Positions 1 to 64,000 of a stretch of DNA of 64,000 bases are shown here, piece by piece (the first letter of the stretch is position 1; every line of letters begins with the position of its first letter). The notes under the pieces are model-generated. The model was not told the DNA's origin and made no database searches. It worked only from the letters and a program-made list of their open reading frames with translations. The stretch is from Parvularcula maris (GTDB lineage: Bacteria; Pseudomonadota; Alphaproteobacteria; Caulobacterales; Parvularculaceae). The DNA is taken from positions 83,275 through 147,274 of the forward strand of contig NZ_JANIBC010000004.1 of assembly GCF_024505085.1 (NCBI RefSeq), written 5' to 3'. The translations under genes and the position numbers were made by a program.

Positions 1-2108
1 TGGTCGAGGAGCTGGAGGAGGCCAAGCCGACCACCTCCTTCCACCGGGTCGTGCAGCGTGCCCTCATCCACGTCGAGACGAGCGGCCGCGCGGAAGTCAC
101 CGGCGCCAACATCATCGTCGCCATCTTCGCCGAGCGCGAGAGCCATGCCGCCTACTTCCTGCAGCAGCAGGGCATGACCCGCTACGACGCGGTCAACTAC
201 ATCTCCCACGGCCTCTCCAAGAACGGCCAGTCCGCCCCCAAGACCCCCCGCGGCACGGATGAGGACGACGACGCCCAGGCCAAGCAAGGCCCCGAGGCGC
301 TGGAGGCCTACTGCGTCAACCTCAACGACAAGGCGCGGAAGGGCGATGTCGATCCCCTGATCGGCCGCCACAAGGAGGTCGAGCGGGCGATCCAGATCCT
401 CTGCCGCAGGCGGAAGAACAACCCGCTCTTCGTCGGTGACCCCGGCGTCGGCAAGACCGCCATCGCCGAAGGGCTCGCCCGTCAGATCGTCGATGAGGAA
501 GTGCCCGAGGTCCTGGCCGAGGCGACCATCTTCTCCCTCGACATGGGCGCGCTTCTCGCCGGCACCCGCTACCGGGGCGACTTCGAAGAGCGGCTCAAGG
601 CCGTCATCAAGGAGTGCGAGGCGCACCACCACGCCATCCTCTTCATCGACGAGATCCACACCATCATCGGCGCCGGTGCCACCTCGGGCGGCGCCATGGA
701 TGCATCGAACCTCCTCAAGCCCGCCCTCCAGCAGGGCACGCTCAAATGCATGGGCTCGACCACCTTCAAGGAGTACAAGCAGCACTTCGAGAAGGACCGC
801 GCCCTCTCCCGCCGCTTCCAGAAGATCGACGTGATGGAGCCCTCCGTGCCCGACACGATCGAGATCCTGCGCGGCCTCAGGCCCGCCTTCGAGAAGCACC
901 ACGGCCTCACCTACTCCGACGAGGCGATCAAGACCGCCGTGGAGCTGGCCGCGAAATACATGACCGACCGCAAGCTGCCGGACAAGGCCATCGACGTCAT
1001 CGACGAGGCGGGCGCGCGGCAGATGCTGTTCGCGGAAGAAGACCGCGCCAAGGAGATCGGCGTCGCTCAGGTCGAGGAGATCGTCGCCGTCATGGCTCGC
1101 ATCCCGCCCAAATCCGTCTCCAAGTCGGACACGGAGCGTCTCAGGAACCTCGGCGGCGACATCAAGCGTGTGGTCTTTGGCCAGGACGATGCCATCGACG
1201 CGCTGTCGGCGGCCATCAAGCTCAGCCGCGCAGGGCTCCGCGAGCCCGACAAGCCCATCGGCAACTACCTCTTCGCTGGCCCCACGGGCGTCGGCAAAAC
1301 GGAAGTCGCCAAGCAGCTCGCCAAGATGATGGGCGTGGAGCTTCTCCGCTTCGACATGTCCGAATATATGGAGCGGCACACCGTCAGCCGTCTGATCGGT
1401 GCGCCTCCCGGCTATGTCGGCTTCGACCAGGGCGGCGGGCTTCTCACCGACGCGGTGGACCAGAACCCTCACGCCGTGGTGCTGCTCGACGAGATCGAGA
1501 AGGCCCACCCGGAGATCTTCAACATCCTCCTCCAGGTGATGGACAACGGTCAGCTCACGGACAGCCACGGCAAGAAGATCGACTTCCGCAACGTGGTCCT
1601 CATCATGACCACCAACGCGGGCGCCGCCGATGCGGGCCGTCAGGAGATCGGCTTCGGCCGGGGGCGGGCCAACTCCGAGCAGGAGACGGCCATCAACCGC
1701 CTCTTCACGCCGGAGTTCAGGAACCGTCTGGACGCGGTCATTCCGTTTGCGGGGCTTTCCAAGCCGATCATCGACCGCATCGTGGCCAAGTTCGTCCTCC
1801 AGCTCGAAGCGCAGCTTGCGGACAGAAACGTCACCTTCGAGCTCACCGACGAGGCCACACGCTGGCTCTCCGAACGCGGCTTCGACGAGGACATGGGCGC
1901 CCGCCCCCTGGCCCGCACCATCCAGGAACACGTCAAGAAACCCATCGCCGACGAGATCCTCTTCGGCTCCCTACGCTTCGGCGGCGTGGTCAGGGTGTCG
2001 CTCGAAGGCGAGAAGCTCGCCTTCGAATACATCCCCGAAGACCCGGCACGGGTCGAGCCCGGTGCGGAGGGTCAGGAAGAGGATGGTGAGAAGGAGCGGG
2101 TTGGTTAG
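1..2108 (+). CDS. clpA: ATP-dependent Clp protease ATP-binding subunit ClpA (5' end outside window)
   Basis: ClpA is the AAA+ unfoldase that feeds substrates, including those brought by the adaptor ClpS, into the ClpP protease in the cytosol. The frame is open from base 3, so the gene starts upstream of the window. The remnant of the N-terminal Clp-N repeat domain (HRVVQRALIHVE) is visible, then the first AAA+ module with Walker A GDPGVGKT (bases ~433-456) and Walker B LFIDEIH, then the second module with Walker A GPTGVGKT (~1275) and the sensor/arginine region NRLDAVIPF. The C-terminus is acidic. The absence of a long coiled-coil middle domain argues for ClpA over ClpB. The stop codon overlaps the stop of the convergent AT-rich gene by four bases (TTAG). 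clpS, usually next to clpA, is not in view. Confidence 0.95.
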   Translation, partial: VEELEEAKPTTSFHRVVQRALIHVETSGRAEVTGANIIVAIFAERESHAAYFLQQQGMTRYDAVNYISHGLSKNGQSAPKTPRGTDEDDDAQAKQGPEALEAYCVNLNDKARKGDVDPLIGRHKEVERAIQILCRRRKNNPLFVGDPGVGKTAIAEGLARQIVDEEVPEVLAEATIFSLDMGALLAGTRYRGDFEERLKAVIKECEAHHHAILFIDEIHTIIGAGATSGGAMDASNLLKPALQQGTLKCMGSTTFKEYKQHFEKDRALSRRFQKIDVMEPSVPDTIEILRGLRPAFEKHHGLTYSDEAIKTAVELAAKYMTDRKLPDKAIDVIDEAGARQMLFAEEDRAKEIGVAQVEEIVAVMARIPPKSVSKSDTERLRNLGGDIKRVVFGQDDAIDALSAAIKLSRAGLREPDKPIGNYLFAGPTGVGKTEVAKQLAKMMGVELLRFDMSEYMERHTVSRLIGAPPGYVGFDQGGGLLTDAVDQNPHAVVLLDEIEKAHPEIFNILLQVMDNGQLTDSHGKKIDFRNVVLIMTTNAGAADAGRQEIGFGRGRANSEQETAINRLFTPEFRNRLDAVIPFAGLSKPIIDRIVAKFVLQLEAQLADRNVTFELTDEATRWLSERGFDEDMGARPLARTIQEHVKKPIADEILFGSLRFGGVVRVSLEGEKLAFEYIPEDPARVEPGAEGQEEDGEKERVG

Positions 2109-3247
2109 CTTTGTTCTTCGACAGAGAAGAGAGCCTCTTCGGGGTTTTGTAGCGCGGAGAGGACGTTCTCTGTCACCTTATCGATGAGTTTCTCCCCCCA
2201 GAACGGGTCCTTCATGTCATAATGGATGCAGCGTATATGTTTGAGATCAAAAGGCACGTCTTCGTCATTCGAGGAAACTAGTACCACTGGCTTTCGAAGC
2301 GCATGTGCTAGCCCTAGTTCATAAAACACATTTGGATTTCGTGAAGTGAGTTCAGCGATCAAAACTTTCGATTCCACAATTCCACGGTAAATTTGATCAA
2401 TGATCTTGCCGGTGCCAAAGATATCTGCGTCAGCTCTAATCGGAGTCAGCCCTGCCTGTTTAACGGCAGGTTTATATACAGCTTCATAGTATGTGCCTAA
2501 ATGACCTCCAAAAGGCATCATTACAAAACAAGTATCGGAACTATTTGGGGTTACTGCCTTTCGAAGCCGGCGTTCCTCCTTCGATGCTACATGTGTTGTG
2601 CTGGTTCGATTTTCGCTGACGTCTAGAAGTCGTATTTTTCCGCCAGTCTCGTCCAATAGCTCAGCTAACCGGAGAGTGGAGAAGAATATTTCTGAAAATT
2701 CTTCTGTTTTATGCTCTAGTATACCGTACGTATCCATCAGCTTGTTGGCGAAGAACTTGCGTTCAGGAATAAGCTCACCGCGATAGTGCGAGTAGACGTC
2801 GGAGATTTCTGGAGCTGTTTGAACAGATGTTCGCAGTCCACTGATCTCATCTTCTCGAGTCTGAGGTCGAAGTATCTGACGAGCGAGATCTGTTAGAGCA
2901 ACAATACCGGGTCCATCTTCTTTCAGTAAGCCGTACTTTTTTGCCGATCCGACAAGTACCTTAAATGGTCCGTTGCAGCCAACTCCCATATACCGCGCAG
3001 CATCCTCTACCGAGCAAGGCTGACCGGCATTCTGTTCTAAAATTGATCGAGGTATTCGAAGTGCCTGTTCGAGGGTATCCCTCGGATATTTGGATGGGTT
3101 CTTCTTAGTCACTCGTTTGGAATCGGATGCTGGCTTCTTTCTCGTCGCGGTTTTCCGTTCGCTCTTGCCAGAATCAATTTCAAGTTCGTCTCGGAGCTGT
3201 TCATTCTTTTTTTGTTCGTCATCCATCTCGGTAAACAAGTCCATCAT
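2105..3247 (-). CDS. Protein with N-terminal DUF5343-like helical/winged domain and C-terminal nucleoside deoxyribosyltransferase/TIR-like domain; probable conflict-system gene
   Basis: 380 residues. Residues 1-55 are Lys/Arg-rich and look disordered. Residues ~55-215 form a winged-helix-like and helical region (LEQALRIPRSIL, KKYGLLKEDG, ALTDLARQIL) whose spacing resembles DUF5343 proteins such as the one at 62634-63266. Residues ~241-375 hold FVMMPFGG, then NPNVFYELGLAHALRKPVV, the signature of the nucleoside 2-deoxyribosyltransferase/TIR-like fold; E310 sits where such enzymes keep their catalytic glutamate. Related domains act as NAD- or nucleotide-targeting effectors in bacterial conflict systems; activity here is inferred. 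The gene is AT-rich (32 G+C in bases 2401-2460, against 42 of 60 in a dnaE sample), which suggests recent transfer. It is convergent with clpA and monocistronic. A downstream ATG (second codon) is an alternative start. Confidence 0.8.
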   Translation of the reverse strand: MMDLFTEMDDEQKKNEQLRDELEIDSGKSERKTATRKKPASDSKRVTKKNPSKYPRDTLEQALRIPRSILEQNAGQPCSVEDAARYMGVGCNGPFKVLVGSAKKYGLLKEDGPGIVALTDLARQILRPQTREDEISGLRTSVQTAPEISDVYSHYRGELIPERKFFANKLMDTYGILEHKTEEFSEIFFSTLRLAELLDETGGKIRLLDVSENRTSTTHVASKEERRLRKAVTPNSSDTCFVMMPFGGHLGTYYEAVYKPAVKQAGLTPIRADADIFGTGKIIDQIYRGIVESKVLIAELTSRNPNVFYELGLAHALRKPVVLVSSNDEDVPFDLKHIRCIHYDMKDPFWGEKLIDKVTENVLSALQNPEEALFSVEEQS

Positions 3248-3713
3248 TCTGGTTCCGCGAATCGGTCACTCGCTTGGCTTATGCCGAAGCCGCTCGAAGG
3301 TCTTCGCTGTTGTATTTACTGGTGTTCGGTGGGCGCTACAACCTGCCGTAGCAAACCTAAGGCGCGAGGAGCGCAATACACCGCTGTCCTGGTTGATGGT
3401 GCATGGCGGCATCGCCTTCATGCACCTGACGGTCCGCCTTTCCGCGTAGGGCGGTCAGCCCCGTAGGAACTGGCCGCGTTGCTGCGGTGGCGGCTTGGCG
3501 CTGGTAGCCTTTCGGTTTCGCGGCGGAGGGTCTGGTTCCGTAGGGTGGACGCTGGCAGGCGGCCACCCTGCGGCGGTGGTGCTTGGTGAGGTGGCCGCTG
3601 CTCGCGTCCACCCTACGGGTTGGCGCCTTTGGCTAGGTGGCCGCCTCCTGCGTCCACCCTACGGGCTGCGTTCTTTGTTTGTTCGTTGGGTGCCGGTCAG
3701 CTACGCCCCTCCC
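3248..3713. other. Gene-free stretch between AT-rich gene and RAYT; REP repeats and decayed palindromes
   Basis: No convincing gene is present. The right part holds REP arms (listed separately). A weaker palindrome (GGTGCATG at 3398 and CATGCACC at 3419) looks like another decayed repeat. The open frame that extends the transposase upstream to 3495 runs through the REP arms and is not considered coding. Confidence 0.6.
3539..3663. repeat. REP/BIME cluster upstream of RAYT (three arms)
   Basis: One forward arm (3539-3567, CGTAGGGTGGACGCTGGC...) and two inverted arms (3590-3617 and 3636-3663, ending CGTCCACCCTACG) form a REP-type palindrome cluster. Each arm has an outer GTAGGGTGGACG block and an inner GGTGGCC(G) block. 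The same repeat recurs at 4181-4258, 25898-25980 and 63428-63519. Confidence 0.85.
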
Positions 3714-4184
3714 ATGCAACGCTACAGGCGCATCTTTGCCGAGGGCGGGACCTTTGCCTTCACGGTCTGCCTGAAGGACCGCCGCTCCGGCCTCCTGACT
3801 GAACGGATGGATGATCTGCGCGCGGCCTTCCGGGCCATGCTGTCGGTTCATCCCGTCCGGATCGAGGCGATGTGCGTCATGCCGGACCATCTGCATACGG
3901 TGTGGCGGCTGCCGGAGGGCGATGCGGACTACCCGCTTCGCTGGCAGCTTATCAAACGCCGCTTCGCGGGCCGTATCGGCGCGAAGGTTTGGCAACGCCG
4001 CTACTGGGAGCACACCATCCGCTCGGAGAAGGACCTGACGAACCACATCAATTACGTCCACTACAACCCGGTGAAGCATGGGCACGCGCGCGACATGGAC
4101 GACTGGCCGCACTCCTCCTGGCACCGATGGAAGGTGGAGAGCGGTCACACCTGGGAGATGCCGCCGGAGGGGTTGCACCTGTAG
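3714..4184 (+). CDS. REP-associated tyrosine transposase (RAYT, Y1/HUH-like)
   Basis: 156 residues, the size of a compact RAYT. RAYTs are single-copy relatives of IS200/IS605 transposases that nick single-stranded REP hairpins and are thought to disperse them. The diagnostic HUH-like motif is H59-L-H61 within VMPDHLH, and the likely nucleophile tyrosine is Y114 in [11 protein letters not shown]. The start at ATG 3714 is chosen because earlier in-frame starts lie in or before the REP arms and add no family sequence. The gene sits between REP clusters, and its stop codon TAG (4182-4184) is part of the first bases of the downstream REP. Other copies of the same REP lie 22 and 59 kb away in this window, which supports a working or recently working RAYT-REP pair. 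Intactness looks good; activity is untested. Confidence 0.88.
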
Positions 4185-4258
4185 GGTGGACGCGAGCAGC
4201 GGCCACCTTGCGGCGGCCGGTCCAGGGAAGGTGGCCGCCTGCCGGCGTCCACCCTACG
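4181..4258. repeat. REP palindrome downstream of RAYT
   Basis: Inverted arms 4181-4208 (GTAGGGTGGACGCGAGCAGC...) and 4230-4258 (...CGTCCACCCTACG) flank a ~20-base loop. It overlaps the stop codon of the transposase. From here to the nrdR start (4445) I see no gene. Confidence 0.85.
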
Positions 4259-4444
4259 AACTTATCCCCCGGCCTCCACGCTCTAGGGGCCACGGCCGAC
4301 CTTAGAATAGACAAACACCCGAGCCGTGGCCACGCCCGCGCGCTTCCTGCCCTTTTGAGCCGCCTTCCCGCCGGGGAAGCGCGGGTTCTCGTGCTGGCTC
4401 CGCCGCACCTTTCCAATTCCCCCCCGCTCCCCTATCTGCCCTCC

Positions 4445-4894
4445 ATGAGGTGCCCATTCTGCCAGAGCGACGACACGCAAGTGAAGGACAGCCGCCCCGC
4501 CGATGACGGCACGGCCATCCGGCGCAGGCGTCTCTGCGGCTCCTGCGAGGCGCGCTTCACCACCTTCGAGCGGGTGCAGCTTCGCGAGCTGACCGTGCTG
4601 AAAAGCTCGGGCCGCAAGGCGGCCTTCGACCGGGACAAGGTGACCCGCTCGATCCAGATCGCCACCCGCAAGCGCGACATCGACCAGGACACGATCGAGC
4701 GCACGGTCAGCCAGATCGTGCGCAGCCTCGAGCAGTCCGGCGAGACGGAGATCGAGAGCCGCGCCATCGGCGCCGCCGTCATGTCCGCCCTCAGGGATAT
4801 CGATGACGTGGCCTTCGTCCGCTACGCCAGCGTCTACAAGAACTTCACCGAGGCCTCCGACTTCGAAGGCTTCCTACGCGAACTGAGCAAGTGA
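4445..4894 (+). CDS. nrdR: Transcriptional repressor NrdR
   Basis: 149 residues, the usual NrdR length. NrdR binds ATP/dATP through an ATP-cone and represses ribonucleotide reductase genes. The N-terminal zinc ribbon is visible (CPFC near residue 3, then CGSC), followed by [16 protein letters not shown] and the ATP-cone ([16 protein letters not shown]...). Start ATG 4445 gives the invariant MRCPFC start; no strong ribosome binding site precedes it. The stop overlaps the nusB GTG start by four bases (GTGA), so nrdR-nusB-thiL is probably one transcript. In many relatives riboflavin genes lie between nrdR and nusB; they are absent here. Confidence 0.95.
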
Positions 4895-5376
4895 ACCAGA
4901 AAACCGATACCTACGCCAAAAGCCGCCGTGAGCAGCGCACCCTCGCCCGCCTCGGCGCGGTGCAGGCCCTCTACCAGATGGAGCATTCGGGCCAGGGGGT
5001 CGACGCGATCGTGCGCGAGTTCCAGCACCACCGCCTGGGCTCCGAGCTCGACGGCGAGGCGATCCGCGAGGCCGATGACGAGTTCTTCGCCGACCTCGTG
5101 CGCGGGGTGATCGACGCGCAAAAGCCGATCGATCCGCTCATCAACCGGAACCTGCGCGAGGGCTGGAGCCTCAAGCGCCTGGACGCCACCGCCCGCGCCG
5201 TGCTGCGCTGCGCCGCCTATGAGCTTGTGCGCCGCCCGGACATCCCCGCGCCCGTGGTGATCGACGAGTATGTGGAGATCGCCAACGACTTCTTCGGTGA
5301 GGGCGAGCAGGAGCCGCGCTTCATCAACGCCGTGCTCGAAGCCTCGGCAAGGCAGGCGCGGCCCGACGAGTTCTAG
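4891..5376 (+). CDS. nusB: Transcription antitermination factor NusB
   Basis: 161 residues. NusB pairs with NusE (S10) on boxA RNA in the antitermination complex that helps RNA polymerase through rRNA operons. Family features include [20 protein letters not shown] near the N-terminus and the C-terminal [18 protein letters not shown] with RFINAVLE. It starts with GTG at 4891, translationally coupled to nrdR by a four-base overlap, and is followed 10 bases later by thiL. Confidence 0.95.
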
Positions 5377-5386
5377 GCCCCGGCTC

Positions 5387-6307
5387 GTGGACGAGTTCGG
5401 CCTCATCGCCCGCTACTTCGCCCCGCTTGCGGGGGAGGGGGCGGAGGGCCTGACCGACGACGCGGCCGAGCTAGGCGGCATGCTGATGACCAAGGACGTG
5501 CTGGTCGAGGGCGTGCACTTCCTGAAGACCGACCCGTTGGACCTCGTCGCGCGGAAGGCTCTGCGGGTGAACCGCTCGGACCTCATCGCCAAAGGCGCGC
5601 GGCCCGAAACCTATGCCCTCGGCCTGGTCTGGCCCCAGGATACGCAGGAGAGCGACATCGCCGCCTTCTCAACGGGCCTGTGGGCGGAGCAGAAGGAGTG
5701 CGGCCTCGCCCTCCTCGGCGGCGACACGACCAGGGGCGCGCAGACGGTCGTCAGTGTCACGATGTTCGGCAGGCCCCTAGGACCGCGCATCACGCGCGCA
5801 GGGGGCGAGCCGGGGCAGGGCCTCTACGTCACCGGCAACATCGGCGACGGCCTTCTAGGACTGGAAGCCGCAAAGGGTAGTCCGTCAGCGGATGATGAAG
5901 AAGCCATGCCCTACCGCCTGCCGTCCGTTCCTTCGGGGGCGGAGGAGCTGGTAGCCCGCTTCGCCAGCGCCAGCCTGGACGTCTCCGACGGGCTGGTCGC
6001 GGATGCCAGACACATGGCTGAGGCTTCGAAGCTACGGCTGGTCATCGACGTCGACCGCGTGCCTTTCTCCGCAGCCGGAATGGAGGCACGCCGCGCGGGC
6101 AGGCTCGCCGAGCTCCTAGGCGGCGGGGACGACTACCAGACCCTGTTCCTCAGCGGGGCTGAGGAGAAGGAGCTGCAGCAGGAGGCCCATCGGCTCGGGC
6201 TGCGTCTCAGCCATATCGGCCGGGCTGAAGAAGGAGAGGGTGTGGGTCTCCTCATGCGCGGCACTCCCTGGAAGGCCGACATCAAGGGGTACAACCACTT
6301 CGCCTGA
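5387..6307 (+). CDS. thiL: Thiamine-monophosphate kinase ThiL
   Basis: 306 residues. ThiL phosphorylates thiamine monophosphate to the cofactor thiamine diphosphate in the last step of the pathway. The PurM-like ATP-binding fold is recognisable: GLTDDAAEL near the start, TKDVLVEGVHF (substrate/Mg loop), LLGGDTTRG, SLDVSDGLVADARHM and LGGGDDYQ. Start GTG 5387 is chosen because it begins the family sequence MDEFGLIARYFAP right after nusB; the frame is open further upstream but that part overlaps nusB. Last gene of the nrdR-nusB-thiL group; tRNA-Arg follows. Confidence 0.95.
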   Translation: MDEFGLIARYFAPLAGEGAEGLTDDAAELGGMLMTKDVLVEGVHFLKTDPLDLVARKALRVNRSDLIAKGARPETYALGLVWPQDTQESDIAAFSTGLWAEQKECGLALLGGDTTRGAQTVVSVTMFGRPLGPRITRAGGEPGQGLYVTGNIGDGLLGLEAAKGSPSADDEEAMPYRLPSVPSGAEELVARFASASLDVSDGLVADARHMAEASKLRLVIDVDRVPFSAAGMEARRAGRLAELLGGGDDYQTLFLSGAEEKELQQEAHRLGLRLSHIGRAEEGEGVGLLMRGTPWKADIKGYNHFA

Positions 6308-6352
6308 CCCCCTTGTTGCGCCTGACCGAAAGCTCGCTAAAAGAACCCCAGC

Positions 6353-6429
6353 GGTCCCGTAGCTCATCAGGATAGAGCGACAGATTCCTAATCTGTAGGT
6401 AGTAGGTTCGAGTCCTACCGGGATCACCA
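6353..6429 (+). tRNA. tRNA-Arg (anticodon CCT)
   Basis: 77 bases with encoded CCA. The acceptor stem GGTCCCG pairs with CGGGATC (one G-T pair). The D-stem is GCTC/GAGC. The anticodon stem ACAGA/TCTGT encloses loop TTCCTAA, giving anticodon CCT (reads AGG). The T-arm contains GGTTCGAGTCC. I saw no duplicated tRNA end nearby that would mark an integrated element. Confidence 0.95.
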
Positions 6430-6616
6430 TTTTCTTTGGCACTACCGCTCGCTCGCGCTCGCTACTTGAGTGCGTGTTCCGGCTCGGGGTTGCCCCCCTC
6501 GCCTTCACCGTCCGATCCCTTTCGGCAGCATGGCCGCCTCACGCAGAACTGACCCCGCCCCCCTCCCTTATGCTATCATGGCGCGGCACAAGGTTCTCTG
6601 ACCGAAGGGGACCCCT

Positions 6617-9370
6617 ATGACCGAACGTGCCGACAAGCTGCTCCGCCCGCTACGCACGGAGCTGGAGCGCCTGCGCAGCAAGCTCGACCGCGACCCGCTG
6701 GCGAACCCCGTGCGGCGCCTGTCCTTCGAGCTGAGCCAGGACATCGAGGCGGGCAAGCTGTCCCTGGACGACACCCAGGCCATGATCGAGGCGCTGGCCT
6801 GCGAGGCGGCGTCGGCGCGCAAGGACCGGGGGGTAGCCTACCTCGCCGAGGCGGGATCGCTGGGAGAGGTCGCTGCCCGGATCGCCGGTGCCGCTTCATC
6901 GGCCGAGGAGCTGGAGAAGCAGCTAGCAAGACCGGTCGAGACCATCGTCTTCACCGGCCACCCCACCTTCGCCATGAGGCGGAAGGGGGGCAGGGCGCTG
7001 CGCGGCGAGGCCCCTATCGAAGAGGCGACCGGCATCCGTGCCGGGATCACCCTGGCCGAAGAGCATGAGGAGGCGCGCAACACCCTCAGCCGGGCTGCTG
7101 ATGCTGTAGTGGCCTGCGGCGAGGCCATTGTCGAAGCCGCCGAGCAGAAGTTCGGCAGCGCCGACTTTATCCCCGCGCCGCTTGGGCTGGCTACATGGGT
7201 GGGGTACGACCTCGACGGGCGGCAGGACATTGGCTGGCCACAGATCATCCGCCACCGCCTGACCGAGAAGGTGGAGGCGCTGGAGGACTACGAACGAAGG
7301 CTCTCGGCCCTGGACGGCAAGGCCGATCTGAGTGGCCCGCTCGCGACGTTGCGCGGCGCGGTCGCGCGGGCGAAGGTCGAGCTGGCACTATTCTCCGACG
7401 ACGAGATGCTCCGTACGCCCGAAGGGCTTGCCGGGGCCGCCAACCAGCTGACCGGGGAGAGCGAGGGAAGGCTGACCAGCACGGCGTCCTTGATCGAGGA
7501 GCTCCGCCGTATCGCCAGCGCGGCAGAGGGTACGGGCAAACGTAAGCTCCTCGCCATTGCGGGGCTGATGAAAGTGCGCGGCCTCGGGCTGGGCGAGATA
7601 CACTTCCGCCTCAATGCCTCGCAGATCAGAAACGCCTCCCGCGCCCTCATCCCGATCAGCCGCGATGCGGATCTTTTCGGCCATGCGGCTCTCGGGCAGG
7701 TGGGCGAGGCGATCGCCGACGTATCGCCGCTCTCGGTGAATTTCGGCACGCTGGCGTCGGAGACATCCTCCGCCCGCCGCATCGCGATCCTCGCCAAGCA
7801 GATCCTCAAGCATATCGACGAGGATACACCCATCCGCCTGCTGATCGCCGAGTGCGAGAACCCCGTCACCGTGCTGACGGCCATCTGGCTGGCCAAGCGC
7901 TACGGCGCGGAAGACCGGCTCGACATCTGCCCGCTGTTTGAGACGGCGAGGAGCTTCGAGCGCTCCCGCCGCATCCTCTCGGTCCTTTTCGCCCAAGAGG
8001 CTTACCGCGACCAGGTACGGAATCGGGGCCGCATCTCCATCGAGGCCGGTTTCTCCGATGCCGGACGGTTCATGGGGCAGCTCCCCGCCACCCTCGCCAT
8101 TGAGAGGCTGCAGATCCAGCTTGCCGAAGAGATGCAGCACCACGGCCTGGAAGGGCTGGAGGCGGTCATCTTCAACACCCACGGCGAGAGCATGGGGCGG
8201 GGCGGACACCCCGCCTCGATCATCGACCGTAGCCGCTACGCCATGACGCCCTTCGCCCGCCACCGCTTTGCCGAGGCCGGCATCCCACTCTCGCACGAGA
8301 TCAGCTTCCAGGGCGGCGACGGCTATGCCTGGTTCGCCTCGCCCGAGGCGGCGGAGGCGGTCGTGGCGGGGCTTCTGGCGGGACGCGAGGTGCCGGGCGG
8401 CGCTGCGGATGATCCGTTCTATGACAATTACGAGGCAAGCCTCGACTTCTACAACACCATTCGTTCGGAGCAGATGGACCTCTTCGGTGAGGAGGCCATG
8501 GTGGCCGTTGCGATGGGTCCGGGCCTCTCGCTCCTACCTCCTGCGGGCTCGCGCAAGACCAAGCGCCAGTTTGAGCGCTCTGGCGAGGAGGAGCGCAGCC
8601 TGCGCCAGATCAGGGCCATCTCCCACAATGGCAGCCTGCAGCAGATCGGCTACACGGCGAACATCCATGGCGGAGTCGGCGAGGCCATCGGCATGGAGCC
8701 TGAAGCCTATACGGAGCTTTTTCGAAACTCTGACCGCTTCCGTAGGCTGATGAGCCTCGTGGCTCGCTCCGCCGAGCTGTCGGACATGAAGACGCTGATC
8801 GCCTATATGAAGCTCTATGACGGCAGCTTATGGGCGACGCGGCCGATCTCCGGGCTCGAGCCGCAGCTCGAGAAGGCCTGCGGCGATCTGGCGGCGCATC
8901 TCGTCGGTGACCGGCGCTATTTCGCCGCGCTGGAGCTCGCCGCCCGCCTGCGACCCGGCGCCATCGCGCTGAAGCGGGGCCTCAAGGAGATGGGCTTCGA
9001 GCGGACGGGCCCGGCGCCCCTCAATCTCGATCTTCTTCACGCGCTGCGGTTGGCGTTGATGCAGCACATGTTCCTCCTCGGTGCACGCTTGCCGGTGTTC
9101 GCCAGGGCAGGGGGTTTCTCCCGTCGGGAGGTCCTGGCTGAGATCCTGGCCCTCGACGTGCCCCGCGCCGTGGCGCAGCTCCGCGAGGGTTTCCCTCAGC
9201 GTACCGACCGTGACTATGCGGATCTTTTCGAGGAACAGGCCGACCACGACGACGGCGAGACTGGCTACGCCGCCATCGAGCTGGACACCATCGCGCCGCT
9301 CGAGCGGGCCTTCCAGCAGTGCCGGGAGATCAGCCTGGCGGTGGCCCACCACTTTGGGGCGCATGGGTAG
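6617..9370 (+). CDS. Atypical phosphoenolpyruvate carboxylase homologue
   Basis: 917 residues, typical of PEP carboxylase, which fixes bicarbonate onto PEP to make oxaloacetate. The family plan is visible: TGHPTFAM (residues 113-120, counterpart of the TAHPTE histidine loop), LNASQIRNASRAL, VNFGTLASE, then GFSDAGRFMG and FNTHGESMGRGGHP. Bona fide enzymes have GYSDS-KDAG and FHGRGG in the last two. Here the conserved lysine is arginine and the HGRGG loop reads HGESMGRGG, so the catalytic chemistry may be altered or lost. The C-terminal region is divergent. Start ATG 6617 follows a GAAGGGG stretch. The gene is alone, with cobS convergent downstream. I am confident of the family, less of the activity. 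Confidence 0.75.
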   Translation: MTERADKLLRPLRTELERLRSKLDRDPLANPVRRLSFELSQDIEAGKLSLDDTQAMIEALACEAASARKDRGVAYLAEAGSLGEVAARIAGAASSAEELEKQLARPVETIVFTGHPTFAMRRKGGRALRGEAPIEEATGIRAGITLAEEHEEARNTLSRAADAVVACGEAIVEAAEQKFGSADFIPAPLGLATWVGYDLDGRQDIGWPQIIRHRLTEKVEALEDYERRLSALDGKADLSGPLATLRGAVARAKVELALFSDDEMLRTPEGLAGAANQLTGESEGRLTSTASLIEELRRIASAAEGTGKRKLLAIAGLMKVRGLGLGEIHFRLNASQIRNASRALIPISRDADLFGHAALGQVGEAIADVSPLSVNFGTLASETSSARRIAILAKQILKHIDEDTPIRLLIAECENPVTVLTAIWLAKRYGAEDRLDICPLFETARSFERSRRILSVLFAQEAYRDQVRNRGRISIEAGFSDAGRFMGQLPATLAIERLQIQLAEEMQHHGLEGLEAVIFNTHGESMGRGGHPASIIDRSRYAMTPFARHRFAEAGIPLSHEISFQGGDGYAWFASPEAAEAVVAGLLAGREVPGGAADDPFYDNYEASLDFYNTIRSEQMDLFGEEAMVAVAMGPGLSLLPPAGSRKTKRQFERSGEEERSLRQIRAISHNGSLQQIGYTANIHGGVGEAIGMEPEAYTELFRNSDRFRRLMSLVARSAELSDMKTLIAYMKLYDGSLWATRPISGLEPQLEKACGDLAAHLVGDRRYFAALELAARLRPGAIALKRGLKEMGFERTGPAPLNLDLLHALRLALMQHMFLLGARLPVFARAGGFSRREVLAEILALDVPRAVAQLREGFPQRTDRDYADLFEEQADHDDGETGYAAIELDTIAPLERAFQQCREISLAVAHHFGAHG

Positions 9371-9377
9371 ATGCTGG

Positions 9378-9496
9378 CTCCCCCTCCCCCTTCCATGGGG
9401 AGGTGCCCGAAGGGCGGAGGGGGACTTTCAAGAAGCGCCTTCGCCAGTTGCTGCTCCCCTCTGACCCCTACGGGGCCACCTCCCCTGAAGGGGAGG
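9378..9496. repeat. GC-rich palindromic repeat (partial family-B copy) and hairpin between PEPC homologue and cobS
   Basis: 9378-9423 contains GGGGAGGTGCCCGAAGGGCG, almost the same as the right half of the repeats at 48436-48555 and 58199-58316. 9479-9496 is a 7-bp hairpin (CCTCCCC/GGGGAGG) that lies between the convergent gene ends and could help end transcription from both sides. Confidence 0.6.
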
Positions 9497-9507
9497 AAGC
9501 GGCAGCC

Positions 9508-10488
9508 TCACGCCACATCAATCAGATGGCTGGCCTCGGGCAGGTCCTCACCGAATGCACGCTGGTAGAACTCCGCGACGAGGGGCCGCTCCAGCTCGTC
9601 GCACTTGTTGAGGAACGTGACCCTGAAAGCATAGCCGATATCGCCGAAGATTTCCGCGTTCTGAGCCCAGGTGATCACCGTCCGGGGGCTCATCACAGTG
9701 GAGATGTCGCCCGCCATCAGCGCGTTTCGGGTCATGTCGGCGACGCGGACCATGGCATCCAGCGTCCTGCGGCCCTCCGCGGACTGATAGCCCTCGAGCT
9801 TGGCGGCGACGATCTCGGTCTCCTCGTCGTGGTCGAGATAGTTCAGCGTGGTGACGATCGACCAGCGGTCCATCTGGCCCTGGTTGATCTGCTGGGTGCC
9901 GTGATAGAGGCCGGTGGTGTCGCCGAGGCCGATCGTGTTGGTGGTGGCGAACAAGCGGAAGCTCGGATGAGGCTTCAGCACCTTGTTCTGGTCGAGCAGC
10001 GTCAGCTTGCCTTCGGCCTCGAGCACCCGCTGGATGACGAACATCACGTCCGGGCGGCCCGCATCGTACTCGTCGAACACCAGGGCGACCGGACGCTGGA
10101 AGGCCCAGGGCAAAATGCCCTCTTTGAAGGAGGTGATCTGCTTGCCGTCCTCGACCACGATGGCGTCCTTGCCGATCATGTCGATGCGGCTGACATGGCT
10201 GTCGAGGTTGATCCGCACACAGGGCCAGTTGAGCCGCGCGGCCACCTGCTCGATATGGGTGGACTTGCCCGTGCCGTGATAGCCCTGGACCATCACCCGG
10301 CGGTTATGCGCGAAGCCCGCCAGGATCGAGAGCGTGGTCTGCGGGTCGAAGCGGTAGGTGGGGTCCACCTCCGGCACGTGCTCCCCGCCCTCGCGAAAGG
10401 CGGGAACCACCATGTTGGACTTGATGCCAAAGACTTCCGCCGCGGAAACCTCGGTGTCCGGCTGGCGGGCGGGATCGACGTCGCTCAT
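9508..10488 (-). CDS. cobS: CobS-type AAA+ ATPase (cobaltochelatase subunit)
   Basis: 326 residues. CobS is the MoxR-like AAA+ subunit that, with CobT and CobN, inserts cobalt into hydrogenobyrinate a,c-diamide in aerobic cobalamin synthesis. Hallmarks: an N-terminal segment with [13 protein letters not shown], Walker [10 protein letters not shown], Walker [12 protein letters not shown], and [20 protein letters not shown], a very CobS-specific string. The start is ATG 10488: a GAAGGAG site lies six bases upstream, while the GTG two codons earlier overlaps that site. No cobT, cobN or J-domain gene adjoins it; it is an isolated gene here, convergent with the PEPC homologue. CobS-like proteins are often kept without the rest of the pathway, so the partner is uncertain. 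Confidence 0.9.
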
Positions 10489-10574
10489 GCGCACTCCTTC
10501 GTTACGCCCCGTCTTTCAGGCCCGCACCGGAATGTCCAGTGCGGCAGAAAGAGCGGGGCGGGAGGGGCGGGAAG

Positions 10575-12290
10575 CTACCGCCCGGCGGCTGCGAGCTGCT
10601 CGTCCCGGATGGAGCGGAACTCGTTGCCCTCGTACCAGTTGGGATCGTCACCCGACTGGTCGAGGTCGAAGCCTACGGCCGCGAGAATTTCCAGAAGCTG
10701 CACCATGCCGGAGAGGTCCCAGTCCTCCGAGTACTCGTCCGAGGGGTTGTGGTAGGGACCGGTGGTGTAGGCGCTGGCGAGCTGCTCGCCTGCCTGGATA
10801 CCGCCTTCCTTCAGGTCCGTGCCGCCGTCCACATAGAGCATCGGCACGCCGCGCTTGGCGAACTCGATATGGTCTGAGCGGTAGAAATAGCCGTTCTGCG
10901 GCGAGGGGTCGGGGGAGAGGGTCACGCCCTCCCGGCCCGCGACCTCGGTAAGCACGTCCTCCAGCTCCGAAGCGCCGAAGCCCACCACGGTGAGATCGTT
11001 GCTCTCACCCGCGGGCAGCACGGCGTCGATATTGAGACCGCCCACCATGCTGGCGAGGGGCACGGGCGGCGAGGAGGCGAAGGCTTTGGAGCCGAGGAGC
11101 CCGGACTCCTCCGCCGTGACGGCTAGGAACAGGTGCGAGCGCTTCGGCTGAACGCCGCTATTCGCCCAGGCCTCAGCGATGGCGAGAAGCGCCGCCGTGC
11201 CGGTCGCGTTGTCCACCGCGCCGTTATAGATGCCGTCCTCGCCTGCGTCGATCAGGGCCTGATCCATGCCGAGATGGTCCCAGTGGGCGGTGTAGAGGAT
11301 GTACTCGTCCGGCGCCTCGGTGCCGCGCAGCACGCCTGCGACATTGGCGCTTTCGGTCTCCTCCAGGGTTTGGGCGAGATCGGCAGAGAAGGTGACGCCC
11401 TCCATGGCGACGGGCTCGAACCCCGCCTGGGTGGCGGCTTCCTCAAGCTCCGCGAAGTCGAGACCCGCCTCGTCGAACATGGCCTCAGCCACCTCGAGCG
11501 TCACCCAGCCTTCGAGCGCCACGGGCTGGGTCTCGTCGGGGTTTCTCGGCAGGTTAAGCTGCGGGCCTGACCAGGAGCCCTCGACCACGCCCCAGCCGTA
11601 AGCGGCTGGCTCGGTCTGGTGGATGATGATGGCGGCCTCGGCGCCCTGGCGGGCGGCCTCCTCATATTTGTAGGTCCAGCGGCCGTAATAGGTCATGGCG
11701 TTGCCGCCGAAATCCTCGCCTTGCTGGCGGAAGCCGGGGTCGTTGATGAGCATCACCACGGTCTTGCCCGCAGCGTCGATGCCCTCGTAGTCGTTCCAGC
11801 CATACTCGGGCGCGACGACGCCGTGACCGACAAAGACCACCTCGCTGCCTTCGATGGAGAGGGAGGTGTCGTCGCGCTTGGTCCAGAAGACGGCCTCCGG
11901 GCCGTACTCCAGCGGGCGCTCGCCGCTCGGCAAGGTGAAGCCGACCGACGAGGCTTCAGGGTCCAGGGTGCGGCTGACCAGGGTCACCATATGCTCGTAG
12001 CTGCCCTCCAGGGGCTCGAGCCCGGCCTCGGCCATCGCTTCGGCGAGGTAGCTGCGGGTCTTCATGCCGCCGGGGGTGCCGGGCGCACGGCCCTCGAAGC
12101 TGTCGTCGGAGAGCGTCGCGATATGCTCGCGCAGCACGGCCTCCTCGATGACCAGGGGCGAAGCAGCGGCTTCAACGGCAGTCTCCGGCGCCGCCTCATC
12201 GGCAGGGCGCTCGTCTGTCGCCGCTTCGTTCTCGCTACCGCACGCGGCCAGCGCCATAATCGTTATGCCTAGAAGCAGCTTTGTCTTCAT
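10575..12290 (-). CDS. M28-family zinc metallopeptidase lipoprotein with PA domain
   Basis: 571 residues. The signal peptide ends in lipobox LAAC (about residues 14-17), so the protein is probably lipid-anchored in the envelope, followed by an acidic Ala/Glu linker. A protease-associated (PA) insertion spans roughly residues 150-300 (VVFVGHGVVAPEYGWNDYEG). The M28 metal ligands are visible: AHWDHLG (His), AVDNATG (Asp), TAEESGLLGS (Glu pair), LNIDAV (Asp) and PYHNPSDE (His). The family includes aminopeptidases that release N-terminal residues. Start ATG 12290 is supported by the signal peptide; it is divergent from the monooxygenase gene, with a ~90-base shared promoter region. Confidence 0.9.
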   Translation of the reverse strand: MKTKLLLGITIMALAACGSENEAATDERPADEAAPETAVEAAASPLVIEEAVLREHIATLSDDSFEGRAPGTPGGMKTRSYLAEAMAEAGLEPLEGSYEHMVTLVSRTLDPEASSVGFTLPSGERPLEYGPEAVFWTKRDDTSLSIEGSEVVFVGHGVVAPEYGWNDYEGIDAAGKTVVMLINDPGFRQQGEDFGGNAMTYYGRWTYKYEEAARQGAEAAIIIHQTEPAAYGWGVVEGSWSGPQLNLPRNPDETQPVALEGWVTLEVAEAMFDEAGLDFAELEEAATQAGFEPVAMEGVTFSADLAQTLEETESANVAGVLRGTEAPDEYILYTAHWDHLGMDQALIDAGEDGIYNGAVDNATGTAALLAIAEAWANSGVQPKRSHLFLAVTAEESGLLGSKAFASSPPVPLASMVGGLNIDAVLPAGESNDLTVVGFGASELEDVLTEVAGREGVTLSPDPSPQNGYFYRSDHIEFAKRGVPMLYVDGGTDLKEGGIQAGEQLASAYTTGPYHNPSDEYSEDWDLSGMVQLLEILAAVGFDLDQSGDDPNWYEGNEFRSIRDEQLAAAGR

Positions 12291-12382
12291 CGTGATTCCT
12301 GCTGATATACTTCGCTGAGAAGGCTGATAATCGCGTGCGCGGGCTCAACGCAAGCCGGGCGCACCGTCCCAGGGAGGCAGGC

Positions 12383-13876
12383 ATGGAAGAACAAGCGCTC
12401 ACCGACGTCGTGGTCATCGGCGCCGGGCTTTCCGGCATCGGCGCCGCGAGCCGCCTCAAGATCCACCTGCCCCACCTCTCGGTCCGTATTCTCGAGGCGA
12501 GGGACGCGATCGGCGGGACCTGGGACCTCTTCCGCTACCCCGGCATCCGCTCGGACAGCGACATGTACACCCTCGGCTACCCCTTCAGGCCCTGGCACCT
12601 GCCCAAGGCGCTGACCGACGGCCCCTCGATCAAGAGCTACATCGAGGGCACCGCCGAGGAGTACGGCCTGACGGACAAAATCGAGTTCCGCTCGAAAGTG
12701 ACCGAGATCAGCTTCAACTCCGAAGAAGCGCTCTGGACTGCCAAGGTCAAGCGCGAGGACGGCAGCACCGACATTGTCCGCTCCCGCTTCATCGTCTCGG
12801 GCGTCGGCTATTACGACTATGAGCGCGGCCACGTGCCGATGATGGGCGGCGAGGAGGATTTCGCGGGTGAGATCTTGGAGCCCCAGTTCTGGCCCGAAGA
12901 CCTCGACTATACCGGCAAGAAGGTCGCCGTGATCGGCTCGGGCGCCACCGCCGTCACCATCGTGCCCGCCATGGCCGAGGGCGGGGCGGAGATGGTGACG
13001 ATGATCCAGCGCTCGCCCACCTATATCGCCTCGCTACCCGCCAAGGACCCGTGGTTCGACACGGTCAGCAAGGTGCTGCCCCAGAAGGCCACATACAAGT
13101 TCTTCCGCCTCAAGCGCCTCGCCATGGGCACGCTCACCTACCAGCTCTCGCGCCGCTACCCCCAGTGGATGAAGAAGCAGATCCGTAAGGCCACGGAAGA
13201 AGCGCTAGGCGGCAAGCTGCCGGTCGAGCCGCACTTCACCCCTGCGTACAACCCCTGGGACCAGCGCTTCTGTCTCGTGCCGGACAACGACCTCTTCGAG
13301 GCGATCAAAGAAGACAAGGCTACCGTCGTCACCGGCGGCATCGACCGCTTCGTGCCCGATGGCATCCGTATGGAGAGCGGCGAGGTGATCGAGGCCGACA
13401 TCGTGGTCAAGGCTACCGGCCTGAAACTCAAGCCGCTGTCGGGCATGAAGGTGTTCGTGGACGGGGAGAGCCGTCCGTTCTCGGAGAGCTTCATCTATAA
13501 GGGCTTCATGTTCACCGGCATGCCGAACTTTGCTGGCATGTTCGGCTACACCAATGCCTCCTGGACCCTGAAGACCGATCTTGCCGCTCGCTACTTCTGT
13601 AGGCTGATCAAACTGATGGAGGAGAAGGGCGCGGACATCATCGTGCCCGATTACGGCACGCGCCGTCCCGAAGAGTTTCCCGCCATCGACCTCAACTCCG
13701 GCTATGTGAACCGGGGCATCGAGCTCTTTCCCAAGCAGGGCGGGGCGAGACCCTGGCGCAACCATCAGAGCTACTTCTCCGACTATGTCGACACCAAGTT
13801 CGCGAGGCTCGATGACGGGGTCATGCAGTTCAAGGAGAAAGAGGTTCGTCCGGCGCTTCTGGAAGCCGCCGAATGA
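12383..13876 (+). CDS. FAD-dependent flavin-containing/Baeyer-Villiger-type monooxygenase
   Basis: 497 residues. The first Rossmann motif GAGLSGIGAASRL binds FAD; GGTWDLFRYPGIRSDSDMY is characteristic of class B flavoprotein monooxygenases, and the second motif VIGSGATAVTIVPAM binds NADPH. KATGLKLKPL matches the ATG motif. Such enzymes oxygenate ketones or heteroatoms; the substrate cannot be told. Start ATG 12383 has an AGGGAGG site just upstream. The stop overlaps the SDR start by four bases (ATGA), so the two form an operon and may act on the same substrate (ketone and alcohol forms). Confidence 0.9.
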   Translation: MEEQALTDVVVIGAGLSGIGAASRLKIHLPHLSVRILEARDAIGGTWDLFRYPGIRSDSDMYTLGYPFRPWHLPKALTDGPSIKSYIEGTAEEYGLTDKIEFRSKVTEISFNSEEALWTAKVKREDGSTDIVRSRFIVSGVGYYDYERGHVPMMGGEEDFAGEILEPQFWPEDLDYTGKKVAVIGSGATAVTIVPAMAEGGAEMVTMIQRSPTYIASLPAKDPWFDTVSKVLPQKATYKFFRLKRLAMGTLTYQLSRRYPQWMKKQIRKATEEALGGKLPVEPHFTPAYNPWDQRFCLVPDNDLFEAIKEDKATVVTGGIDRFVPDGIRMESGEVIEADIVVKATGLKLKPLSGMKVFVDGESRPFSESFIYKGFMFTGMPNFAGMFGYTNASWTLKTDLAARYFCRLIKLMEEKGADIIVPDYGTRRPEEFPAIDLNSGYVNRGIELFPKQGGARPWRNHQSYFSDYVDTKFARLDDGVMQFKEKEVRPALLEAAE

Positions 13877-14706
13877 GCTCTCGAGGCGCTGCCGTCATCA
13901 CCGGGGCGGGCAGCGGCATCGGCCGCGCCCTAGCCCAGCTCTGCGCGAGCCGCGGCTACGACCTCGTGCTCTACGACATCAACGGCGAGGAGCTCGAGAC
14001 GTGCGCTGAAGAAGCCAGGCGCCAGGGCGGCAGGGTCTCCTCCCGCGTGCTCGACGTTCGCGACGAAAGCGCCATCGCGCAAGCCGCCGAGGAGGTGTCG
14101 CAGGAGCACGGCTCGGTCGCGCTCCTCTTCAACAATGCAGGCGTGGCGCTCGGCGGACGGTTCGAGGACACGACCCCCGAGGACTATCGGTGGCTGATGG
14201 AGATCAACCTCTTCGGCGTCGTCAACATGACCAGGAGCTTCCTGCCGCTTCTTCGAAAGCATCAGCCCAGCGCCAGGATCGTCAATATCAGCTCCATCTT
14301 CGGCATCATCGCACCGGCAGGCCAGACGGCTTATTCTGCGGCGAAGTTCGGTGTGCGGGGCTTCTCCGAAGCGCTGCGGCACGAGCTCGAAGATACCTCC
14401 GTGGGCGTCACGGTGGTTCATCCCGGCGGGGTCGCCACCAACATCGCCAAGCGCGCCAAGCTCTCACCAGGCATCACCGAGGCGGAGCACAAAGAGGCGT
14501 TAAAGCGTGCGGAGAAGTCCCTCGTCATGCCGCCGCCCCGCGCCGCCGAGATCATCCTGGACGGTGCGGAAGCAGGTAAGAAGCGGGTGCTGGTGGGCAA
14601 CGACGCTCGCTTCGCGGCGCTGGTGCAGCAGCTTCTGCCGGTGGGCTACTGGGACGTTCTCAAGCGGAATGCGGGTTTGAGGCTACCTAAAAGGGAGGAG
14701 AGCTGA
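13873..14706 (+). CDS. Short-chain dehydrogenase/reductase (SDR)
   Basis: 277 residues. The cofactor motif TGAGSGIG lies near the N-terminus, with NNAG (LLFNNAGVAL), a catalytic Ser region (VNISSIFG) and YSAAK as the active-site Tyr-Lys. This is a classical SDR; the acidic/basic residue pattern after the second strand (LYDIN) suggests NAD preference but is not decisive. It is coupled to the upstream monooxygenase by a four-base overlap, so it probably interconverts the alcohol/ketone handled by that enzyme. The C-terminal extension (ERRAEKSLVMPPPRAAE-like) resembles SDRs paired with such monooxygenases in actinobacteria and alphaproteobacteria. Confidence 0.9.
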   Translation: MSSRGAAVITGAGSGIGRALAQLCASRGYDLVLYDINGEELETCAEEARRQGGRVSSRVLDVRDESAIAQAAEEVSQEHGSVALLFNNAGVALGGRFEDTTPEDYRWLMEINLFGVVNMTRSFLPLLRKHQPSARIVNISSIFGIIAPAGQTAYSAAKFGVRGFSEALRHELEDTSVGVTVVHPGGVATNIAKRAKLSPGITEAEHKEALKRAEKSLVMPPPRAAEIILDGAEAGKKRVLVGNDARFAALVQQLLPVGYWDVLKRNAGLRLPKREES

Positions 14707-14796
14707 GCTCCGACCCTCAGCCTTTCCCAGAACTCATCCGCGGGCTGAGACTATATACCGGCCCGGCGCGAACAGAAGGGTGAAAGGAGTTCAGCC

Positions 14797-15225
14797 ATGA
14801 ACCTCAAGACCTTCTCCGCCCTCATCGCCCTAGGTGCCGGTGCGGCTTTCCTGCCGCAGACCGCATCCGCCCAACTCGCGACACCCGCCGCCCCTGCGAA
14901 CCAGCTCGCCGGCGGCGACCTGATCATCGAGACGCTGGTGGACGACAAGGGCCGCGCCTTCGCGGTCTACAAGGCAGACGGCAAGATCCTTGGGAAGGAG
15001 CGGATCGGGAGCGTCAAAGGCGACCGCTTCTTCCCCCGCCGGAACTCGCGTTTCTATGGTAGCGTGCACGGCTTCGACCACGGTTTCATCGGTGCCAAGG
15101 GCCTCCACGGGCGCAAGTTCTACGGCCATCGCGGCTTCTACGGCCACCGCGGTTTCAGCCGACGCGGGTTTCGAAGCCGAGGCTTCGGAGGCAGAGGTTT
15201 CGGGGGTCGCGGCTTCAGGCACTAA
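14797..15225 (+). CDS. Secreted Gly/Arg/Phe-rich repeat protein
   Basis: 142 residues, no family recognised. Signal peptide (MNLKTFSALIALGAGAAFLP, cleavage near TASAQ). Residues ~30-70 look folded (DLIIETLVDDKGRAFAVYKADG). The last ~55 residues are an RGF/HRGF repeat (GFYGHRGFSRRGFRSRG), strongly basic and aromatic. Possible roles are surface or nucleic-acid/anion binding, but none is supported. A GAAAGGAG site precedes the ATG. It is followed by a 10-bp hairpin and by another secreted repetitive protein. Confidence 0.75.
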   Translation: MNLKTFSALIALGAGAAFLPQTASAQLATPAAPANQLAGGDLIIETLVDDKGRAFAVYKADGKILGKERIGSVKGDRFFPRRNSRFYGSVHGFDHGFIGAKGLHGRKFYGHRGFYGHRGFSRRGFRSRGFGGRGFGGRGFRH

Positions 15226-15263
15226 CCTGAAGTCCTCGGATCCAAGTAACCGCAAGCATCGGC

Positions 15264-15290
15264 GGGGCCGAACCCATCGAGTTCGGCCCC
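15264..15290 (+). terminator. Perfect 10-bp hairpin after the RGF-repeat gene
   Basis: GGGGCCGAAC (15264-15273) pairs with GTTCGGCCCC (15281-15290) around a 7-base loop. No T-run follows, so it may end transcription weakly or protect the 3' end of the mRNA. Confidence 0.5.
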
Positions 15291-15419
15291 ATCGGCAGTC
15301 CGCGTCGAGCAACTACCTATGATTGCAACGGCTTATGCTGTGACGTTACCAGTTCCTCATGGTTCCCTTTTGCGATAGGTGCTAGGGTTTGATGCACAGG
15401 GGGATGGAAGGAGGTCGCT

Positions 15420-16181
15420 ATGACCATGAAGACTGTCCTGATCCTTGCCTGTGCGGCGGCGATGTCGCTCGGGGCGTTCTCTGGGTCCGCCGAGGCCCGT
15501 CACCGTGACGGCGGTGTCGATCTCGTGCTTCGCATCGGCTCCGGCACGATCGTTCCGAGCCTCTGGTACAATAACGGCTACGGCTACTACCACCAACGCT
15601 ACCACCCGCGCTCGCGCTTCAGGCACGGCTTGCAGACCCGCACACGGATCACCCGCGGCGGCTTCGTCGAGAGGATCTATATCAGCCGAGGACGGATCAT
15701 CGATACCGAGATCGTCGGCAGGGTGGACCGCTACGGTAACAGCCGCTTTTTCCGCAACGACCGCCGCTTCGCAGGGCACCGCGGCAGAAACCTCTGGTAC
15801 TACAATGATTGGTACGATGACAGTTTCCGCAGGTCCGGGCGCCATAGCCGTGACCGCTGGGCCTATGACGACCGCCGTGACCGCCGCCGCGACCGCTACG
15901 ATGACCGGCGCGACCGCCGGGACGACCGTTGGGACAGGCGCGACGACCGTAGAGACGATCGCTGGGACAATCGCGACGATCGCCGTGATGACCGCAGGGA
16001 CAGCCGCCGCGACCGTAGAGACGGCGAGGTAAGGGGCCGGGTCATGCCTTCGGACGACACGCTCGACCGGCGCCTCGAAGGAGGCCGAAGGGGCCGAGCC
16101 GAAATCCTCGAGAACGAGGAAGACTTCCGGGCAAGGAACAAAGGCGACGGCGTCACCGGTCGTGTTGTGTACCCCGACTAG
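15420..16181 (+). CDS. Secreted Asp/Arg repeat protein (DRRD repeats)
   Basis: 253 residues. Signal peptide MTMKTVLILACAAAMSLGAF, cleaved after SAEA. Residues ~25-130 are Tyr/Arg/Gly-rich (NNGYGYYHQRYHPRSRF) with a possible small beta domain (RGGFVERIYISRGRII). Residues ~135-200 are a tandem charged repeat built from D-D/R-R-D units (DRRDDRWDRRDDRRDD). The tail RVMPSDDTLDRRLEGG... is non-repetitive. A GGAGG site precedes the ATG. Function unknown. Repeat-number variation between strains would be expected. Confidence 0.75.
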   Translation: MTMKTVLILACAAAMSLGAFSGSAEARHRDGGVDLVLRIGSGTIVPSLWYNNGYGYYHQRYHPRSRFRHGLQTRTRITRGGFVERIYISRGRIIDTEIVGRVDRYGNSRFFRNDRRFAGHRGRNLWYYNDWYDDSFRRSGRHSRDRWAYDDRRDRRRDRYDDRRDRRDDRWDRRDDRRDDRWDNRDDRRDDRRDSRRDRRDGEVRGRVMPSDDTLDRRLEGGRRGRAEILENEEDFRARNKGDGVTGRVVYPD

Positions 16182-16204
16182 AAACGTCTTCGCCTTTAAG
16201 GGGA

Positions 16205-16238
16205 GCGGCGGCGCGGAAGGGTCTCCCCGCGCCGCCGC
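16205..16238 (+). terminator. 12-bp GC hairpin after the DRRD-repeat gene
   Basis: GCGGCGGCGCGG (16205-16216) pairs perfectly with CCGCGCCGCCGC (16227-16238) across a 10-base loop. It lies 24 bases after the stop codon. Only a weak T-run (CTCTTG) follows, so it is a probable but not canonical terminator. Confidence 0.55.
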
Positions 16239-16305
16239 CTCTTGAGCCTTTGCGGAACCATCATCCTACGAGACCGTTGGCCTTCCAGAAACGACGGAGA
16301 TTGCC

Positions 16306-17169
16306 GTGCTGGAAGTCCTGTTCCTTCTGATAGGCGGCAACCCAAGGGGTTTGTGCGGGTTGGCTGACCTTCTTCCCAGCGCCGAACAGGCGCCGTTCGT
16401 TCAGACGTTCTCTATAGGAAATCTAATAGACGGCTCGCCCAGCCCTTATATCCGTGCGGAGATCGACGGGCAACCTGCGTTCTTCCTCCTTGACACGGCA
16501 GAGCATATCTCCTTCGTCTATCCCGAGGCGGTAAGTCGCTCGCAGGATGAACCGCTGCCCTCGCGCGATGATGTTGACTACTGCTCCGTGGTCAGTAGCC
16601 AGCGAGCAGAAGTAAGTTTTGCCGGAGACGAAGCGAGAGAGCTACCGATCGCCGTCGAAGGGTGCGGCACCGAACAACGCTATCAGCACGGCATTTCCGG
16701 CCACTACTCCGTAGGCAGTCTCGGGGTTTGTGGGTGTGCAGTGCTGAACCTGAAAGCGCAGACCCTGACCCGGATGAGCGAGCCTGACGCCTGCTCCGCA
16801 TGGGAGCCGTTTCACGCGATGCAGATGTCGCAGTTCAACGAGGGGTCGGAAGCTGTTCACATCGACGCCTCGTTCGGCGGCCATACTGTAACGACGGTCG
16901 CCGCCACCGGGCTTATCTATCAGCAGATTCCGACAGAGCTGTTCGACCTGTTGTTGAGCGAAGGCAAGCTAAACAGCGTTCGAGTTCGCGAAAACGGTCT
17001 TCGATCAGCGAAGGGACCCATCGAGTTCAAACTCGGTAGCTATACCACGACGCTGCCTGGGGTCAGGGAGTCAGACGACGAGATGGCGAAGATCGGCATG
17101 GAGATCCTCCAAGGCAGCACCATCATGTTCCGCCACGACGGCATGGTCGGTATCCGGTTTGCAGACTGA
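16306..17169 (+). CDS. Retropepsin-like (aspartyl-protease fold) protein with altered active-site motif
   Basis: 287 residues. Starts at GTG 16306 with a GGAGA site five bases upstream. The pattern IDGQPAFFLLDTAEHISFV and the C-terminal IGMEILQGSTIMFRHDG match the two ends of retropepsin-like domains (hydrophobic-LDTG-A... and 'iGmdvL...'), which occur singly or doubly in bacterial secreted proteins. The expected DTG is DTA here, so proteolysis is doubtful. The N-terminus is hydrophobic but weak as a signal peptide. The 15-base gap to the convergent uvrD end leaves little room for a terminator. Lower codon bias than its neighbours. The family call is moderate. Confidence 0.55.
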   Translation: MLEVLFLLIGGNPRGLCGLADLLPSAEQAPFVQTFSIGNLIDGSPSPYIRAEIDGQPAFFLLDTAEHISFVYPEAVSRSQDEPLPSRDDVDYCSVVSSQRAEVSFAGDEARELPIAVEGCGTEQRYQHGISGHYSVGSLGVCGCAVLNLKAQTLTRMSEPDACSAWEPFHAMQMSQFNEGSEAVHIDASFGGHTVTTVAATGLIYQQIPTELFDLLLSEGKLNSVRVRENGLRSAKGPIEFKLGSYTTTLPGVRESDDEMAKIGMEILQGSTIMFRHDGMVGIRFAD

Positions 17170-17184
17170 GGGTCAGTGCTCAAC

Positions 17185-19515
17185 CTATGCCGCGCTGAGG
17201 AAGCTGGCGATCACCTTCTTGTTGCCGACCTCGTCGAACTCCACCTCGAGCTTGTTACCCTCGGATCGCATGACCGTCCCTAGGCCGAACTTCTTGTGGC
17301 TGACGCGCTCGCCCTTGCAGAAGGTCTCGTCGCCGGGGGCGGAGGAGGCGACCAGGCGCGCTGTCCCTTCGATGGACGGATCGGCGTTGCGCTTGCGTCC
17401 ATGCTGGCGGGCGCGCTTCCAGCCGGGGGTCTCGTAGCGCGAGGAGGTCTCCTCGAGCACGAGGTCGGCAAAGCGCGACTGGGCGGGCATTTCTTTCGCC
17501 GAGACGCCGTAAAGGCCGGGTTCGGAAAGAACGTCAACCTGATCCTCCGGCAGCTCGTCGACGAAGCGGGAGGGGAGGGCGTTCTGCCATCGTCCGTAGA
17601 CCTGCCTGTTGGCAGCAAAAGAGATCCGGCAGCTCTCCCGCGCGCGGGTGATGCCGACATAGGCGAGGCGCCGCTCCTCCTCGAGCCCCGCATTACCGCT
17701 TTCATCGAGGCTGCGTTTGGAAGGGAAGATCTCCTCCTCCCAGCCGGGCAGGAAGACCACCGGGAACTCCAGGCCCTTGGCGGCATGAAGCGTCATCAGC
17801 CAGACCTGTCCGTCCTCGGAGTCGCTCGTCCGCTCGGCCACGAGGCTGACATGGTCGAGATAGCCCTCCAGCGTCTCGAACTCGGAGGCCGCGTTGACGA
17901 GCTCTTTCAAGTTTTCGAGCTTCGAAGGAGCGGAGACATTCTTCGAGTTCTTCCAGTAGTCCGTATAGCCTGACTCCTCCAGCACCATCTCGGCGAGGGG
18001 GGCGGGGGCAGTCTTCTCCGCCTCCTCACGCCAGCGCTCCAGGCTTGCGAGGAAAGCCATCATGGCGGTCTTCGCCTTGCCCTTCAGCTCGTTCGTCTCC
18101 AGCATGAGCTGGCCGGCGGCTGCGAGCGACATGCCGTTCTGGCGTGCGATGACGCTGAGCTGGGTCAGGGTCTTGTCGCCGAAACCACGGCGCGGCTTGT
18201 TGATGATGCGGCTGAAGCTGAGATCGTCGGCGACGTTCCGCACCAGGCGCAAATAAGCGAGCGCGTCCCGCGTCTCCTCCCGCTCATAGAAGCGAGGCCC
18301 CCCGACCACCTGGTAGGGGATGCCGTTGGTGTTGAAGCGCTCCTCGAAGGCGCGCATCTGGAACGAGGCGCGCACCAGGATCGCCATATGCGAGAGAGAG
18401 CGGCCCTTCATCTGCTCCGCCTCGATGTCCTCGGCAATGGTCCGGGCCTCTTCTTCGCCGTCCCAGACGCCGCGCAGCTTGATCAGCTCGCCGCCGTCCT
18501 GATCGGTGAACAGCGTCTTGCCCAGGCGGCCCTGATTGTTGTCGATGACGGCGCTGGCCGCCGCCAGGATCGGCGCGGTGGAGCGGTAGTTCTGCTCCAG
18601 GCGGATCACTTTCGCGCCGGGGAAATCCTTCTCGAAGCGGAGGATGTTCTCGACCTCCGCGCCGCGCCAGCCATAGATCGACTGGTCGTCATCCCCCACC
18701 ACGCAGAGGTTCGGCACCTCGCCGTCACCGCCCTTGGCGAGAAGCCTGAGCCAGAGATACTGCGCCACGTTCGTGTCCTGATACTCGTCCACCAGCATGT
18801 ATCGGAAGCGGCGGTGGTACTCCGCCTGCACCTCTGGCTCGCGCCGGAAGATCGAGATGTTGTGCACCAGGAGGTCGCCGAAATCGGCGGCGTTGAGGGT
18901 CATCAGCCGCTCCTGGTACTCCCGGTAGAGAGCAATGCCCTTGCCGTCGGCGAACAGGTCCGCCTCGTGCGGGGGCAGGTCCGAGGGCGTCTGCCCCTTG
19001 TTCTTCCAGCCGTCGATGACGGCGGCAAGGCCGCGCCCGGTCCAGCGCTTCTCGTCGAGGCCCGCCGCCTCGATCACCTGCTTGCAGAGACGGATCTGAT
19101 CGTCCGTGTCGATGATGGTGAAGCTCGGCTTGAGCCCGACGATCTCGGCGTGACGGCGGAGGATGTTGGCCGCGACTGAGTGGAAGGTGCCGGTCCAGCG
19201 CAGGCCCTCCAACTCCCCGCCGACGAGCTTGCCGATCCGCTCCTTCATCTCGCGCGCGGCCTTGTTGGTGAAGGTGACGGCGAGGATCTCCCAGGGCTTG
19301 GCCCGCTGGGACGCAAGGATATGAGCGATGCGCGTCGTTAGCGCCTTGGTCTTGCCCGTACCGGCCCCCGCCAGCATCAGGACAGGTCCTTCGGTGGTCA
19401 GCACCGCCTCGCGCTGCGCCTCGTTCAGCCCTTCGAGGTAGCTCTCCTCGCTGACATCGATCCGGTGCTCTTTCGGGGCGGCGCCGCTCATGGCGCGCTG
19501 GGATAGGGAAGCCAT
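17185..19515 (-). CDS. uvrD: UvrD/PcrA-family ATP-dependent DNA helicase
   Basis: 776 residues. A superfamily 1 3'-5' helicase for nucleotide excision and mismatch repair. Motifs in order: Q motif LNEAQREAV, Walker A GAGTGKTKAL, VTFTNKAAREMKERI (motif Ia), VDEYQDTN (motif II), GDDDQSIYGWRGA (III), LEQNYRS (IV), TLHAAKGLEF (V) and YVGITRARE (VI). The C-terminus KFGLGTVMRSEGNKLEVEFD is the UvrD/PcrA Tudor-like tail. Start ATG 19515 follows an AGGAG site. A GAAC-N7-GAAC LexA box is 22 bases upstream of the start codon, so SOS induction is likely. Confidence 0.95.
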   Translation of the reverse strand: MASLSQRAMSGAAPKEHRIDVSEESYLEGLNEAQREAVLTTEGPVLMLAGAGTGKTKALTTRIAHILASQRAKPWEILAVTFTNKAAREMKERIGKLVGGELEGLRWTGTFHSVAANILRRHAEIVGLKPSFTIIDTDDQIRLCKQVIEAAGLDEKRWTGRGLAAVIDGWKNKGQTPSDLPPHEADLFADGKGIALYREYQERLMTLNAADFGDLLVHNISIFRREPEVQAEYHRRFRYMLVDEYQDTNVAQYLWLRLLAKGGDGEVPNLCVVGDDDQSIYGWRGAEVENILRFEKDFPGAKVIRLEQNYRSTAPILAAASAVIDNNQGRLGKTLFTDQDGGELIKLRGVWDGEEEARTIAEDIEAEQMKGRSLSHMAILVRASFQMRAFEERFNTNGIPYQVVGGPRFYEREETRDALAYLRLVRNVADDLSFSRIINKPRRGFGDKTLTQLSVIARQNGMSLAAAGQLMLETNELKGKAKTAMMAFLASLERWREEAEKTAPAPLAEMVLEESGYTDYWKNSKNVSAPSKLENLKELVNAASEFETLEGYLDHVSLVAERTSDSEDGQVWLMTLHAAKGLEFPVVFLPGWEEEIFPSKRSLDESGNAGLEEERRLAYVGITRARESCRISFAANRQVYGRWQNALPSRFVDELPEDQVDVLSEPGLYGVSAKEMPAQSRFADLVLEETSSRYETPGWKRARQHGRKRNADPSIEGTARLVASSAPGDETFCKGERVSHKKFGLGTVMRSEGNKLEVEFDEVGNKKVIASFLSAA

Positions 19516-19536
19516 GGTGCTCCTATAACGGATTCA

Positions 19537-19551
19537 GAACGCTTCGGGAAC
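19537..19551. promoter_or_regulatory. LexA (SOS) box 1, in uvrD promoter
   Basis: GAACGCTTCGGGAAC fits GAAC-N7-GAAC, the direct-repeat LexA operator of alphaproteobacteria (GTTC-N7-GTTC on the uvrD strand). It lies 22 bases before the uvrD start codon. Confidence 0.8.
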
Positions 19552-19621
19552 GCAGCATCGGCAAACTTCCGCTCCTGTCCCAGGCTGAACCAGGCGTTGT
19601 GGATAACTTCCCACACGACCG

Positions 19622-19636
19622 GAACACCGCAAGAAC
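19622..19636. promoter_or_regulatory. LexA (SOS) box 2, between uvrD and dnaE
   Basis: GAACACCGCAAGAAC fits GAAC-N7-GAAC exactly. Midway in the gap; it could serve either direction. Confidence 0.7.
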
Positions 19637-19726
19637 ACTGGTGGTTTGCCCTTGCTGAGAAGCATCGAGCCAGCCTCGGGAGGGCCTGTTCTGCTGTTTG
19701 CTCTTGTTTTGTTCTCGTGTGTCTGC

Positions 19727-19741
19727 GAACGAGGGGAGAAC
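19727..19741. promoter_or_regulatory. LexA (SOS) box 3, before the 25-codon peptide
   Basis: GAACGAGGGGAGAAC fits GAAC-N7-GAAC. It ends 16 bases before the start codon of the small membrane peptide and eight bases before the end of its likely ribosome binding site. Confidence 0.75.
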
Positions 19742-19757
19742 AAAGAGGGTTTGAACG

Positions 19758-19835
19758 ATGAATATGATCAAGGACTGCGCTGGTTTTGCAACGCTTCTCG
19801 TGCTCCTCGCCGCGGCCGTAGCGGTGGTCGGCTAG
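19758..19835 (+). CDS. 25-residue single-span membrane peptide, candidate SOS-induced division inhibitor (SidA-like)
   Basis: A short frame, MNMIKDCAGF followed by a pure hydrophobic run ATLLVLLAAAVAVVG, i.e. a short charged/polar head and one membrane segment. An AAAGAGGG site (19742-19749) lies nine bases before the ATG and a LexA box directly precedes that. Caulobacter makes SidA, a 29-residue SOS-induced inner-membrane peptide that blocks FtsW/FtsN-dependent division; size, topology and regulation here match that idea, but I cannot align the two from memory. It lies 66 bases upstream of dnaE on the same strand. Alternative: a non-functional leader frame. Confidence 0.55.
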   Translation: MNMIKDCAGFATLLVLLAAAVAVVG

Positions 19836-19901
19836 AACCATCTCTCGGGTGTGGAGAAGGAGCCTGCCACGCGAGGGAGGGAATCGCCTAGCGTCTGGGC
19901 G

Positions 19902-23357
<3,456 letters not shown>

Positions 23358-23432
23358 GTTCCGCACCCTCGGCAGGGGCGAATGGAACCACAGCCCCGCG
23401 TCATCTGTCCGGCTGGGCAAAGGAGTTCCACC

Positions 23433-24008
23433 ATGCCCCTCATCCGACCGCTAGGCCTCGGTGCCGCCCTTCTGCTCCTCGCAGCTTGCGGAGGAGAGCC
23501 CGAAGCGCCCGGGGATGCCGCGACCGAAGCGTCTGACGAGGTCACGGAGGATGCAGCCCAGACCGCGGCGGACGAGGAGGCCACGCTTCTCTCCCTCATC
23601 GAAGAGGAGCCGCGCTTCTCCGTGCTGCGCGAGGTGCTCGAGGCGGCGGACCTCCTATCCACCTTCGAGAACCAAGGTCCCCTCACCCTCTTCGCGCCGA
23701 GCAACGACGCGTTCGCCGCCCTTCCGGCCGGGTACTCGGTGGAGGTGCTCAGCGCGCCCGAGAACCGGGAGCTGCTGAAACAGATCCTCGCCTATCATGT
23801 GGTGTCGGGTCGGCTTCCCGCCTCCGACATCGTAGGCAAAAGCGGCACGGCGGACACGCTGGCTGGCAGCGGCCTCTCCTATGACGGGACGGGCACGGTG
23901 CCGACCATCGGCACGGCGCCGGGCGAGGCGGTGGTGACCATCCCCGATCTCGAAGCCTCGAACGGGGTGATCCACGTCATCGACAAGGTCCTGCTGCCCC
24001 CTGCCTGA
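23433..24008 (+). CDS. Fasciclin (FAS1)-domain lipoprotein
   Basis: 191 residues. Signal peptide with lipobox LLAAC, then an acidic Ala/Glu/Thr linker (~residues 20-48), and one FAS1 domain: LTLFAPSNDAFAALP (first conserved box), LAYHVVSGRL (H-box) and NGVIHVIDKVLLP (last box). FAS1 lipoproteins are envelope adhesion or matrix-interaction proteins. ATG 23433 is chosen over an upstream frame extension because an AAGGAG site and a good signal peptide follow. Monocistronic between dnaE and convergent purN. Confidence 0.88.
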   Translation: MPLIRPLGLGAALLLLAACGGEPEAPGDAATEASDEVTEDAAQTAADEEATLLSLIEEEPRFSVLREVLEAADLLSTFENQGPLTLFAPSNDAFAALPAGYSVEVLSAPENRELLKQILAYHVVSGRLPASDIVGKSGTADTLAGSGLSYDGTGTVPTIGTAPGEAVVTIPDLEASNGVIHVIDKVLLPPA

Positions 24009-24195
24009 CCCAGCCCGAAAAGGCGCCCACTGACCGATTGGCCACCGTATCTGGGTGTTGGTAAAGCCCCTTCAAATTGGAACAATGACTGGGGCACACC
24101 TACGCGGCCTTCGCCCTCTCCCGAAGGGAGAGGTGCCCGTCATACTCGCTAGGGTGCGTACTGTGAACAAGATACGACGTGGCTACCAAGTGCGA

Positions 24196-24807
24196 TCAGC
24201 GCACGGACAGCAGCACCCCATCCTCGGCCAGCACGGTCGGCTCGCCGCCCAGGGCGCGTGCTACCGCGAGGGGGTAGAGGCGATGCTCCGCCTTCTGAAT
24301 ACGGGCGGAAAGGGTTTCGGCGGCATCTCCTGCGAGAAGCGGCACGGCGGCCTGACCGATGATCGGTCCCGCATCGAGATCGGCCGTCACGTAGTGGACC
24401 GTGCAGCCGGAAAGCGCCGTTCCGGCCGCGATGGCCTGCTCCTGCACGTGCAGGCCGATGAAGCTGGGCAGCAGGGAGGGGTGGATATTGACCATGCGCC
24501 CTTCCCATTTCGAGACGAAGCCCGGCGTCAGTACACGCATGAAACCGGCAAGGCAGACAAAGTCCGCTTCTGCGGCGCTGAGAGCGTTTGAAAGGTCCGC
24601 CTCGAACGCATCGCGGCTTCGCCCCTTACTGGGGACCGTCGCCGTGGGTACGCCCAGCTCCTCGGCCACATCTAGACCGGCGGCGCCCTCTTTATTGGAC
24701 AGTACGAGGACGATCTCGCCAGGGAAAACCCCTGCGCGGTGCGCCTTGACCAGCACCTCCATGTTCGAGCCGCGCCCTGAGATCAGGATGGCGATGCGGG
24801 CAGTCAT
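24196..24807 (-). CDS. purN: Phosphoribosylglycinamide formyltransferase PurN
   Basis: 203 residues. Transfers the formyl group of 10-formyl-THF to GAR in purine synthesis. The substrate loop ISGRGSNME sits at the N-terminus; the catalytic triad region is visible in [11 protein letters not shown] (Asn-His) and [11 protein letters not shown] (Asp). The start overlaps the purM stop by four bases (ATGA), as in the classic purMN operon. Confidence 0.95.
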
Positions 24808-25796
24808 GCCTTGGTCAGCGTTCCGAGGCGGAACGAACCGGTCAGCTCCGAAAGAAGGCTATCTGCCTCGGCTTCGGCGACGATGAGCACCATGCCGACA
24901 CCGCAGTTGAATACCGTCCTCCCTTCCTGGTCGCTGAGCGACCCCGCTTCCTGCAGCCACGAGAAGAGGGGCGGCAGAAGGAGATCGCCGTCGCTTATAG
25001 CAGCCTCAAGACCGGCGGGGAGAACGCGGGGCAGGTTCTCAACGAGGCCGCCGCCGGTGATATGCGACAGGCCCTTCAGCACGCCTCGGCGGAAGAGCGG
25101 CACCAGCTCCTCCGTATAGATACGGGTAGGCGCCAGAAGCGCGTCGGCGAAGGTGCCGCCCCAGGGGGTCTCGTCCGTGAGGGCTACTCCCTGCTCGGCC
25201 ATCAGCTTGCGGATCAGGCTGAAGCCGTTGGCATGGGGGCCGGAGGAGGGGAGGGCGATGAGAACGTCGCCTTCCGCCATCTCCTCCATCCGCGGAAGAA
25301 GCCGCCCGCGCTCGGCGGCACCGACGCAGAAGCCCGCGAGATCGAAATGACCCTGGCCGTAGAGGCCCGGCATCTCCGCCGTCTCGCCGCCGATCAGGGC
25401 CGCGCCCGCCTGGCGGCAGCCCTCGGCGATGCTCTCGATGACGGCAGCCGCGACATCGCCTTCGAGGTGGCCGGTGGCGAAGTAGTCGAGAAAGAAGAGC
25501 GGCTCCGCCCCCTGCACCAGCACGTCGTTGGCGCACATGGCGACGAGGTCGATGCCGATGCCCTCATAGCGCTCCGCCTCGATGGCGAGGAGAAGCTTGG
25601 TGCCCACCCCGTCCGTGCCGGAGACCAGCACCGGATCCTCGAAGCCCGCCGCCTTGAGATCGAACAGCCCGCCAAAGCCCCCCAAGGAGCCGTCGGCGCC
25701 GGGGCGTCGCGTGGCTTTGGCGAAGGGCGCAATGCGCCTGACGAGGGCGTTGCCGGCGTCGATATCGACCCCGGCTTTCTTATAGGCATCGGTCAT
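24804..25796 (-). CDS. purM: Phosphoribosylformylglycinamidine cyclo-ligase PurM
   Basis: 330 residues. AIR synthetase: closes the imidazole ring of FGAM with ATP. The start ATG 25796 gives the family beginning [16 protein letters not shown]; the frame is open for 43 more codons upstream but those run toward a REP element. Visible motifs: [13 protein letters not shown] (ATP/substrate loop), [40 protein letters not shown] and [13 protein letters not shown]. Upstream lies REP copy 3, which separates purMN from the divergent DUF2066-hda pair. Confidence 0.95.
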
Positions 25797-25897
25797 GGCC
25801 CCCGTTAGGCAAGATCGAGGGATCGGGGAAGGGGGTAGGCTCCTGTCGCAGATGCGAGCGCAGAGCCGTAGAGCAGTCCTGGCTTCCAAGAACTCGG

Positions 25898-25980
25898 CGT
25901 AGGGTGGACGCTGGCAGGCGACCACCTTTCCTGAGACAGCGAGCTCGCAAGGTAGCCGCCTTCCGGCGTCTACCCTACGG
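25898..25980. repeat. REP palindrome between purM and DUF2066 gene
   Basis: Left arm begins CGTAGGGTGGACGCTGGCAGG, right arm ends GGCGTCTACCCTACGG. It is the same REP as flanks the RAYT at 3539-3663 and 4181-4258, with a few substitutions. Confidence 0.85.
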
Positions 25981-26093
25981 TGCAGCGGCTGCCCCTTGCC
26001 AAACTGGAAGATTCCGCAGCGTTCTTAGCGGTCGCCAGCTTCGCCCTCCGCGTGCTAGGGGTGGGGGAGGTGCAGGAATCTCAGGGACCCATC

Positions 26094-27518
26094 ATGCTGC
26101 GTATCGTGCTCATTGCGGCGCTTTTCGTTCTTTCGGGCAGGGCGTTGGCCCAGGATGTCTTCACCGTGGCCGAAGTGCCCGTGTCGGCAGAGGCCGAGTC
26201 GGCTGCCGAGGCGCAGGCGCTCGCGCGGGAGCAGGGGCGGCGCCGGGCGCTGGACCTTCTCTTCAGGCGTCTGGTGGCCGAGGAGGACTGGATCTACCTG
26301 CCCAACCTTGCCGCCGGGACCGAGGCCAAGGGCGGCGCCGATCAATACGACATCTACAGCGAGGACGGCTTCGCCGCCGACCCCCGCCGCGCCATCGCCA
26401 TCCCGCCCGAGCGCATCGACGATCTCGAGCAGGAGACGACGCCTTTCAACGAGAAGTCCTCGGGCACGTCCTACCGCGCCCGCATCACCTACCGCTTCAA
26501 GGCGGACGCCATCCGCAACATCCTGCGCTCGGCCAGGCTGCCTTACTCGGAGGAGCAGGCGCGGGAGGTGCTGATCCTGCCCGTGCTGGTGACGGAGAAC
26601 GACACCTATCTCTGGGAGGCGAAGAACCCCTGGGCGCGGGCCTGGCTGCAGCGGCCGCTGACCAACGAGCTGACGCCCATGATGCTGCCCAGGGGCGACG
26701 TCATCGACGTGCAGGCGATCACCGCCGACGAGGCGAAGGAGCTCAATGCGGCTTCCTTACGCGCCTTCGCCGAGCGCTACGGCCAGGGGCAGGTCTATCT
26801 GGCGCTCGGTCGCCTCAGCCAGGAGGGCGAGCAGTTCCGCTTCTACGTCCAGCTCATCGACGCCACGCCTCCCGACATCACGGTGGAGGGCACCGGCCCC
26901 TCGGCCATCGGCGAGCAGGTGACGGACCTTTTCTTCCGCGGCGACGCCGACGACTTCCCGGCCCTTGCTCGCCGCGCGGTGGAGAGCACTGTGCAGCGCC
27001 ACGCCAATACGTGGAAGCGGCGCACGCTGGTCGATTACGGCCTGCAGCGCGAGTTCCAGCTCACTGCCTGGTTCGACGGCCAGCAGGCCTGGGCGCATAT
27101 CCAGGACGCCGTGCGCAAGACGGCCCTGACCCTCGACTACGAGACCCAGGCCTTCAACCGTGAGAACGCCATCATGCGGCTCACCGTGGTCGGCTCGGAG
27201 CAGCAGTTTGAGCTGGCCATGCAGGAGCGGGACCTGATCGTCTGGCAGGACACCACCGAGCGCTGGCATATCGCCGAGACCGCCCTGGCGCAGCAGCTTC
27301 AGGGGCGCCTCGGCCCCCTCACCACCGAGATCGACCAGGAGGCCAGCAAGCGCCGCGGCCTTGGCCGCTTCTTCCGCCGTGGGCGTGACCGCGACGGCGG
27401 GGTCGAGGAGGTAGAGCTCGATCCCATCGGGGCCGAGGAGAGTGCTGGGGACGGCGACGAGGAGGACGTGCCCGAGCTGCCCGACGATCTGTTCGGCGAT
27501 GGCGGCGAGGGGCGCTGA
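26094..27518 (+). CDS. DUF2066-domain secreted protein
   Basis: 474 residues. Start ATG 26094 begins a signal peptide (MLRIVLIAALFVLSGRALAQ). DUF2066 features include the EAQALAREQGRRRALDLLFRRLV helix and RARITYRFKADAIRNILR. The C-terminal ~60 residues are acidic. No biochemical role is established for the family. It sits one base before hda; this purM-DUF2066-hda arrangement recurs in other alphaproteobacteria, which supports the call. Predicted periplasmic or outer-membrane associated. Confidence 0.85.
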   Translation: MLRIVLIAALFVLSGRALAQDVFTVAEVPVSAEAESAAEAQALAREQGRRRALDLLFRRLVAEEDWIYLPNLAAGTEAKGGADQYDIYSEDGFAADPRRAIAIPPERIDDLEQETTPFNEKSSGTSYRARITYRFKADAIRNILRSARLPYSEEQAREVLILPVLVTENDTYLWEAKNPWARAWLQRPLTNELTPMMLPRGDVIDVQAITADEAKELNAASLRAFAERYGQGQVYLALGRLSQEGEQFRFYVQLIDATPPDITVEGTGPSAIGEQVTDLFFRGDADDFPALARRAVESTVQRHANTWKRRTLVDYGLQREFQLTAWFDGQQAWAHIQDAVRKTALTLDYETQAFNRENAIMRLTVVGSEQQFELAMQERDLIVWQDTTERWHIAETALAQQLQGRLGPLTTEIDQEASKRRGLGRFFRRGRDRDGGVEEVELDPIGAEESAGDGDEEDVPELPDDLFGDGGEGR

Positions 27519-27519
27519 C

Positions 27520-28155
27520 TTGTCCGGCGGAGGCCAGCCGGCCCTGCCGTTCTCGCCGCGCATCACCGAGCCCACCCCCTACTGCCCTACGGCCTCGCAA
27601 GGGGACGCAGCAGAGATGCTGCCTCGCCTGATCAGGGCCGCGACGACGCCTCGCGGCTTGACGGCGATCCTGCTGCGCGGGCCGCAAGGCTCGGGCAAGA
27701 GCCGGATGCTGGAGGAGCTGGCCCTCTCGGAGGGGCTGGAGTTCGAGGCGCTGCCTGCCCACGACACGCCGCCCATGGAGCTGTTCGGCGAGATCAACCG
27801 CTGCGCCGCCGCCAGTCAGGCGCTGATCATCGAGAGCCGCGAGGAGACCGGGCGGCTGTTCAGCTTCGAGGACGTGCCGCCGGACCTTCACTCGCGCCTA
27901 GCCTCGCTGCCGGAACTGAGCATCGACCGGCCCAGCGAGGAGGAGCTGTCGGCGGCCCTCGCGGCGGACCTCATGCTGCACGGGCAGAGCCTCAAGCCAA
28001 GGGACCTGGCCGCCGCAGCGCGCCAGATGCCGCGCAACTTCGCCGCCGTGCGGCTCTTCTGCCGAGCTCTTGATAGGGTTCCTGCCTTGGGAACATCCGC
28101 TCAGCGGTTGAGTTGGGCTATGGAACGTGCCCAACAGCTACTCGGGGCGAGCTGA
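27520..28155 (+). CDS. hda: Hda-type DnaA-homologous regulator (RIDA)
   Basis: 211 residues. Hda with the DNA-loaded clamp stimulates ATP hydrolysis by DnaA and so shuts off initiation. The TTG at 27520 is chosen as start because it places the clamp-binding motif QPALPF at residues ~6-11, as in known Hda proteins, one base after the DUF2066 stop; later candidates would delete that motif. The AAA+ module has a Walker A, GPQGSGKSRM, a Walker-B-like LIIES (weak acidic pair) and the sensor/lid SIDRPSEEELSAAL and PRNFAAVRL. The lack of a DnaA DNA-binding domain IV is consistent. Confidence 0.85.
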   Translation: MSGGGQPALPFSPRITEPTPYCPTASQGDAAEMLPRLIRAATTPRGLTAILLRGPQGSGKSRMLEELALSEGLEFEALPAHDTPPMELFGEINRCAAASQALIIESREETGRLFSFEDVPPDLHSRLASLPELSIDRPSEEELSAALAADLMLHGQSLKPRDLAAAARQMPRNFAAVRLFCRALDRVPALGTSAQRLSWAMERAQQLLGAS

Positions 28156-28191
28156 ACTGCCGACGCTCGCCGATGGGGAACGGAGACGAGC

Positions 28192-30375
28192 GTGAGCGTG
28201 AGCGAAGCAAGCACCGACACAAACGGCGAGGACGGCGAGCCGACGATCGGCCCGTCCGATCCTGACCGCTTCATCAACCGGGAGCTGTCCTGGCTCGATT
28301 TCAACGACCGGGTGCTGGAGGAGGCCGACAATGAGCGCCACCCCCTTCTGGAGCGGCTGCGCTTCCTGTCGATCTCAGCCAGCAATCTCGACGAGTTCTT
28401 CATGGTGCGGGTCGCAGGGCTGGTCGGTCAGGTGAGGGCCGGGGTGACAAGCCTCAGCCAGGAGGGGAACTCACCGAGAAAGCAGCTCCGCCTCATCAAC
28501 GAGCGGGCCAGCGCCTTGATGAAGCGGCAGCAGAAGACCTGGGCGGTGCTGCGCGGCAAGCTGGCCGAGGAGGGCATCACCCTTTGCGACACGGATGACC
28601 TCTCGGCCGAGGAGGAGGCTTGGCTCGAGAAGGAGTTCCTGACCAACATCTTCCCCGTGCTGACGCCGCTCGCGCTTGACCCGGCGCATCCCTTTCCGTT
28701 CATCCCTAATCTCGGCTTCGTGCTCTGCTACCGTCTCAAGGGTCCCGATGACGAGCTGACTGCGCTTCTGCCGGTGCCCAGCAAGGTGCGCCGCTTCATC
28801 CGCCTGCCGAGCAGCGGCGAGGCGGGGGGAGGTCCCGCGCGCATCCGCTATGTCAGTCTCGAGAAGACCATCTCGCACTTCCTCCACCACGTCTTCCCCT
28901 CACGGAAGATCGTCTCCTGCGGCGCCTTCCGTATCATCAGGGACAGCGATGTGGAGGTCGAGGAGGAAGCTGAGGACCTGGTGCAGCAGTTCGAGACCAT
29001 GCTCAGAAGGCGCCGCCGGGGCGACGTGATCCGCCTCACCATGGACCACGACATGCCTTTCCTGCTGCGCGACCTGATCGGCGCGAAGCTCGACGTTCAC
29101 CCCAACGACGTGGTGCCGGTGGAGGGGCTCCTGGGTCTCGTCCAGACGGCGGAGATGATCCCCTCGGACAGGCCCGACCTTCTCTTTCCGCCCTTCGAGG
29201 CGCGCTTTCCCGAGCGCATCCGCGAGCACAATATGGACTGCTTCTCGGCGATCAGAAGCAAGGACATCGTCGTCCACCATCCGTATGAGGATTTCGACGT
29301 CGTGGTGCAGTTCCTCAAGCAGGCCGCCGCCGATCCCGATGTCATCGCCATCAAGCAGACGCTCTACCGAACCTCTAAGGGATCGCCCATCGTCGCGGCC
29401 CTGATCGAGGCGGCGGAGAGCGGCAAGAACGTCACCGCCTTGGTCGAGCTGAAGGCCCGCTTCGATGAGGAGGCCAATATCCAGTGGGCGCGGGCGCTGG
29501 AGCGTGCGGGGGTCAACGTCGTCTACGGCTTCGTCGACTACAAGACCCACGCCAAGCTCTCCTATGTGGTGAGGCGCGAGGGCAACGGAACCAAGTCCTA
29601 CGTACACGTAGGAACGGGCAACTACCATCAGATCACGGCGAAAATCTACACCGACATCGCCCTTTTCACCACCGACGAGGCGATCGCGCGGGATACGGCG
29701 CGGGTGTTCAACTACGTGACAGGCTACGCGGCGCCAAGCGAGTTCGAGCGCCTCTCCGTCTCGCCCATCAACATGCGCCAGGACATCGAAGGGCTGATCG
29801 ACCGGGAGATCGCCTTCGCCAAGGATGGCCGGGGCGGGGCCATCTGGGCCAAGATGAACTCGCTAGTGGACGGCAAGCTGATCGACCGGCTCTACGAGGC
29901 CAGCTCGGCCGGGGTGCAGATCGACCTCATCGTGCGCGGCATCTGCTGCCTGAGGCCGGGTGTCGAGGGGCTGTCCGAGAACATCCGGGTCAAGAGCGTC
30001 GTCGGGCGCTATCTCGAGCACTCGCGCATCTTCTGCTTCGGTAATGGCGGGCCTCTGCCATCGGACCAGGCGAAGGTGTTCATCAGCTCCGCCGACTGGA
30101 TGCCTCGCAACCTGAACCGCCGGGTCGAGGTGCTCTGTCCCGTGACGAACGAGACGACCCACAACCAGATCCTCGACCAGATCATGGTGGCGACCCTCAA
30201 GGACAACATGCAGAGCTGGACCCTGGGTCCCGATGGCTCCTACAGCCGCGTGGAGGCACCGGACGAGGAGAGCCAGTTCAACGTCCACAACTACTTCATG
30301 ACCAACCCCTCCCTCTCCGGGCGGGGGACGGCGCTCAAGGAGCAGTCGCCGCGCGAGCTTTCGGTGAGGAGCTGA
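28192..30375 (+). CDS. ppk: Polyphosphate kinase 1
   Basis: 727 residues. Reversibly polymerises the terminal phosphate of ATP into polyphosphate; membrane-associated in many species. N-domain [19 protein letters not shown] is diagnostic. The catalytic C-terminal phospholipase-D-like domains contain [29 protein letters not shown] with the phosphorylated histidine, and HVGTGNYH. Start GTG 28192 is in GAGCGTGAGC repeats; ATG codons further on would delete the family N-terminus. It is followed one base later by ppx. Confidence 0.95.
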
Positions 30376-30376
30376 T

Positions 30377-31876
30377 ATGGTGGAGTACCCGCGAAGAGCC
30401 GTCGTCGATATCGGATCGAACTCCGTCCGCCTCGTGATCTTCTCCGGCCCGCCGCGGGTGCCCATCGCCATCACCAACGAGAAAGCGCTCTGCGGTCTCG
30501 GCGACCGCGACCCGAAGACGGGGGAGCTTCGCGAAGAAGCGATGGAGCGGGCACTGGCGACGCTGCGCCGCTTCCGCGCCGTCATCGAGAGCGAGGAGCC
30601 GGAGACCCAGGACGTCTTCGCCACCGCCGCCGTGCGGGATGCACCCAACGGCAAACGCTTCCTTCAAGAGATCAAGGAGATCGGCTTCAACCCGCGACTG
30701 ATCGCGGGGGAGGAGGAGGCAAGGCTAGCGGGGCTCGGCATCCTGTGTTCCGCGCCCGAGATCAAGCGCGAGCGCATGCCCGCCATTGGCGGCGACCTCG
30801 GCGGGGGCAGCCTGGAGCTCAGCCTTCTCGGCGGCCCTGGCGAGGAGGTCGATCATATGGCCAGCCTGCCCATCGGGTCGCTCAAGATGCAGACCGATTT
30901 CGGCGACGACCTGAAGGCCGGCTACAAGGCCGTACAGGAACATTTTGCCACCCTGCCCTGGATCGCGGAGAGCCGGACGCCGCAGATCTACGTGGTCGGC
31001 GGCTCCTGGCGCGCCATCGCTAGGGTAGCCATGGCCCGCTCCGAGTACCCCGTGCCCATGCTCGACCATTTCACTATGGAGACCGAGCATGCGCTGGAGG
31101 TCTGCGGCTTCGTCGAGGAGAGCGACGCGGAGGACCTAGGCGAGATTAGCGGTGTGCAGAAGAAGCGCGCGCCGGTCCTGCCGATGGCGGCCATGGTGCT
31201 GCGGACGCTGATCGAGACCGCCCATCCCGAACGGGTGGTGGTCAGCTCCTGCGGGGTGAGGGAGGGGCTTCTCTTCGACCGTCTTCCGGCTCGCCTGCGC
31301 GCCCAGGAGCCGATCATCGCCATGGCCGAGGACCTCGCCGAGCGACTGGCAGGCGGGCGGAGGCCCGACGGCAGGGCGGTGAGCAACCTCGTCGACCCGC
31401 TCTTCTTCGACGGACCGACGCTGCAGCGACTACGTTTCGCCGCGGCGTTGATGATCCGTTCGGGGAACATGGTACACCCCGACCGCCGGGCCGAGCATGC
31501 CGCCGCGACCATCATGGCGACGCCCTTCCTAGGCATCGACCACAAGGAGCGCGCCATGCTGGCCCTGATGATGAAGGCGCGTTTCAACGGCAGCATCGGC
31601 AAGTCCGATGGGACGATCCCGCTGGAGATCTTGGACGAGGAGCAGATCACCTACTCGGTACGGGTTGGATACGCCCACCGTCTGGCGGCTGCTCTGCGTA
31701 CGCCGCTTTACAACCGGAAGAGCGGCTTCGCCCTCAGCCGCGACGCGGATGTGATCGAGCTCAGCGTCGAGGACCATGTCCGCGACCTGGTGGTAGAGAC
31801 CGGGCTCAAGGACCTCGAGCGGATGGCGTCCTCCTTCGATGCGGAGGCGAAGATCGTTACGGCGTCTTCTGCGTGA
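30377..31876 (+). CDS. ppx: Exopolyphosphatase (Ppx/GppA family)
   Basis: 499 residues. Ppx/GppA enzymes remove terminal phosphate from polyphosphate and pppGpp. Seen: VVDIGSNSVRLVIF (phosphate-binding loop of the ASKHA fold), FATAAVRDAPNG, GGDLGGGSLEL and VSSCGVREGLLFDRL. A C-terminal HD-like helical region is present. Start ATG 30377 is one base after the ppk stop, so the pair is probably co-transcribed. The 3' end overlaps the convergent rnd by 20 bases. Confidence 0.93.
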   Translation: MVEYPRRAVVDIGSNSVRLVIFSGPPRVPIAITNEKALCGLGDRDPKTGELREEAMERALATLRRFRAVIESEEPETQDVFATAAVRDAPNGKRFLQEIKEIGFNPRLIAGEEEARLAGLGILCSAPEIKRERMPAIGGDLGGGSLELSLLGGPGEEVDHMASLPIGSLKMQTDFGDDLKAGYKAVQEHFATLPWIAESRTPQIYVVGGSWRAIARVAMARSEYPVPMLDHFTMETEHALEVCGFVEESDAEDLGEISGVQKKRAPVLPMAAMVLRTLIETAHPERVVVSSCGVREGLLFDRLPARLRAQEPIIAMAEDLAERLAGGRRPDGRAVSNLVDPLFFDGPTLQRLRFAAALMIRSGNMVHPDRRAEHAAATIMATPFLGIDHKERAMLALMMKARFNGSIGKSDGTIPLEILDEEQITYSVRVGYAHRLAAALRTPLYNRKSGFALSRDADVIELSVEDHVRDLVVETGLKDLERMASSFDAEAKIVTASSA

Positions 31877-33008
31877 TCGACACCCTGCCGCGCTCCAGGC
31901 CTAGGAACAGCTCGCCTCGCTTGAGCTGCAGCGCGACATCGCCGAACACCTCCCGCCGCCAGCCGTGAAGGGCGGGCACGTCGGCCTCGTCGCTGCGGGC
32001 GATGGCGTCGAGGTCGCTAGCCGAGGCGAGAAGCTTCGGCGCGACGTTGTGGACCTCGCACTGACGCTTGAGGAGGACGCGGAGAAGGTCGACCACGTCG
32101 GGCGGCGCCTGCTCGCGCTGGCGTTCTCCCAGGGAGGGGAGATCCTCGCGGGGTATCTCCATCCCGGCCTTGACCGCCGCCAGCATGCCCTTGGCCACGG
32201 AGGAACGCTCGAACCCGTTGGGTACGGAGCGCAGACGGCCTAGCTCCTCGGACGTGGTAGGCCGCGCTCGGGCGACCTCGAACAGGGTGTCGTCCTTGAC
32301 GAGCCTGGCGCGGGGCTGGTTGCGCTCCTGGGCTTCGCGCTCACGCCACTTCGCCAGCTCGATCAGCGGGCCGAGCTCTTTCGGTTTGACGTTGCGCAGC
32401 TTGAGCCGCTTCCAGGCATCCTCCGGGTACACGCGGTAGAGGTCGGGGTCGCCGAGCGCCTGCATCTCCTCTTCGACCCATCCCCAGCGCCCGCTCTCCT
32501 CGAGCTTAGCCTTCAGCTTGGTGTAGACATCGCGCAGGTGTGTGACGTCGCCGAGCGCGTAGGTGAGCTGTTTCTCCGATAACGGACGGCGTGACCAGTC
32601 GGTGAAGCGGCTGCCCTTGTCCACCTGCTGCCCTGTCAGATCACGGACGAGCGGCTCGTAGCCAATCTGGTCGCCATAGCCGAACACCATGGCTGCGACC
32701 TGGGTGTCGAAGAGGGGGGTCGGCACCTCGCCGAAAAGATGGACGAAGATCTCGATATCCTGCCGCGCGGCGTGGAAGATCTTGAGGACCGCTTGATCGG
32801 CGAGAAGCTTGGCGAAAGGCGTGAGGTCCACCCCCTCGGCCAAGGGGTCGATGATGACGGCATCGTCCGGGGTAGCCGCCTGGATCAGGCAGAGCTGGGA
32901 GTAGTAGGTCTTCTCGCGAAGGAACTCAGTATCCACCGTGACGAAGGGGGCGTCGTGGGCGGCCTTGCAGAACTCGGCGATCTCTTCGGTTTTGGTCAGA
33001 ACTTTCAA
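31857..33008 (-). CDS. rnd: Ribonuclease D
   Basis: 383 residues. 3'-5' exonuclease that trims tRNA and other structured RNA. The DEDDy exonuclease motifs are visible: VTVDTEFLREKTYY (motif I), FHAARQDIEIF (II), and YALGDVTHLRDVY (III with the Tyr). The C-terminal half contains an HRDC-type helical region (RARPTTSEELGRL). It overlaps prmA by four bases upstream and ppx by 20 downstream, and is part of a tyrS-prmA-rnd transcript. Confidence 0.95.
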   Translation of the reverse strand: MKVLTKTEEIAEFCKAAHDAPFVTVDTEFLREKTYYSQLCLIQAATPDDAVIIDPLAEGVDLTPFAKLLADQAVLKIFHAARQDIEIFVHLFGEVPTPLFDTQVAAMVFGYGDQIGYEPLVRDLTGQQVDKGSRFTDWSRRPLSEKQLTYALGDVTHLRDVYTKLKAKLEESGRWGWVEEEMQALGDPDLYRVYPEDAWKRLKLRNVKPKELGPLIELAKWREREAQERNQPRARLVKDDTLFEVARARPTTSEELGRLRSVPNGFERSSVAKGMLAAVKAGMEIPREDLPSLGERQREQAPPDVVDLLRVLLKRQCEVHNVAPKLLASASDLDAIARSDEADVPALHGWRREVFGDVALQLKRGELFLGLERGRVSITQKTP

Positions 33009-33883
33009 GCGGTGGTTCCCTTGGTCATGACCAGTGTCGGCCAGCGGGGTGTGCCCCCCGTCTTGTGGAGGGTGAAGCCGAGCTCCTGGTAGGTGCTCAA
33101 CACGCCTTGCATCTGTTCATCCAGGAGGCCCGCGAGGATGATCGTGCCGCCATCAGCTGTCACTTGCTGGATGTCCGGCGCCAGCTCCTTAAGCGGTCCT
33201 GCGAGGATGTTGGCGAAGACGAGGTGGTAGGGAGCGCTAGCGCGGATCAGCTCATGGTCCGTACCCGCCGCAACACCGAACGTGATGCCGGAGGCTTCGT
33301 TGATCCCTGCGTTCTCTTCGGCGATTTGGGTCGAACGCTCGTCGATGTCGGTGGCGATGATCTCGGCGCCCGCGAACATTTTCCGCAAGGCGATGGCCAG
33401 GACGCCGGAGCCTGTGCCGATGTCGAGCACCCTGCCGGGCGTGGTTTCAAGATCGCCCAACACGTCCAGGCACCCGGCTGTGGTCGGATGATGCCCGGTG
33501 CCGAAGGCCTGGTTGGCTTCGATCTGCAGCTTGATGCCGTCCTCGCTGGCTACCTTGTCCGCATCGTGACTGCCGTAGAGGACGAAGGGTCCGGCACGGA
33601 CGACGCCCAACCCTTCTAGAGCATGGGCGACCCAGTCGCGGTCGGGTAGCTCTTCCTCCTCATGGGGCGGCGTGCCTTTGGGGAGCAGCTCCAGCGTGCC
33701 AGCGGAGATAGGCTCCTCGGTATAGGCGAGGAGCGCCCAGTTGCCGTCGGTGGTACGCTCCGTATCGGGATTGTCCTTCACTAGCGAGGTAGCCGCGACG
33801 GCCGGGTCGGCGATCTCAGTCAGCACCTCTTCAATGGCTTGCAAGAGAGGCAGCTCGGCCCGCCATGCGGTACGGTAGGTCAT
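33005..33883 (-). CDS. prmA: Ribosomal protein L11 methyltransferase PrmA
   Basis: 292 residues. SAM-dependent methylation of L11. The N-terminal substrate domain contains [15 protein letters not shown]; the Rossmann motif is [17 protein letters not shown] followed by [18 protein letters not shown], and [16 protein letters not shown] is the family catalytic loop (NILA). ATG 33883 is coupled to tyrS by a four-base overlap, and prmA overlaps rnd by four. Confidence 0.95.
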
Positions 33884-35148
33884 GGCGCGACCCTTAGGAG
33901 GCCGTGTTTCTTCTTGCCGATGGAGAGCTTGATGACCTCGCCATCGAGATCCTCGGTGGTCAGCGGGCGCTCTTCCTTAAGGGCCTGGCCGTTGATCTTC
34001 AGGGCACCGGCTTTGATGTGGCGGCGGCCCTCGCCGTTGCTGGCGATGAGGCCTAAGGCCTGGAACGGGACGAAGAGGGGGAGGCCCGCCTCTAAGTCCG
34101 AACGGCTTGCCTCCGTGCTCGGAAGATCGGCTGCCGTGCCGCCCGCCTCGAAGGTGGTGCGCGCCGTCTCGGCCGCCCGTTCGGCCTCGTCCCGGCCGTG
34201 AAGGAGGGCTGTGGCCTCGGTGGCCAGCACCTTCTTCGCCTCGTTGATCTCGCTGCCTTCGAGGCCAGAGAGGCGCTGCACCTCGTCCATCGGCAGCAGG
34301 GTGAAGCGGCGTAGCATGCCGGCTACGTCGGCATCCTCCGTGTTGCGCCAGAACTGCCAGTACTCGTAGGGCGAGGTGCGTTCGGCGTTGAGCCAGACCG
34401 CGCCGTTCTCGGTCTTGCCCATCTTTTTACCCGACGAGGTGGTGACGAGCGGCGTGGTCAGGCCGAAACCTTGTGCTTCAGTGCCTTCGCTGGCGGCAAC
34501 CCGGCGGATCAGCTCGGTCCCGTTGACGATGTTCCCCCACTGATCGCTCCCGCCCATCTGCAGCGTGCAGCCGTAGCGGCGCTGCAGCTCCAGGAAGTCA
34601 TAGGCCTGCATCAGCATGTAGTTGAACTCGAGGAAGGTCAGCGGCTGCTCACGGTCGAGGCGCAGCTTGACCGAGTCGAAGGTCAGCATACGGTTGATCG
34701 TGAAGTGGACACCGTAATCTCTGAGGAAGGGGATGTAAGAGAGCTCCGACAGCCAGTCGTCGTTGTTGACCATCATCGCATCCTGCGGCCCCTCGCCAAA
34801 GGTGAGGAAGGGCTCGAAAGCCCGGCGGATACCGGCGATGTTCGCTTCGATGTCGGCGGGCGACAGGAGCTTGCGCTGCGTGTCCTTGCCGGAGGGGTCA
34901 CCAACCTTGGTGGTGCCGCCGCCCATCAGGACGATGGGGCGGTGGCCCGTGCGCTGCAGATGGTGCAGCATCATGATCTGGGTCAGGCTGCCCACATGCA
35001 GGCTGTCGGCGGTGGCGTCGAAGCCGATATAGGCGGCGACCGGACCGTTCAGGAGCGCCTCGTCCAGAGCACCTGGATCGGTGATCTGGTGGATGAAGCC
35101 GCGCTCTTCGAGCGTGTTCAGGAAGTCGGACTGGAAAGACTGCGCCAT
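33880..35148 (-). CDS. tyrS: Tyrosyl-tRNA synthetase
   Basis: 422 residues. Class I synthetase. HIGH-like motif is [15 protein letters not shown]-like motif is KKMGKTE, with [11 protein letters not shown] confirming TyrS. The C-terminal ~70 residues form an S4 RNA-binding domain ([25 protein letters not shown], broken by family spacing). First gene of a tyrS-prmA-rnd cluster with four-base overlaps. The GC-rich 89 bases upstream separate it from the secreted HExxH protein. Confidence 0.95.
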
Positions 35149-35237
35149 CGGGGGTGTTTGCCCGCCCTTGTCCTGCGCGGCAAGGGCGGCATGCTCGTTG
35201 GCTCAGGAGATGCCTAGCCTTCCCCGCCTCGTTCGAG

Positions 35238-36326
35238 TTACTGGCCTGCTTCGGTGGGCCGGAGGTCGCCTCGAAGCTCCAGCAGCTCGCGGCAGTGTGC
35301 CGCCGCCGCGTCGATCAGGCCGTCGGTGATCGTCGCGTCGGTCTCGTAGAGCTCGTCCACATGGAGCCAGAGAAGACGTCCCATGACAGAGGGGAGGGGG
35401 CGGCCATACCAGCTATCCGCCGCGCCGAGCGGCTGGCCGAGGCCGTACTTGGCGAAGGCTGCGTTGCCCCAGGCGACGGCGAGCGGCTCCTCCAAGAGGT
35501 CGTAGGGCCGGATGAGCTTGGCAGGGCACCGGTCGAGGAAGCGCTTGGTGAGGGCCACTTTCTGCTGGCTCGGCTGGTGGGCGCTCAGATAGTGAACGGC
35601 CTCGTGCATCGCTATCTCCGCCCAGGACTCGCCGGAGTGGGCCGTCGGGTGGGACCGTATGAAGAAAGTTCTGCCGCTGATATCGGCCGAGGTACGGTCG
35701 ATCGGCGGCCACCATACGTAAAGAGCATTGAACTCTAGGGTCTCGTCGACGCGGTAGAAAGCGGCGAGCCGCTCCAGATAGGGCGGTGTACCAGGGCTGT
35801 TCAGGACGGCATCGAGCCTCGCTGCGTCCTTGGCGAAGGCTTTGCTCTCCTCAAGAAGCTGACGCCAGTGCGGCTGGAAATGGCGGTAGAAACCTCGGAG
35901 CATGTGGGCGTCGTCGGCGCCCATGATGGTCTCCAGGGTCGATAGAGCCTCCTCGATGGTCTGTGCGCCCAGAAAATGCTCGGCCAACGGATCGGCCTGG
36001 CGGGAGACCGAGCTGCGAGCCGTGAAGATGCCGTCCTTCGCGAGCCTTTCTTTGCGGTTGCCCTGCGCCGGGTCGCTGTAGGTGCGGCGGCGATAGTCGG
36101 CGTAGGCCTCGGCTTGCCGCTGGTCCTCATCGCTCCATCCGAAGCGTTCCTCCCAAGCCTCGCGGTACTCCGGCTCGTTGAAACCCGGCCACCACAGGCT
36201 CGTCTGATCCATGAGCGAGAAGAGATCGGCCGGTGCGTGGTATCCGGCCCGAAGGGTGACCTCCGCTCGGGCGTCCTGGCTCCAAGCCAAGGTCAGGAGT
36301 AGGAAGAGAACGACGCGTTTCGCCAT
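35238..36326 (-). CDS. Secreted putative zinc metallopeptidase (HExxH)
   Basis: 362 residues, no named family recognised. Signal peptide MAKRVVLFLLLTLAWSQDARA. The zinc-binding motif is HEAVH at 241-245, followed by glutamates at 279-280 (LLEEPLAVAWG), a plausible third ligand as in gluzincins. Residues 50-180 are helical and charged. The N-terminal domain resembles no substrate domain known to me. It is the last gene before a strong hairpin after secA, in the same direction as secA, and may be read independently. The motif is clear, the function is not. Confidence 0.75.
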   Translation of the reverse strand: MAKRVVLFLLLTLAWSQDARAEVTLRAGYHAPADLFSLMDQTSLWWPGFNEPEYREAWEERFGWSDEDQRQAEAYADYRRRTYSDPAQGNRKERLAKDGIFTARSSVSRQADPLAEHFLGAQTIEEALSTLETIMGADDAHMLRGFYRHFQPHWRQLLEESKAFAKDAARLDAVLNSPGTPPYLERLAAFYRVDETLEFNALYVWWPPIDRTSADISGRTFFIRSHPTAHSGESWAEIAMHEAVHYLSAHQPSQQKVALTKRFLDRCPAKLIRPYDLLEEPLAVAWGNAAFAKYGLGQPLGAADSWYGRPLPSVMGRLLWLHVDELYETDATITDGLIDAAAAHCRELLELRGDLRPTEAGQ

Positions 36327-36353
36327 AGCGGGAACCTCTCGCGGTCATCTGAC

Positions 36354-36396
36354 GCGGTAGATGGCCTTCAAAGAGACTATGAAAGCCATCTACCGC
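36354..36396. terminator. Hairpin between secA and the HExxH gene
   Basis: GCGGTAGATGGC (36354-36365) pairs perfectly with GCCATCTACCGC (36385-36396), loop 19 bases. It lies just past the secA stop; no T-run follows on the transcript. A similar GCGGTAGATGGC string occurs in the MITE at 43042-43312, so it may be a repeat remnant rather than a terminator. Confidence 0.45.
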
Positions 36397-36418
36397 TGAC
36401 AAAGGAAGGGACTTTCTC

Positions 36419-39376
36419 CTACTCGGCCGCCTGCCCGCTGGCCACCGTTTCTGCATCAGGGCGGCCGTGGCAGTGCTTGAACTTCTTGCCCGAGCCGCAG
36501 GGGCAGGGGGCGTTGCGGCTGACCCGGCCCCAGGTCGTGGGATCGTCGGCCTTCACCTCACGGCTCATACGCTGGGCACGGAGGGTGTTGGAGCCCGCGG
36601 CCTGGCCGTAGCCTCTACGCGGTGCTTCCGGCCCGCCGTGACCGGCATCGTTCTCGCCGGTGGTGGCGTCGATATGCACTTCCTTGAGCTTGGAGGGGTC
36701 GAGTTGGCCGCGTTTCTGCAGCTCGGCGATGAGGCGCTTGGCCTCTTCGATGTCCACCTTAGGGGCCTGGGGCTGCTGGATCTGCACATGGAAGAGCGAC
36801 CGGGTCACGTCGCGGCGGAGGCCGTCGAGGAGGTTCTGGAAGAGGGCGAAGGCCTCGGTCTTGAACTCGTTCAGCGGGTCGCGTTGGCCGACGCCGCGAA
36901 GACCCACGACCGAGCGCAGGTGGTCGAGCTGCTGCAAATGCTCGCGCCACTCGCGGTCGATGGTCTGTAGGAGGATGGCCTTCTCGACCTTGCGGGCGTT
37001 GTCCTCACCGAACTCGGCGAGCTGCGCCTGCCATTTCTCGTCGGCGGCCTTGCGCACGCGCTCGGCGATCTCCTGATCGGCCACGCCCTCTTCCTGCGCC
37101 CAGTCGCCGACGGGCAGGTCGAGACCAAAGACGGTTTGGACCTCTTCCTTGAGGCCCTCCGTGTCCCACTGCTCGGCATAGGAGCGCTCGGGGATGTACT
37201 CGGCGACCATATCGTCGATGATGGTCTCGCGCATATCCGTGACGATCTCGCCCACATCGTTCGCATCCATGAACTCGATGCGCTGCTCGAAGATCGCCTT
37301 ACGCTGATCGTTCATCACGTCGTCATATTTCAGGACGTTCTTGCGGATGTCGAAGTTGCGCTGCTCGATTTTCTTCTGGGCGTTCTCGACGGCCTTGGTG
37401 AACCAGGGGTGCTCGATCGACTCGTCCTGCTTGATCCCGAAGCGCTTGAGCATCTTCTCCATGCCCGAGCCGAAGATGCGCATCAGATCGTCTTCGAGGG
37501 AGAGGTAGAACTTGGTGGTGCCGGGGTCGCCCTGACGGCCCGAACGGCCGCGGAGCTGGTTGTCGATCCGGCGGCTTTCGTGGCGCTCCGTACCGAGAAC
37601 GTAGAGCCCGCCCGCATCCAGCGCCTTCTGCTTCTGCTCCTTGATCTTGGCCTCGATCTCGGCCCGCTTGCGAGCGATCGTCTCGGCGTCGTCCTCCTCG
37701 GTGAGGTGGGTCATGATCTCCATGTCCACCGAGCCGCCGAGCTGAATGTCCGTACCCCGGCCAGCCATGTTGGTGGCGATGGTCACCGCACCCGGAATAC
37801 CGGCCTGGGCGACGATCTCCGCCTCCTGCTCGTGGAAGCGGGCGTTGAGGACGTTGTGCGGCACCGGCACGGGGCGCCTCGCCAGACCTTCGATCTCGTC
37901 GGCAAGGGCGTTGAGCTCGCCCTTCTCATCGACCTTTTTGTCCTTCAACTCGCCCGCCTGCTTACGAAGGTCGGCCGCGACCTCCTTCCAGAACTTCTTG
38001 TCACTGAGGAAGTGGGAAAGGACCTCGGACTTCTCGATCGACACCGTGCCGACCAGCACCGGCTGGTCACGCAAATGGCAGCGGGCGATCTCCTTGGCGA
38101 TGGCGCGGTACTTCTCCTTCGCCGACATGTAGAGCTCGTCGTCGAAGTCCTCGCGCGCGATGGGGCGGTTGGTGGGGATCTCGTAGACGCTGAGCTCGTA
38201 GATGTCCTGGAACTCGCCTTCCTCCGTAATCGCCGTACCGGTCATGCCGGAGAGCTTCTTGTAGAGGCGGAAGTAGTTCTGGAAGGTGATCGACGCCATG
38301 GTGACGTTCTCGGGCTTGATCTCCGCGCCCTCCTTCGCCTCCACTGCCTGGTGCAGGCCGTCGGACCAGCGGCGGCCCTCCATCATGCGGCCCGTGAACT
38401 CGTCGATGATGACGACCTTGTTGTCTTTGACGATATAGTCCTTGTCCCGCGTGAACATCTTGTGCGCTCTTAGAGCGTTCTGGACGTGGTGGACGACGGC
38501 GACGTTCTCCGCCTCGTAGAGGCTGCCGCCTTCCAGGAGATCGGCCTCCTCCAGAAGCTCCTCGATGCGCTCATTGCCCTCATCCGTGAGGGTGACCGAG
38601 CGCTTCTTCTCGTCGATCTCGTAGTGCTCGTCGGTAAGCTGCGGCATCAGCTTGTCGATGGCGATGTAGAGCTCGGACTTGTCGTCCGTCGGTCCGCTGA
38701 TGATCAGCGGCGTCCGCGCCTCGTCGATGAGGATCGAGTCCACCTCGTCGACGATGGCGTAGGCGTGTCCGCGCTGGACCATCTGGTCCTTGGACTGCTT
38801 CATGTTATCGCGAAGATAGTCGAAGCCGAGCTCGTTATTGGTGGCGTAGGTGATGTCGCAGGCATAGGCCTCGCGCCGCTCCTCATCGCCGAGCTCGTTG
38901 TAGATGACGCCGGTGGTCATGCCGAGCTGGGCGAAGACCTTGCCCATCCACTCCGCGTCCCGCTTGGCGAGGTAGTCGTTGACGGTGACCACGTGCACGC
39001 CCTCGCCGGTCAGGGCGTTGAGGAAGGCGGGGAGGGTGGCGACCAGGGTCTTGCCCTCGCCGGTCTTCATCTCGGCGATGTTGCCGCCGTGGAGCACCAT
39101 GCCGCCGACGAGCTGCACGTCGTAGGGGCGCAGGCCCAGCGCCCGGTCGGCGCCCTCACGCACTAGGGCGAAGGCCTCGTTCATCAGGTCGCCGAGCTTC
39201 TCGCCGTCCTGGTAGCGCTGCTTCAGCTCGTTCGTCTTCTCGATCAGCCCATCGTCGGAGAGGGCGGCCATCTCGTCTGCCAGCTCGCCGATCTTCTTGG
39301 CGCGCTTGGTCATCGGCTTCAGACGCCGCTCATTGGCGGAGCCGAACAGACGCTGCGCGATGGATGTCTTTGCCAT
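36419..39376 (-). CDS. secA: Preprotein translocase ATPase SecA
   Basis: 985 residues. SecA drives unfolded preproteins through SecYEG. Start ATG 39376 gives the classical [13 protein letters not shown]; an upstream in-frame extension lacks family sequence. Walker [17 protein letters not shown]-box-like [15 protein letters not shown], and the second helicase domain motifs ([38 protein letters not shown]) are visible. The C-terminal zinc motif [14 protein letters not shown] interacts with SecB. Long coiled substrate-binding region between. A divergent gene (parvulin) starts 350 bases away. Confidence 0.97.
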
Positions 39377-39725
39377 GGTGGGTCTTGCCTCGTGAACTCT
39401 GTCTTTGTCGTCCGGCGGGGCGCCATGCACGCGGCGGACCATGGCAGGCACGATCCTCCGCGGCGGCGGCCGCCACCCGGAATGGGTGCAGATAGGTAGA
39501 GGGCCGCCTCGCTGTCAAATGATCAGGGGTTTGTCCGGGCAAGTTCGCCCGGCATCGGGCCAGTCAGGGAAGAACGGAACTGTTACCTGCCGATCACGCT
39601 CGCGTGGAGTCTGCAAAAATCGGGGGGTGGAGGGCAGGTCTGGCACTTGTTTCGCACTGGAGAATTCGTCACTGGCGGAAGCAAAGGTAAACCGGCAGTT
39701 AACGAGCTCAACGAGGAGAGCGAAC
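39377..39725. other. 349-base gap between secA and the parvulin gene
   Basis: No gene seen. It must carry divergent promoters. A small hairpin CCGGGC/GCCCGG (39535-39552) is present. No conserved operator recognised. Confidence 0.5.
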
Positions 39726-40748
39726 ATGACCAAAGGACAAGCCGTGTCCCAGGCCAGTTCCCGCGCGCCGCAGGGTTTCCGTTTCTATGGTTCGGTGGCC
39801 AAGGCCGCCGCGTTACAGTTCAGCCCGCAAGTTGCGCTGCGCTCGATCTTCTGCGCAGCCCTCGTGGTCGCCGCGGCCGCCGAGGCCGTCCGCTTCGGCG
39901 TGGTCGAGCGTCCGCTCTCGGTCTATGCGACCCATAACGAGATCGACCCGGTGGTGGCCAAGGTGGGACACGAGGTCCTGCGCGTCTCCGACGCCATGGC
40001 CCACGCTCTTTATACCGGCGTCCAGCCCGAAAGCGCCGCCGACCTGCCCGCCCTGATGGCTTCCGGCATGGTCGACGAGGCCGTGGACCACCTCACCCTG
40101 GCGCAGATGGCCCGCGAAGAGGGCCTGGACCGGGCCTTGGAGATCCGCGCCGCCGTGGCCCTGGCCGAGCGTGAGATTCTAGCAGAGGCCTTCCTCGAGC
40201 AGATCGCCAACCGCGCCGCCTCCGAAGAGCGCGTCCGCGCTGCCTATGAGGCCGAGTACCGGAACCTCGAGAACACCACCGTGCTGCGCCTCTCCGAGAT
40301 CGTCGTGGCCACTAGGGAAGAGGCGCTGGCTCTTCGCGACCGTCTGCCCCGCGCGAGCTTCTCCGCGCTGGCTTCGAAGAAGTCGCTGGTCAAGGAGACC
40401 GCAGCGCAGGGCGGATCGCTCGGCGACCAGCTCATGGGCGACCTTTCCGCTGCGCTGCGCAGTGCTGTCCAAGACCTTGCCATTGGCGGGGTGACCGAAC
40501 CGCTGGAGACCGAACAGGGCTGGGCCATCTACAAGCTCTCCAGCCGTCGGGCGGTGCGCATGCCCCCCTTCGAGGAGCGGCGCGAGGAGATCGCCCGTAC
40601 CTTGCGCGAAGAAGCCGTGGCCGACGCCCTGGCCCGCACCCGCGGCGCCGTCCAGGCGCAGATCCGCTCGGCCGAAGCGATCCTCGGCGACGTCGCCCCG
40701 AACAGCGCACCGGTCGCCACCCTCGCCGCTGCGCGCATCGCCAACTAG
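39726..40748 (+). CDS. Membrane-anchored parvulin-type peptidyl-prolyl isomerase
   Basis: 340 residues. Start ATG 39726 follows GAGGAGAGC; the frame is open upstream but without a site. A hydrophobic segment (SIFCAALVVAAAAEAV, residues ~41-57) anchors the protein, with the rest outside the cytoplasm. The SurA/PpiC-like N-terminal helices are followed by a parvulin fold: LRLSEIVVATREEALAL... SFSALASKKSLVKETAAQGG... LAIGGVTEPLETEQGWAIYKL. Likely an envelope folding chaperone/isomerase; proximity to secA fits a role in exported protein folding. The mutT start lies 13 bases downstream, so they may be co-transcribed. Confidence 0.8.
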   Translation: MTKGQAVSQASSRAPQGFRFYGSVAKAAALQFSPQVALRSIFCAALVVAAAAEAVRFGVVERPLSVYATHNEIDPVVAKVGHEVLRVSDAMAHALYTGVQPESAADLPALMASGMVDEAVDHLTLAQMAREEGLDRALEIRAAVALAEREILAEAFLEQIANRAASEERVRAAYEAEYRNLENTTVLRLSEIVVATREEALALRDRLPRASFSALASKKSLVKETAAQGGSLGDQLMGDLSAALRSAVQDLAIGGVTEPLETEQGWAIYKLSSRRAVRMPPFEERREEIARTLREEAVADALARTRGAVQAQIRSAEAILGDVAPNSAPVATLAAARIAN

Positions 40749-40761
40749 GCTTCATCCCGGC

Positions 40762-41145
40762 GTGCTGATCGTCAGCGCCTGCGCCCTGATCGACCGGGCG
40801 GGGCAGGTGCTTCTTTCGAAAAGACCCGAAGGCCGCGCCCATGCGGGTCTCTGGGAGTTTCCCGGCGGCAAGGCCGAGCCCGGAGAAGAACCTCGGACGG
40901 CGCTGATCCGCGAGCTGGGTGAGGAGCTCGGCATCTCCACCGAAGAGAGCTGCCTCGCACCGCTCACCTTCGAAGGCGAGGGGGAGCTGCTCCTGCTTCT
41001 CTATGTGTGCCGCAAGTACAAAGGCATCCCAGCACCGCTGGAGGGTCAGACCCTCCGATGGTTCGATCCGGGAGAGCTTCTGGATCAGGACCTGGTGCCG
41101 CTGGACAGGCCCTTGGCGGCAGCGGTGCGGGATTTGCTTTCCTAG
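40762..41145 (+). CDS. mutT: 8-oxo-dGTP diphosphatase MutT (Nudix)
   Basis: 127 residues. Sanitises oxidised nucleotides. The Nudix box starts at about residue 36 and ends near 58 (GKAEPGEEPRTA...RELGEELGI), preceded by AGLWEFPGG, typical of MutT. Start is GTG 40762, thirteen bases after the parvulin stop. In some bacteria mutT lies next to secA, as here with the parvulin between. Confidence 0.92.
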   Translation: MLIVSACALIDRAGQVLLSKRPEGRAHAGLWEFPGGKAEPGEEPRTALIRELGEELGISTEESCLAPLTFEGEGELLLLLYVCRKYKGIPAPLEGQTLRWFDPGELLDQDLVPLDRPLAAAVRDLLS

Positions 41146-41151
41146 GGACCT

Positions 41152-41357
41152 ACCTCTCCCGCTCGCGGGAGAGGTCGAAATCTATCTGATTTCTGGTGAG
41201 GGGATCGGCGAAGCCGTAGCGTTTGTGGCTTGCTGCTGCCGCAGCCTCATCGGTTCGAAAAGGTCTCTCGGACCTTCGAGTTTGCTGTGCAAACCATCTC
41301 CGAAGCCCCCTCACCCTCGGTCCCTCTCCCCACCGGGGAGAGAGAGGCGGTGCTTGC
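41152..41357. repeat. Family-C palindromic repeat, copy 1
   Basis: Outer palindromes ACCTCTCCCG/CGGGAGAGGT at the left and CCCTCTCCCC/GGGGAGAG at the right; the interior contains GGTGAGGGGATCGGCGAAGC, and the right side CCCCCTCACCCTCGGTCCCT. A matching copy lies at 54988-55144. No gene is seen in this 220-base gap. Confidence 0.75.
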
Positions 41358-41364
41358 GATGCTT

Positions 41365-42228
41365 CTATTCAGAAGACCCCATTCTTCCGATCGCCTCGGC
41401 CATCGACATCTCCGCGCTGCCCGGCTTGAGCGGCTTGGGCTGGCTGGCATCCGGCGCCCAGCCGGTGAGGACGCCGAGTTCGAACAGGGTCTCCTCCCCC
41501 TCAAGACGCGACAGCGCCGAGGCGAGCACGTCCCGGCGCAGGGGCGGCGAGGGCCTTGTCAGCGCCAGGGTCTCGCCCATGCCCCGAAGGTCGCGAAGGA
41601 GGGTCGCCGGCGAGCGGTAGCGCACTTTGACCGGCTGCAGATCCACCACGGGAAGCGCGAAGCCCGCCCGTTGCAGGAGCGCCCCCGCATCCTTGATGGC
41701 GACGAAGGGAGACACCCTCGCCGCAACCCCGCCGGTCAGCTCCGCCTCGGCATCGCGCAGGGCCTGGCGCAGACCCAGAAGGGTGCGCTCGGCGGGAAAG
41801 ACCGCGATGAACAGGCCGTCGGGCTTCAGCACCCTTCTGGCCTCCAATAGAGCGCCCGGCAGGTCGTCCACCGCGTGGAGGCTCATCAGCGAGACCACGA
41901 GTTCGAAGCTGCCGTCCCCGAAGGGCAGGGCAGTTGCCGGCGCTTCGATCGGCTCGTCGGCACCCCTTGCCGTCAGAAACGCAGCGCTCTCTCCAGCAGA
42001 GGTGATCGCGCCAACCTGCGCCCCCTCGGTCAGCCGCTCCGCCAGAAGCGGCCCCCCAGGCCCGTAGAAGAGCGCCTTCGGGAAGGGCTTCAGCACCGTC
42101 TCCAGCCGGTCGAGGGCGTCTTCCGCCGCCCTGACATGCAGGAAGTCGTGCTCAGGGAAGTTGCGCGCGGCGCGTTCGAGCCGCAGCTTGCGGCGGGCGG
42201 CGGAGAAGATGGAAGGCGGCTGTTGCAA
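41365..42228 (-). CDS. SAM-methyltransferase-fold protein, NDUFAF5/BioC-like, with degenerate motif I
   Basis: 287 residues. The pattern LPFGDGSFELVVSLMSLHAVDDLPGALLEARRVLKPDGLFIAVF matches methyltransferase motifs II-IV of the BioC/NDUFAF5 group, and the N-terminus IFSAARRKLRLERAA resembles 'FDR..R..R..' of alphaproteobacterial homologues of NDUFAF5, a respiratory complex I assembly factor. Motif I should read like LDIGCGxG but here is LFYGPGGPL, so SAM binding may be weak. Divergent from comF (30-base gap), an arrangement I believe recurs in alphaproteobacteria. Function inferred only. Confidence 0.65.
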   Translation of the reverse strand: MQQPPSIFSAARRKLRLERAARNFPEHDFLHVRAAEDALDRLETVLKPFPKALFYGPGGPLLAERLTEGAQVGAITSAGESAAFLTARGADEPIEAPATALPFGDGSFELVVSLMSLHAVDDLPGALLEARRVLKPDGLFIAVFPAERTLLGLRQALRDAEAELTGGVAARVSPFVAIKDAGALLQRAGFALPVVDLQPVKVRYRSPATLLRDLRGMGETLALTRPSPPLRRDVLASALSRLEGEETLFELGVLTGWAPDASQPKPLKPGSAEMSMAEAIGRMGSSE

Positions 42229-42258
42229 GGTTCAGGTTCCGGCGGTGTTCAGCCTGCT

Positions 42259-43044
42259 ATGTGGCAGCTTACGGGGAGAGGGAAAGGGCGCAGCCTGCCG
42301 CGGCGCCTCGCCTCCATGCTGTTCCCGCCGCGCTGCCCGCTGACTGGCGACAAGGTAGAGGAGCCAGGACGCTTCTCTGCCGCCGGGTGGGGGAAGCTGT
42401 CCCTCCTAGCGCCGCCCTGGTGCGAGGCCTGCGGCGCTACGGCGGTCGAAGAAGCGCCGCTCTGCGCCTCCTGCGCCGCGCCGGAGCGCTACAGCCGCAA
42501 CCTGACGGGCAGGGGCAGGCTCGATGCGGTGCGCTCGGCCATGCGCTACTCGGAGGCTTCGGCGGGGCTGGTGCTGGAGCTCAAATACGCCGACCGGCAC
42601 GATATCGCCGCGACCCTGGCAAGGCCCATGGCGCCGCTTCTGAAGACCATGGCGACACCCCAGCGCGCCATGCTCGTGCCGGTGCCGTTGCATCCGAAGC
42701 GCCTAGCCGAGCGGCGCTACAACCAGGCGCTTCTCCTGGCCGCGGCGATTGCAAGGCACACCGGTCACGCCGTCGCCTCGGCAGTCCTCCGCCGCAAGAC
42801 GGCCACCAGCCCGCAGAAGGGTTTGAGCGTCGAGGGCCGCTACCGCAACGTCGCCAGCGCCTTTGCGGCCAACGGAAGCGTCACGGGACAAGACATCGTG
42901 CTCGTCGACGACGTACTCACCTCAGGCGCTACACTGATCGGCTGCGCCAAGGCGCTGAGGCGGGCAGGCGCGCGTTCTGTCAGGGCCGTGACCGCTGCGA
43001 GGGTTTTCCCCGGAACCGAAGGCGCACAGATGGAGTTGCCATAG
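42259..43044 (+). CDS. comF: ComF-family phosphoribosyltransferase-like protein
   Basis: 261 residues. ComF/GntX proteins combine an N-terminal zinc finger (C26 region; CEACG and CASC at 55-72) with a phosphoribosyltransferase domain; roles in DNA uptake or use of DNA are known in some bacteria. Seen: VPVPLHPKRLAERRYNQA and the PRPP loop IVLVDDVLTSGAT. Start ATG 42259 is chosen over longer upstream frames, which overlap the divergent methyltransferase gene. The stop codon TAG (43042-43044) is formed by the TA target site plus the first base of the adjoining MITE, so the last residues may differ from the ancestral protein. Confidence 0.88.
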   Translation: MWQLTGRGKGRSLPRRLASMLFPPRCPLTGDKVEEPGRFSAAGWGKLSLLAPPWCEACGATAVEEAPLCASCAAPERYSRNLTGRGRLDAVRSAMRYSEASAGLVLELKYADRHDIAATLARPMAPLLKTMATPQRAMLVPVPLHPKRLAERRYNQALLLAAAIARHTGHAVASAVLRRKTATSPQKGLSVEGRYRNVASAFAANGSVTGQDIVLVDDVLTSGATLIGCAKALRRAGARSVRAVTAARVFPGTEGAQMELP

Positions 43045-43312
43045 GCTCTAGTGGAGTGTTTTTTGCGGTTTTGATCGGGTCCATCGGCGCTTACCGGCTA
43101 GGAGCAGCGAACCCTAGCGTACTTCCTGTACGCGGGTTTGCTGCGACGACGTCGGGTGACGCCGATGGGCCGACCCAAAGGGCGAGCGACCCAGCGCCGC
43201 CGGACGTCGTCGCGAAGGCTTGCGGTAGATGGCTACCGCTGCGCCTCCGCTCCTTGCCGGACAGCGCTGGGACCGCTCGTCAAAACCGCAAAAAACACTG
43301 CACTAGAGCCTA
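43042..43312. mobile_element. 271-bp MITE with 33-bp terminal inverted repeats and TA termini (IS630/Tc1-mariner type)
   Basis: 43042-43074 and 43280-43312 are inverted repeats matching at 32 of 33 positions (TAGGCTCTAGTG... and ...CACTAGAGCCTA). Both ends start with TA, as expected of TA target duplications left by IS630-type transposases. No coding frame for a transposase exists inside. The interior is full of nested palindromes (e.g. GCAGC..GCTGC around GCGTACTTCCTGTACGC). Confidence 0.85.
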
Positions 43313-43329
43313 GATAAGGAGACAGCGTG

Positions 43330-43587
43330 ATGCCGAAGGTCGAGATATACACCAAAGTGATGTGCCCCTACTGCGTGCGGGCCAAGGCGCTGCTCGACCA
43401 GAAGGGCGTGACCTATGAGGAGATCATCGCCGCGAGCGACCCGGAGCGAAAGCAGGAGATGATGCAGCGCTCGGGCGGCCGGGCCACCTACCCGCAGATC
43501 TTCATCGGCGACGAGCATATCGGCGGCTGCGACGATCTTCTGTCGCTCGAACGCCGGGGCAAGCTCGACGCCAAGCTAGCGGCCTAG
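43330..43587 (+). CDS. grxC: Glutaredoxin 3
   Basis: 85 residues, dithiol glutaredoxin. Active-site CPYC at residues 12-15, TYPQIFIG with the cis-proline, and GGCDDLL for glutathione binding. The SD AAGGAG (43316-43321) suits ATG 43330 (8 bases) or GTG 43327 (5 bases); ATG is preferred. The MITE ends only four bases before this SD, so the native promoter was separated or replaced by the insertion. A nitrilase-family gene and DUF1178 follow closely, forming an operon. Confidence 0.93.
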   Translation: MPKVEIYTKVMCPYCVRAKALLDQKGVTYEEIIAASDPERKQEMMQRSGGRATYPQIFIGDEHIGGCDDLLSLERRGKLDAKLAA

Positions 43588-43591
43588 CGCC

Positions 43592-44416
43592 GTGAGGGCC
43601 GCCGTCGTCCAGATGCGCTCCTCCATCGACCGGGAGCGCAACCTCGCCGAGGCCGAGGAGCTGATACGCGAGGCCGCCTCCCAAGGCGCCGAGTTCATCT
43701 CCACGCCGGAGATGACCACCGTCCTCGACCAGGACCGTAAGCGCCTCATGAAGACGCTGGAGGCCCGCGACCCCGACCCGGAAGGCTTCTTCTGCAAGCT
43801 CTCGGCGGAGCTTGGCGTGCTGCTGCATATCGGCTCCATGCCGCTCTACTCCCAGAACCCGGAGCGCCTGCGCAACCGCTCGCTTCTTATCGACGGCGGC
43901 GAGCTGGTCGCGACCTACGACAAGGTCCACCTCTTCGACGCGGACCTCCCCGACGGCGAGAGCTGGCGCGAGAGCGCGCTTTACGAACACGGGGAGGAGG
44001 CGGTGCTGGCCCATGCGCGGGGCGTGGCCTTCGGCCTGACGGTCTGTTTCGACCTGCGCTTCGGCACGCTGTACCGCGACCTCGGCCAGGCGGGCGCGCA
44101 GGTCCTCACCGTACCTTCGGCCTTCACCACCTCCACCGGTAAGGCCCACTGGCACGTGCTCCTAAGGGCGCGGGCCATCGAGACCGGCTCCTATGTGGTG
44201 GCCGCGGCGCAAGGCGGAGAGCATGAGGACGGGCGACGCACCTTCGGCCACAGCCTCATCGTCAGCCCGTGGGGCGATGTCATCGCCGAGGTGGATCACG
44301 ACCGGCCTGGCGTGGCGCTTGCGGAAATGGATATGCAGAACGTTGCCGACATGCGTCAGCGTCTCCCCTCGCTCAAGCTTGAACGACACCCGGAACTGCG
44401 CATTTATGGGGCGTGA
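43592..44416 (+). CDS. Carbon-nitrogen hydrolase (Nit/deaminated glutathione amidase-like)
   Basis: 274 residues. Nitrilase-superfamily catalytic triad: Glu40 (STPEMTT), Lys111 (YDKVHLFD) and Cys152 (VCFDLRF). The sequence is closest in pattern to Nit1-type amidases that clear deaminated glutathione; its position after grxC fits glutathione metabolism but is not proof. Start GTG 43592 follows grxC by four bases; the stop overlaps the next gene by four bases. Confidence 0.88.
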   Translation: MRAAVVQMRSSIDRERNLAEAEELIREAASQGAEFISTPEMTTVLDQDRKRLMKTLEARDPDPEGFFCKLSAELGVLLHIGSMPLYSQNPERLRNRSLLIDGGELVATYDKVHLFDADLPDGESWRESALYEHGEEAVLAHARGVAFGLTVCFDLRFGTLYRDLGQAGAQVLTVPSAFTTSTGKAHWHVLLRARAIETGSYVVAAAQGGEHEDGRRTFGHSLIVSPWGDVIAEVDHDRPGVALAEMDMQNVADMRQRLPSLKLERHPELRIYGA

Positions 44417-44862
44417 TTAAGTACACCTTGCAATGCGCCTCGGACCACCGCTTCGAAGGCTGGTTCGGCTCCAGCGCCGATTTCGACGCCCAGAAAGAGG
44501 GCGGCGACCTATCCTGTCCGGTCTGCGGCTCCAGTGAGGTCGAGAAGGCTCTCATGGCCCCCGCCATCCTCAAGGGCGGCAGACCCTCCAGCCGCAAGGA
44601 CGAGGCCGTCGCCTCCATCGCCAAGGAGTGGAACGAGGCTGCCGCGAAGGCGAAGTCCTATGTCGAGAAGAACTTCGAGCATGTCGGCAAGCGCTTCCCC
44701 GAAGAGGCCCGCGCCCAGCACTACGGCGAGAAGGAGGCCAAACCCATCTACGGCGAAGCGAGCCGCGAGGAGGTCGCCTCCCTGAAGGAAGAGGGCGTCA
44801 CCGTAGCCCCGGTCCCAGAGCCCGTACCAACGGCGGACGAGACGAAGAAGAAGCTGAACTAG
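44413..44862 (+). CDS. DUF1178 family protein
   Basis: 149 residues. Begins with GTG at 44413 (MIKYTLQCASDHRFEGWF) in a four-base overlap with the nitrilase gene. A CPVCGSSEVEKALMAP zinc-ribbon-like half is typical of DUF1178, whose role is unknown; the genes commonly sit with grxC and the nitrilase in alphaproteobacteria. C-terminus is acidic/Pro-rich and variable. Confidence 0.88.
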   Translation: MIKYTLQCASDHRFEGWFGSSADFDAQKEGGDLSCPVCGSSEVEKALMAPAILKGGRPSSRKDEAVASIAKEWNEAAAKAKSYVEKNFEHVGKRFPEEARAQHYGEKEAKPIYGEASREEVASLKEEGVTVAPVPEPVPTADETKKKLN

Positions 44863-44872
44863 CCTTCGCCTC

Positions 44873-45310
44873 TCACCATCCGGTCTGGCGCCGCAGCTCG
44901 CTTAGGGTCACCGCCGCCGCCACGCCCACATTGAGGCTCCTCGCGCCGGGGGCGAGGGGGATGCGGATGCGGGCGTCGGCGGCTTCGTGGATATGCGGCG
45001 GCACCCCGGCGCTCTCCTGGCCCATCAGGACGATGTCGTCAGCGGTGAAGGTCTCCTCGTAGAGGCTGGCCGAGCCTCTGGTGGTCATCAGGACGAGCCG
45101 TCCTGGCACGTCGCGCCTGAACGCATCCCAGTCCACATGCCGCACCAGGGTAGTCTGGTAGTCGAGCGCCGCCTTGCCGATCTCCCGCTCTCGCCAGGGG
45201 AAGCCGCAGGGCTCGATCACGTGCAGCTCCGCCCCGAAGCAGGCGGCGCTCCTGATGATCGCTCCTAAGTTTGCGGCAATCTCTGGCTGGTAGAGGGCCA
45301 GCTTCGGCAT
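44873..45310 (-). CDS. trmL: tRNA (cytidine/uridine-34-2'-O)-methyltransferase TrmL
   Basis: 145 residues. SPOUT family; methylates the wobble ribose of certain tRNA-Leu. Start ATG 45310 gives MPKLALYQPEIAANLGAIIR; the longer frame upstream adds non-family sequence. Trefoil-knot motifs visible: LGAIIRSAACFGAELHVIEP, LVLMTTRGSASLYEE, VLMGQESAGVPPHIH and RIPLAPGARSLNVGVAAAV. Divergent from petA (118-base shared promoter area). Confidence 0.94.
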   Translation of the reverse strand: MPKLALYQPEIAANLGAIIRSAACFGAELHVIEPCGFPWREREIGKAALDYQTTLVRHVDWDAFRRDVPGRLVLMTTRGSASLYEETFTADDIVLMGQESAGVPPHIHEAADARIRIPLAPGARSLNVGVAAAVTLSELRRQTGW

Positions 45311-45428
45311 GTCGCGCGACCTCCTTACGCATGGATAAATCGGCCTCAAACGGCCATGTCTGCACTGGACCTGAAGGACGCTGCGTGGCAAGCGCGCGAG
45401 GAATCTTCATAGAACGAATCTGTCTGAG

Positions 45429-46061
45429 ATGAGCACGACACACGAATATCCGAACGATCAGGGCGAGATCATCAACGAGCACCGCCCCAAGGGCGACTGG
45501 GTCGAGCCCGCAGGCGATCCGACCAAGCGCGACTTCATCCACCTGGTCGCGGGCGGCGCCGCTGCGGCTGCCGGCGTCGGCATCGTCATCCCGCTGGTGG
45601 CGCAGCTCGCCCCCGATGCCGCCGTGCGCGCCCTGGCCACGAAGGAGGTGAGCCTTGCAGGCGTCGAGCCGGGTCAGGCGGTCAAGACCATCTGGCAGGG
45701 CAAGCCCGTCTTCATCCGCCGCCTGACCGAGCAGGAAGTCGCCACCGATGACGGCGTCAGCCTCGGCGATCTCAAGGACGCCGACGCCCGCAACGACAAT
45801 ATCGGTTCCGCTGACGCGACCGCCGAGAACCGCGTGCAGCAGGGCGGCTTCGTGGTCGTCCTCGGCGTCTGCACCCACCTTGGCTGCGTGCCGCTCGGCA
45901 CCGATACCGGCGAGAACCGCGGCGACTATGGCGGCTGGTTCTGCCCCTGTCACGGCAGCCACTACGACAGCCTCGGCCGCATCCGTAAGGGTCCGGCGCC
46001 GTCCAACCTGCCGGTGCCGCCGCTGGAGTTCATCTCCGACACCACCATCCGTCTGGGGTAA
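45429..46061 (+). CDS. petA: Ubiquinol-cytochrome c reductase Rieske iron-sulfur subunit
   Basis: 210 residues. Transfers electrons from quinol to cytochrome c1. One membrane anchor (residues ~38-60, [18 protein letters not shown]) preceded by KRDF, a twin-residue Tat-like or anchor signal; the 2Fe-2S ligands are CTHLGC (C148, H150) and CPCHGS (C172? region, C174, H175). First gene of petABC, five bases before petB. Confidence 0.96.
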
Positions 46062-46066
46062 GCCTT

Positions 46067-47383
46067 ATGTCACACCAAAGCACCTACAACCCAGGAACCG
46101 GGATCGAGCGCTGGATCGACAAGCGCCTTCCCGTCGTCCGCCTGGGCTATGACAGCTTCGTCGACTTCCCGACGCCCAAGAACCTGAACTACTGGTACAC
46201 CTTCGGCGGCATCCTCGCGATCTGCCTCATGGTTCAGATCGTCACCGGCGTCGTCCTGGCGATGCACTACACCGCCCATACCGACTACGCCTTCCAGTCC
46301 GTTGAGATGATCATGCGCGACGTGAACTATGGCTGGCTGATGCGCTACGTGCACGCCAACGGCGCGTCGATGTTCTTCATCGCGGTCTACGCTCACATCG
46401 CACGCGGGCTCTACTACGGCTCCTATAAAGAGCCGCGCGAGATCCTGTGGATCCTCGGCGTCATTATCTTCCTCCTGATGATGGGCACGGCCTTTATGGG
46501 CTATGTGCTTCCCTGGGGTCAGATGAGCTTCTGGGGCGCGACAGTGATCACCTCGCTCGCGGGTGCGGTGCCGGTCATCGGCGAGCCGATCAAGACGCTG
46601 CTGTGGGGCGGCTTCGCGGTCGACAACCCGACGCTCAACCGCTTCTACGCGCTGCACTATCTGATGCCGTTCCTGATCGCGGGCGCCGTGATCCTGCACA
46701 TCTGGGCGCTGCACGTACCGGGCAACAACAACCCGTCGGGCGTCGAGGTGAAGGACGTGAAGAAGGACACTGTTCCCTTCCACCCCTACTACACGGTGAA
46801 GGACGGCTTCGCGATCATCGTCTTCCTGCTGCTGTTCGCGGCCTTCGTGTTCTACATGCCGAACACGCTCGGCCACCCGGACAACTATATCGAGGCCGAC
46901 CCGCTCGTGACCCCGGCGCATATCGTGCCTGAGTGGTACTTCCTGCCGTTCTACGCGATGCTGCGGGCGATCGACTTCAACTTCCTCTTCATCAACTCGA
47001 AGCTCGGCGGCGTGCTGGTGATGCTGGGGTCGATCCTGATCTGGCTGGTCATTCCCTGGCTCGACCGGTCCAAGGTGCGCTCCATGCGCTACCGGCCGAT
47101 CGCCAAGCAGTTCTTCTTCATCCTGGCGTTCGCCTTCTTCGGCCTGGGCTGGCTGGGCGCACAGCCTGCCGAAGGGGTCTATGTGGTCGCGGCGAAGATC
47201 CTGACCCTCTACTACTTCGCCTACTTCCTGGTGATCCTGCCGGTGCTGTCGGTCACCGAGAAACCGCTGCCCCTGCCGCGTTCGATCGCCGAGGCGGTGC
47301 TCAGCGACAAGGCGAAGAAGGGCAAGGCGAGAAGCCCGGCCCCTGTGACGGCGGGCGGTGCACAACCGGCCCCGGCGGAGTGA
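46067..47383 (+). CDS. petB: Ubiquinol-cytochrome c reductase cytochrome b subunit
   Basis: 438 residues, fused-length cytochrome b with about eight membrane helices. Key features: [11 protein letters not shown] and [12 protein letters not shown] heme-ligand histidines, [14 protein letters not shown] near the Qo site, [13 protein letters not shown] (PEWY quinol-oxidation motif). The C-terminal tail is Lys/Ala-rich and extends past the family core. Middle gene of petABC. Confidence 0.97.
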
Positions 47384-47388
47384 GTAGC

Positions 47389-48342
47389 ATGACGATCAAG
47401 CGTATCCTCGGCGCGGCGGCCATCGCCGCCGCCGCCATCCCCGGCGCCGCCTTCGCGGCCGGTGCCGTCAAGGCGTACAAATCCCCCGAATGGTACTGGG
47501 ACGGCCCCTTCGGCCGCTACGACGCTGCCGCCATGCAGCGCGGTTTCCAGGTCTACCGGGAGGTCTGCGCTTCCTGCCACTCGATGAAGCTGATCGCCTT
47601 CCGCCATCTTGGCGAGGCAGGCGCTCCGTTCCACCTCGAGGAGTGCCCGGCGGAGCTCGGTCTGCCTGACAGCGTGGACTGCTCCGACCCAGCGCAGAAC
47701 CCGATCATCCGTAGCCTGGCGGCGGAGTACACCATCACCGATGGTCCCGACGAAGCAGGCGACATGTTCGAGCGTCCGGGCCTTCCCGCGGACTACTTCC
47801 CCTCTCCCTTCGCCAACCCCCAGCAGGCTGCGGCGGCAAACGGCGGCGCCTACCCCCCCGACCAGAGCCTGATCGTCAAAGGCAGGGTCGACGGTGCGAA
47901 CTACATCTACAGCCTGCTGACGGGCTATCCCGACGAGCCGCTGAACACGATCGAGGTTCCGGCGGGTCAGTACTACAACCCCTACTATCCCGGCGACACG
48001 CTCAGCCTGATGAAGGAGGAGTACCTCCACGACGGCCATATCGACGAAGAGGCCGTGCGCCGTGACGAGGATCCCAAATACGTCTCCTCGGACGGGCATG
48101 TCTATGGCGGCGCCTTCAAGATGGCCGCTCCGCTGTCGGACGGCATCGTCACCTATGAGGACGGCACGCCAGAGACCGTCGAGCAGTATGCCAAGGACGT
48201 GGTCTCGTTCCTTCAGTGGGCGTCGGAGCCGAAGCTCGAGGAGCGCAAGGGCATGGGCACCTATGTGATGGCCTATCTCTTCATCTTTGCCGCGGTGACC
48301 TACGGCTCCTACCGCCAGATCTGGAAAAGCGTCGAGCACTGA
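47389..48342 (+). CDS. petC: Cytochrome c1 subunit of ubiquinol-cytochrome c reductase
   Basis: 317 residues. Signal peptide (MTIKRILGAAAIAAAAIPGA), heme c site CASCH (C60, C63, H64), QNPIIRSLAAEYTITDG, the P-R/A-N-G-aY-PPDQS loop, and a C-terminal anchor YVMAYLFIFAAVTYGSYRQIW. Start ATG 47389 is chosen because the open frame extends upstream over petB. Last gene of the operon, followed by a terminator. Confidence 0.97.
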   Translation: MTIKRILGAAAIAAAAIPGAAFAAGAVKAYKSPEWYWDGPFGRYDAAAMQRGFQVYREVCASCHSMKLIAFRHLGEAGAPFHLEECPAELGLPDSVDCSDPAQNPIIRSLAAEYTITDGPDEAGDMFERPGLPADYFPSPFANPQQAAAANGGAYPPDQSLIVKGRVDGANYIYSLLTGYPDEPLNTIEVPAGQYYNPYYPGDTLSLMKEEYLHDGHIDEEAVRRDEDPKYVSSDGHVYGGAFKMAAPLSDGIVTYEDGTPETVEQYAKDVVSFLQWASEPKLEERKGMGTYVMAYLFIFAAVTYGSYRQIWKSVEH

Positions 48343-48365
48343 TCGTACGTGATACGGGCGGTATG

Positions 48366-48390
48366 AAGGCGGGCTTCGGCCCGCCTTTTT
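48366..48390 (+). terminator. Rho-independent terminator after petC
   Basis: AAGGCGGGC and GCCCGCCTT pair around TTCG, followed by a T-run (TTTTTG). Located 24 bases after the petC stop. Confidence 0.9.
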
Positions 48391-48435
48391 GTTTGGCGTT
48401 TGTAGATAGAACGGGATGGTAGGTGCTGATGGCCA

Positions 48436-48555
48436 CTCCCCCTCAGCCTGCCGGCAGCTCCCCCTCTAGAGGGGGAGCGACATAGGGGGGAAACCTCAGT
48501 TCTGCTTCCCTCCACCACCCCGTGGGGGAGGTGCCCGAAGGGCGGAGGGGGCAGC
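48436..48555. repeat. Family-B palindromic repeat, copy 1
   Basis: Contains CTCAGCCTGCCGGCAGCTCC, a CTCCCCCTCTAGAGGGGGAG palindrome, GCGACATAG and CGTGGGGGAGGTGCCCGAAG GGCG. The same order occurs at 58199-58316, and its right half at 9378-9423. No gene in this 250-base gap. Confidence 0.8.
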
Positions 48556-48595
48556 AAACGCTTGAAAAGGGCGCAAGCGCCTTCTGGGCGCAGTT

Positions 48596-49150
48596 TTAGT
48601 ACGAGCCGCAGAGCACTTCGGGCGAGGCCATGACCGGGGTGGTGGTCCTGGCGATGCGGCCCTTGCGGTCGGCGGCGCTGGCGGTGAGCTTCACCGTGCT
48701 CTGACCGTCTCTCGAACCTGCCACGGGCATGACCGCGAAGCGGACTTTCTTGACGCCCAGTCCGAAGCCGAGCCCGCGATAGCGGCGGCTGGCCACCTCT
48801 GCGTACTGACCGTCAACGACCGTCGTGCGCACGTTCCAGTCATCCGGCACCTCCGTCAGCGAGCCGCCGAACACCGTGACCTCGGTGCTGCCGACGCCGA
48901 AGCGGTCCACGAACTGAGCCTCGACGACAGCCGGAAAGCCTCCCGGTACGGGGTAGATATCGCCCTCACGGACCCGTCCGTAAGCGCAGGTGACCGCTCG
49001 CGCGACCCGCTCTTCGGGTTCCGAATGGCTCACCACCTCGCCCTCATGGGTGATGCGCACCAGCGGGGGAAGACCGTTATCCTCAGGCAGGTGATGGGCG
49101 CAGGCAGAGAGGAGCAGCGCTCCACCCAACAGCAATCCGCAGCGTCTCAT
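48596..49150 (-). CDS. Hypothetical outer-membrane-type lipoprotein
   Basis: 184 residues. Start ATG 49150, with AAGGAG six bases upstream; the longer frame adds six residues. Signal peptide MRRCGLLLGGALLLSAC with lipobox LSAC. The body looks like a small beta-rich domain with conserved-looking Cys pair (VTCAYGRV and EVLCGSY), probably a disulfide. No family recognised. Same strand as hpt but separated by 73 bases. Confidence 0.7.
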   Translation of the reverse strand: MRRCGLLLGGALLLSACAHHLPEDNGLPPLVRITHEGEVVSHSEPEERVARAVTCAYGRVREGDIYPVPGGFPAVVEAQFVDRFGVGSTEVTVFGGSLTEVPDDWNVRTTVVDGQYAEVASRRYRGLGFGLGVKKVRFAVMPVAGSRDGQSTVKLTASAADRKGRIARTTTPVMASPEVLCGSY

Positions 49151-49223
49151 GACCGGCTCCTTCCGCATCGGTGGGGGTCAACGAGCAAGAAACATGCCGA
49201 CCGGCTGCAACCACGTCTCCTCG

Positions 49224-49739
49224 TCAGTCCAGACGCCCGATCGAGGGCACACCCCTCGACCGGCCTGCATCGTCCATGCCGTAGCCCACGAGGAAGGCGT
49301 CGCCCGGCGCATCGAACAGGGTGAAGTCGGCTTGGACTTCGACGGCCCGCTCCTTCTCCTTGCGGACCGCCACCGCCACGGCCGGGCGTGCCGCCCCCTG
49401 CTGCTGCAGCATGGCCTTGGCGCGGGCGAGGCTGCGGCCCGAATCGAGCACGTCGTCCACGAGAAGCACCGTGCGCCCCTCCATGGGCAGGGTGAAGTCC
49501 TTCACCACACGCACCAGCCCCGAGCTCTCCCGCCCCAGCCCGTAGGAGGCGAGCTGCACGAAATCGACCTCCGGGTCGGCGCCTACCTCTTGTAGGGCGC
49601 GCAGCAGATCGGCGCCGAAGATGAAGCCCCCCGTCAGGACCGGGACCAGCACGAAGTCGTCGCCGAGCTCGGTCAGGATCTCCGCTGCCAGCTCACGGGT
49701 GCGGGCGGCGATCTCCTCGGCGGTGAACAAGGTACGCAA
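49224..49739 (-). CDS. hpt: Hypoxanthine phosphoribosyltransferase
   Basis: 171 residues. Salvages hypoxanthine/guanine using PRPP. PRPP loop VLLVDDVLDSGRSL, VLTGGFIFGADLLR near the N-terminus, and VGYGMDD are typical of Hpt. ATG 49739. Other type I phosphoribosyltransferases (xanthine or Mif2/Cdc16-like) are possible but fit less well. Confidence 0.9.
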   Translation of the reverse strand: MRTLFTAEEIAARTRELAAEILTELGDDFVLVPVLTGGFIFGADLLRALQEVGADPEVDFVQLASYGLGRESSGLVRVVKDFTLPMEGRTVLLVDDVLDSGRSLARAKAMLQQQGAARPAVAVAVRKEKERAVEVQADFTLFDAPGDAFLVGYGMDDAGRSRGVPSIGRLD

Positions 49740-49826
49740 GGGGCACGCTCCATGGGCTGCTTTCCGGGACTGGTCGTCTCCACGCGAAACTCTTAGCCTG
49801 ATTTGCGCAGTCTAGGGGAGGGAAGA

Positions 49827-50258
49827 GTGGTAACCGAAGGGCACAAACCCAGCGTGGTTTTCTGGGTCGTCGGCGTGCTGGCGCTGTTGTGGAACGGGTT
49901 CGGGCTTCTGGACCTCGTCATGACCATGACGAACAACGAGGCCTATCTTGCCGACTACCCGCCGGAGCTTCTGGCCTACTGGCGGGACATGCCGTTCTGG
50001 CGAGACATTCTTTGGATCGTCGGGGTCGGCACGGCGGTCATCGCGGCGATCCTGTTCCTCCTCAGGAACAAGCTGGCCGCGCCGCTCTACGCGGTCGCGC
50101 CGATCTCGATGGTCATCGGCCTGGCCCATGACGCGGCGGCTGGCGGGATCGCGCTGATGGGTACCGGCGGGCTGATCGGAAGCCTCGCCATCCTCGCCGT
50201 CTCCACCGCGCTCTGGTGGTATGCCCGGCGCCAGGCGAGGAAGGGCGTGCTTCGCTAA
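49827..50258 (+). CDS. Small four-helix integral membrane protein
   Basis: 143 residues. Start GTG 49827 with a GGGAGGGAAGA site; an earlier TTG is possible. Four membrane segments: FWVVGVLALLWNGFGLLDLV, DILWIVGVGTAVIAAILFLL, LYAVAPISMVIGLAHDAA, and GLIGSLAILAVSTALWWYA. The loop NNEAYLADYPPELLAYWRDMP is family-like but I cannot name the family with certainty. Function unknown. Confidence 0.75.
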   Translation: MVTEGHKPSVVFWVVGVLALLWNGFGLLDLVMTMTNNEAYLADYPPELLAYWRDMPFWRDILWIVGVGTAVIAAILFLLRNKLAAPLYAVAPISMVIGLAHDAAAGGIALMGTGGLIGSLAILAVSTALWWYARRQARKGVLR

Positions 50259-50286
50259 CCGACCAGGAGAGGATCACACCTGTCCG

Positions 50287-50502
50287 TCAGCTATCGCGTC
50301 GGTAGCTCGGATCCTTCTCCTCGCGCGCCTTCTCCGCATGGTCCTTCTCATGGGGTTTGCCGGCGAGCTTCTTCGCCTCCGAGCCGTCTTCCTCGGGTGA
50401 GCGCTGCTGGCCATAGGGGCCGTAGCTCTTGGTCTTTCCGTCCGGAAGCTTGTGGGCCTCTTCGTTGCGGTCGGTCTCGCGTTTGTCGCCTCTGATCGGC
50501 AT
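50287..50502 (-). CDS. Small hydrophilic charged protein
   Basis: 71 residues, rich in Lys, Glu, Asp, Arg and Pro, no membrane segment or signal. A strong GAAGGAGG site precedes ATG 50502, which supports the start; the much longer open frame upstream is antisense to the glyoxalase gene. Likely intrinsically disordered; resembles small stress/desiccation hydrophilins in composition only. Function unknown. Confidence 0.6.
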   Translation of the reverse strand: MPIRGDKRETDRNEEAHKLPDGKTKSYGPYGQQRSPEEDGSEAKKLAGKPHEKDHAEKAREEKDPSYRRDS

Positions 50503-50571
50503 GGTGGCCTCCTTCGTCTCTAGCGAGGAAACACAAAACGGCGCGAAGGCGTTCGGCGAGAGGAGGCCGGG

Positions 50572-50958
50572 ATGGACCTGAACCAAGTCACCCTCAACGT
50601 GACGGATTTCAGCGAGGCCGTGGCCTTCTACGAGACCCTGGGCCTGAAGCTCATCGTCTCCTCGCGAGGCGAGTACGCCCGCTTCGAGCTGCCCAGCGGC
50701 AGCTCGACCCTTTCTCTGCACCTGTCCGAGGAGCGCACCACAAACGGGCCGATGATCTATTTCGAGTGCGACGACCTCGATGCTCGCGTCGAGGCGCTGA
50801 AGGGGAAGGGCATAAGCTTCGAGACGGAGCCGACCGACCAGCCCTGGCGCTGGCGCGAGGTGCGGCTGAGAGACCCTTCGGGCAACCGCCTCTGCCTGTT
50901 CCACGCAGGCCTTGAGCGCCGCTTCCCGCCCTGGCGTATCGAGCGGAAGCACCGTTGA
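50572..50958 (+). CDS. VOC-superfamily (glyoxalase/bleomycin-resistance-like) protein
   Basis: 128 residues. One vicinal-oxygen-chelate domain with two beta-alpha-beta modules: LNQVTLNVTDFSEAVAFYETLGLKL and IYFECDDLDARVEALKGKG followed by RLRDPSGNRLCLFHAG. Metal ligand candidates are a His/Glu pair near the ends. Substrate unknown. Just upstream of guaA on the same strand. Confidence 0.85.
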   Translation: MDLNQVTLNVTDFSEAVAFYETLGLKLIVSSRGEYARFELPSGSSTLSLHLSEERTTNGPMIYFECDDLDARVEALKGKGISFETEPTDQPWRWREVRLRDPSGNRLCLFHAGLERRFPPWRIERKHR

Positions 50959-50988
50959 TCGGTCCCGCGAGCCTCGCTAGAGGCCCGC

Positions 50989-52560
50989 ATGGACCAGACC
51001 CACACCGCCCCCCAGCACGAGCGCATCCTGATCGTCGATTTCGGCAGCCAGGTGACCCAGCTCATAGCGCGGCGCCTGCGCGAGGACGGGATCTACTGCG
51101 AGATCCACCCCTACACCAAGACCGACGAGGCTTTCCTCGCTGACTACGCGCCTAAGGGGATCATCCTCTCCGGCGGTCCGCACTCGGTGACTAGCGCCGA
51201 CCGGCCCAACGTCTCGAACCTCCTCGGGTACGGAGTGCCGGTCCTGGGCATCTGCTACGGCCAGCAAGTCATGGTGAAGGAGCTCGGCGGTGAGGTCGAA
51301 GTCTCCGGTGAGCGCGAGTTCGGCCGGGCCGAGGTCAAGGCCACCGCGAGCTCGCCGCTCTTCCAGACCGTCTGGGCCGAGGGCGGCCAGTACCCTGTCT
51401 GGATGAGCCATGGCGACCGGGTCATCAGCCTGCCAGAAGGCTTCCACACCATCGGCACGTCGGAGAACGCTCCGTTCGCTGCCATCGCCGATGAGCTGCG
51501 CGGTTTCTACGGCGTGCAGTTCCACCCCGAAGTGGTGCACACACTGGACGGCGCGAGGCTGCTCTCCAACTTCACCAAGCAGATCTGCGGCCTCACCGGC
51601 GACTGGACCATGGCCGCCTTCAAGGACGAGATGATCGCCAAGATCCGCCAGCAGGTTGGCAGCGCCAAGGTCATCTGCGGTCTCTCCGGCGGGGTCGACA
51701 GCGCCGTGGCGGCTGTCCTTCTGCACGAAGCCATCGGCGACCAGCTCACCTGCGTCTTCGTCGATACCGGCCTGATGCGGATGAATGAGGGGCGCGAAGT
51801 CGTGGACCTCTTCCGAGGCACCTACAACATCCCCCTCGTCCATATCGAGGCTGAGGATCAGTTCCTGGGCGAGCTGGCGGGGGTCTCGGACCCGGAAGCC
51901 AAGCGCAAGATCATCGGACGGGTCTTCGTCGAGATCTTCGAGCGCGAGGCATCGAGGATCGAGGGCGCCGAGTTTCTGGCCCAAGGTACGCTGTACCCTG
52001 ATGTCATCGAGAGCGTCTCCGCCACCGGCGGCCCCTCGGTCACGATCAAGTCGCATCACAATGTCGGCGGCCTGCCAGAGCGCATGGGCCTCAAGCTGGT
52101 CGAGCCCCTGCGCGAGCTCTTCAAGGACGAGGTGCGAGACCTAGGCCGCGAGCTAGGCCTGCCGGATGCTTTCGTCGGTAGGCACCCCTTCCCAGGGCCG
52201 GGCCTAGCCATCCGCATCCCCGGCGAGATCACCAAACAGGGCGCGGACCTTCTTCGCAAGGCGGACAAGATCTATCTCGACGCCATCCGCGAAGAGGGGC
52301 TCTACGACGCCATCTGGCAGGCCTTCGCCGTCCTCCTCCCGGTACGGACGGTCGGTGTGATGGGCGATGCCCGCACCTACGACCAGGTGCTGGCGCTGCG
52401 CGCCGTCACCTCCACCGACGGCATGACGGCGGACACCTACGCCTTCAGCCACGACTTCCTCAGCCGCGTCAGCACCAAGATCATCAACAACTGCGAAGGC
52501 ATCGGCCGCGTCGTCTACGACATCACCTCGAAACCGCCCGGCACGATCGAGTGGGAGTAG
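50989..52560 (+). CDS. guaA: GMP synthase (glutamine-hydrolysing) GuaA
   Basis: 523 residues. Converts XMP to GMP. Class I amidotransferase N-domain with nucleophile loop GICYGQQVM and FHPEV (His-Glu), then PP-loop ATP pyrophosphatase [14 protein letters not shown], the second half [15 protein letters not shown] and the dimerisation tail PPGTIEWE. Start ATG 50989. It adjoins the DASS transporter gene eight bases downstream. Confidence 0.97.
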
Positions 52561-52567
52561 GCGCTCC

Positions 52568-54028
52568 GTGCAGGAGGGGCAGGGCAAGACCAGGATACAG
52601 CTAGCCGCGCTGTTCGGCGCGCCGGTGCTCTTCGCCCTGATCCTGCTCGCTGGCCCGCCCGAAGGTCTCAGCTTCGAAGCGCTGGTCACCCTCGCGCTTC
52701 TGGCACTGATGGCGATCTGGTGGATGACCGAGGCGATCCCCATTCCGATCACCTCGCTTCTGCCGCTCGTCGTCCTACCGGCCTTCGGTGTGCGCAGCAT
52801 CTCCGAGGCGTCGGCACCCTATGCCGACCGGATCATCATCCTGCTGCTGGGCGGCTTCATCATCGCCAAGTCCGTGGAGCGCTGGCACCTGCATGAGCGG
52901 CTGGCGCTGCTGACGGTGAGGCGAGCGGGCACGAAGACGGCAGGCCTGATCCTAGGCTTCCTCGTCGCCTCCGCAGCTCTTTCCGGCTGGATCAGCAACA
53001 CCGCGACGACGATCATGCTGATGCCTGTCGCGCTGTCGGTGGCCTACAGTCTCGGGGCGGAGGAGAAGGCCCGCTCACCCCTAGCCGTCGCGCTGGCGCT
53101 CGCTGTCGCCTACGGAGCGTCGATCGGCGGGTTGGCCACCCCCGTGGGCACACCCACCAACCTCATCGTCATGGGCGCGCTGGAGAATACAGGCGCTGCC
53201 TCGATCAGTTTTGACCAGTGGATGCGCTTCGGCGTGCCGACCGTCCTCCTGATGATCCCCGCCGCCTGGGGCGTGCTGCTCCTCTCCGGCGGTAGGGCGC
53301 TCAAGGTCGAGGGCGACCCGCAGGCGGTAGTCAAGCAGCGCCTCGACGCTCTCGGCCCCTGGACCACACCGGAGATACGTACCCTGATCGTCTTCAGCGT
53401 GGTGGCCTTTTTCTGGATCTTCCGAAGGGCCTTCATCCAGGATCTCACGCTTTTCGGCGTCCAGCCCTTCGCCGGGCTCACCGACCACGTCATCGCCATC
53501 GCAGGGGCCATCGCGATGTTTCTAGTTCCTGCAGGGTGCAGGAAGGACCGCGCGGGTGAGATGCTGCTCGACTGGGATACTGCCGAGCGCATACCTTGGG
53601 GCGTCGTCCTCCTCTTCGGCGGAGGCCTGTCCCTCGCAGCGGCGATCACGGCGACGGGGCTCGGCAGCTACATGGCGGGCCTGATGGGCGGTGTGATGGA
53701 CATGCCGGGGCTGGTCATCGCCGCCTTCTTCGCGCTCTTCGTCATCTTCTGGACCGAGATCACCTCCAACGTCGCCACCGCCGCTGCCTTGATGCCGGTG
53801 GTGATCGCCGTGGCTGCCTCGGCGGGGGTGGAGCCGGTGGTCCTCGCCGTGCCGGTGGCGCTGGCGGCGAGCTGCGCCTTCATGTTCCCCATGGCGACCG
53901 CCCCCAACGCCATCGCGTTTGCCACGGGCGAGGTCACCATCCCGCGCATGGCGAGGATCGGCTTCGTTCTGAACCTCGCAGGCCTCCTCATCATCACCCT
54001 GATCGGCGCCTATCTGGTGCCGCGCTGA
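52568..54028 (+). CDS. DASS (SLC13) family sodium/anion symporter
   Basis: 486 residues with about twelve membrane segments. Two repeats each hold a conserved Ser-Asn-Thr loop: GWISNTATTIMLMP and TEITSNVATAAALMP. WWMTEAIPIPITSLLPLV and PVGTPTNLIV are family signatures. Typical substrates are C4-dicarboxylates, sulfate or phosphate; the present sequence does not decide which. Start GTG 52568 eight bases after guaA, so co-transcription is likely. Confidence 0.93.
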   Translation: MQEGQGKTRIQLAALFGAPVLFALILLAGPPEGLSFEALVTLALLALMAIWWMTEAIPIPITSLLPLVVLPAFGVRSISEASAPYADRIIILLLGGFIIAKSVERWHLHERLALLTVRRAGTKTAGLILGFLVASAALSGWISNTATTIMLMPVALSVAYSLGAEEKARSPLAVALALAVAYGASIGGLATPVGTPTNLIVMGALENTGAASISFDQWMRFGVPTVLLMIPAAWGVLLLSGGRALKVEGDPQAVVKQRLDALGPWTTPEIRTLIVFSVVAFFWIFRRAFIQDLTLFGVQPFAGLTDHVIAIAGAIAMFLVPAGCRKDRAGEMLLDWDTAERIPWGVVLLFGGGLSLAAAITATGLGSYMAGLMGGVMDMPGLVIAAFFALFVIFWTEITSNVATAAALMPVVIAVAASAGVEPVVLAVPVALAASCAFMFPMATAPNAIAFATGEVTIPRMARIGFVLNLAGLLIITLIGAYLVPR

Positions 54029-54094
54029 GCGACCCCCTGGGGCTTTGGGCAAACCGTGCTAAGCCCTGTGCGGTAAGGGCAGAGGAGAGACGCC

Positions 54095-54865
54095 ATGAAA
54101 GCCTGGCCGCGTATCGCCACCATGATTGCACTGTTGATCGTGCTTGGCTTCATCAGCCTCATCTACGGCTACCGCTTCGGCTTCTGGGGTCTAGGCCCGG
54201 TGTTCACCGGCCTGCGCCCGCCCTTTCTGTTCCTCCTAGGTGTAGCCTTCGTCCTAGCGGCGGCAGCAGCTGGCGCCTTGGTCTTTAAGCGCAGCTTCGT
54301 CCCTGCGATAGCGGCACTCGCCGTGGCGATCGCGGCGGGGGGCTTCGGCTACCTGCCCCTCTGGATGAAGTCCCAGGTGGAGGCGAACCCCTTCATCCAC
54401 GACGTCACCACCGACGTGACCGATCCGCCCGCCTTCGTCGCGGTGCTGGATGAGCGGCGCGATGCACCCAACCCGCCGGAATACGACCGCGAGCAGACCG
54501 CTGCCCAGCTCGAAGGCTTCCCGGACCTCCGCCCCCTGGTCATGCCCAAGCCCCTACCGGAAGCCTTCGCCATCGCCGTCGATGCGGTGAAGGCCGAGGG
54601 GCTGACGATCAAGGCCGTCGAGCCGAAGGACCGCCGGATCGAGGCCACCGAGACCGTGCCGCTCTTCGGCTTTAAGGACGACGTGGTGATCCGCCTGCGC
54701 GATGCCCACGGCGTGGCGACGGTGATCGACATCCGCTCGAAATCGAGGGTGGGCGGCTCCGACCTCGGCTTCAACGCCCGCCGCATCCGCAGCCTGATCG
54801 ACCGCATGGAAGAGAAGGGCGGCAGGCTCGAAGGGCCTATGCCGAAGGACGAGCGCAAGGTTTGA
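54095..54865 (+). CDS. DUF1499 membrane protein
   Basis: 256 residues. Three N-terminal membrane segments (MIALLIVLGFISLIY, FLFLLGVAFVLAAAAAGAL, PAIAALAVAIAAGGF) precede a DUF1499 domain, recognised by NPFIHDVTTDVTDPPAF, IEATETVPLFGFKDDVVIRL and VIDIRSKSRVGGSDLGFNARRI. Function of the family is unknown; often near transporters or oxidative-stress genes. ATG 54095 follows AGAGGAG. Confidence 0.9.
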   Translation: MKAWPRIATMIALLIVLGFISLIYGYRFGFWGLGPVFTGLRPPFLFLLGVAFVLAAAAAGALVFKRSFVPAIAALAVAIAAGGFGYLPLWMKSQVEANPFIHDVTTDVTDPPAFVAVLDERRDAPNPPEYDREQTAAQLEGFPDLRPLVMPKPLPEAFAIAVDAVKAEGLTIKAVEPKDRRIEATETVPLFGFKDDVVIRLRDAHGVATVIDIRSKSRVGGSDLGFNARRIRSLIDRMEEKGGRLEGPMPKDERKV

Positions 54866-54987
54866 TTTCGATATCCCGGTCATTTCGGGGACGCGAAACG
54901 TAGCCCGGAATGCAGAATTGGAGAGTTCGACCGGAAAGCGAATAGTGTCTCAGTCTGTATTCACTTCGCCAGGCGCGCTCTGGGGCC

Positions 54988-55144
54988 ACCTCTCCCGTTC
55001 ACGGGAGAGGTCAAAGGCTGCGCAGCAGGCTTTGGGTGAGGGCATCGGCAAAGCCGTTCTGCTGCGCTCGGCATCAAACCCGCGCTCAGAACCCCCTCAC
55101 CCTCGGTCCCTCTCCCGCAGACGGGAGAGGGAGGCGGTACTTGC
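54988..55144. repeat. Family-C palindromic repeat, copy 2
   Basis: Same order as 41152-41357: ACCTCTCCCG-CGGGAGAGGT palindrome, GGGTGAGGGCATCGGC, CCCCCTCACCCTCGGTCCCT and a CTCTCCCGC/GGGAGAGG palindrome before GGCGGTACTTGC. Flanks the 391-base gap after the DUF1499 gene (54866-55256), where no gene is seen. Confidence 0.75.
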
Positions 55145-55256
55145 TAGGCTTTCAAACTAAGCCACTACCGAAAAGTGCTTTGGGCCAGTAGGAAAGTTTC
55201 CCGGTTCTCATTACCCGGCTCTTTTTCCAACCGCCTCGAAACGACGCTCTTAAACC

Positions 55257-55424
55257 CTATACGGACGAAGCGCCTCGCTGGGAGAGGGGCGCGGGAGTAC
55301 GCGTCTGCCCTCGCGCCTCCTCGCGCAGACCACGGAAGATCTGATCCGCTCGTAGCGATCGGCGGTAATCCGTCGCCGCCAGCTTCTCAAGTAGCTCTCG
55401 CGTCTTCGCTTTGTGGTCGGTCAT
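55257..55424 (-). CDS. Possible 55-residue small protein downstream of phaC
   Basis: A short frame, same strand as phaC, 190 bases after its stop: MTDHKAKTRELLEKLAATDY, then helical RRSLRADQIFRGLREEARGQ and a Pro/Ser-rich end. Codon third positions are G/C-rich as in real genes here. The putative ribosome site (AGGG) is only three bases from the ATG, which is tight, so the call is tentative. It could be a small regulator or phasin-like peptide, or chance. Confidence 0.35.
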   Translation of the reverse strand: MTDHKAKTRELLEKLAATDYRRSLRADQIFRGLREEARGQTRTPAPLSQRGASSV

Positions 55425-55613
55425 CCCTGCAATCCCGAGCTTTCCCTTTACTGCCCGTTAAGGGGAGTAAGCGTTCTCATAGGTTAACGGAAAGTGAAGC
55501 TCTAGGGAAGTGGTTTCATCACGTGACAGGCGTGGCCACATCGCCACACCCCATATGGTACAAGGCCCGTCCGTTCACGGTGCGTTCTAGTTTGGGCTGT
55601 TGAAGGCCGTTGG

Positions 55614-57683
55614 CTAGTCCGCCTGCACCTTCACGTAGGAGCCGGGAGCGTCCTCGATCACCTGGAGCTCGCCATCACCGGGCACGGGGGCAGGGACCTT
55701 GCCGGGGGAGCGCTCGTTCAGCCACTCGATCCAGTGCGGCCACCAGGAGTGCTCGTGCATCTCCGCACCGGCCGTCCACTCCTGCAGCGAGCCGGGTAGC
55801 TGGTCGTTGATGCGGTAGTGGTACTTCTTCTTGTCCGGGTGGTTAATGACCCCGGCGATATGCCCGGAGCCCGCCAGCATGTAGGTCACATCGTCCCCGC
55901 CGAAAAGCCTGGCGGAGCGGTAGACGGATTGCGGCGGCGCGATGTGGTCCTTTTCCCCCGCCTGCATGAAGATCGGCGTCTTCACCTTGGAGAGGTCGAT
56001 CCGCGTACCCTCGATCTCCAGCTCGCCGCGCGACAGCTTGTTGTGCTGGTAGAAGTCGCGCAGGTAGAAGAGGTGGCACGCCTTGGTCATCCGTGTGCTG
56101 TCGGCGTTCCAGTAGAGAAGATCGAACTTCTTCGCCTCCTTGCCCTTGTAGTAGTTGTCGACAAAGGCCGACCAGATCAGGTCGTTGGGCCGCAGCATGT
56201 TGAAGGTCCGGGCCATGGCCGAGCCTTCCAAGACCCCGCCCGAAGCGTCGATCTGCTTCTCGATATTGCCGATCTGCTTGTCGTCGACGAAGAGGAGGAG
56301 GTCGCCCGCCTGCTCGAAATCCGTCTGCGCCGTGAAGAAGGTCGCGGTGTTGATCCGCGTGTCGTCGTGCTCGGCCATGTAAGCGAGCGCCACGGCGAGA
56401 AGCGTGCCGCCGATGCAGTAGCCGATCGTGTCGAACTCCTCCGCACCCGTCGCGCGGCTGGCGGCCTCCAGCGCCTCGAAGACGCCCTGGCGCATATAGT
56501 CGGGGAAGCTCTTCTCCTTCAGCTCCGGCCCCGGATTGACCCAGGAGACGACGAACACCGTCCGCCCCTGATCCACCAGCCAGCGGATGAAGCTGTTCTC
56601 CGGCTGAAGGTCCAGGATATAGAACTTGTTGATCCAGGGCGGGAAGATGACCATGGGCCGCTCCGCCGCTTCCTCCGTGGTGGGAGAATACTGGATGAGC
56701 TGCATCATCTCGTTCTGGTAGACGACCTTGCCGGGCGTTGTGGCCAGGTTCTCGCCCACCTTGAAGAAGTCGAGATCGGCCTGGCGGATGGCGAGCTCGC
56801 CATGCCCGCGTTCGAGATCGGCCATGAAGTTCTCGAGGCCGCGCACGAAGTTGCCGCCCTTGGTGGCCATGGTCTCGTCGATGACTTCCGGGTTGATGGC
56901 CGGAACGTTGGTCGGCGACATGGCGGCGAGGAACTGGTCGGCGTGGAACTGCGCCCGGCGCTTGGTCGCCTCGTCCACGCCGTCGGCGGCCTGGATCGCC
57001 TCGTCCACCCACTTCGCCATGATGAGGTAGCTCTGCTTGACGAAGTCGAGGGCGGGGTTCGCCGCCCAGGCATCGTGCTTGAAGCGCTTGTCCGAGGGGG
57101 AGGGCTCGACCACGGGCTCGGCCGGCTTGCCCGATGCCTTGTCGGCCATGGCGGCGAAGAGCTTGGTGTAGTTGTCCCACAGCGACATCTGCAGGCTCAT
57201 CACCTTGACCGGGTTCTGGGACAGGGCGGTGATGACGTCAGAGGTGGCGCCGGCCACGTTGAGGGGGTCGGAGGCGGGCTGCGCGCCGCGCTGGCCGTAC
57301 TCGACCCGGCGCTCCGCCACGTCGCGCATCACGTCCTGGGCCTTGACGTTGATGTCGGCCATGGTCCGCGCCAGGCGCGCCATGTCGGTGTAGGGGGGCA
57401 TCCCGTCCGAGCCGGCGAAGGGGTTGCCGTTGCCTGGAGCGGCCTTCGCAGGCGCTGCCTTGGCGTCGGGTACCGGACGCAGCCTCGCCTCGGTCTTGGT
57501 GACCACGGGAGCTTTCTTGGCTGTCTTCTTCGCAGGAGCCTTCTTCGCCGCGGTCTTCTTGGCTGGAGCTTTCTTCGCGGGAGGGGCGGCAATCTTCGTC
57601 TCTTCGGCCTTCGGGGCAGCCTTCTTCACCGCCCGCTTGGTGCGGGGTTTCGAGGGCGCGCTTTTGCGGTCGGTATTGGACAT
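55614..57683 (-). CDS. phaC: Class I poly(3-hydroxyalkanoate) synthase PhaC with basic Lys/Ala-rich N-terminal tail
   Basis: 689 residues. PhaC polymerises 3-hydroxyacyl-CoA at the granule surface. Conserved: lipase-like GYCIGGT with the catalytic Cys, IFMQAGEKDHIAPPQS (Asp) and GSGHIAGVINHP (His), plus FPPWINKFYILDLQPENSF. About 85 residues at the N-terminus are a Lys/Ala/Pro tail (KKAPAKKTAAKKAPAKKTAK) resembling histone-H1-like basic tails, not usual in class I PhaC (normally ~560-600 residues). It may bind nucleoid DNA or granule partners as PhaM-type basic repeats do (inference). Divergent from the lipoprotein gene. Confidence 0.93.
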   Translation of the reverse strand: MSNTDRKSAPSKPRTKRAVKKAAPKAEETKIAAPPAKKAPAKKTAAKKAPAKKTAKKAPVVTKTEARLRPVPDAKAAPAKAAPGNGNPFAGSDGMPPYTDMARLARTMADINVKAQDVMRDVAERRVEYGQRGAQPASDPLNVAGATSDVITALSQNPVKVMSLQMSLWDNYTKLFAAMADKASGKPAEPVVEPSPSDKRFKHDAWAANPALDFVKQSYLIMAKWVDEAIQAADGVDEATKRRAQFHADQFLAAMSPTNVPAINPEVIDETMATKGGNFVRGLENFMADLERGHGELAIRQADLDFFKVGENLATTPGKVVYQNEMMQLIQYSPTTEEAAERPMVIFPPWINKFYILDLQPENSFIRWLVDQGRTVFVVSWVNPGPELKEKSFPDYMRQGVFEALEAASRATGAEEFDTIGYCIGGTLLAVALAYMAEHDDTRINTATFFTAQTDFEQAGDLLLFVDDKQIGNIEKQIDASGGVLEGSAMARTFNMLRPNDLIWSAFVDNYYKGKEAKKFDLLYWNADSTRMTKACHLFYLRDFYQHNKLSRGELEIEGTRIDLSKVKTPIFMQAGEKDHIAPPQSVYRSARLFGGDDVTYMLAGSGHIAGVINHPDKKKYHYRINDQLPGSLQEWTAGAEMHEHSWWPHWIEWLNERSPGKVPAPVPGDGELQVIEDAPGSYVKVQAD

Positions 57684-57769
57684 CGGGCCACCTCCTGCTT
57701 AACCGCTTGGTTGGGTCTCGCCTTCATGTCAAAAGCGCAAACGGCAGAGATTGCAACCGGAACACACAT

Positions 57770-58150
57770 ATGCGCTGGCTTTCCTTGATCTTCCCTTTCG
57801 CGCTCGCAGCATGCGCCACCGAGCCGCTGAGCGAGGGGCAGGTGCTGATCAACGAGCGTGCGAAGATGCGGGCCAAGGACGAGAAGTTCCCGGTTCTCCG
57901 GCCCCTGCCTGGCCGAGAGGCGCTGGGCGAGGGGCTGCCCGGCAATCCGCGCCAGGAGCTGGCAGAGACCGCCCTGGCGATGCGCCTTCTGACTGAACAG
58001 GCCGCGGAGGCGCCTAACGGCTCGGACATCGACGCGGTGGCGGGCGAGTTGCGAGCCCTGGTCGCCGAGCTCCAGCGCGGCAGCACCGTCCGCGGCCCCG
58101 AGGTCGATGTGGAGGCGCTAGGCTTCCCGACCCCGCCGCCCCTCAACTGA
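57770..58150 (+). CDS. Hypothetical lipoprotein
   Basis: 126 residues. Start ATG 57770; signal peptide MRWLSLIFPFALAACATE with lipobox LAAC. Remaining sequence is helical (ELAETALAMRLLTEQAAEAP, AVAGELRALVAELQRGS) with Pro-rich end. No family recognised. Divergent from phaC with a ~86-base shared promoter region. Confidence 0.65.
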   Translation: MRWLSLIFPFALAACATEPLSEGQVLINERAKMRAKDEKFPVLRPLPGREALGEGLPGNPRQELAETALAMRLLTEQAAEAPNGSDIDAVAGELRALVAELQRGSTVRGPEVDVEALGFPTPPPLN

Positions 58151-58198
58151 GGTTTTCTCTTATTCGGCGATGGGGAGAAGCGTCATGCTCCTAGTCCC

Positions 58199-58316
58199 GC
58201 CCCCTCAGCCTACCGGCAGCTCCCCCACCAGTGGGGGAGCGACATAGAGAGCAAGCGGTGGTTCTGGTTCCCTCCCCACCCCGTGGGGGAGGTGCTCGAA
58301 GGGCGGAGGGGGCTGC
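58199..58316. repeat. Family-B palindromic repeat, copy 2
   Basis: Same layout as 48436-48555: CCTCAGCCTACCGGCAGCTC, a CTCCCCCACCAGTGGGGGAG palindrome, CGACATAG and CCGTGGGGGAGGTGCTCGAA GGGCGG. It occupies the gap between the lipoprotein and the convergent beta-lactamase-family gene. Confidence 0.8.
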
Positions 58317-58360
58317 TGTGTTCTCAAACGGAGACAGCGCCGGAAGTTGGACGGATCCGA

Positions 58361-59536
58361 CTAAGGCAGAAGCTCTATGCCGGAGTAAGTCCACTCCCAG
58401 GGAATGCCGGTCTCGCCGAGCGCGTCTCGTACGAGCCTAGGATAGGCAGGCTCGATGCGGACATCGTTGGAGAGCATGACGATGCAGTCCTCCGAGGCCG
58501 CCTTGCAGACCACCATGTTCGCGGTCCAGTCATTGTGCCCGCCGCGCCAGAAGACGAGGCCTTGCGGTCCTTCGAAGAGGTGGATGCCCGGTCCCGAGGA
58601 GAAGCCGTCCAAACGCTCCTCTTCAGGCAGCTCCTCGCCGGGGGCGGGGAACTGTGCCCTCGTGGTGATCGGCACCACGGGGGCCGTCAGCTCACGGCAC
58701 ATCTCTTCCGATAGGCGCTCGCAGCGGACCATCGCGGCGAAGAGCGAGGCGGCGTCGCTGATCGTGGTGTCCATGGAGCCCGCCGCACGGACCTTGCTGC
58801 GCTCGTCATGGGGAACCGCCTCGCCGCTCAGCGTCCAGCCATCGGCCAGGTTCTCGGCGAAGTCCTCGCGCCACATCATGTCGGTCTTGGTCATGTTCAG
58901 GGGGCGGAAGACACGCTCGCGCATCTCCTCGCCGACATCGAGACCCAAGCCCTGTTCGAGAACGAACTGCATCAGGATCGAACCGTCCCCCGAATAGCCG
59001 TAGCGGCTGCCTGGGTCGAAATGGATCTCGAGCGGCGCCTCCCAGTCGAGCCTTCCGTCCAAGGTGATGAAGAAGAGGTTCCTGAAGCCGCCCGCATTAC
59101 CGAGAAGGTGCCGGGGCGTGATCTCCCGCCAGCGGGGATCGTCCGCCAAATCTTCCCATGGGGCATGGGTTTCTTCGAAACCTGTATATTCGGGCAGGGG
59201 CTTGGGCAGCAGCTCGGCGATGGGCTGGTCGAGATCCATCATTCCTTCGTCAGCAAGCTGAAGGACGAGATAGGCGAAGACCGCCTTGGTCAGCGATGCT
59301 CCGTACATCACCGTGTCGGTGGTCAGCGGCTCGCCCGCCTCGTTGCGATCGCCGAAGGCCTCCACGCCCGTGACCTCCCCGCCCTCGATCCGGGCATAGG
59401 CGAGGCCCCGCGCGCCGGTGTCCTCCATGGCCTGCCGCATGCCCCCATCCCAGCTCTGGCTGTCGGGGGAGGGCTTCTGGGCACAAGCCAAGAGGAGCAG
59501 GGGAAGGGCGGCAGCGAATGACCTGAGCGTAAGCAT
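58361..59536 (-). CDS. Serine hydrolase (beta-lactamase/class C-like) lipoprotein
   Basis: 391 residues. Start ATG 59536 gives the signal peptide MLTLRSFAAALPLLLLACAQ with lipobox; the longer frame upstream has none. Catalytic SxxK is ASLTKAV, the second-motif tyrosine region reads RYGYSGDG (usually Y-S/A-N), and GGHNDW resembles the HxG/KTG strand. Such proteins act as esterases, D-aminopeptidases or carboxypeptidases of peptidoglycan; not necessarily antibiotic resistance. No regulator is next to it. Confidence 0.85.
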   Translation of the reverse strand: MLTLRSFAAALPLLLLACAQKPSPDSQSWDGGMRQAMEDTGARGLAYARIEGGEVTGVEAFGDRNEAGEPLTTDTVMYGASLTKAVFAYLVLQLADEGMMDLDQPIAELLPKPLPEYTGFEETHAPWEDLADDPRWREITPRHLLGNAGGFRNLFFITLDGRLDWEAPLEIHFDPGSRYGYSGDGSILMQFVLEQGLGLDVGEEMRERVFRPLNMTKTDMMWREDFAENLADGWTLSGEAVPHDERSKVRAAGSMDTTISDAASLFAAMVRCERLSEEMCRELTAPVVPITTRAQFPAPGEELPEEERLDGFSSGPGIHLFEGPQGLVFWRGGHNDWTANMVVCKAASEDCIVMLSNDVRIEPAYPRLVRDALGETGIPWEWTYSGIELLP

Positions 59537-59778
59537 AAAGAAGACATTGGTACTTACTGATCTGAGCGCAAGGCGGAGAGTCAGCAGCGGTGCACTAGTA
59601 TTGGTGGAAGCGCCCATCTCTTGAGGGCTAGTGATGAACCGAGCGCGCTTGATGAACGCCCTCACCCGAAGCCTGCTCATGCAGCCTTCGACCTCCCCAG
59701 AGGGAGAGGTGACCCCCCACCTTGCCGCGCCGTTCAAAGGGGGTAAGTGCATCCCATGCCTTGCAGAGGAGGGGTTCC

Positions 59779-61047
59779 ATGGCGCTTCGGGTGAACATTG
59801 CCGGTCTCGGCACCGTCGGCGCCAGCCTGCTGCAGCTCCTCGAAGGGGGGCAGCGCGAGGGGCTCGCCGTCTCCGGCATCTCGGCCCGAAGCCGCAGCCG
59901 CGACCGGGGCGTGGACCTCTCCCCCTATGCCTGGTCCGACGACCCGGTGAGCCTTGCGCAGGCTGACGACGCCGAGGTCTTCGTCGAGCTCATCGGCGGT
60001 GAGGACGGCGTCGCCAAGGCCGCCATCGAGACCGCGCTGCGCTCGGGCAAGCATGTGGTCACCGCCAACAAGGCCTTGATCGCCAAGCACGGCCTCGCCC
60101 TCGCCCAGCTCGCCGAGGAGATGGGCGTCGCCCTTCGCTTCGAGGCAGCCGTGGCGGGCGGCGTGCCTGTGGTCAGCGGCCTACGCACAGGCCTCTCCGG
60201 CTCGAAGATCCTCCGCCTCCAGGGCGTCCTCAACGGCACCTGCAACTTCATCCTAGCGGCCATGGAGGGCGGCGCGAGCTACGCCGACGCCCTCGCCGAG
60301 GCTCAGCGCCTTGGCTTTGCCGAGGCCGACCCCAGCTTCGACGTCGGCGGCATCGATGCAGCGCAGAAGCTCGCCATCCTCGCAGCCCACGCCTTCGGCG
60401 CCATGCCGCCCCTCACCGCCATCGACCCGAGGGGCATCGACCAGGTCACCCCAGGCGATCTCAGCGCCGCGCGGGAGCTCGGCCTGCGCATGAAGCTCGT
60501 CGCCGCGGTCAGCCGCACAGACGACGGCCTCGCCGCCCGCGTCGCGCCTGCGCTCGTGCCCATCACCTCCGCCCTCGACATAGGCGGCGGCTCGGAGAAC
60601 ATCGTCGTGGTGGACGCCGAGCCCCTGGGCCGGGTCGCCTTCTCAGGGCCAGGTGCAGGGGGAGGGCCGACCGCCTCCGCCGTCCTCTCCGATCTCACCG
60701 CCATCTCGCGCGGCGCCCTAGGCCCCGCCTTCGGCCATCCGGCCAGCAGCATCGACGCCGCCCCAAAGGTCGCCCCCGACGCGAGCCCCGTCCCCCACTT
60801 CATCCGCGTCCTGGTCGAGGACCGCCCTGGTGTCCTCGCGGGCCTCACCGATATCCTGGGCCGCGCCGAGATCAGCATCGAGACCATCCGCCAAGGCCCC
60901 GCCTCCCAGGGCGAGCCCGGCGTCGAGCTGGTCCTCACCACCCACGCCTCCTCCACCGAAACCCATGAGAGGGCCGCCGCCGAGATCGGCAAGCTTGAGG
61001 CCGTTCTCGCCAAACCCTCCGTCTACCCTATTCTCAGTAAGGACTGA
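59779..61047 (+). CDS. hom: Homoserine dehydrogenase
   Basis: 422 residues. NAD(P)H-dependent reduction of aspartate semialdehyde in Thr/Met synthesis. N-terminal IAGLGTVGASLL nucleotide loop, HVVTANKALIAKHG, LNGTCNFILAAME and EADPSFDVGGIDAAQKLAIL; a C-terminal ACT domain (FIRVLVEDRPGVLAGLTDIL) may give feedback control by threonine. ATG 59779 follows GAGGAGGGG. Pairs with glpX four bases downstream. Confidence 0.95.
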   Translation: MALRVNIAGLGTVGASLLQLLEGGQREGLAVSGISARSRSRDRGVDLSPYAWSDDPVSLAQADDAEVFVELIGGEDGVAKAAIETALRSGKHVVTANKALIAKHGLALAQLAEEMGVALRFEAAVAGGVPVVSGLRTGLSGSKILRLQGVLNGTCNFILAAMEGGASYADALAEAQRLGFAEADPSFDVGGIDAAQKLAILAAHAFGAMPPLTAIDPRGIDQVTPGDLSAARELGLRMKLVAAVSRTDDGLAARVAPALVPITSALDIGGGSENIVVVDAEPLGRVAFSGPGAGGGPTASAVLSDLTAISRGALGPAFGHPASSIDAAPKVAPDASPVPHFIRVLVEDRPGVLAGLTDILGRAEISIETIRQGPASQGEPGVELVLTTHASSTETHERAAAEIGKLEAVLAKPSVYPILSKD

Positions 61048-61051
61048 CCCC

Positions 61052-62044
61052 ATGCCCATCAAAGACCAGAACGCCTATCTCGACCGCATCCTGACCATCG
61101 AGCTCGGGCGCTGCACCGAGGCCGCGGCCGTGGCCGCCTCCACCATGATCGGCCGGGGCGACAAGATGGGCGCCGACCAGGCCGCCGTCGATGCCCTCCG
61201 TACAGCCCTCAACAAGCTCGACATCTCCGGCACGGTGGTGATCGGCGAGGGCGAGATGGACGAGGCGCCGATGCTCTATATCGGCGAGGAGGTCGGCCAG
61301 GGCGGCCCCAAGATCGACATCGCCTTGGACCCGCTAGAGGGCACGACCCTCACCGCCAAGGCCATGTCGGACGCCCTCGCCGTGGTGGCCATGGCGACCG
61401 AGGGCGGGCTCCTCCACGCCCCCGACGTCTATATGGACAAGATCGCCATCGGCCCCGGCTACCCCGACGGCACGGTGGACCTCGACGCCGATCCCGAGGA
61501 GAACATCAGGAACCTCGCCAAGGCCAAGGGAGTGAAGCCCAGTGAGCTGACGATCTGCTGCCTCGACCGCGACCGGCACAAGGCCATCATCGACGCCGCC
61601 AGGCGCGCCGACGCCCGCGTCTTCCTCATCCCCGACGGCGACGTGGCGGGCGTCTTCCACGTCACCAACCCCGAAGGCACCGGGGTCGACATGTATATGG
61701 GCTCGGGCGGCGCCCCCGAAGGCGTCCTAGCAGCAGCCGCTCTTCGGTGCGTAGGCGGACAGATGCAGGGCCGTCTCCAGTTCGCCGACGACGCCGAGCT
61801 CGCGAGAGCCGAGAAGGCAGGCATCACCGACCTCAAGAAGAAGTACGAGCTGATGGACATGGCAGGCGGCGACGTCATGTTCGCCGCCACCGGCGTCACG
61901 GACGGCACCATGCTCAAAGGCGTCAAATGGCGCGGCGACAAGGTGACGACGCAGACCATGGTCATGCGGAGCAAAAGCGGGACCGTGCGGGTGATCGACG
62001 CGGTGAGCCGGGCGGACAGCTTTAATTTGGGGTATCGGGGTTAG
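61052..62044 (+). CDS. glpX: Class II fructose-1,6-bisphosphatase GlpX
   Basis: 330 residues. Gluconeogenic phosphatase. Features: VVIGEGEMDEAPMLYIGE (metal site), DIALDPLEGTTLTAKAM, GDVAGVFHVTNPEG and GSGGAPEGVLAAAALRCVGG. Start ATG 61052, four bases after hom; the hom-glpX pairing recurs in alphaproteobacteria. The stop overlaps the convergent HEPN gene's stop by four bases (TTAG). Confidence 0.95.
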   Translation: MPIKDQNAYLDRILTIELGRCTEAAAVAASTMIGRGDKMGADQAAVDALRTALNKLDISGTVVIGEGEMDEAPMLYIGEEVGQGGPKIDIALDPLEGTTLTAKAMSDALAVVAMATEGGLLHAPDVYMDKIAIGPGYPDGTVDLDADPEENIRNLAKAKGVKPSELTICCLDRDRHKAIIDAARRADARVFLIPDGDVAGVFHVTNPEGTGVDMYMGSGGAPEGVLAAAALRCVGGQMQGRLQFADDAELARAEKAGITDLKKKYELMDMAGGDVMFAATGVTDGTMLKGVKWRGDKVTTQTMVMRSKSGTVRVIDAVSRADSFNLGYRG

Positions 62045-62631
62045 CCGAGTAGCCGCGACCAATCCTTTATCGTTAGCAGAAGGCGATCTTTTTCGGTTTC
62101 TGCTAACGGGCAGCAATGAGCTATTGGGCCGCGCAAAATATTCAATGATCCGAGTATTCTGTGGACTGCAGGTTTGCTGGAAATAATATTACTAAAAATG
62201 TCCCAATTCGCTGTTATTAGAACTGTCAGCTCTCCAAAGGTTGTATAATCGATGGATTGATCTGAGCGGACGGTTACTCCGCTGTCCAGCTCGGCTTTCT
62301 GCCGACGTTTCACCTCATCCTTTATGTTCTGCGGTACCTTATCGCTGTTCCACCAGTCTTGCCCGCCTGCTTCAGGATCTGAAAGTGTTGAAGAACATAA
62401 GTCTCTAATCGATTTTTCTAGGCAGTAGAAAATTTGATAGTAAAAGGCCATTTCGGCCGCCTCGGACCGAACGCGGCTTTCGAACTGCTCCAGAGCCGTT
62501 TCGTTTTCTTCCTCAACTACGGTAGTTCCCATTAATCCGCTGATTCCGGTAGCAGCTTCCAAAGCGCGCAATTCATCGCCGAGCTGGAGAGCACTCATAC
62601 CGAAAGCTCGTATACGTTCCTGTTGGTCCAA
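62041..62631 (-). CDS. HEPN-domain protein, Swt1-like
   Basis: 196 residues, AT-rich (28 G+C in bases 62101-62160). The all-helical sequence contains FYCLEKSIRDLCSSTL, WWNSDKVPQNIKDEVKRRQ and a HEPN-type R-x4-H near the C-terminus (R167-GPIA-H172 of LRGPIAHCCPL), typical of the Swt1-type HEPN (minimal RNase) family. The canonical motif is RN-x4-6-H; here the Asn is Gly, which may weaken nuclease action. HEPN proteins often cleave RNA in toxin or defence systems. It is the second gene of a pair: the DUF5343 gene ends two bases before its start. Confidence 0.75.
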   Translation of the reverse strand: MDQQERIRAFGMSALQLGDELRALEAATGISGLMGTTVVEEENETALEQFESRVRSEAAEMAFYYQIFYCLEKSIRDLCSSTLSDPEAGGQDWWNSDKVPQNIKDEVKRRQKAELDSGVTVRSDQSIDYTTFGELTVLITANWDIFSNIISSKPAVHRILGSLNILRGPIAHCCPLAETEKDRLLLTIKDWSRLLG

Positions 62632-62633
62632 GA

Positions 62634-63266
62634 TCAGTCCTTTAGAAGATTTTCTTTAAGGCTCTTAAATATAGCGTTGAATACTGATATATCTGACGTT
62701 GCCGGAAGATTAAGATTGATCGTATAAGACAGATTAATTCTATTCGACGATCCCACTCTTGTTTGAGGTATTATGGTTCCAATGTCATTATTGACCTCTG
62801 ATCCCGTCTCTTCCATTTCAGCTGAAGCGGGATTTTCGCTGTCGAAAGCAGCATAATCTTTGAGGTTAGCGATAGTAGAAAGTGTAAGTGGAACACTTCG
62901 TGCGTCTTCCGCTTGTCCTGTTACTTCCAGTATCAATCCCTTGAGTTCTTCAGGATCGAGCTCGTGCATAAATTCATTGTACTGATAAAGTTCGTCGTAG
63001 CCAATGCGGATTGCCTCAGCTGCTGCCCATCCTCGCGTGGTCTTATTTCGGAATTTGCGATACAGATCTGTCGGAGTTCCGTCTGCAGCTGCAAAACCTA
63101 TTTTTTTGAAGAATGCCGTGAGCTGATCGCCTGGACCGCCTTTTATGCCTAGTTTTGTTTTGACGAAATCTTGGCTCACCTTCGGCGGCGTTGGAGCAGA
63201 GATAATAGCTTCGAAACCCTTCCGTACACTGCCAGGAGAAGAAAGGTAGGGTAGTTTTTGAGTCAT
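62634..63266 (-). CDS. DUF5343 protein
   Basis: 210 residues, AT-rich. N-terminal winged-helix/helical block PYLSSPGSVRKGFEAI, then LGIKGGPGDQLTAFFKKIGF, DGTPTDLYRKFRNKTT and GYDELYQYNEFMHELDP are the DUF5343 signature. A linker (residues ~155-170) joins a short C-terminal segment NRINLSYTINLNLPATSD that may mediate partner binding. It is two bases upstream of the HEPN gene, so it is likely the partner (sensor, adaptor or antidote); which is not known. No ribosome site stronger than GAGAAG-like purines is evident. Confidence 0.8.
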   Translation of the reverse strand: MTQKLPYLSSPGSVRKGFEAIISAPTPPKVSQDFVKTKLGIKGGPGDQLTAFFKKIGFAAADGTPTDLYRKFRNKTTRGWAAAEAIRIGYDELYQYNEFMHELDPEELKGLILEVTGQAEDARSVPLTLSTIANLKDYAAFDSENPASAEMEETGSEVNNDIGTIIPQTRVGSSNRINLSYTINLNLPATSDISVFNAIFKSLKENLLKD

Positions 63267-63427
63267 TGCCGTGAGCCACCGATCATATGAGCACCAGAGG
63301 TTGCAGAATTCGAGTGGAATGCCAATAAGTCATTACAGCGAAACCAGGTGCTGCAGCTGACGGGTTGTAGAGCGAGGGTACGGTGCATTCCGGCTTCGTC
63401 TCCAAGCGCCCTACGGGCCGGGCTCAT

Positions 63428-63519
63428 CGTAGGGTGGACGCTGGCAGGCGGCCACCTTTCCCGGCGGCGAGGTCGGCAAGGTGGCCGGCAGGTGGCCGGC
63501 TACCGCCGTCCACTCTACG
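63428..63519. repeat. REP palindrome upstream of the DUF5343-HEPN pair
   Basis: CGTAGGGTGGACGCTGGCAG at the left and CCGTCCACTCTACG at the right with two extra GGTGGCCGG blocks in the middle. Same family as the RAYT-flanking REPs. Confidence 0.85.
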
Positions 63520-63563
63520 AGACCGATTCCGCGGAGTGAACATGGAGCGGCCGCATCTCCCCG

Positions 63564-63694
63564 CCGTCATCCCGGAAAGCCGCCAGGCTTATCCGGGACC
63601 CATGGCCTGACCTTGCGGCTAGGGCACCGCGGCTGGGCGGCTTGAGGGGGCGGGTCCATGGGTCCCGGATAGGCTTCGCCTTCCGGGATGACGG
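63564..63694. repeat. Long-arm inverted repeat of the GTCATCCCGGA / TCCGGGATGAC type
   Basis: 63564-63605 and 63656-63694 are inverted copies, each with CCGTCATCCCGG and a TCCGGGACCCATGG end. This palindrome type is common between genes in alphaproteobacteria. Confidence 0.8.
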
Positions 63695-64000
63695 GGGAGC
63701 AGGGGCCCTCCCGAAGGGATCAAAGGCCCTCACGCAGTGAGTAGGGCGGCTGCCCGTGTGCTGATCGTCTGATGTGCCTTCCTCTCCGGCAGCCGCGTCG
63801 GGGCGGCCCGCGTCGGTGGCCGCGCGGGTGCGGGCGGTCTCTTCGCGCCATAGGAACGCCTGGGATACGCACCCGCCCTACGGCGCTGCGCTCGACTTAT
63901 CCCCGCCGCTCCCTCTTCCCCTACAACACCCCCGTTGCGGCAAGACCGGGGCGGTAGGCGCCTGACCTTCCTGCTTGTCGCTGCGGCGGGTGTTGGTGCC
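63695..64000. other. Window end without recognisable gene
   Basis: No frame resembles a protein family; short open frames here are Arg/Pro-rich by composition. Palindromic scraps such as GGGTGCGTATCCC on the other strand suggest more degraded repeats. Confidence 0.5.

Follow-up and report, generated by a model that had tools for sequence, protein, structure and literature searches.

The 25-codon open reading frame (ORF) at positions 19758-19835 of the 64,000-nucleotide stretch of DNA analysed here (the window) is, as we hold with considerable confidence, a divergent LexA-repressed ortholog of sidA, the product of which blocks septation in the presence of DNA damage, with FtsW as the probable target; LexA binding, induction, membrane insertion, the division block and the target are inferred. 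SulA is the gamma-proteobacterial solution to this task, and SidA has been described in Caulobacter. How cell division is arrested after DNA damage in most Alphaproteobacteria is an unresolved question.

The ORF (MNMIKDCAGFATLLVLLAAAVAVVG) is located on the plus strand, is unannotated and encodes a peptide with one hydrophobic segment; its assignment rests on conservation, pN/pS and profile matches. An earlier note, made from the sequence alone, had drawn attention to a tiny frame with a box, a ribosome site and a hydrophobic segment, and these features are indeed in place. An exact LexA box (GAACGAGGGGAGAAC, 19727-19741, plus strand) starts 31 nt before the ATG, exactly the same distance as in the related genomes G001, G004 and G009, and a probable ribosome-binding site, GAGGG (19745-19749, plus strand), is recognisable from the sequence 8 nt before the ATG, where relatives likewise retain a purine-rich site. 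The best 19-residue hydropathy of the peptide amounts to 2.45, and there are no charges within the hydrophobic segment. With 25 residues, as compared to 25-40 in its relatives, the peptide is close to the minimum size for regulators of this kind.

Lack of conservation of the frame in relatives had been named as a point that would refute the proposal, yet each of the ten sampled genomes from the genus contains the ORF at the same place. The window genome (G000), G001, G004 and G009 contain gapless 25-mers with a pN/pS of 0.44, and 19 gapless 31-mers from sister genera yield 0.29, as opposed to 0.89-2.97 in shifted frames. Since the ratio is low in the frame of the ORF only, the sequence comparison identifies a real protein gene under purifying selection. 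That the ORF is spurious, and that the boxes merely control uvrD and dnaE, is scarcely conceivable: although it comprises merely 25 codons and no NCBIfam or Pfam model matches the peptide, the purifying selection is confined to this frame, and the ORF is conserved across families and recovered by the blind whole-genome search described below. A single-sequence search with the 25-amino acid peptide produced mostly unrelated matches outside the genus, and therefore profiles were needed to go further.

A pattern scan of the window confirmed the three exact copies of GAAC-N7-GAAC claimed before, at 19537-19551, 19622-19636 and 19727-19741, as well as the claim that they far exceed chance. At the density found in shuffles, 0.008 boxes are expected in 386 bases (Poisson P(≥3) ~1e-7, before any look-elsewhere correction), and the whole 64-kb window harbours six exact boxes on both strands versus 1.38 ± 1.10 in shuffles. 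In the absence of LexA-binding data, the motif is very likely the LexA operator in this genome, because exact boxes precede both lexA and uvrA: two are found directly upstream of lexA (C1:482680), at 482638 and 482664, and a single one ~75 nt upstream of uvrA (start near C14:4006, minus strand). The region upstream of recA in the same genome (L182) contains no exact box and only the imperfect site GAACAAAACGTGTAC. The LexA site of C. crescentus, GTTCN7GTTC, is the same site read on the opposite strand (PMC9578287).

One of the three boxes had been placed directly before uvrD, and this holds as well: the exact box at 19537-19551 belongs to the minus-strand gene (GAAC on the plus strand) and lies 22 nt before the uvrD ATG (19515, minus strand). 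It is identical in G009 and reads GAACGCCTCGTGAAC in G004. The divergent neighbour itself (17185-19515, minus strand) codes for a UvrD/PcrA-type DNA helicase, the best NCBIfam matches of which (PcrA, 781 bits; UvrD, 670 bits) remain under the equivalog cut-offs. No role can be assigned to the exact middle box, GAACACCGCAAGAAC (19622-19636, plus strand), which also occurs in G004, again 105 nt from the sidA box, and is degenerate in G009 at 103 nt. The 105 nt correspond to about ten helical turns, and the middle box, which is near neither start codon, might serve cooperative LexA binding or a second promoter of uvrD.

On the other side, the small ORF ends 66 nt before dnaE (19902-23357, plus strand), which encodes the DNA polymerase III alpha subunit DnaE1 (NF004226, 1405 bits, over the cut-off). 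TIGR00594 has a single match in the genome, and because this is the only DnaE-type polymerase, there is no dnaE2. A simple scan of 19480-19960 recognised neither a sigma-70 promoter nor a terminator; the sole dnaE is situated downstream of the presumed SOS promoter without a recognisable terminator in between. A GANTC site (GAATC, 19881-19885) is found between the small ORF and dnaE, inside the stretch GAATCGCCTA-CGT-TGG, which is conserved in G000, G004 and G009 and perhaps represents a CcrM/GcrA-type dnaE promoter.

The position of the ORF was compared in dnaE-upstream DNA from 100 genomes of the order, comprising the families f1 to f5, where f1 is the family of the window (Parvularculaceae), f3 denotes Caulobacteraceae-like genomes and f5 is another family of the order. 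Of the 100 loci, 87 contain a small membrane ORF in syntenic position (45/46 in f1, 27/27 in f5 and 15/15 in f3), and in 85 of these 87 an exact or one-mismatch box is found upstream (f1, 43; f5, 27; f3, 15) at a median distance of 37 nt. Farther upstream, 48.7 kb of the order loci contain no exact plus-strand box, and the module is absent at dnaE in the 12 genomes sampled from f2 and f4. The f3 peptides, encoded 40-150 nt upstream of dnaE, score over the curated 35-bit cut-off of NF033228 (NCBIfam, cell division inhibitor SidA), and because these matches share the place of the window ORF, the latter occupies the sidA locus, as judged by synteny. For C. crescentus itself, the adjacency of sidA and dnaE is inferred from the locus tags CCNA_02004 (PMC11034885) and CC1926 (PMC1839093) and from the Caulobacteraceae-like genomes. 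That sidA resides upstream of dnaE in relatives had escaped the earlier note, as had the occurrence of this arrangement well outside the order.

The placement of the ORF ahead of dnaE, unchanged across many families, together with the failure to find a terminator between the two genes, could also reflect a leader peptide, the translation of which tunes dnaE. We judge this very unlikely, given that the amino acid sequence has been conserved in the form of a membrane segment, that the gap between small ORF and dnaE varies from 10 to 263 nt in relatives, and that Caulobacter SidA at this very place works as a protein (PMC4211646). The operator arrangement of the sidA ortholog differs among relatives. 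In order loci with an exact box, a second, imperfect box precedes it in 36/41 cases in f1 and 12/13 in f3, mostly as GAAC-N7-GAAT and usually 17-18 nt before the exact box; neither the window nor any of its three closest relatives has this second box. Outside the order, TTGAC occurs 8-12 nt 5' of the box in 15/16 genomes, which would place bound LexA between -35 and -10.

The relationship to SidA is not apparent from direct comparisons. NF033228 matches neither the window peptide nor any other part of its genome at E≤10, and therefore the peptide is not filed in the SidA equivalog; likewise, the direct comparison of the profile of the window family (F1) with that of Caulobacteraceae SidA (F3) is not significant, so that the link to SidA requires intermediates. 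Family f5 provides such a bridge. The hhalign values are 1.3e-6 for F1-F5 and 3.8e-7 for F5-F3, and neither score was attained in 200 full shuffles or in 200 core-only ones. Run on six-frame segments of the 100 loci, the f5 profile matches 11 f1 and 13 f3 genomes, always at the syntenic place versus 25% expected by chance, and column-shuffled f5 profiles give at most six matches. The source peptides of the f1, f3 and f5 profiles were selected partly by motif, while the matches in other families were unfiltered. An out-of-order profile, built solely from outside peptides picked by box and hydrophobicity, finds 73 matching segments in the order loci. Of these, 72 are syntenic, including the window peptide (4.1e-5) and the SidA peptides of G253 (3.3e-5) and G050 (4.0e-5); 100 shuffled versions produced a mean of 1.5 matches and a best E of 0.007.

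The hhalign bridges and the common out-of-order profile thus demonstrate, within the limits of sequence comparison, that the window peptide is homologous to Caulobacteraceae SidA via intermediates. Together with the sidA locus and the conserved box and ORF, this bears out the likeness to SidA suggested earlier, while the comparison with SidA fails where it is made directly, by F1-F3 or NF033228. In common with SidA of C. crescentus (CCNA_02004; NF033228), the peptide features one short membrane segment following an N-terminal [KR][DE] pair and a LexA box directly upstream of its gene, and in Caulobacteraceae-like genomes sidA also precedes dnaE. Unlike SidA, it has 25 instead of 29 residues, lacks the characteristic FVWM stretch and is unmatched by NF033228, and its gene is preceded by one operator rather than the tandem pair common in relatives. 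The missing match, the non-significant F1-F3 comparison, the length, the absence of FVWM and the unrecognised sigma-70 promoter were counted against the ortholog reading.

To cover the class, an exact plus-strand box was sought within 450-480 nt of dnaE in a first set of 80 named alphaproteobacterial loci, where carriers include Parvibaculum, Sneathiella, Microvirga and Pseudolabrys, and in a second set of 100 additional genomes representing 80 families. Of the latter genomes, 16 contain the box before dnaE, and each of these harbours a membrane ORF with 22-60 codons that starts at most 160 nt past the box. The background rate of such ORFs is 16% in the corresponding windows of genomes without a box, and 18% on the opposite strand. 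The control spacings N5, N6, N8 and N9 were found in 0-2 genomes, and GAAC-N7-GAAC in reverse orientation in eight. The family profile A3 was also run, without regard to placement, against 232 whole genomes from the class and yielded 18 matches with E <1e-3, each preceded by an exact LexA box at a distance of 31-87 nt. Seventeen lie beside dnaE (16 by coordinates, G439 by a downstream DnaE motif), and the remaining one (G313) is found at a contig end; G038, G042, G307, G313, G359, G439 and G446 were outside the A3 build, some of them with near-identical peptides. The box-sidA-dnaE module can be recognised in a dozen or more additional families. In the Sneathiella-type loci L196, L201, L230, L271 and L350 the peptide carries K-S-x-F-E instead of K-D-x-x-A, with box and place unchanged.

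It is reasonably likely, then, that SidA is an old alphaproteobacterial SOS division inhibitor fixed between a LexA-controlled promoter and dnaE, such that a single SOS promoter halts division and perhaps also increases DnaE; in this case, SidA would have gone unnoticed across the class on account of its very small size and rapid divergence. The literature searched contains no paper describing a wide box-sidA-dnaE arrangement, yet the 2011 SidA and the 2004 LexA-regulon papers were outside its scope, and prior notice cannot be excluded. While this kind of protein is known, a member invisible to curated models and the wide distribution of the module in the class are new. For the further families, the module provides named candidate genes and predicts a shared late-divisome checkpoint, and it raises the question of why inhibitor and dnaE are linked.

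In the proposed mechanism, LexA bound at 19727 would repress the small gene until LexA cleaves itself in response to RecA on single-stranded DNA and the peptide is produced. The peptide would then enter the inner membrane, its short KD-bearing N-terminus probably remaining cytoplasmic, and would keep FtsW/FtsI/FtsN, the late septal synthase complex, in an inactive state until the damage has been repaired. LexA cleavage would also open the divergent uvrD via its own box, and the small-gene transcript may continue into dnaE. FtsW/RodA-type proteins are present in the genome.

The size of the peptide, its single hydrophobic segment and the LexA control would equally suit a membrane toxin under SOS induction, of the TisB/DinQ type, which depolarises the inner membrane and slows growth and is not a divisome inhibitor. 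TisB is amphipathic, whereas the hydrophobic segment of the window peptide is uncharged, and the homology to SidA via intermediates as well as the position at the sidA locus also render a toxin unlikely. TisB and DinQ of E. coli share with the peptide a length of about 30 residues and, as predicted for the latter, the membrane location and LexA control, yet they are membrane-acting toxins controlled by antisense RNA and not encoded upstream of dnaE. Small SOS-induced membrane toxins do exist, as exemplified by DinQ (PMC3567139).

As a homolog, the SidA-like window peptide is expected to act like Caulobacter SidA, a 29-residue inner-membrane protein and the primary SOS division inhibitor, which interacts with FtsW and FtsN and is suppressed by ftsW and ftsI mutations (PMC4211646). 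The filamentation of a Caulobacter lexA mutant is due to sidA (PMC12700426). Caulobacter DidA is also a small single-pass division inhibitor of the FtsW/FtsI/FtsN complex; in contrast to the window peptide, it comprises 71 residues and is SOS-independent and DriD-driven (PMC4211646), and it lacks a LexA box. YneA of Bacillus and SosA of Staphylococcus are single-pass division inhibitors under SOS induction as well, yet they are Gram-positive, larger and unrelated by name and literature (PMC13396833, PMC6851548), and the similarity is at most one of action.

Outside the uvrD-dnaE interval, an exact box on the minus strand (42236-42250) is located between a methyltransferase-like ORF (minus strand), 8 nt from its start, and a ComF-like ORF (plus strand); it is possibly a further SOS target, or due to chance. 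Another exact box, the AT-rich GAACAAACAAAGAAC at 3670-3684, is found directly 5' of a transposase-like ORF and is surrounded by the short repeats of that region.
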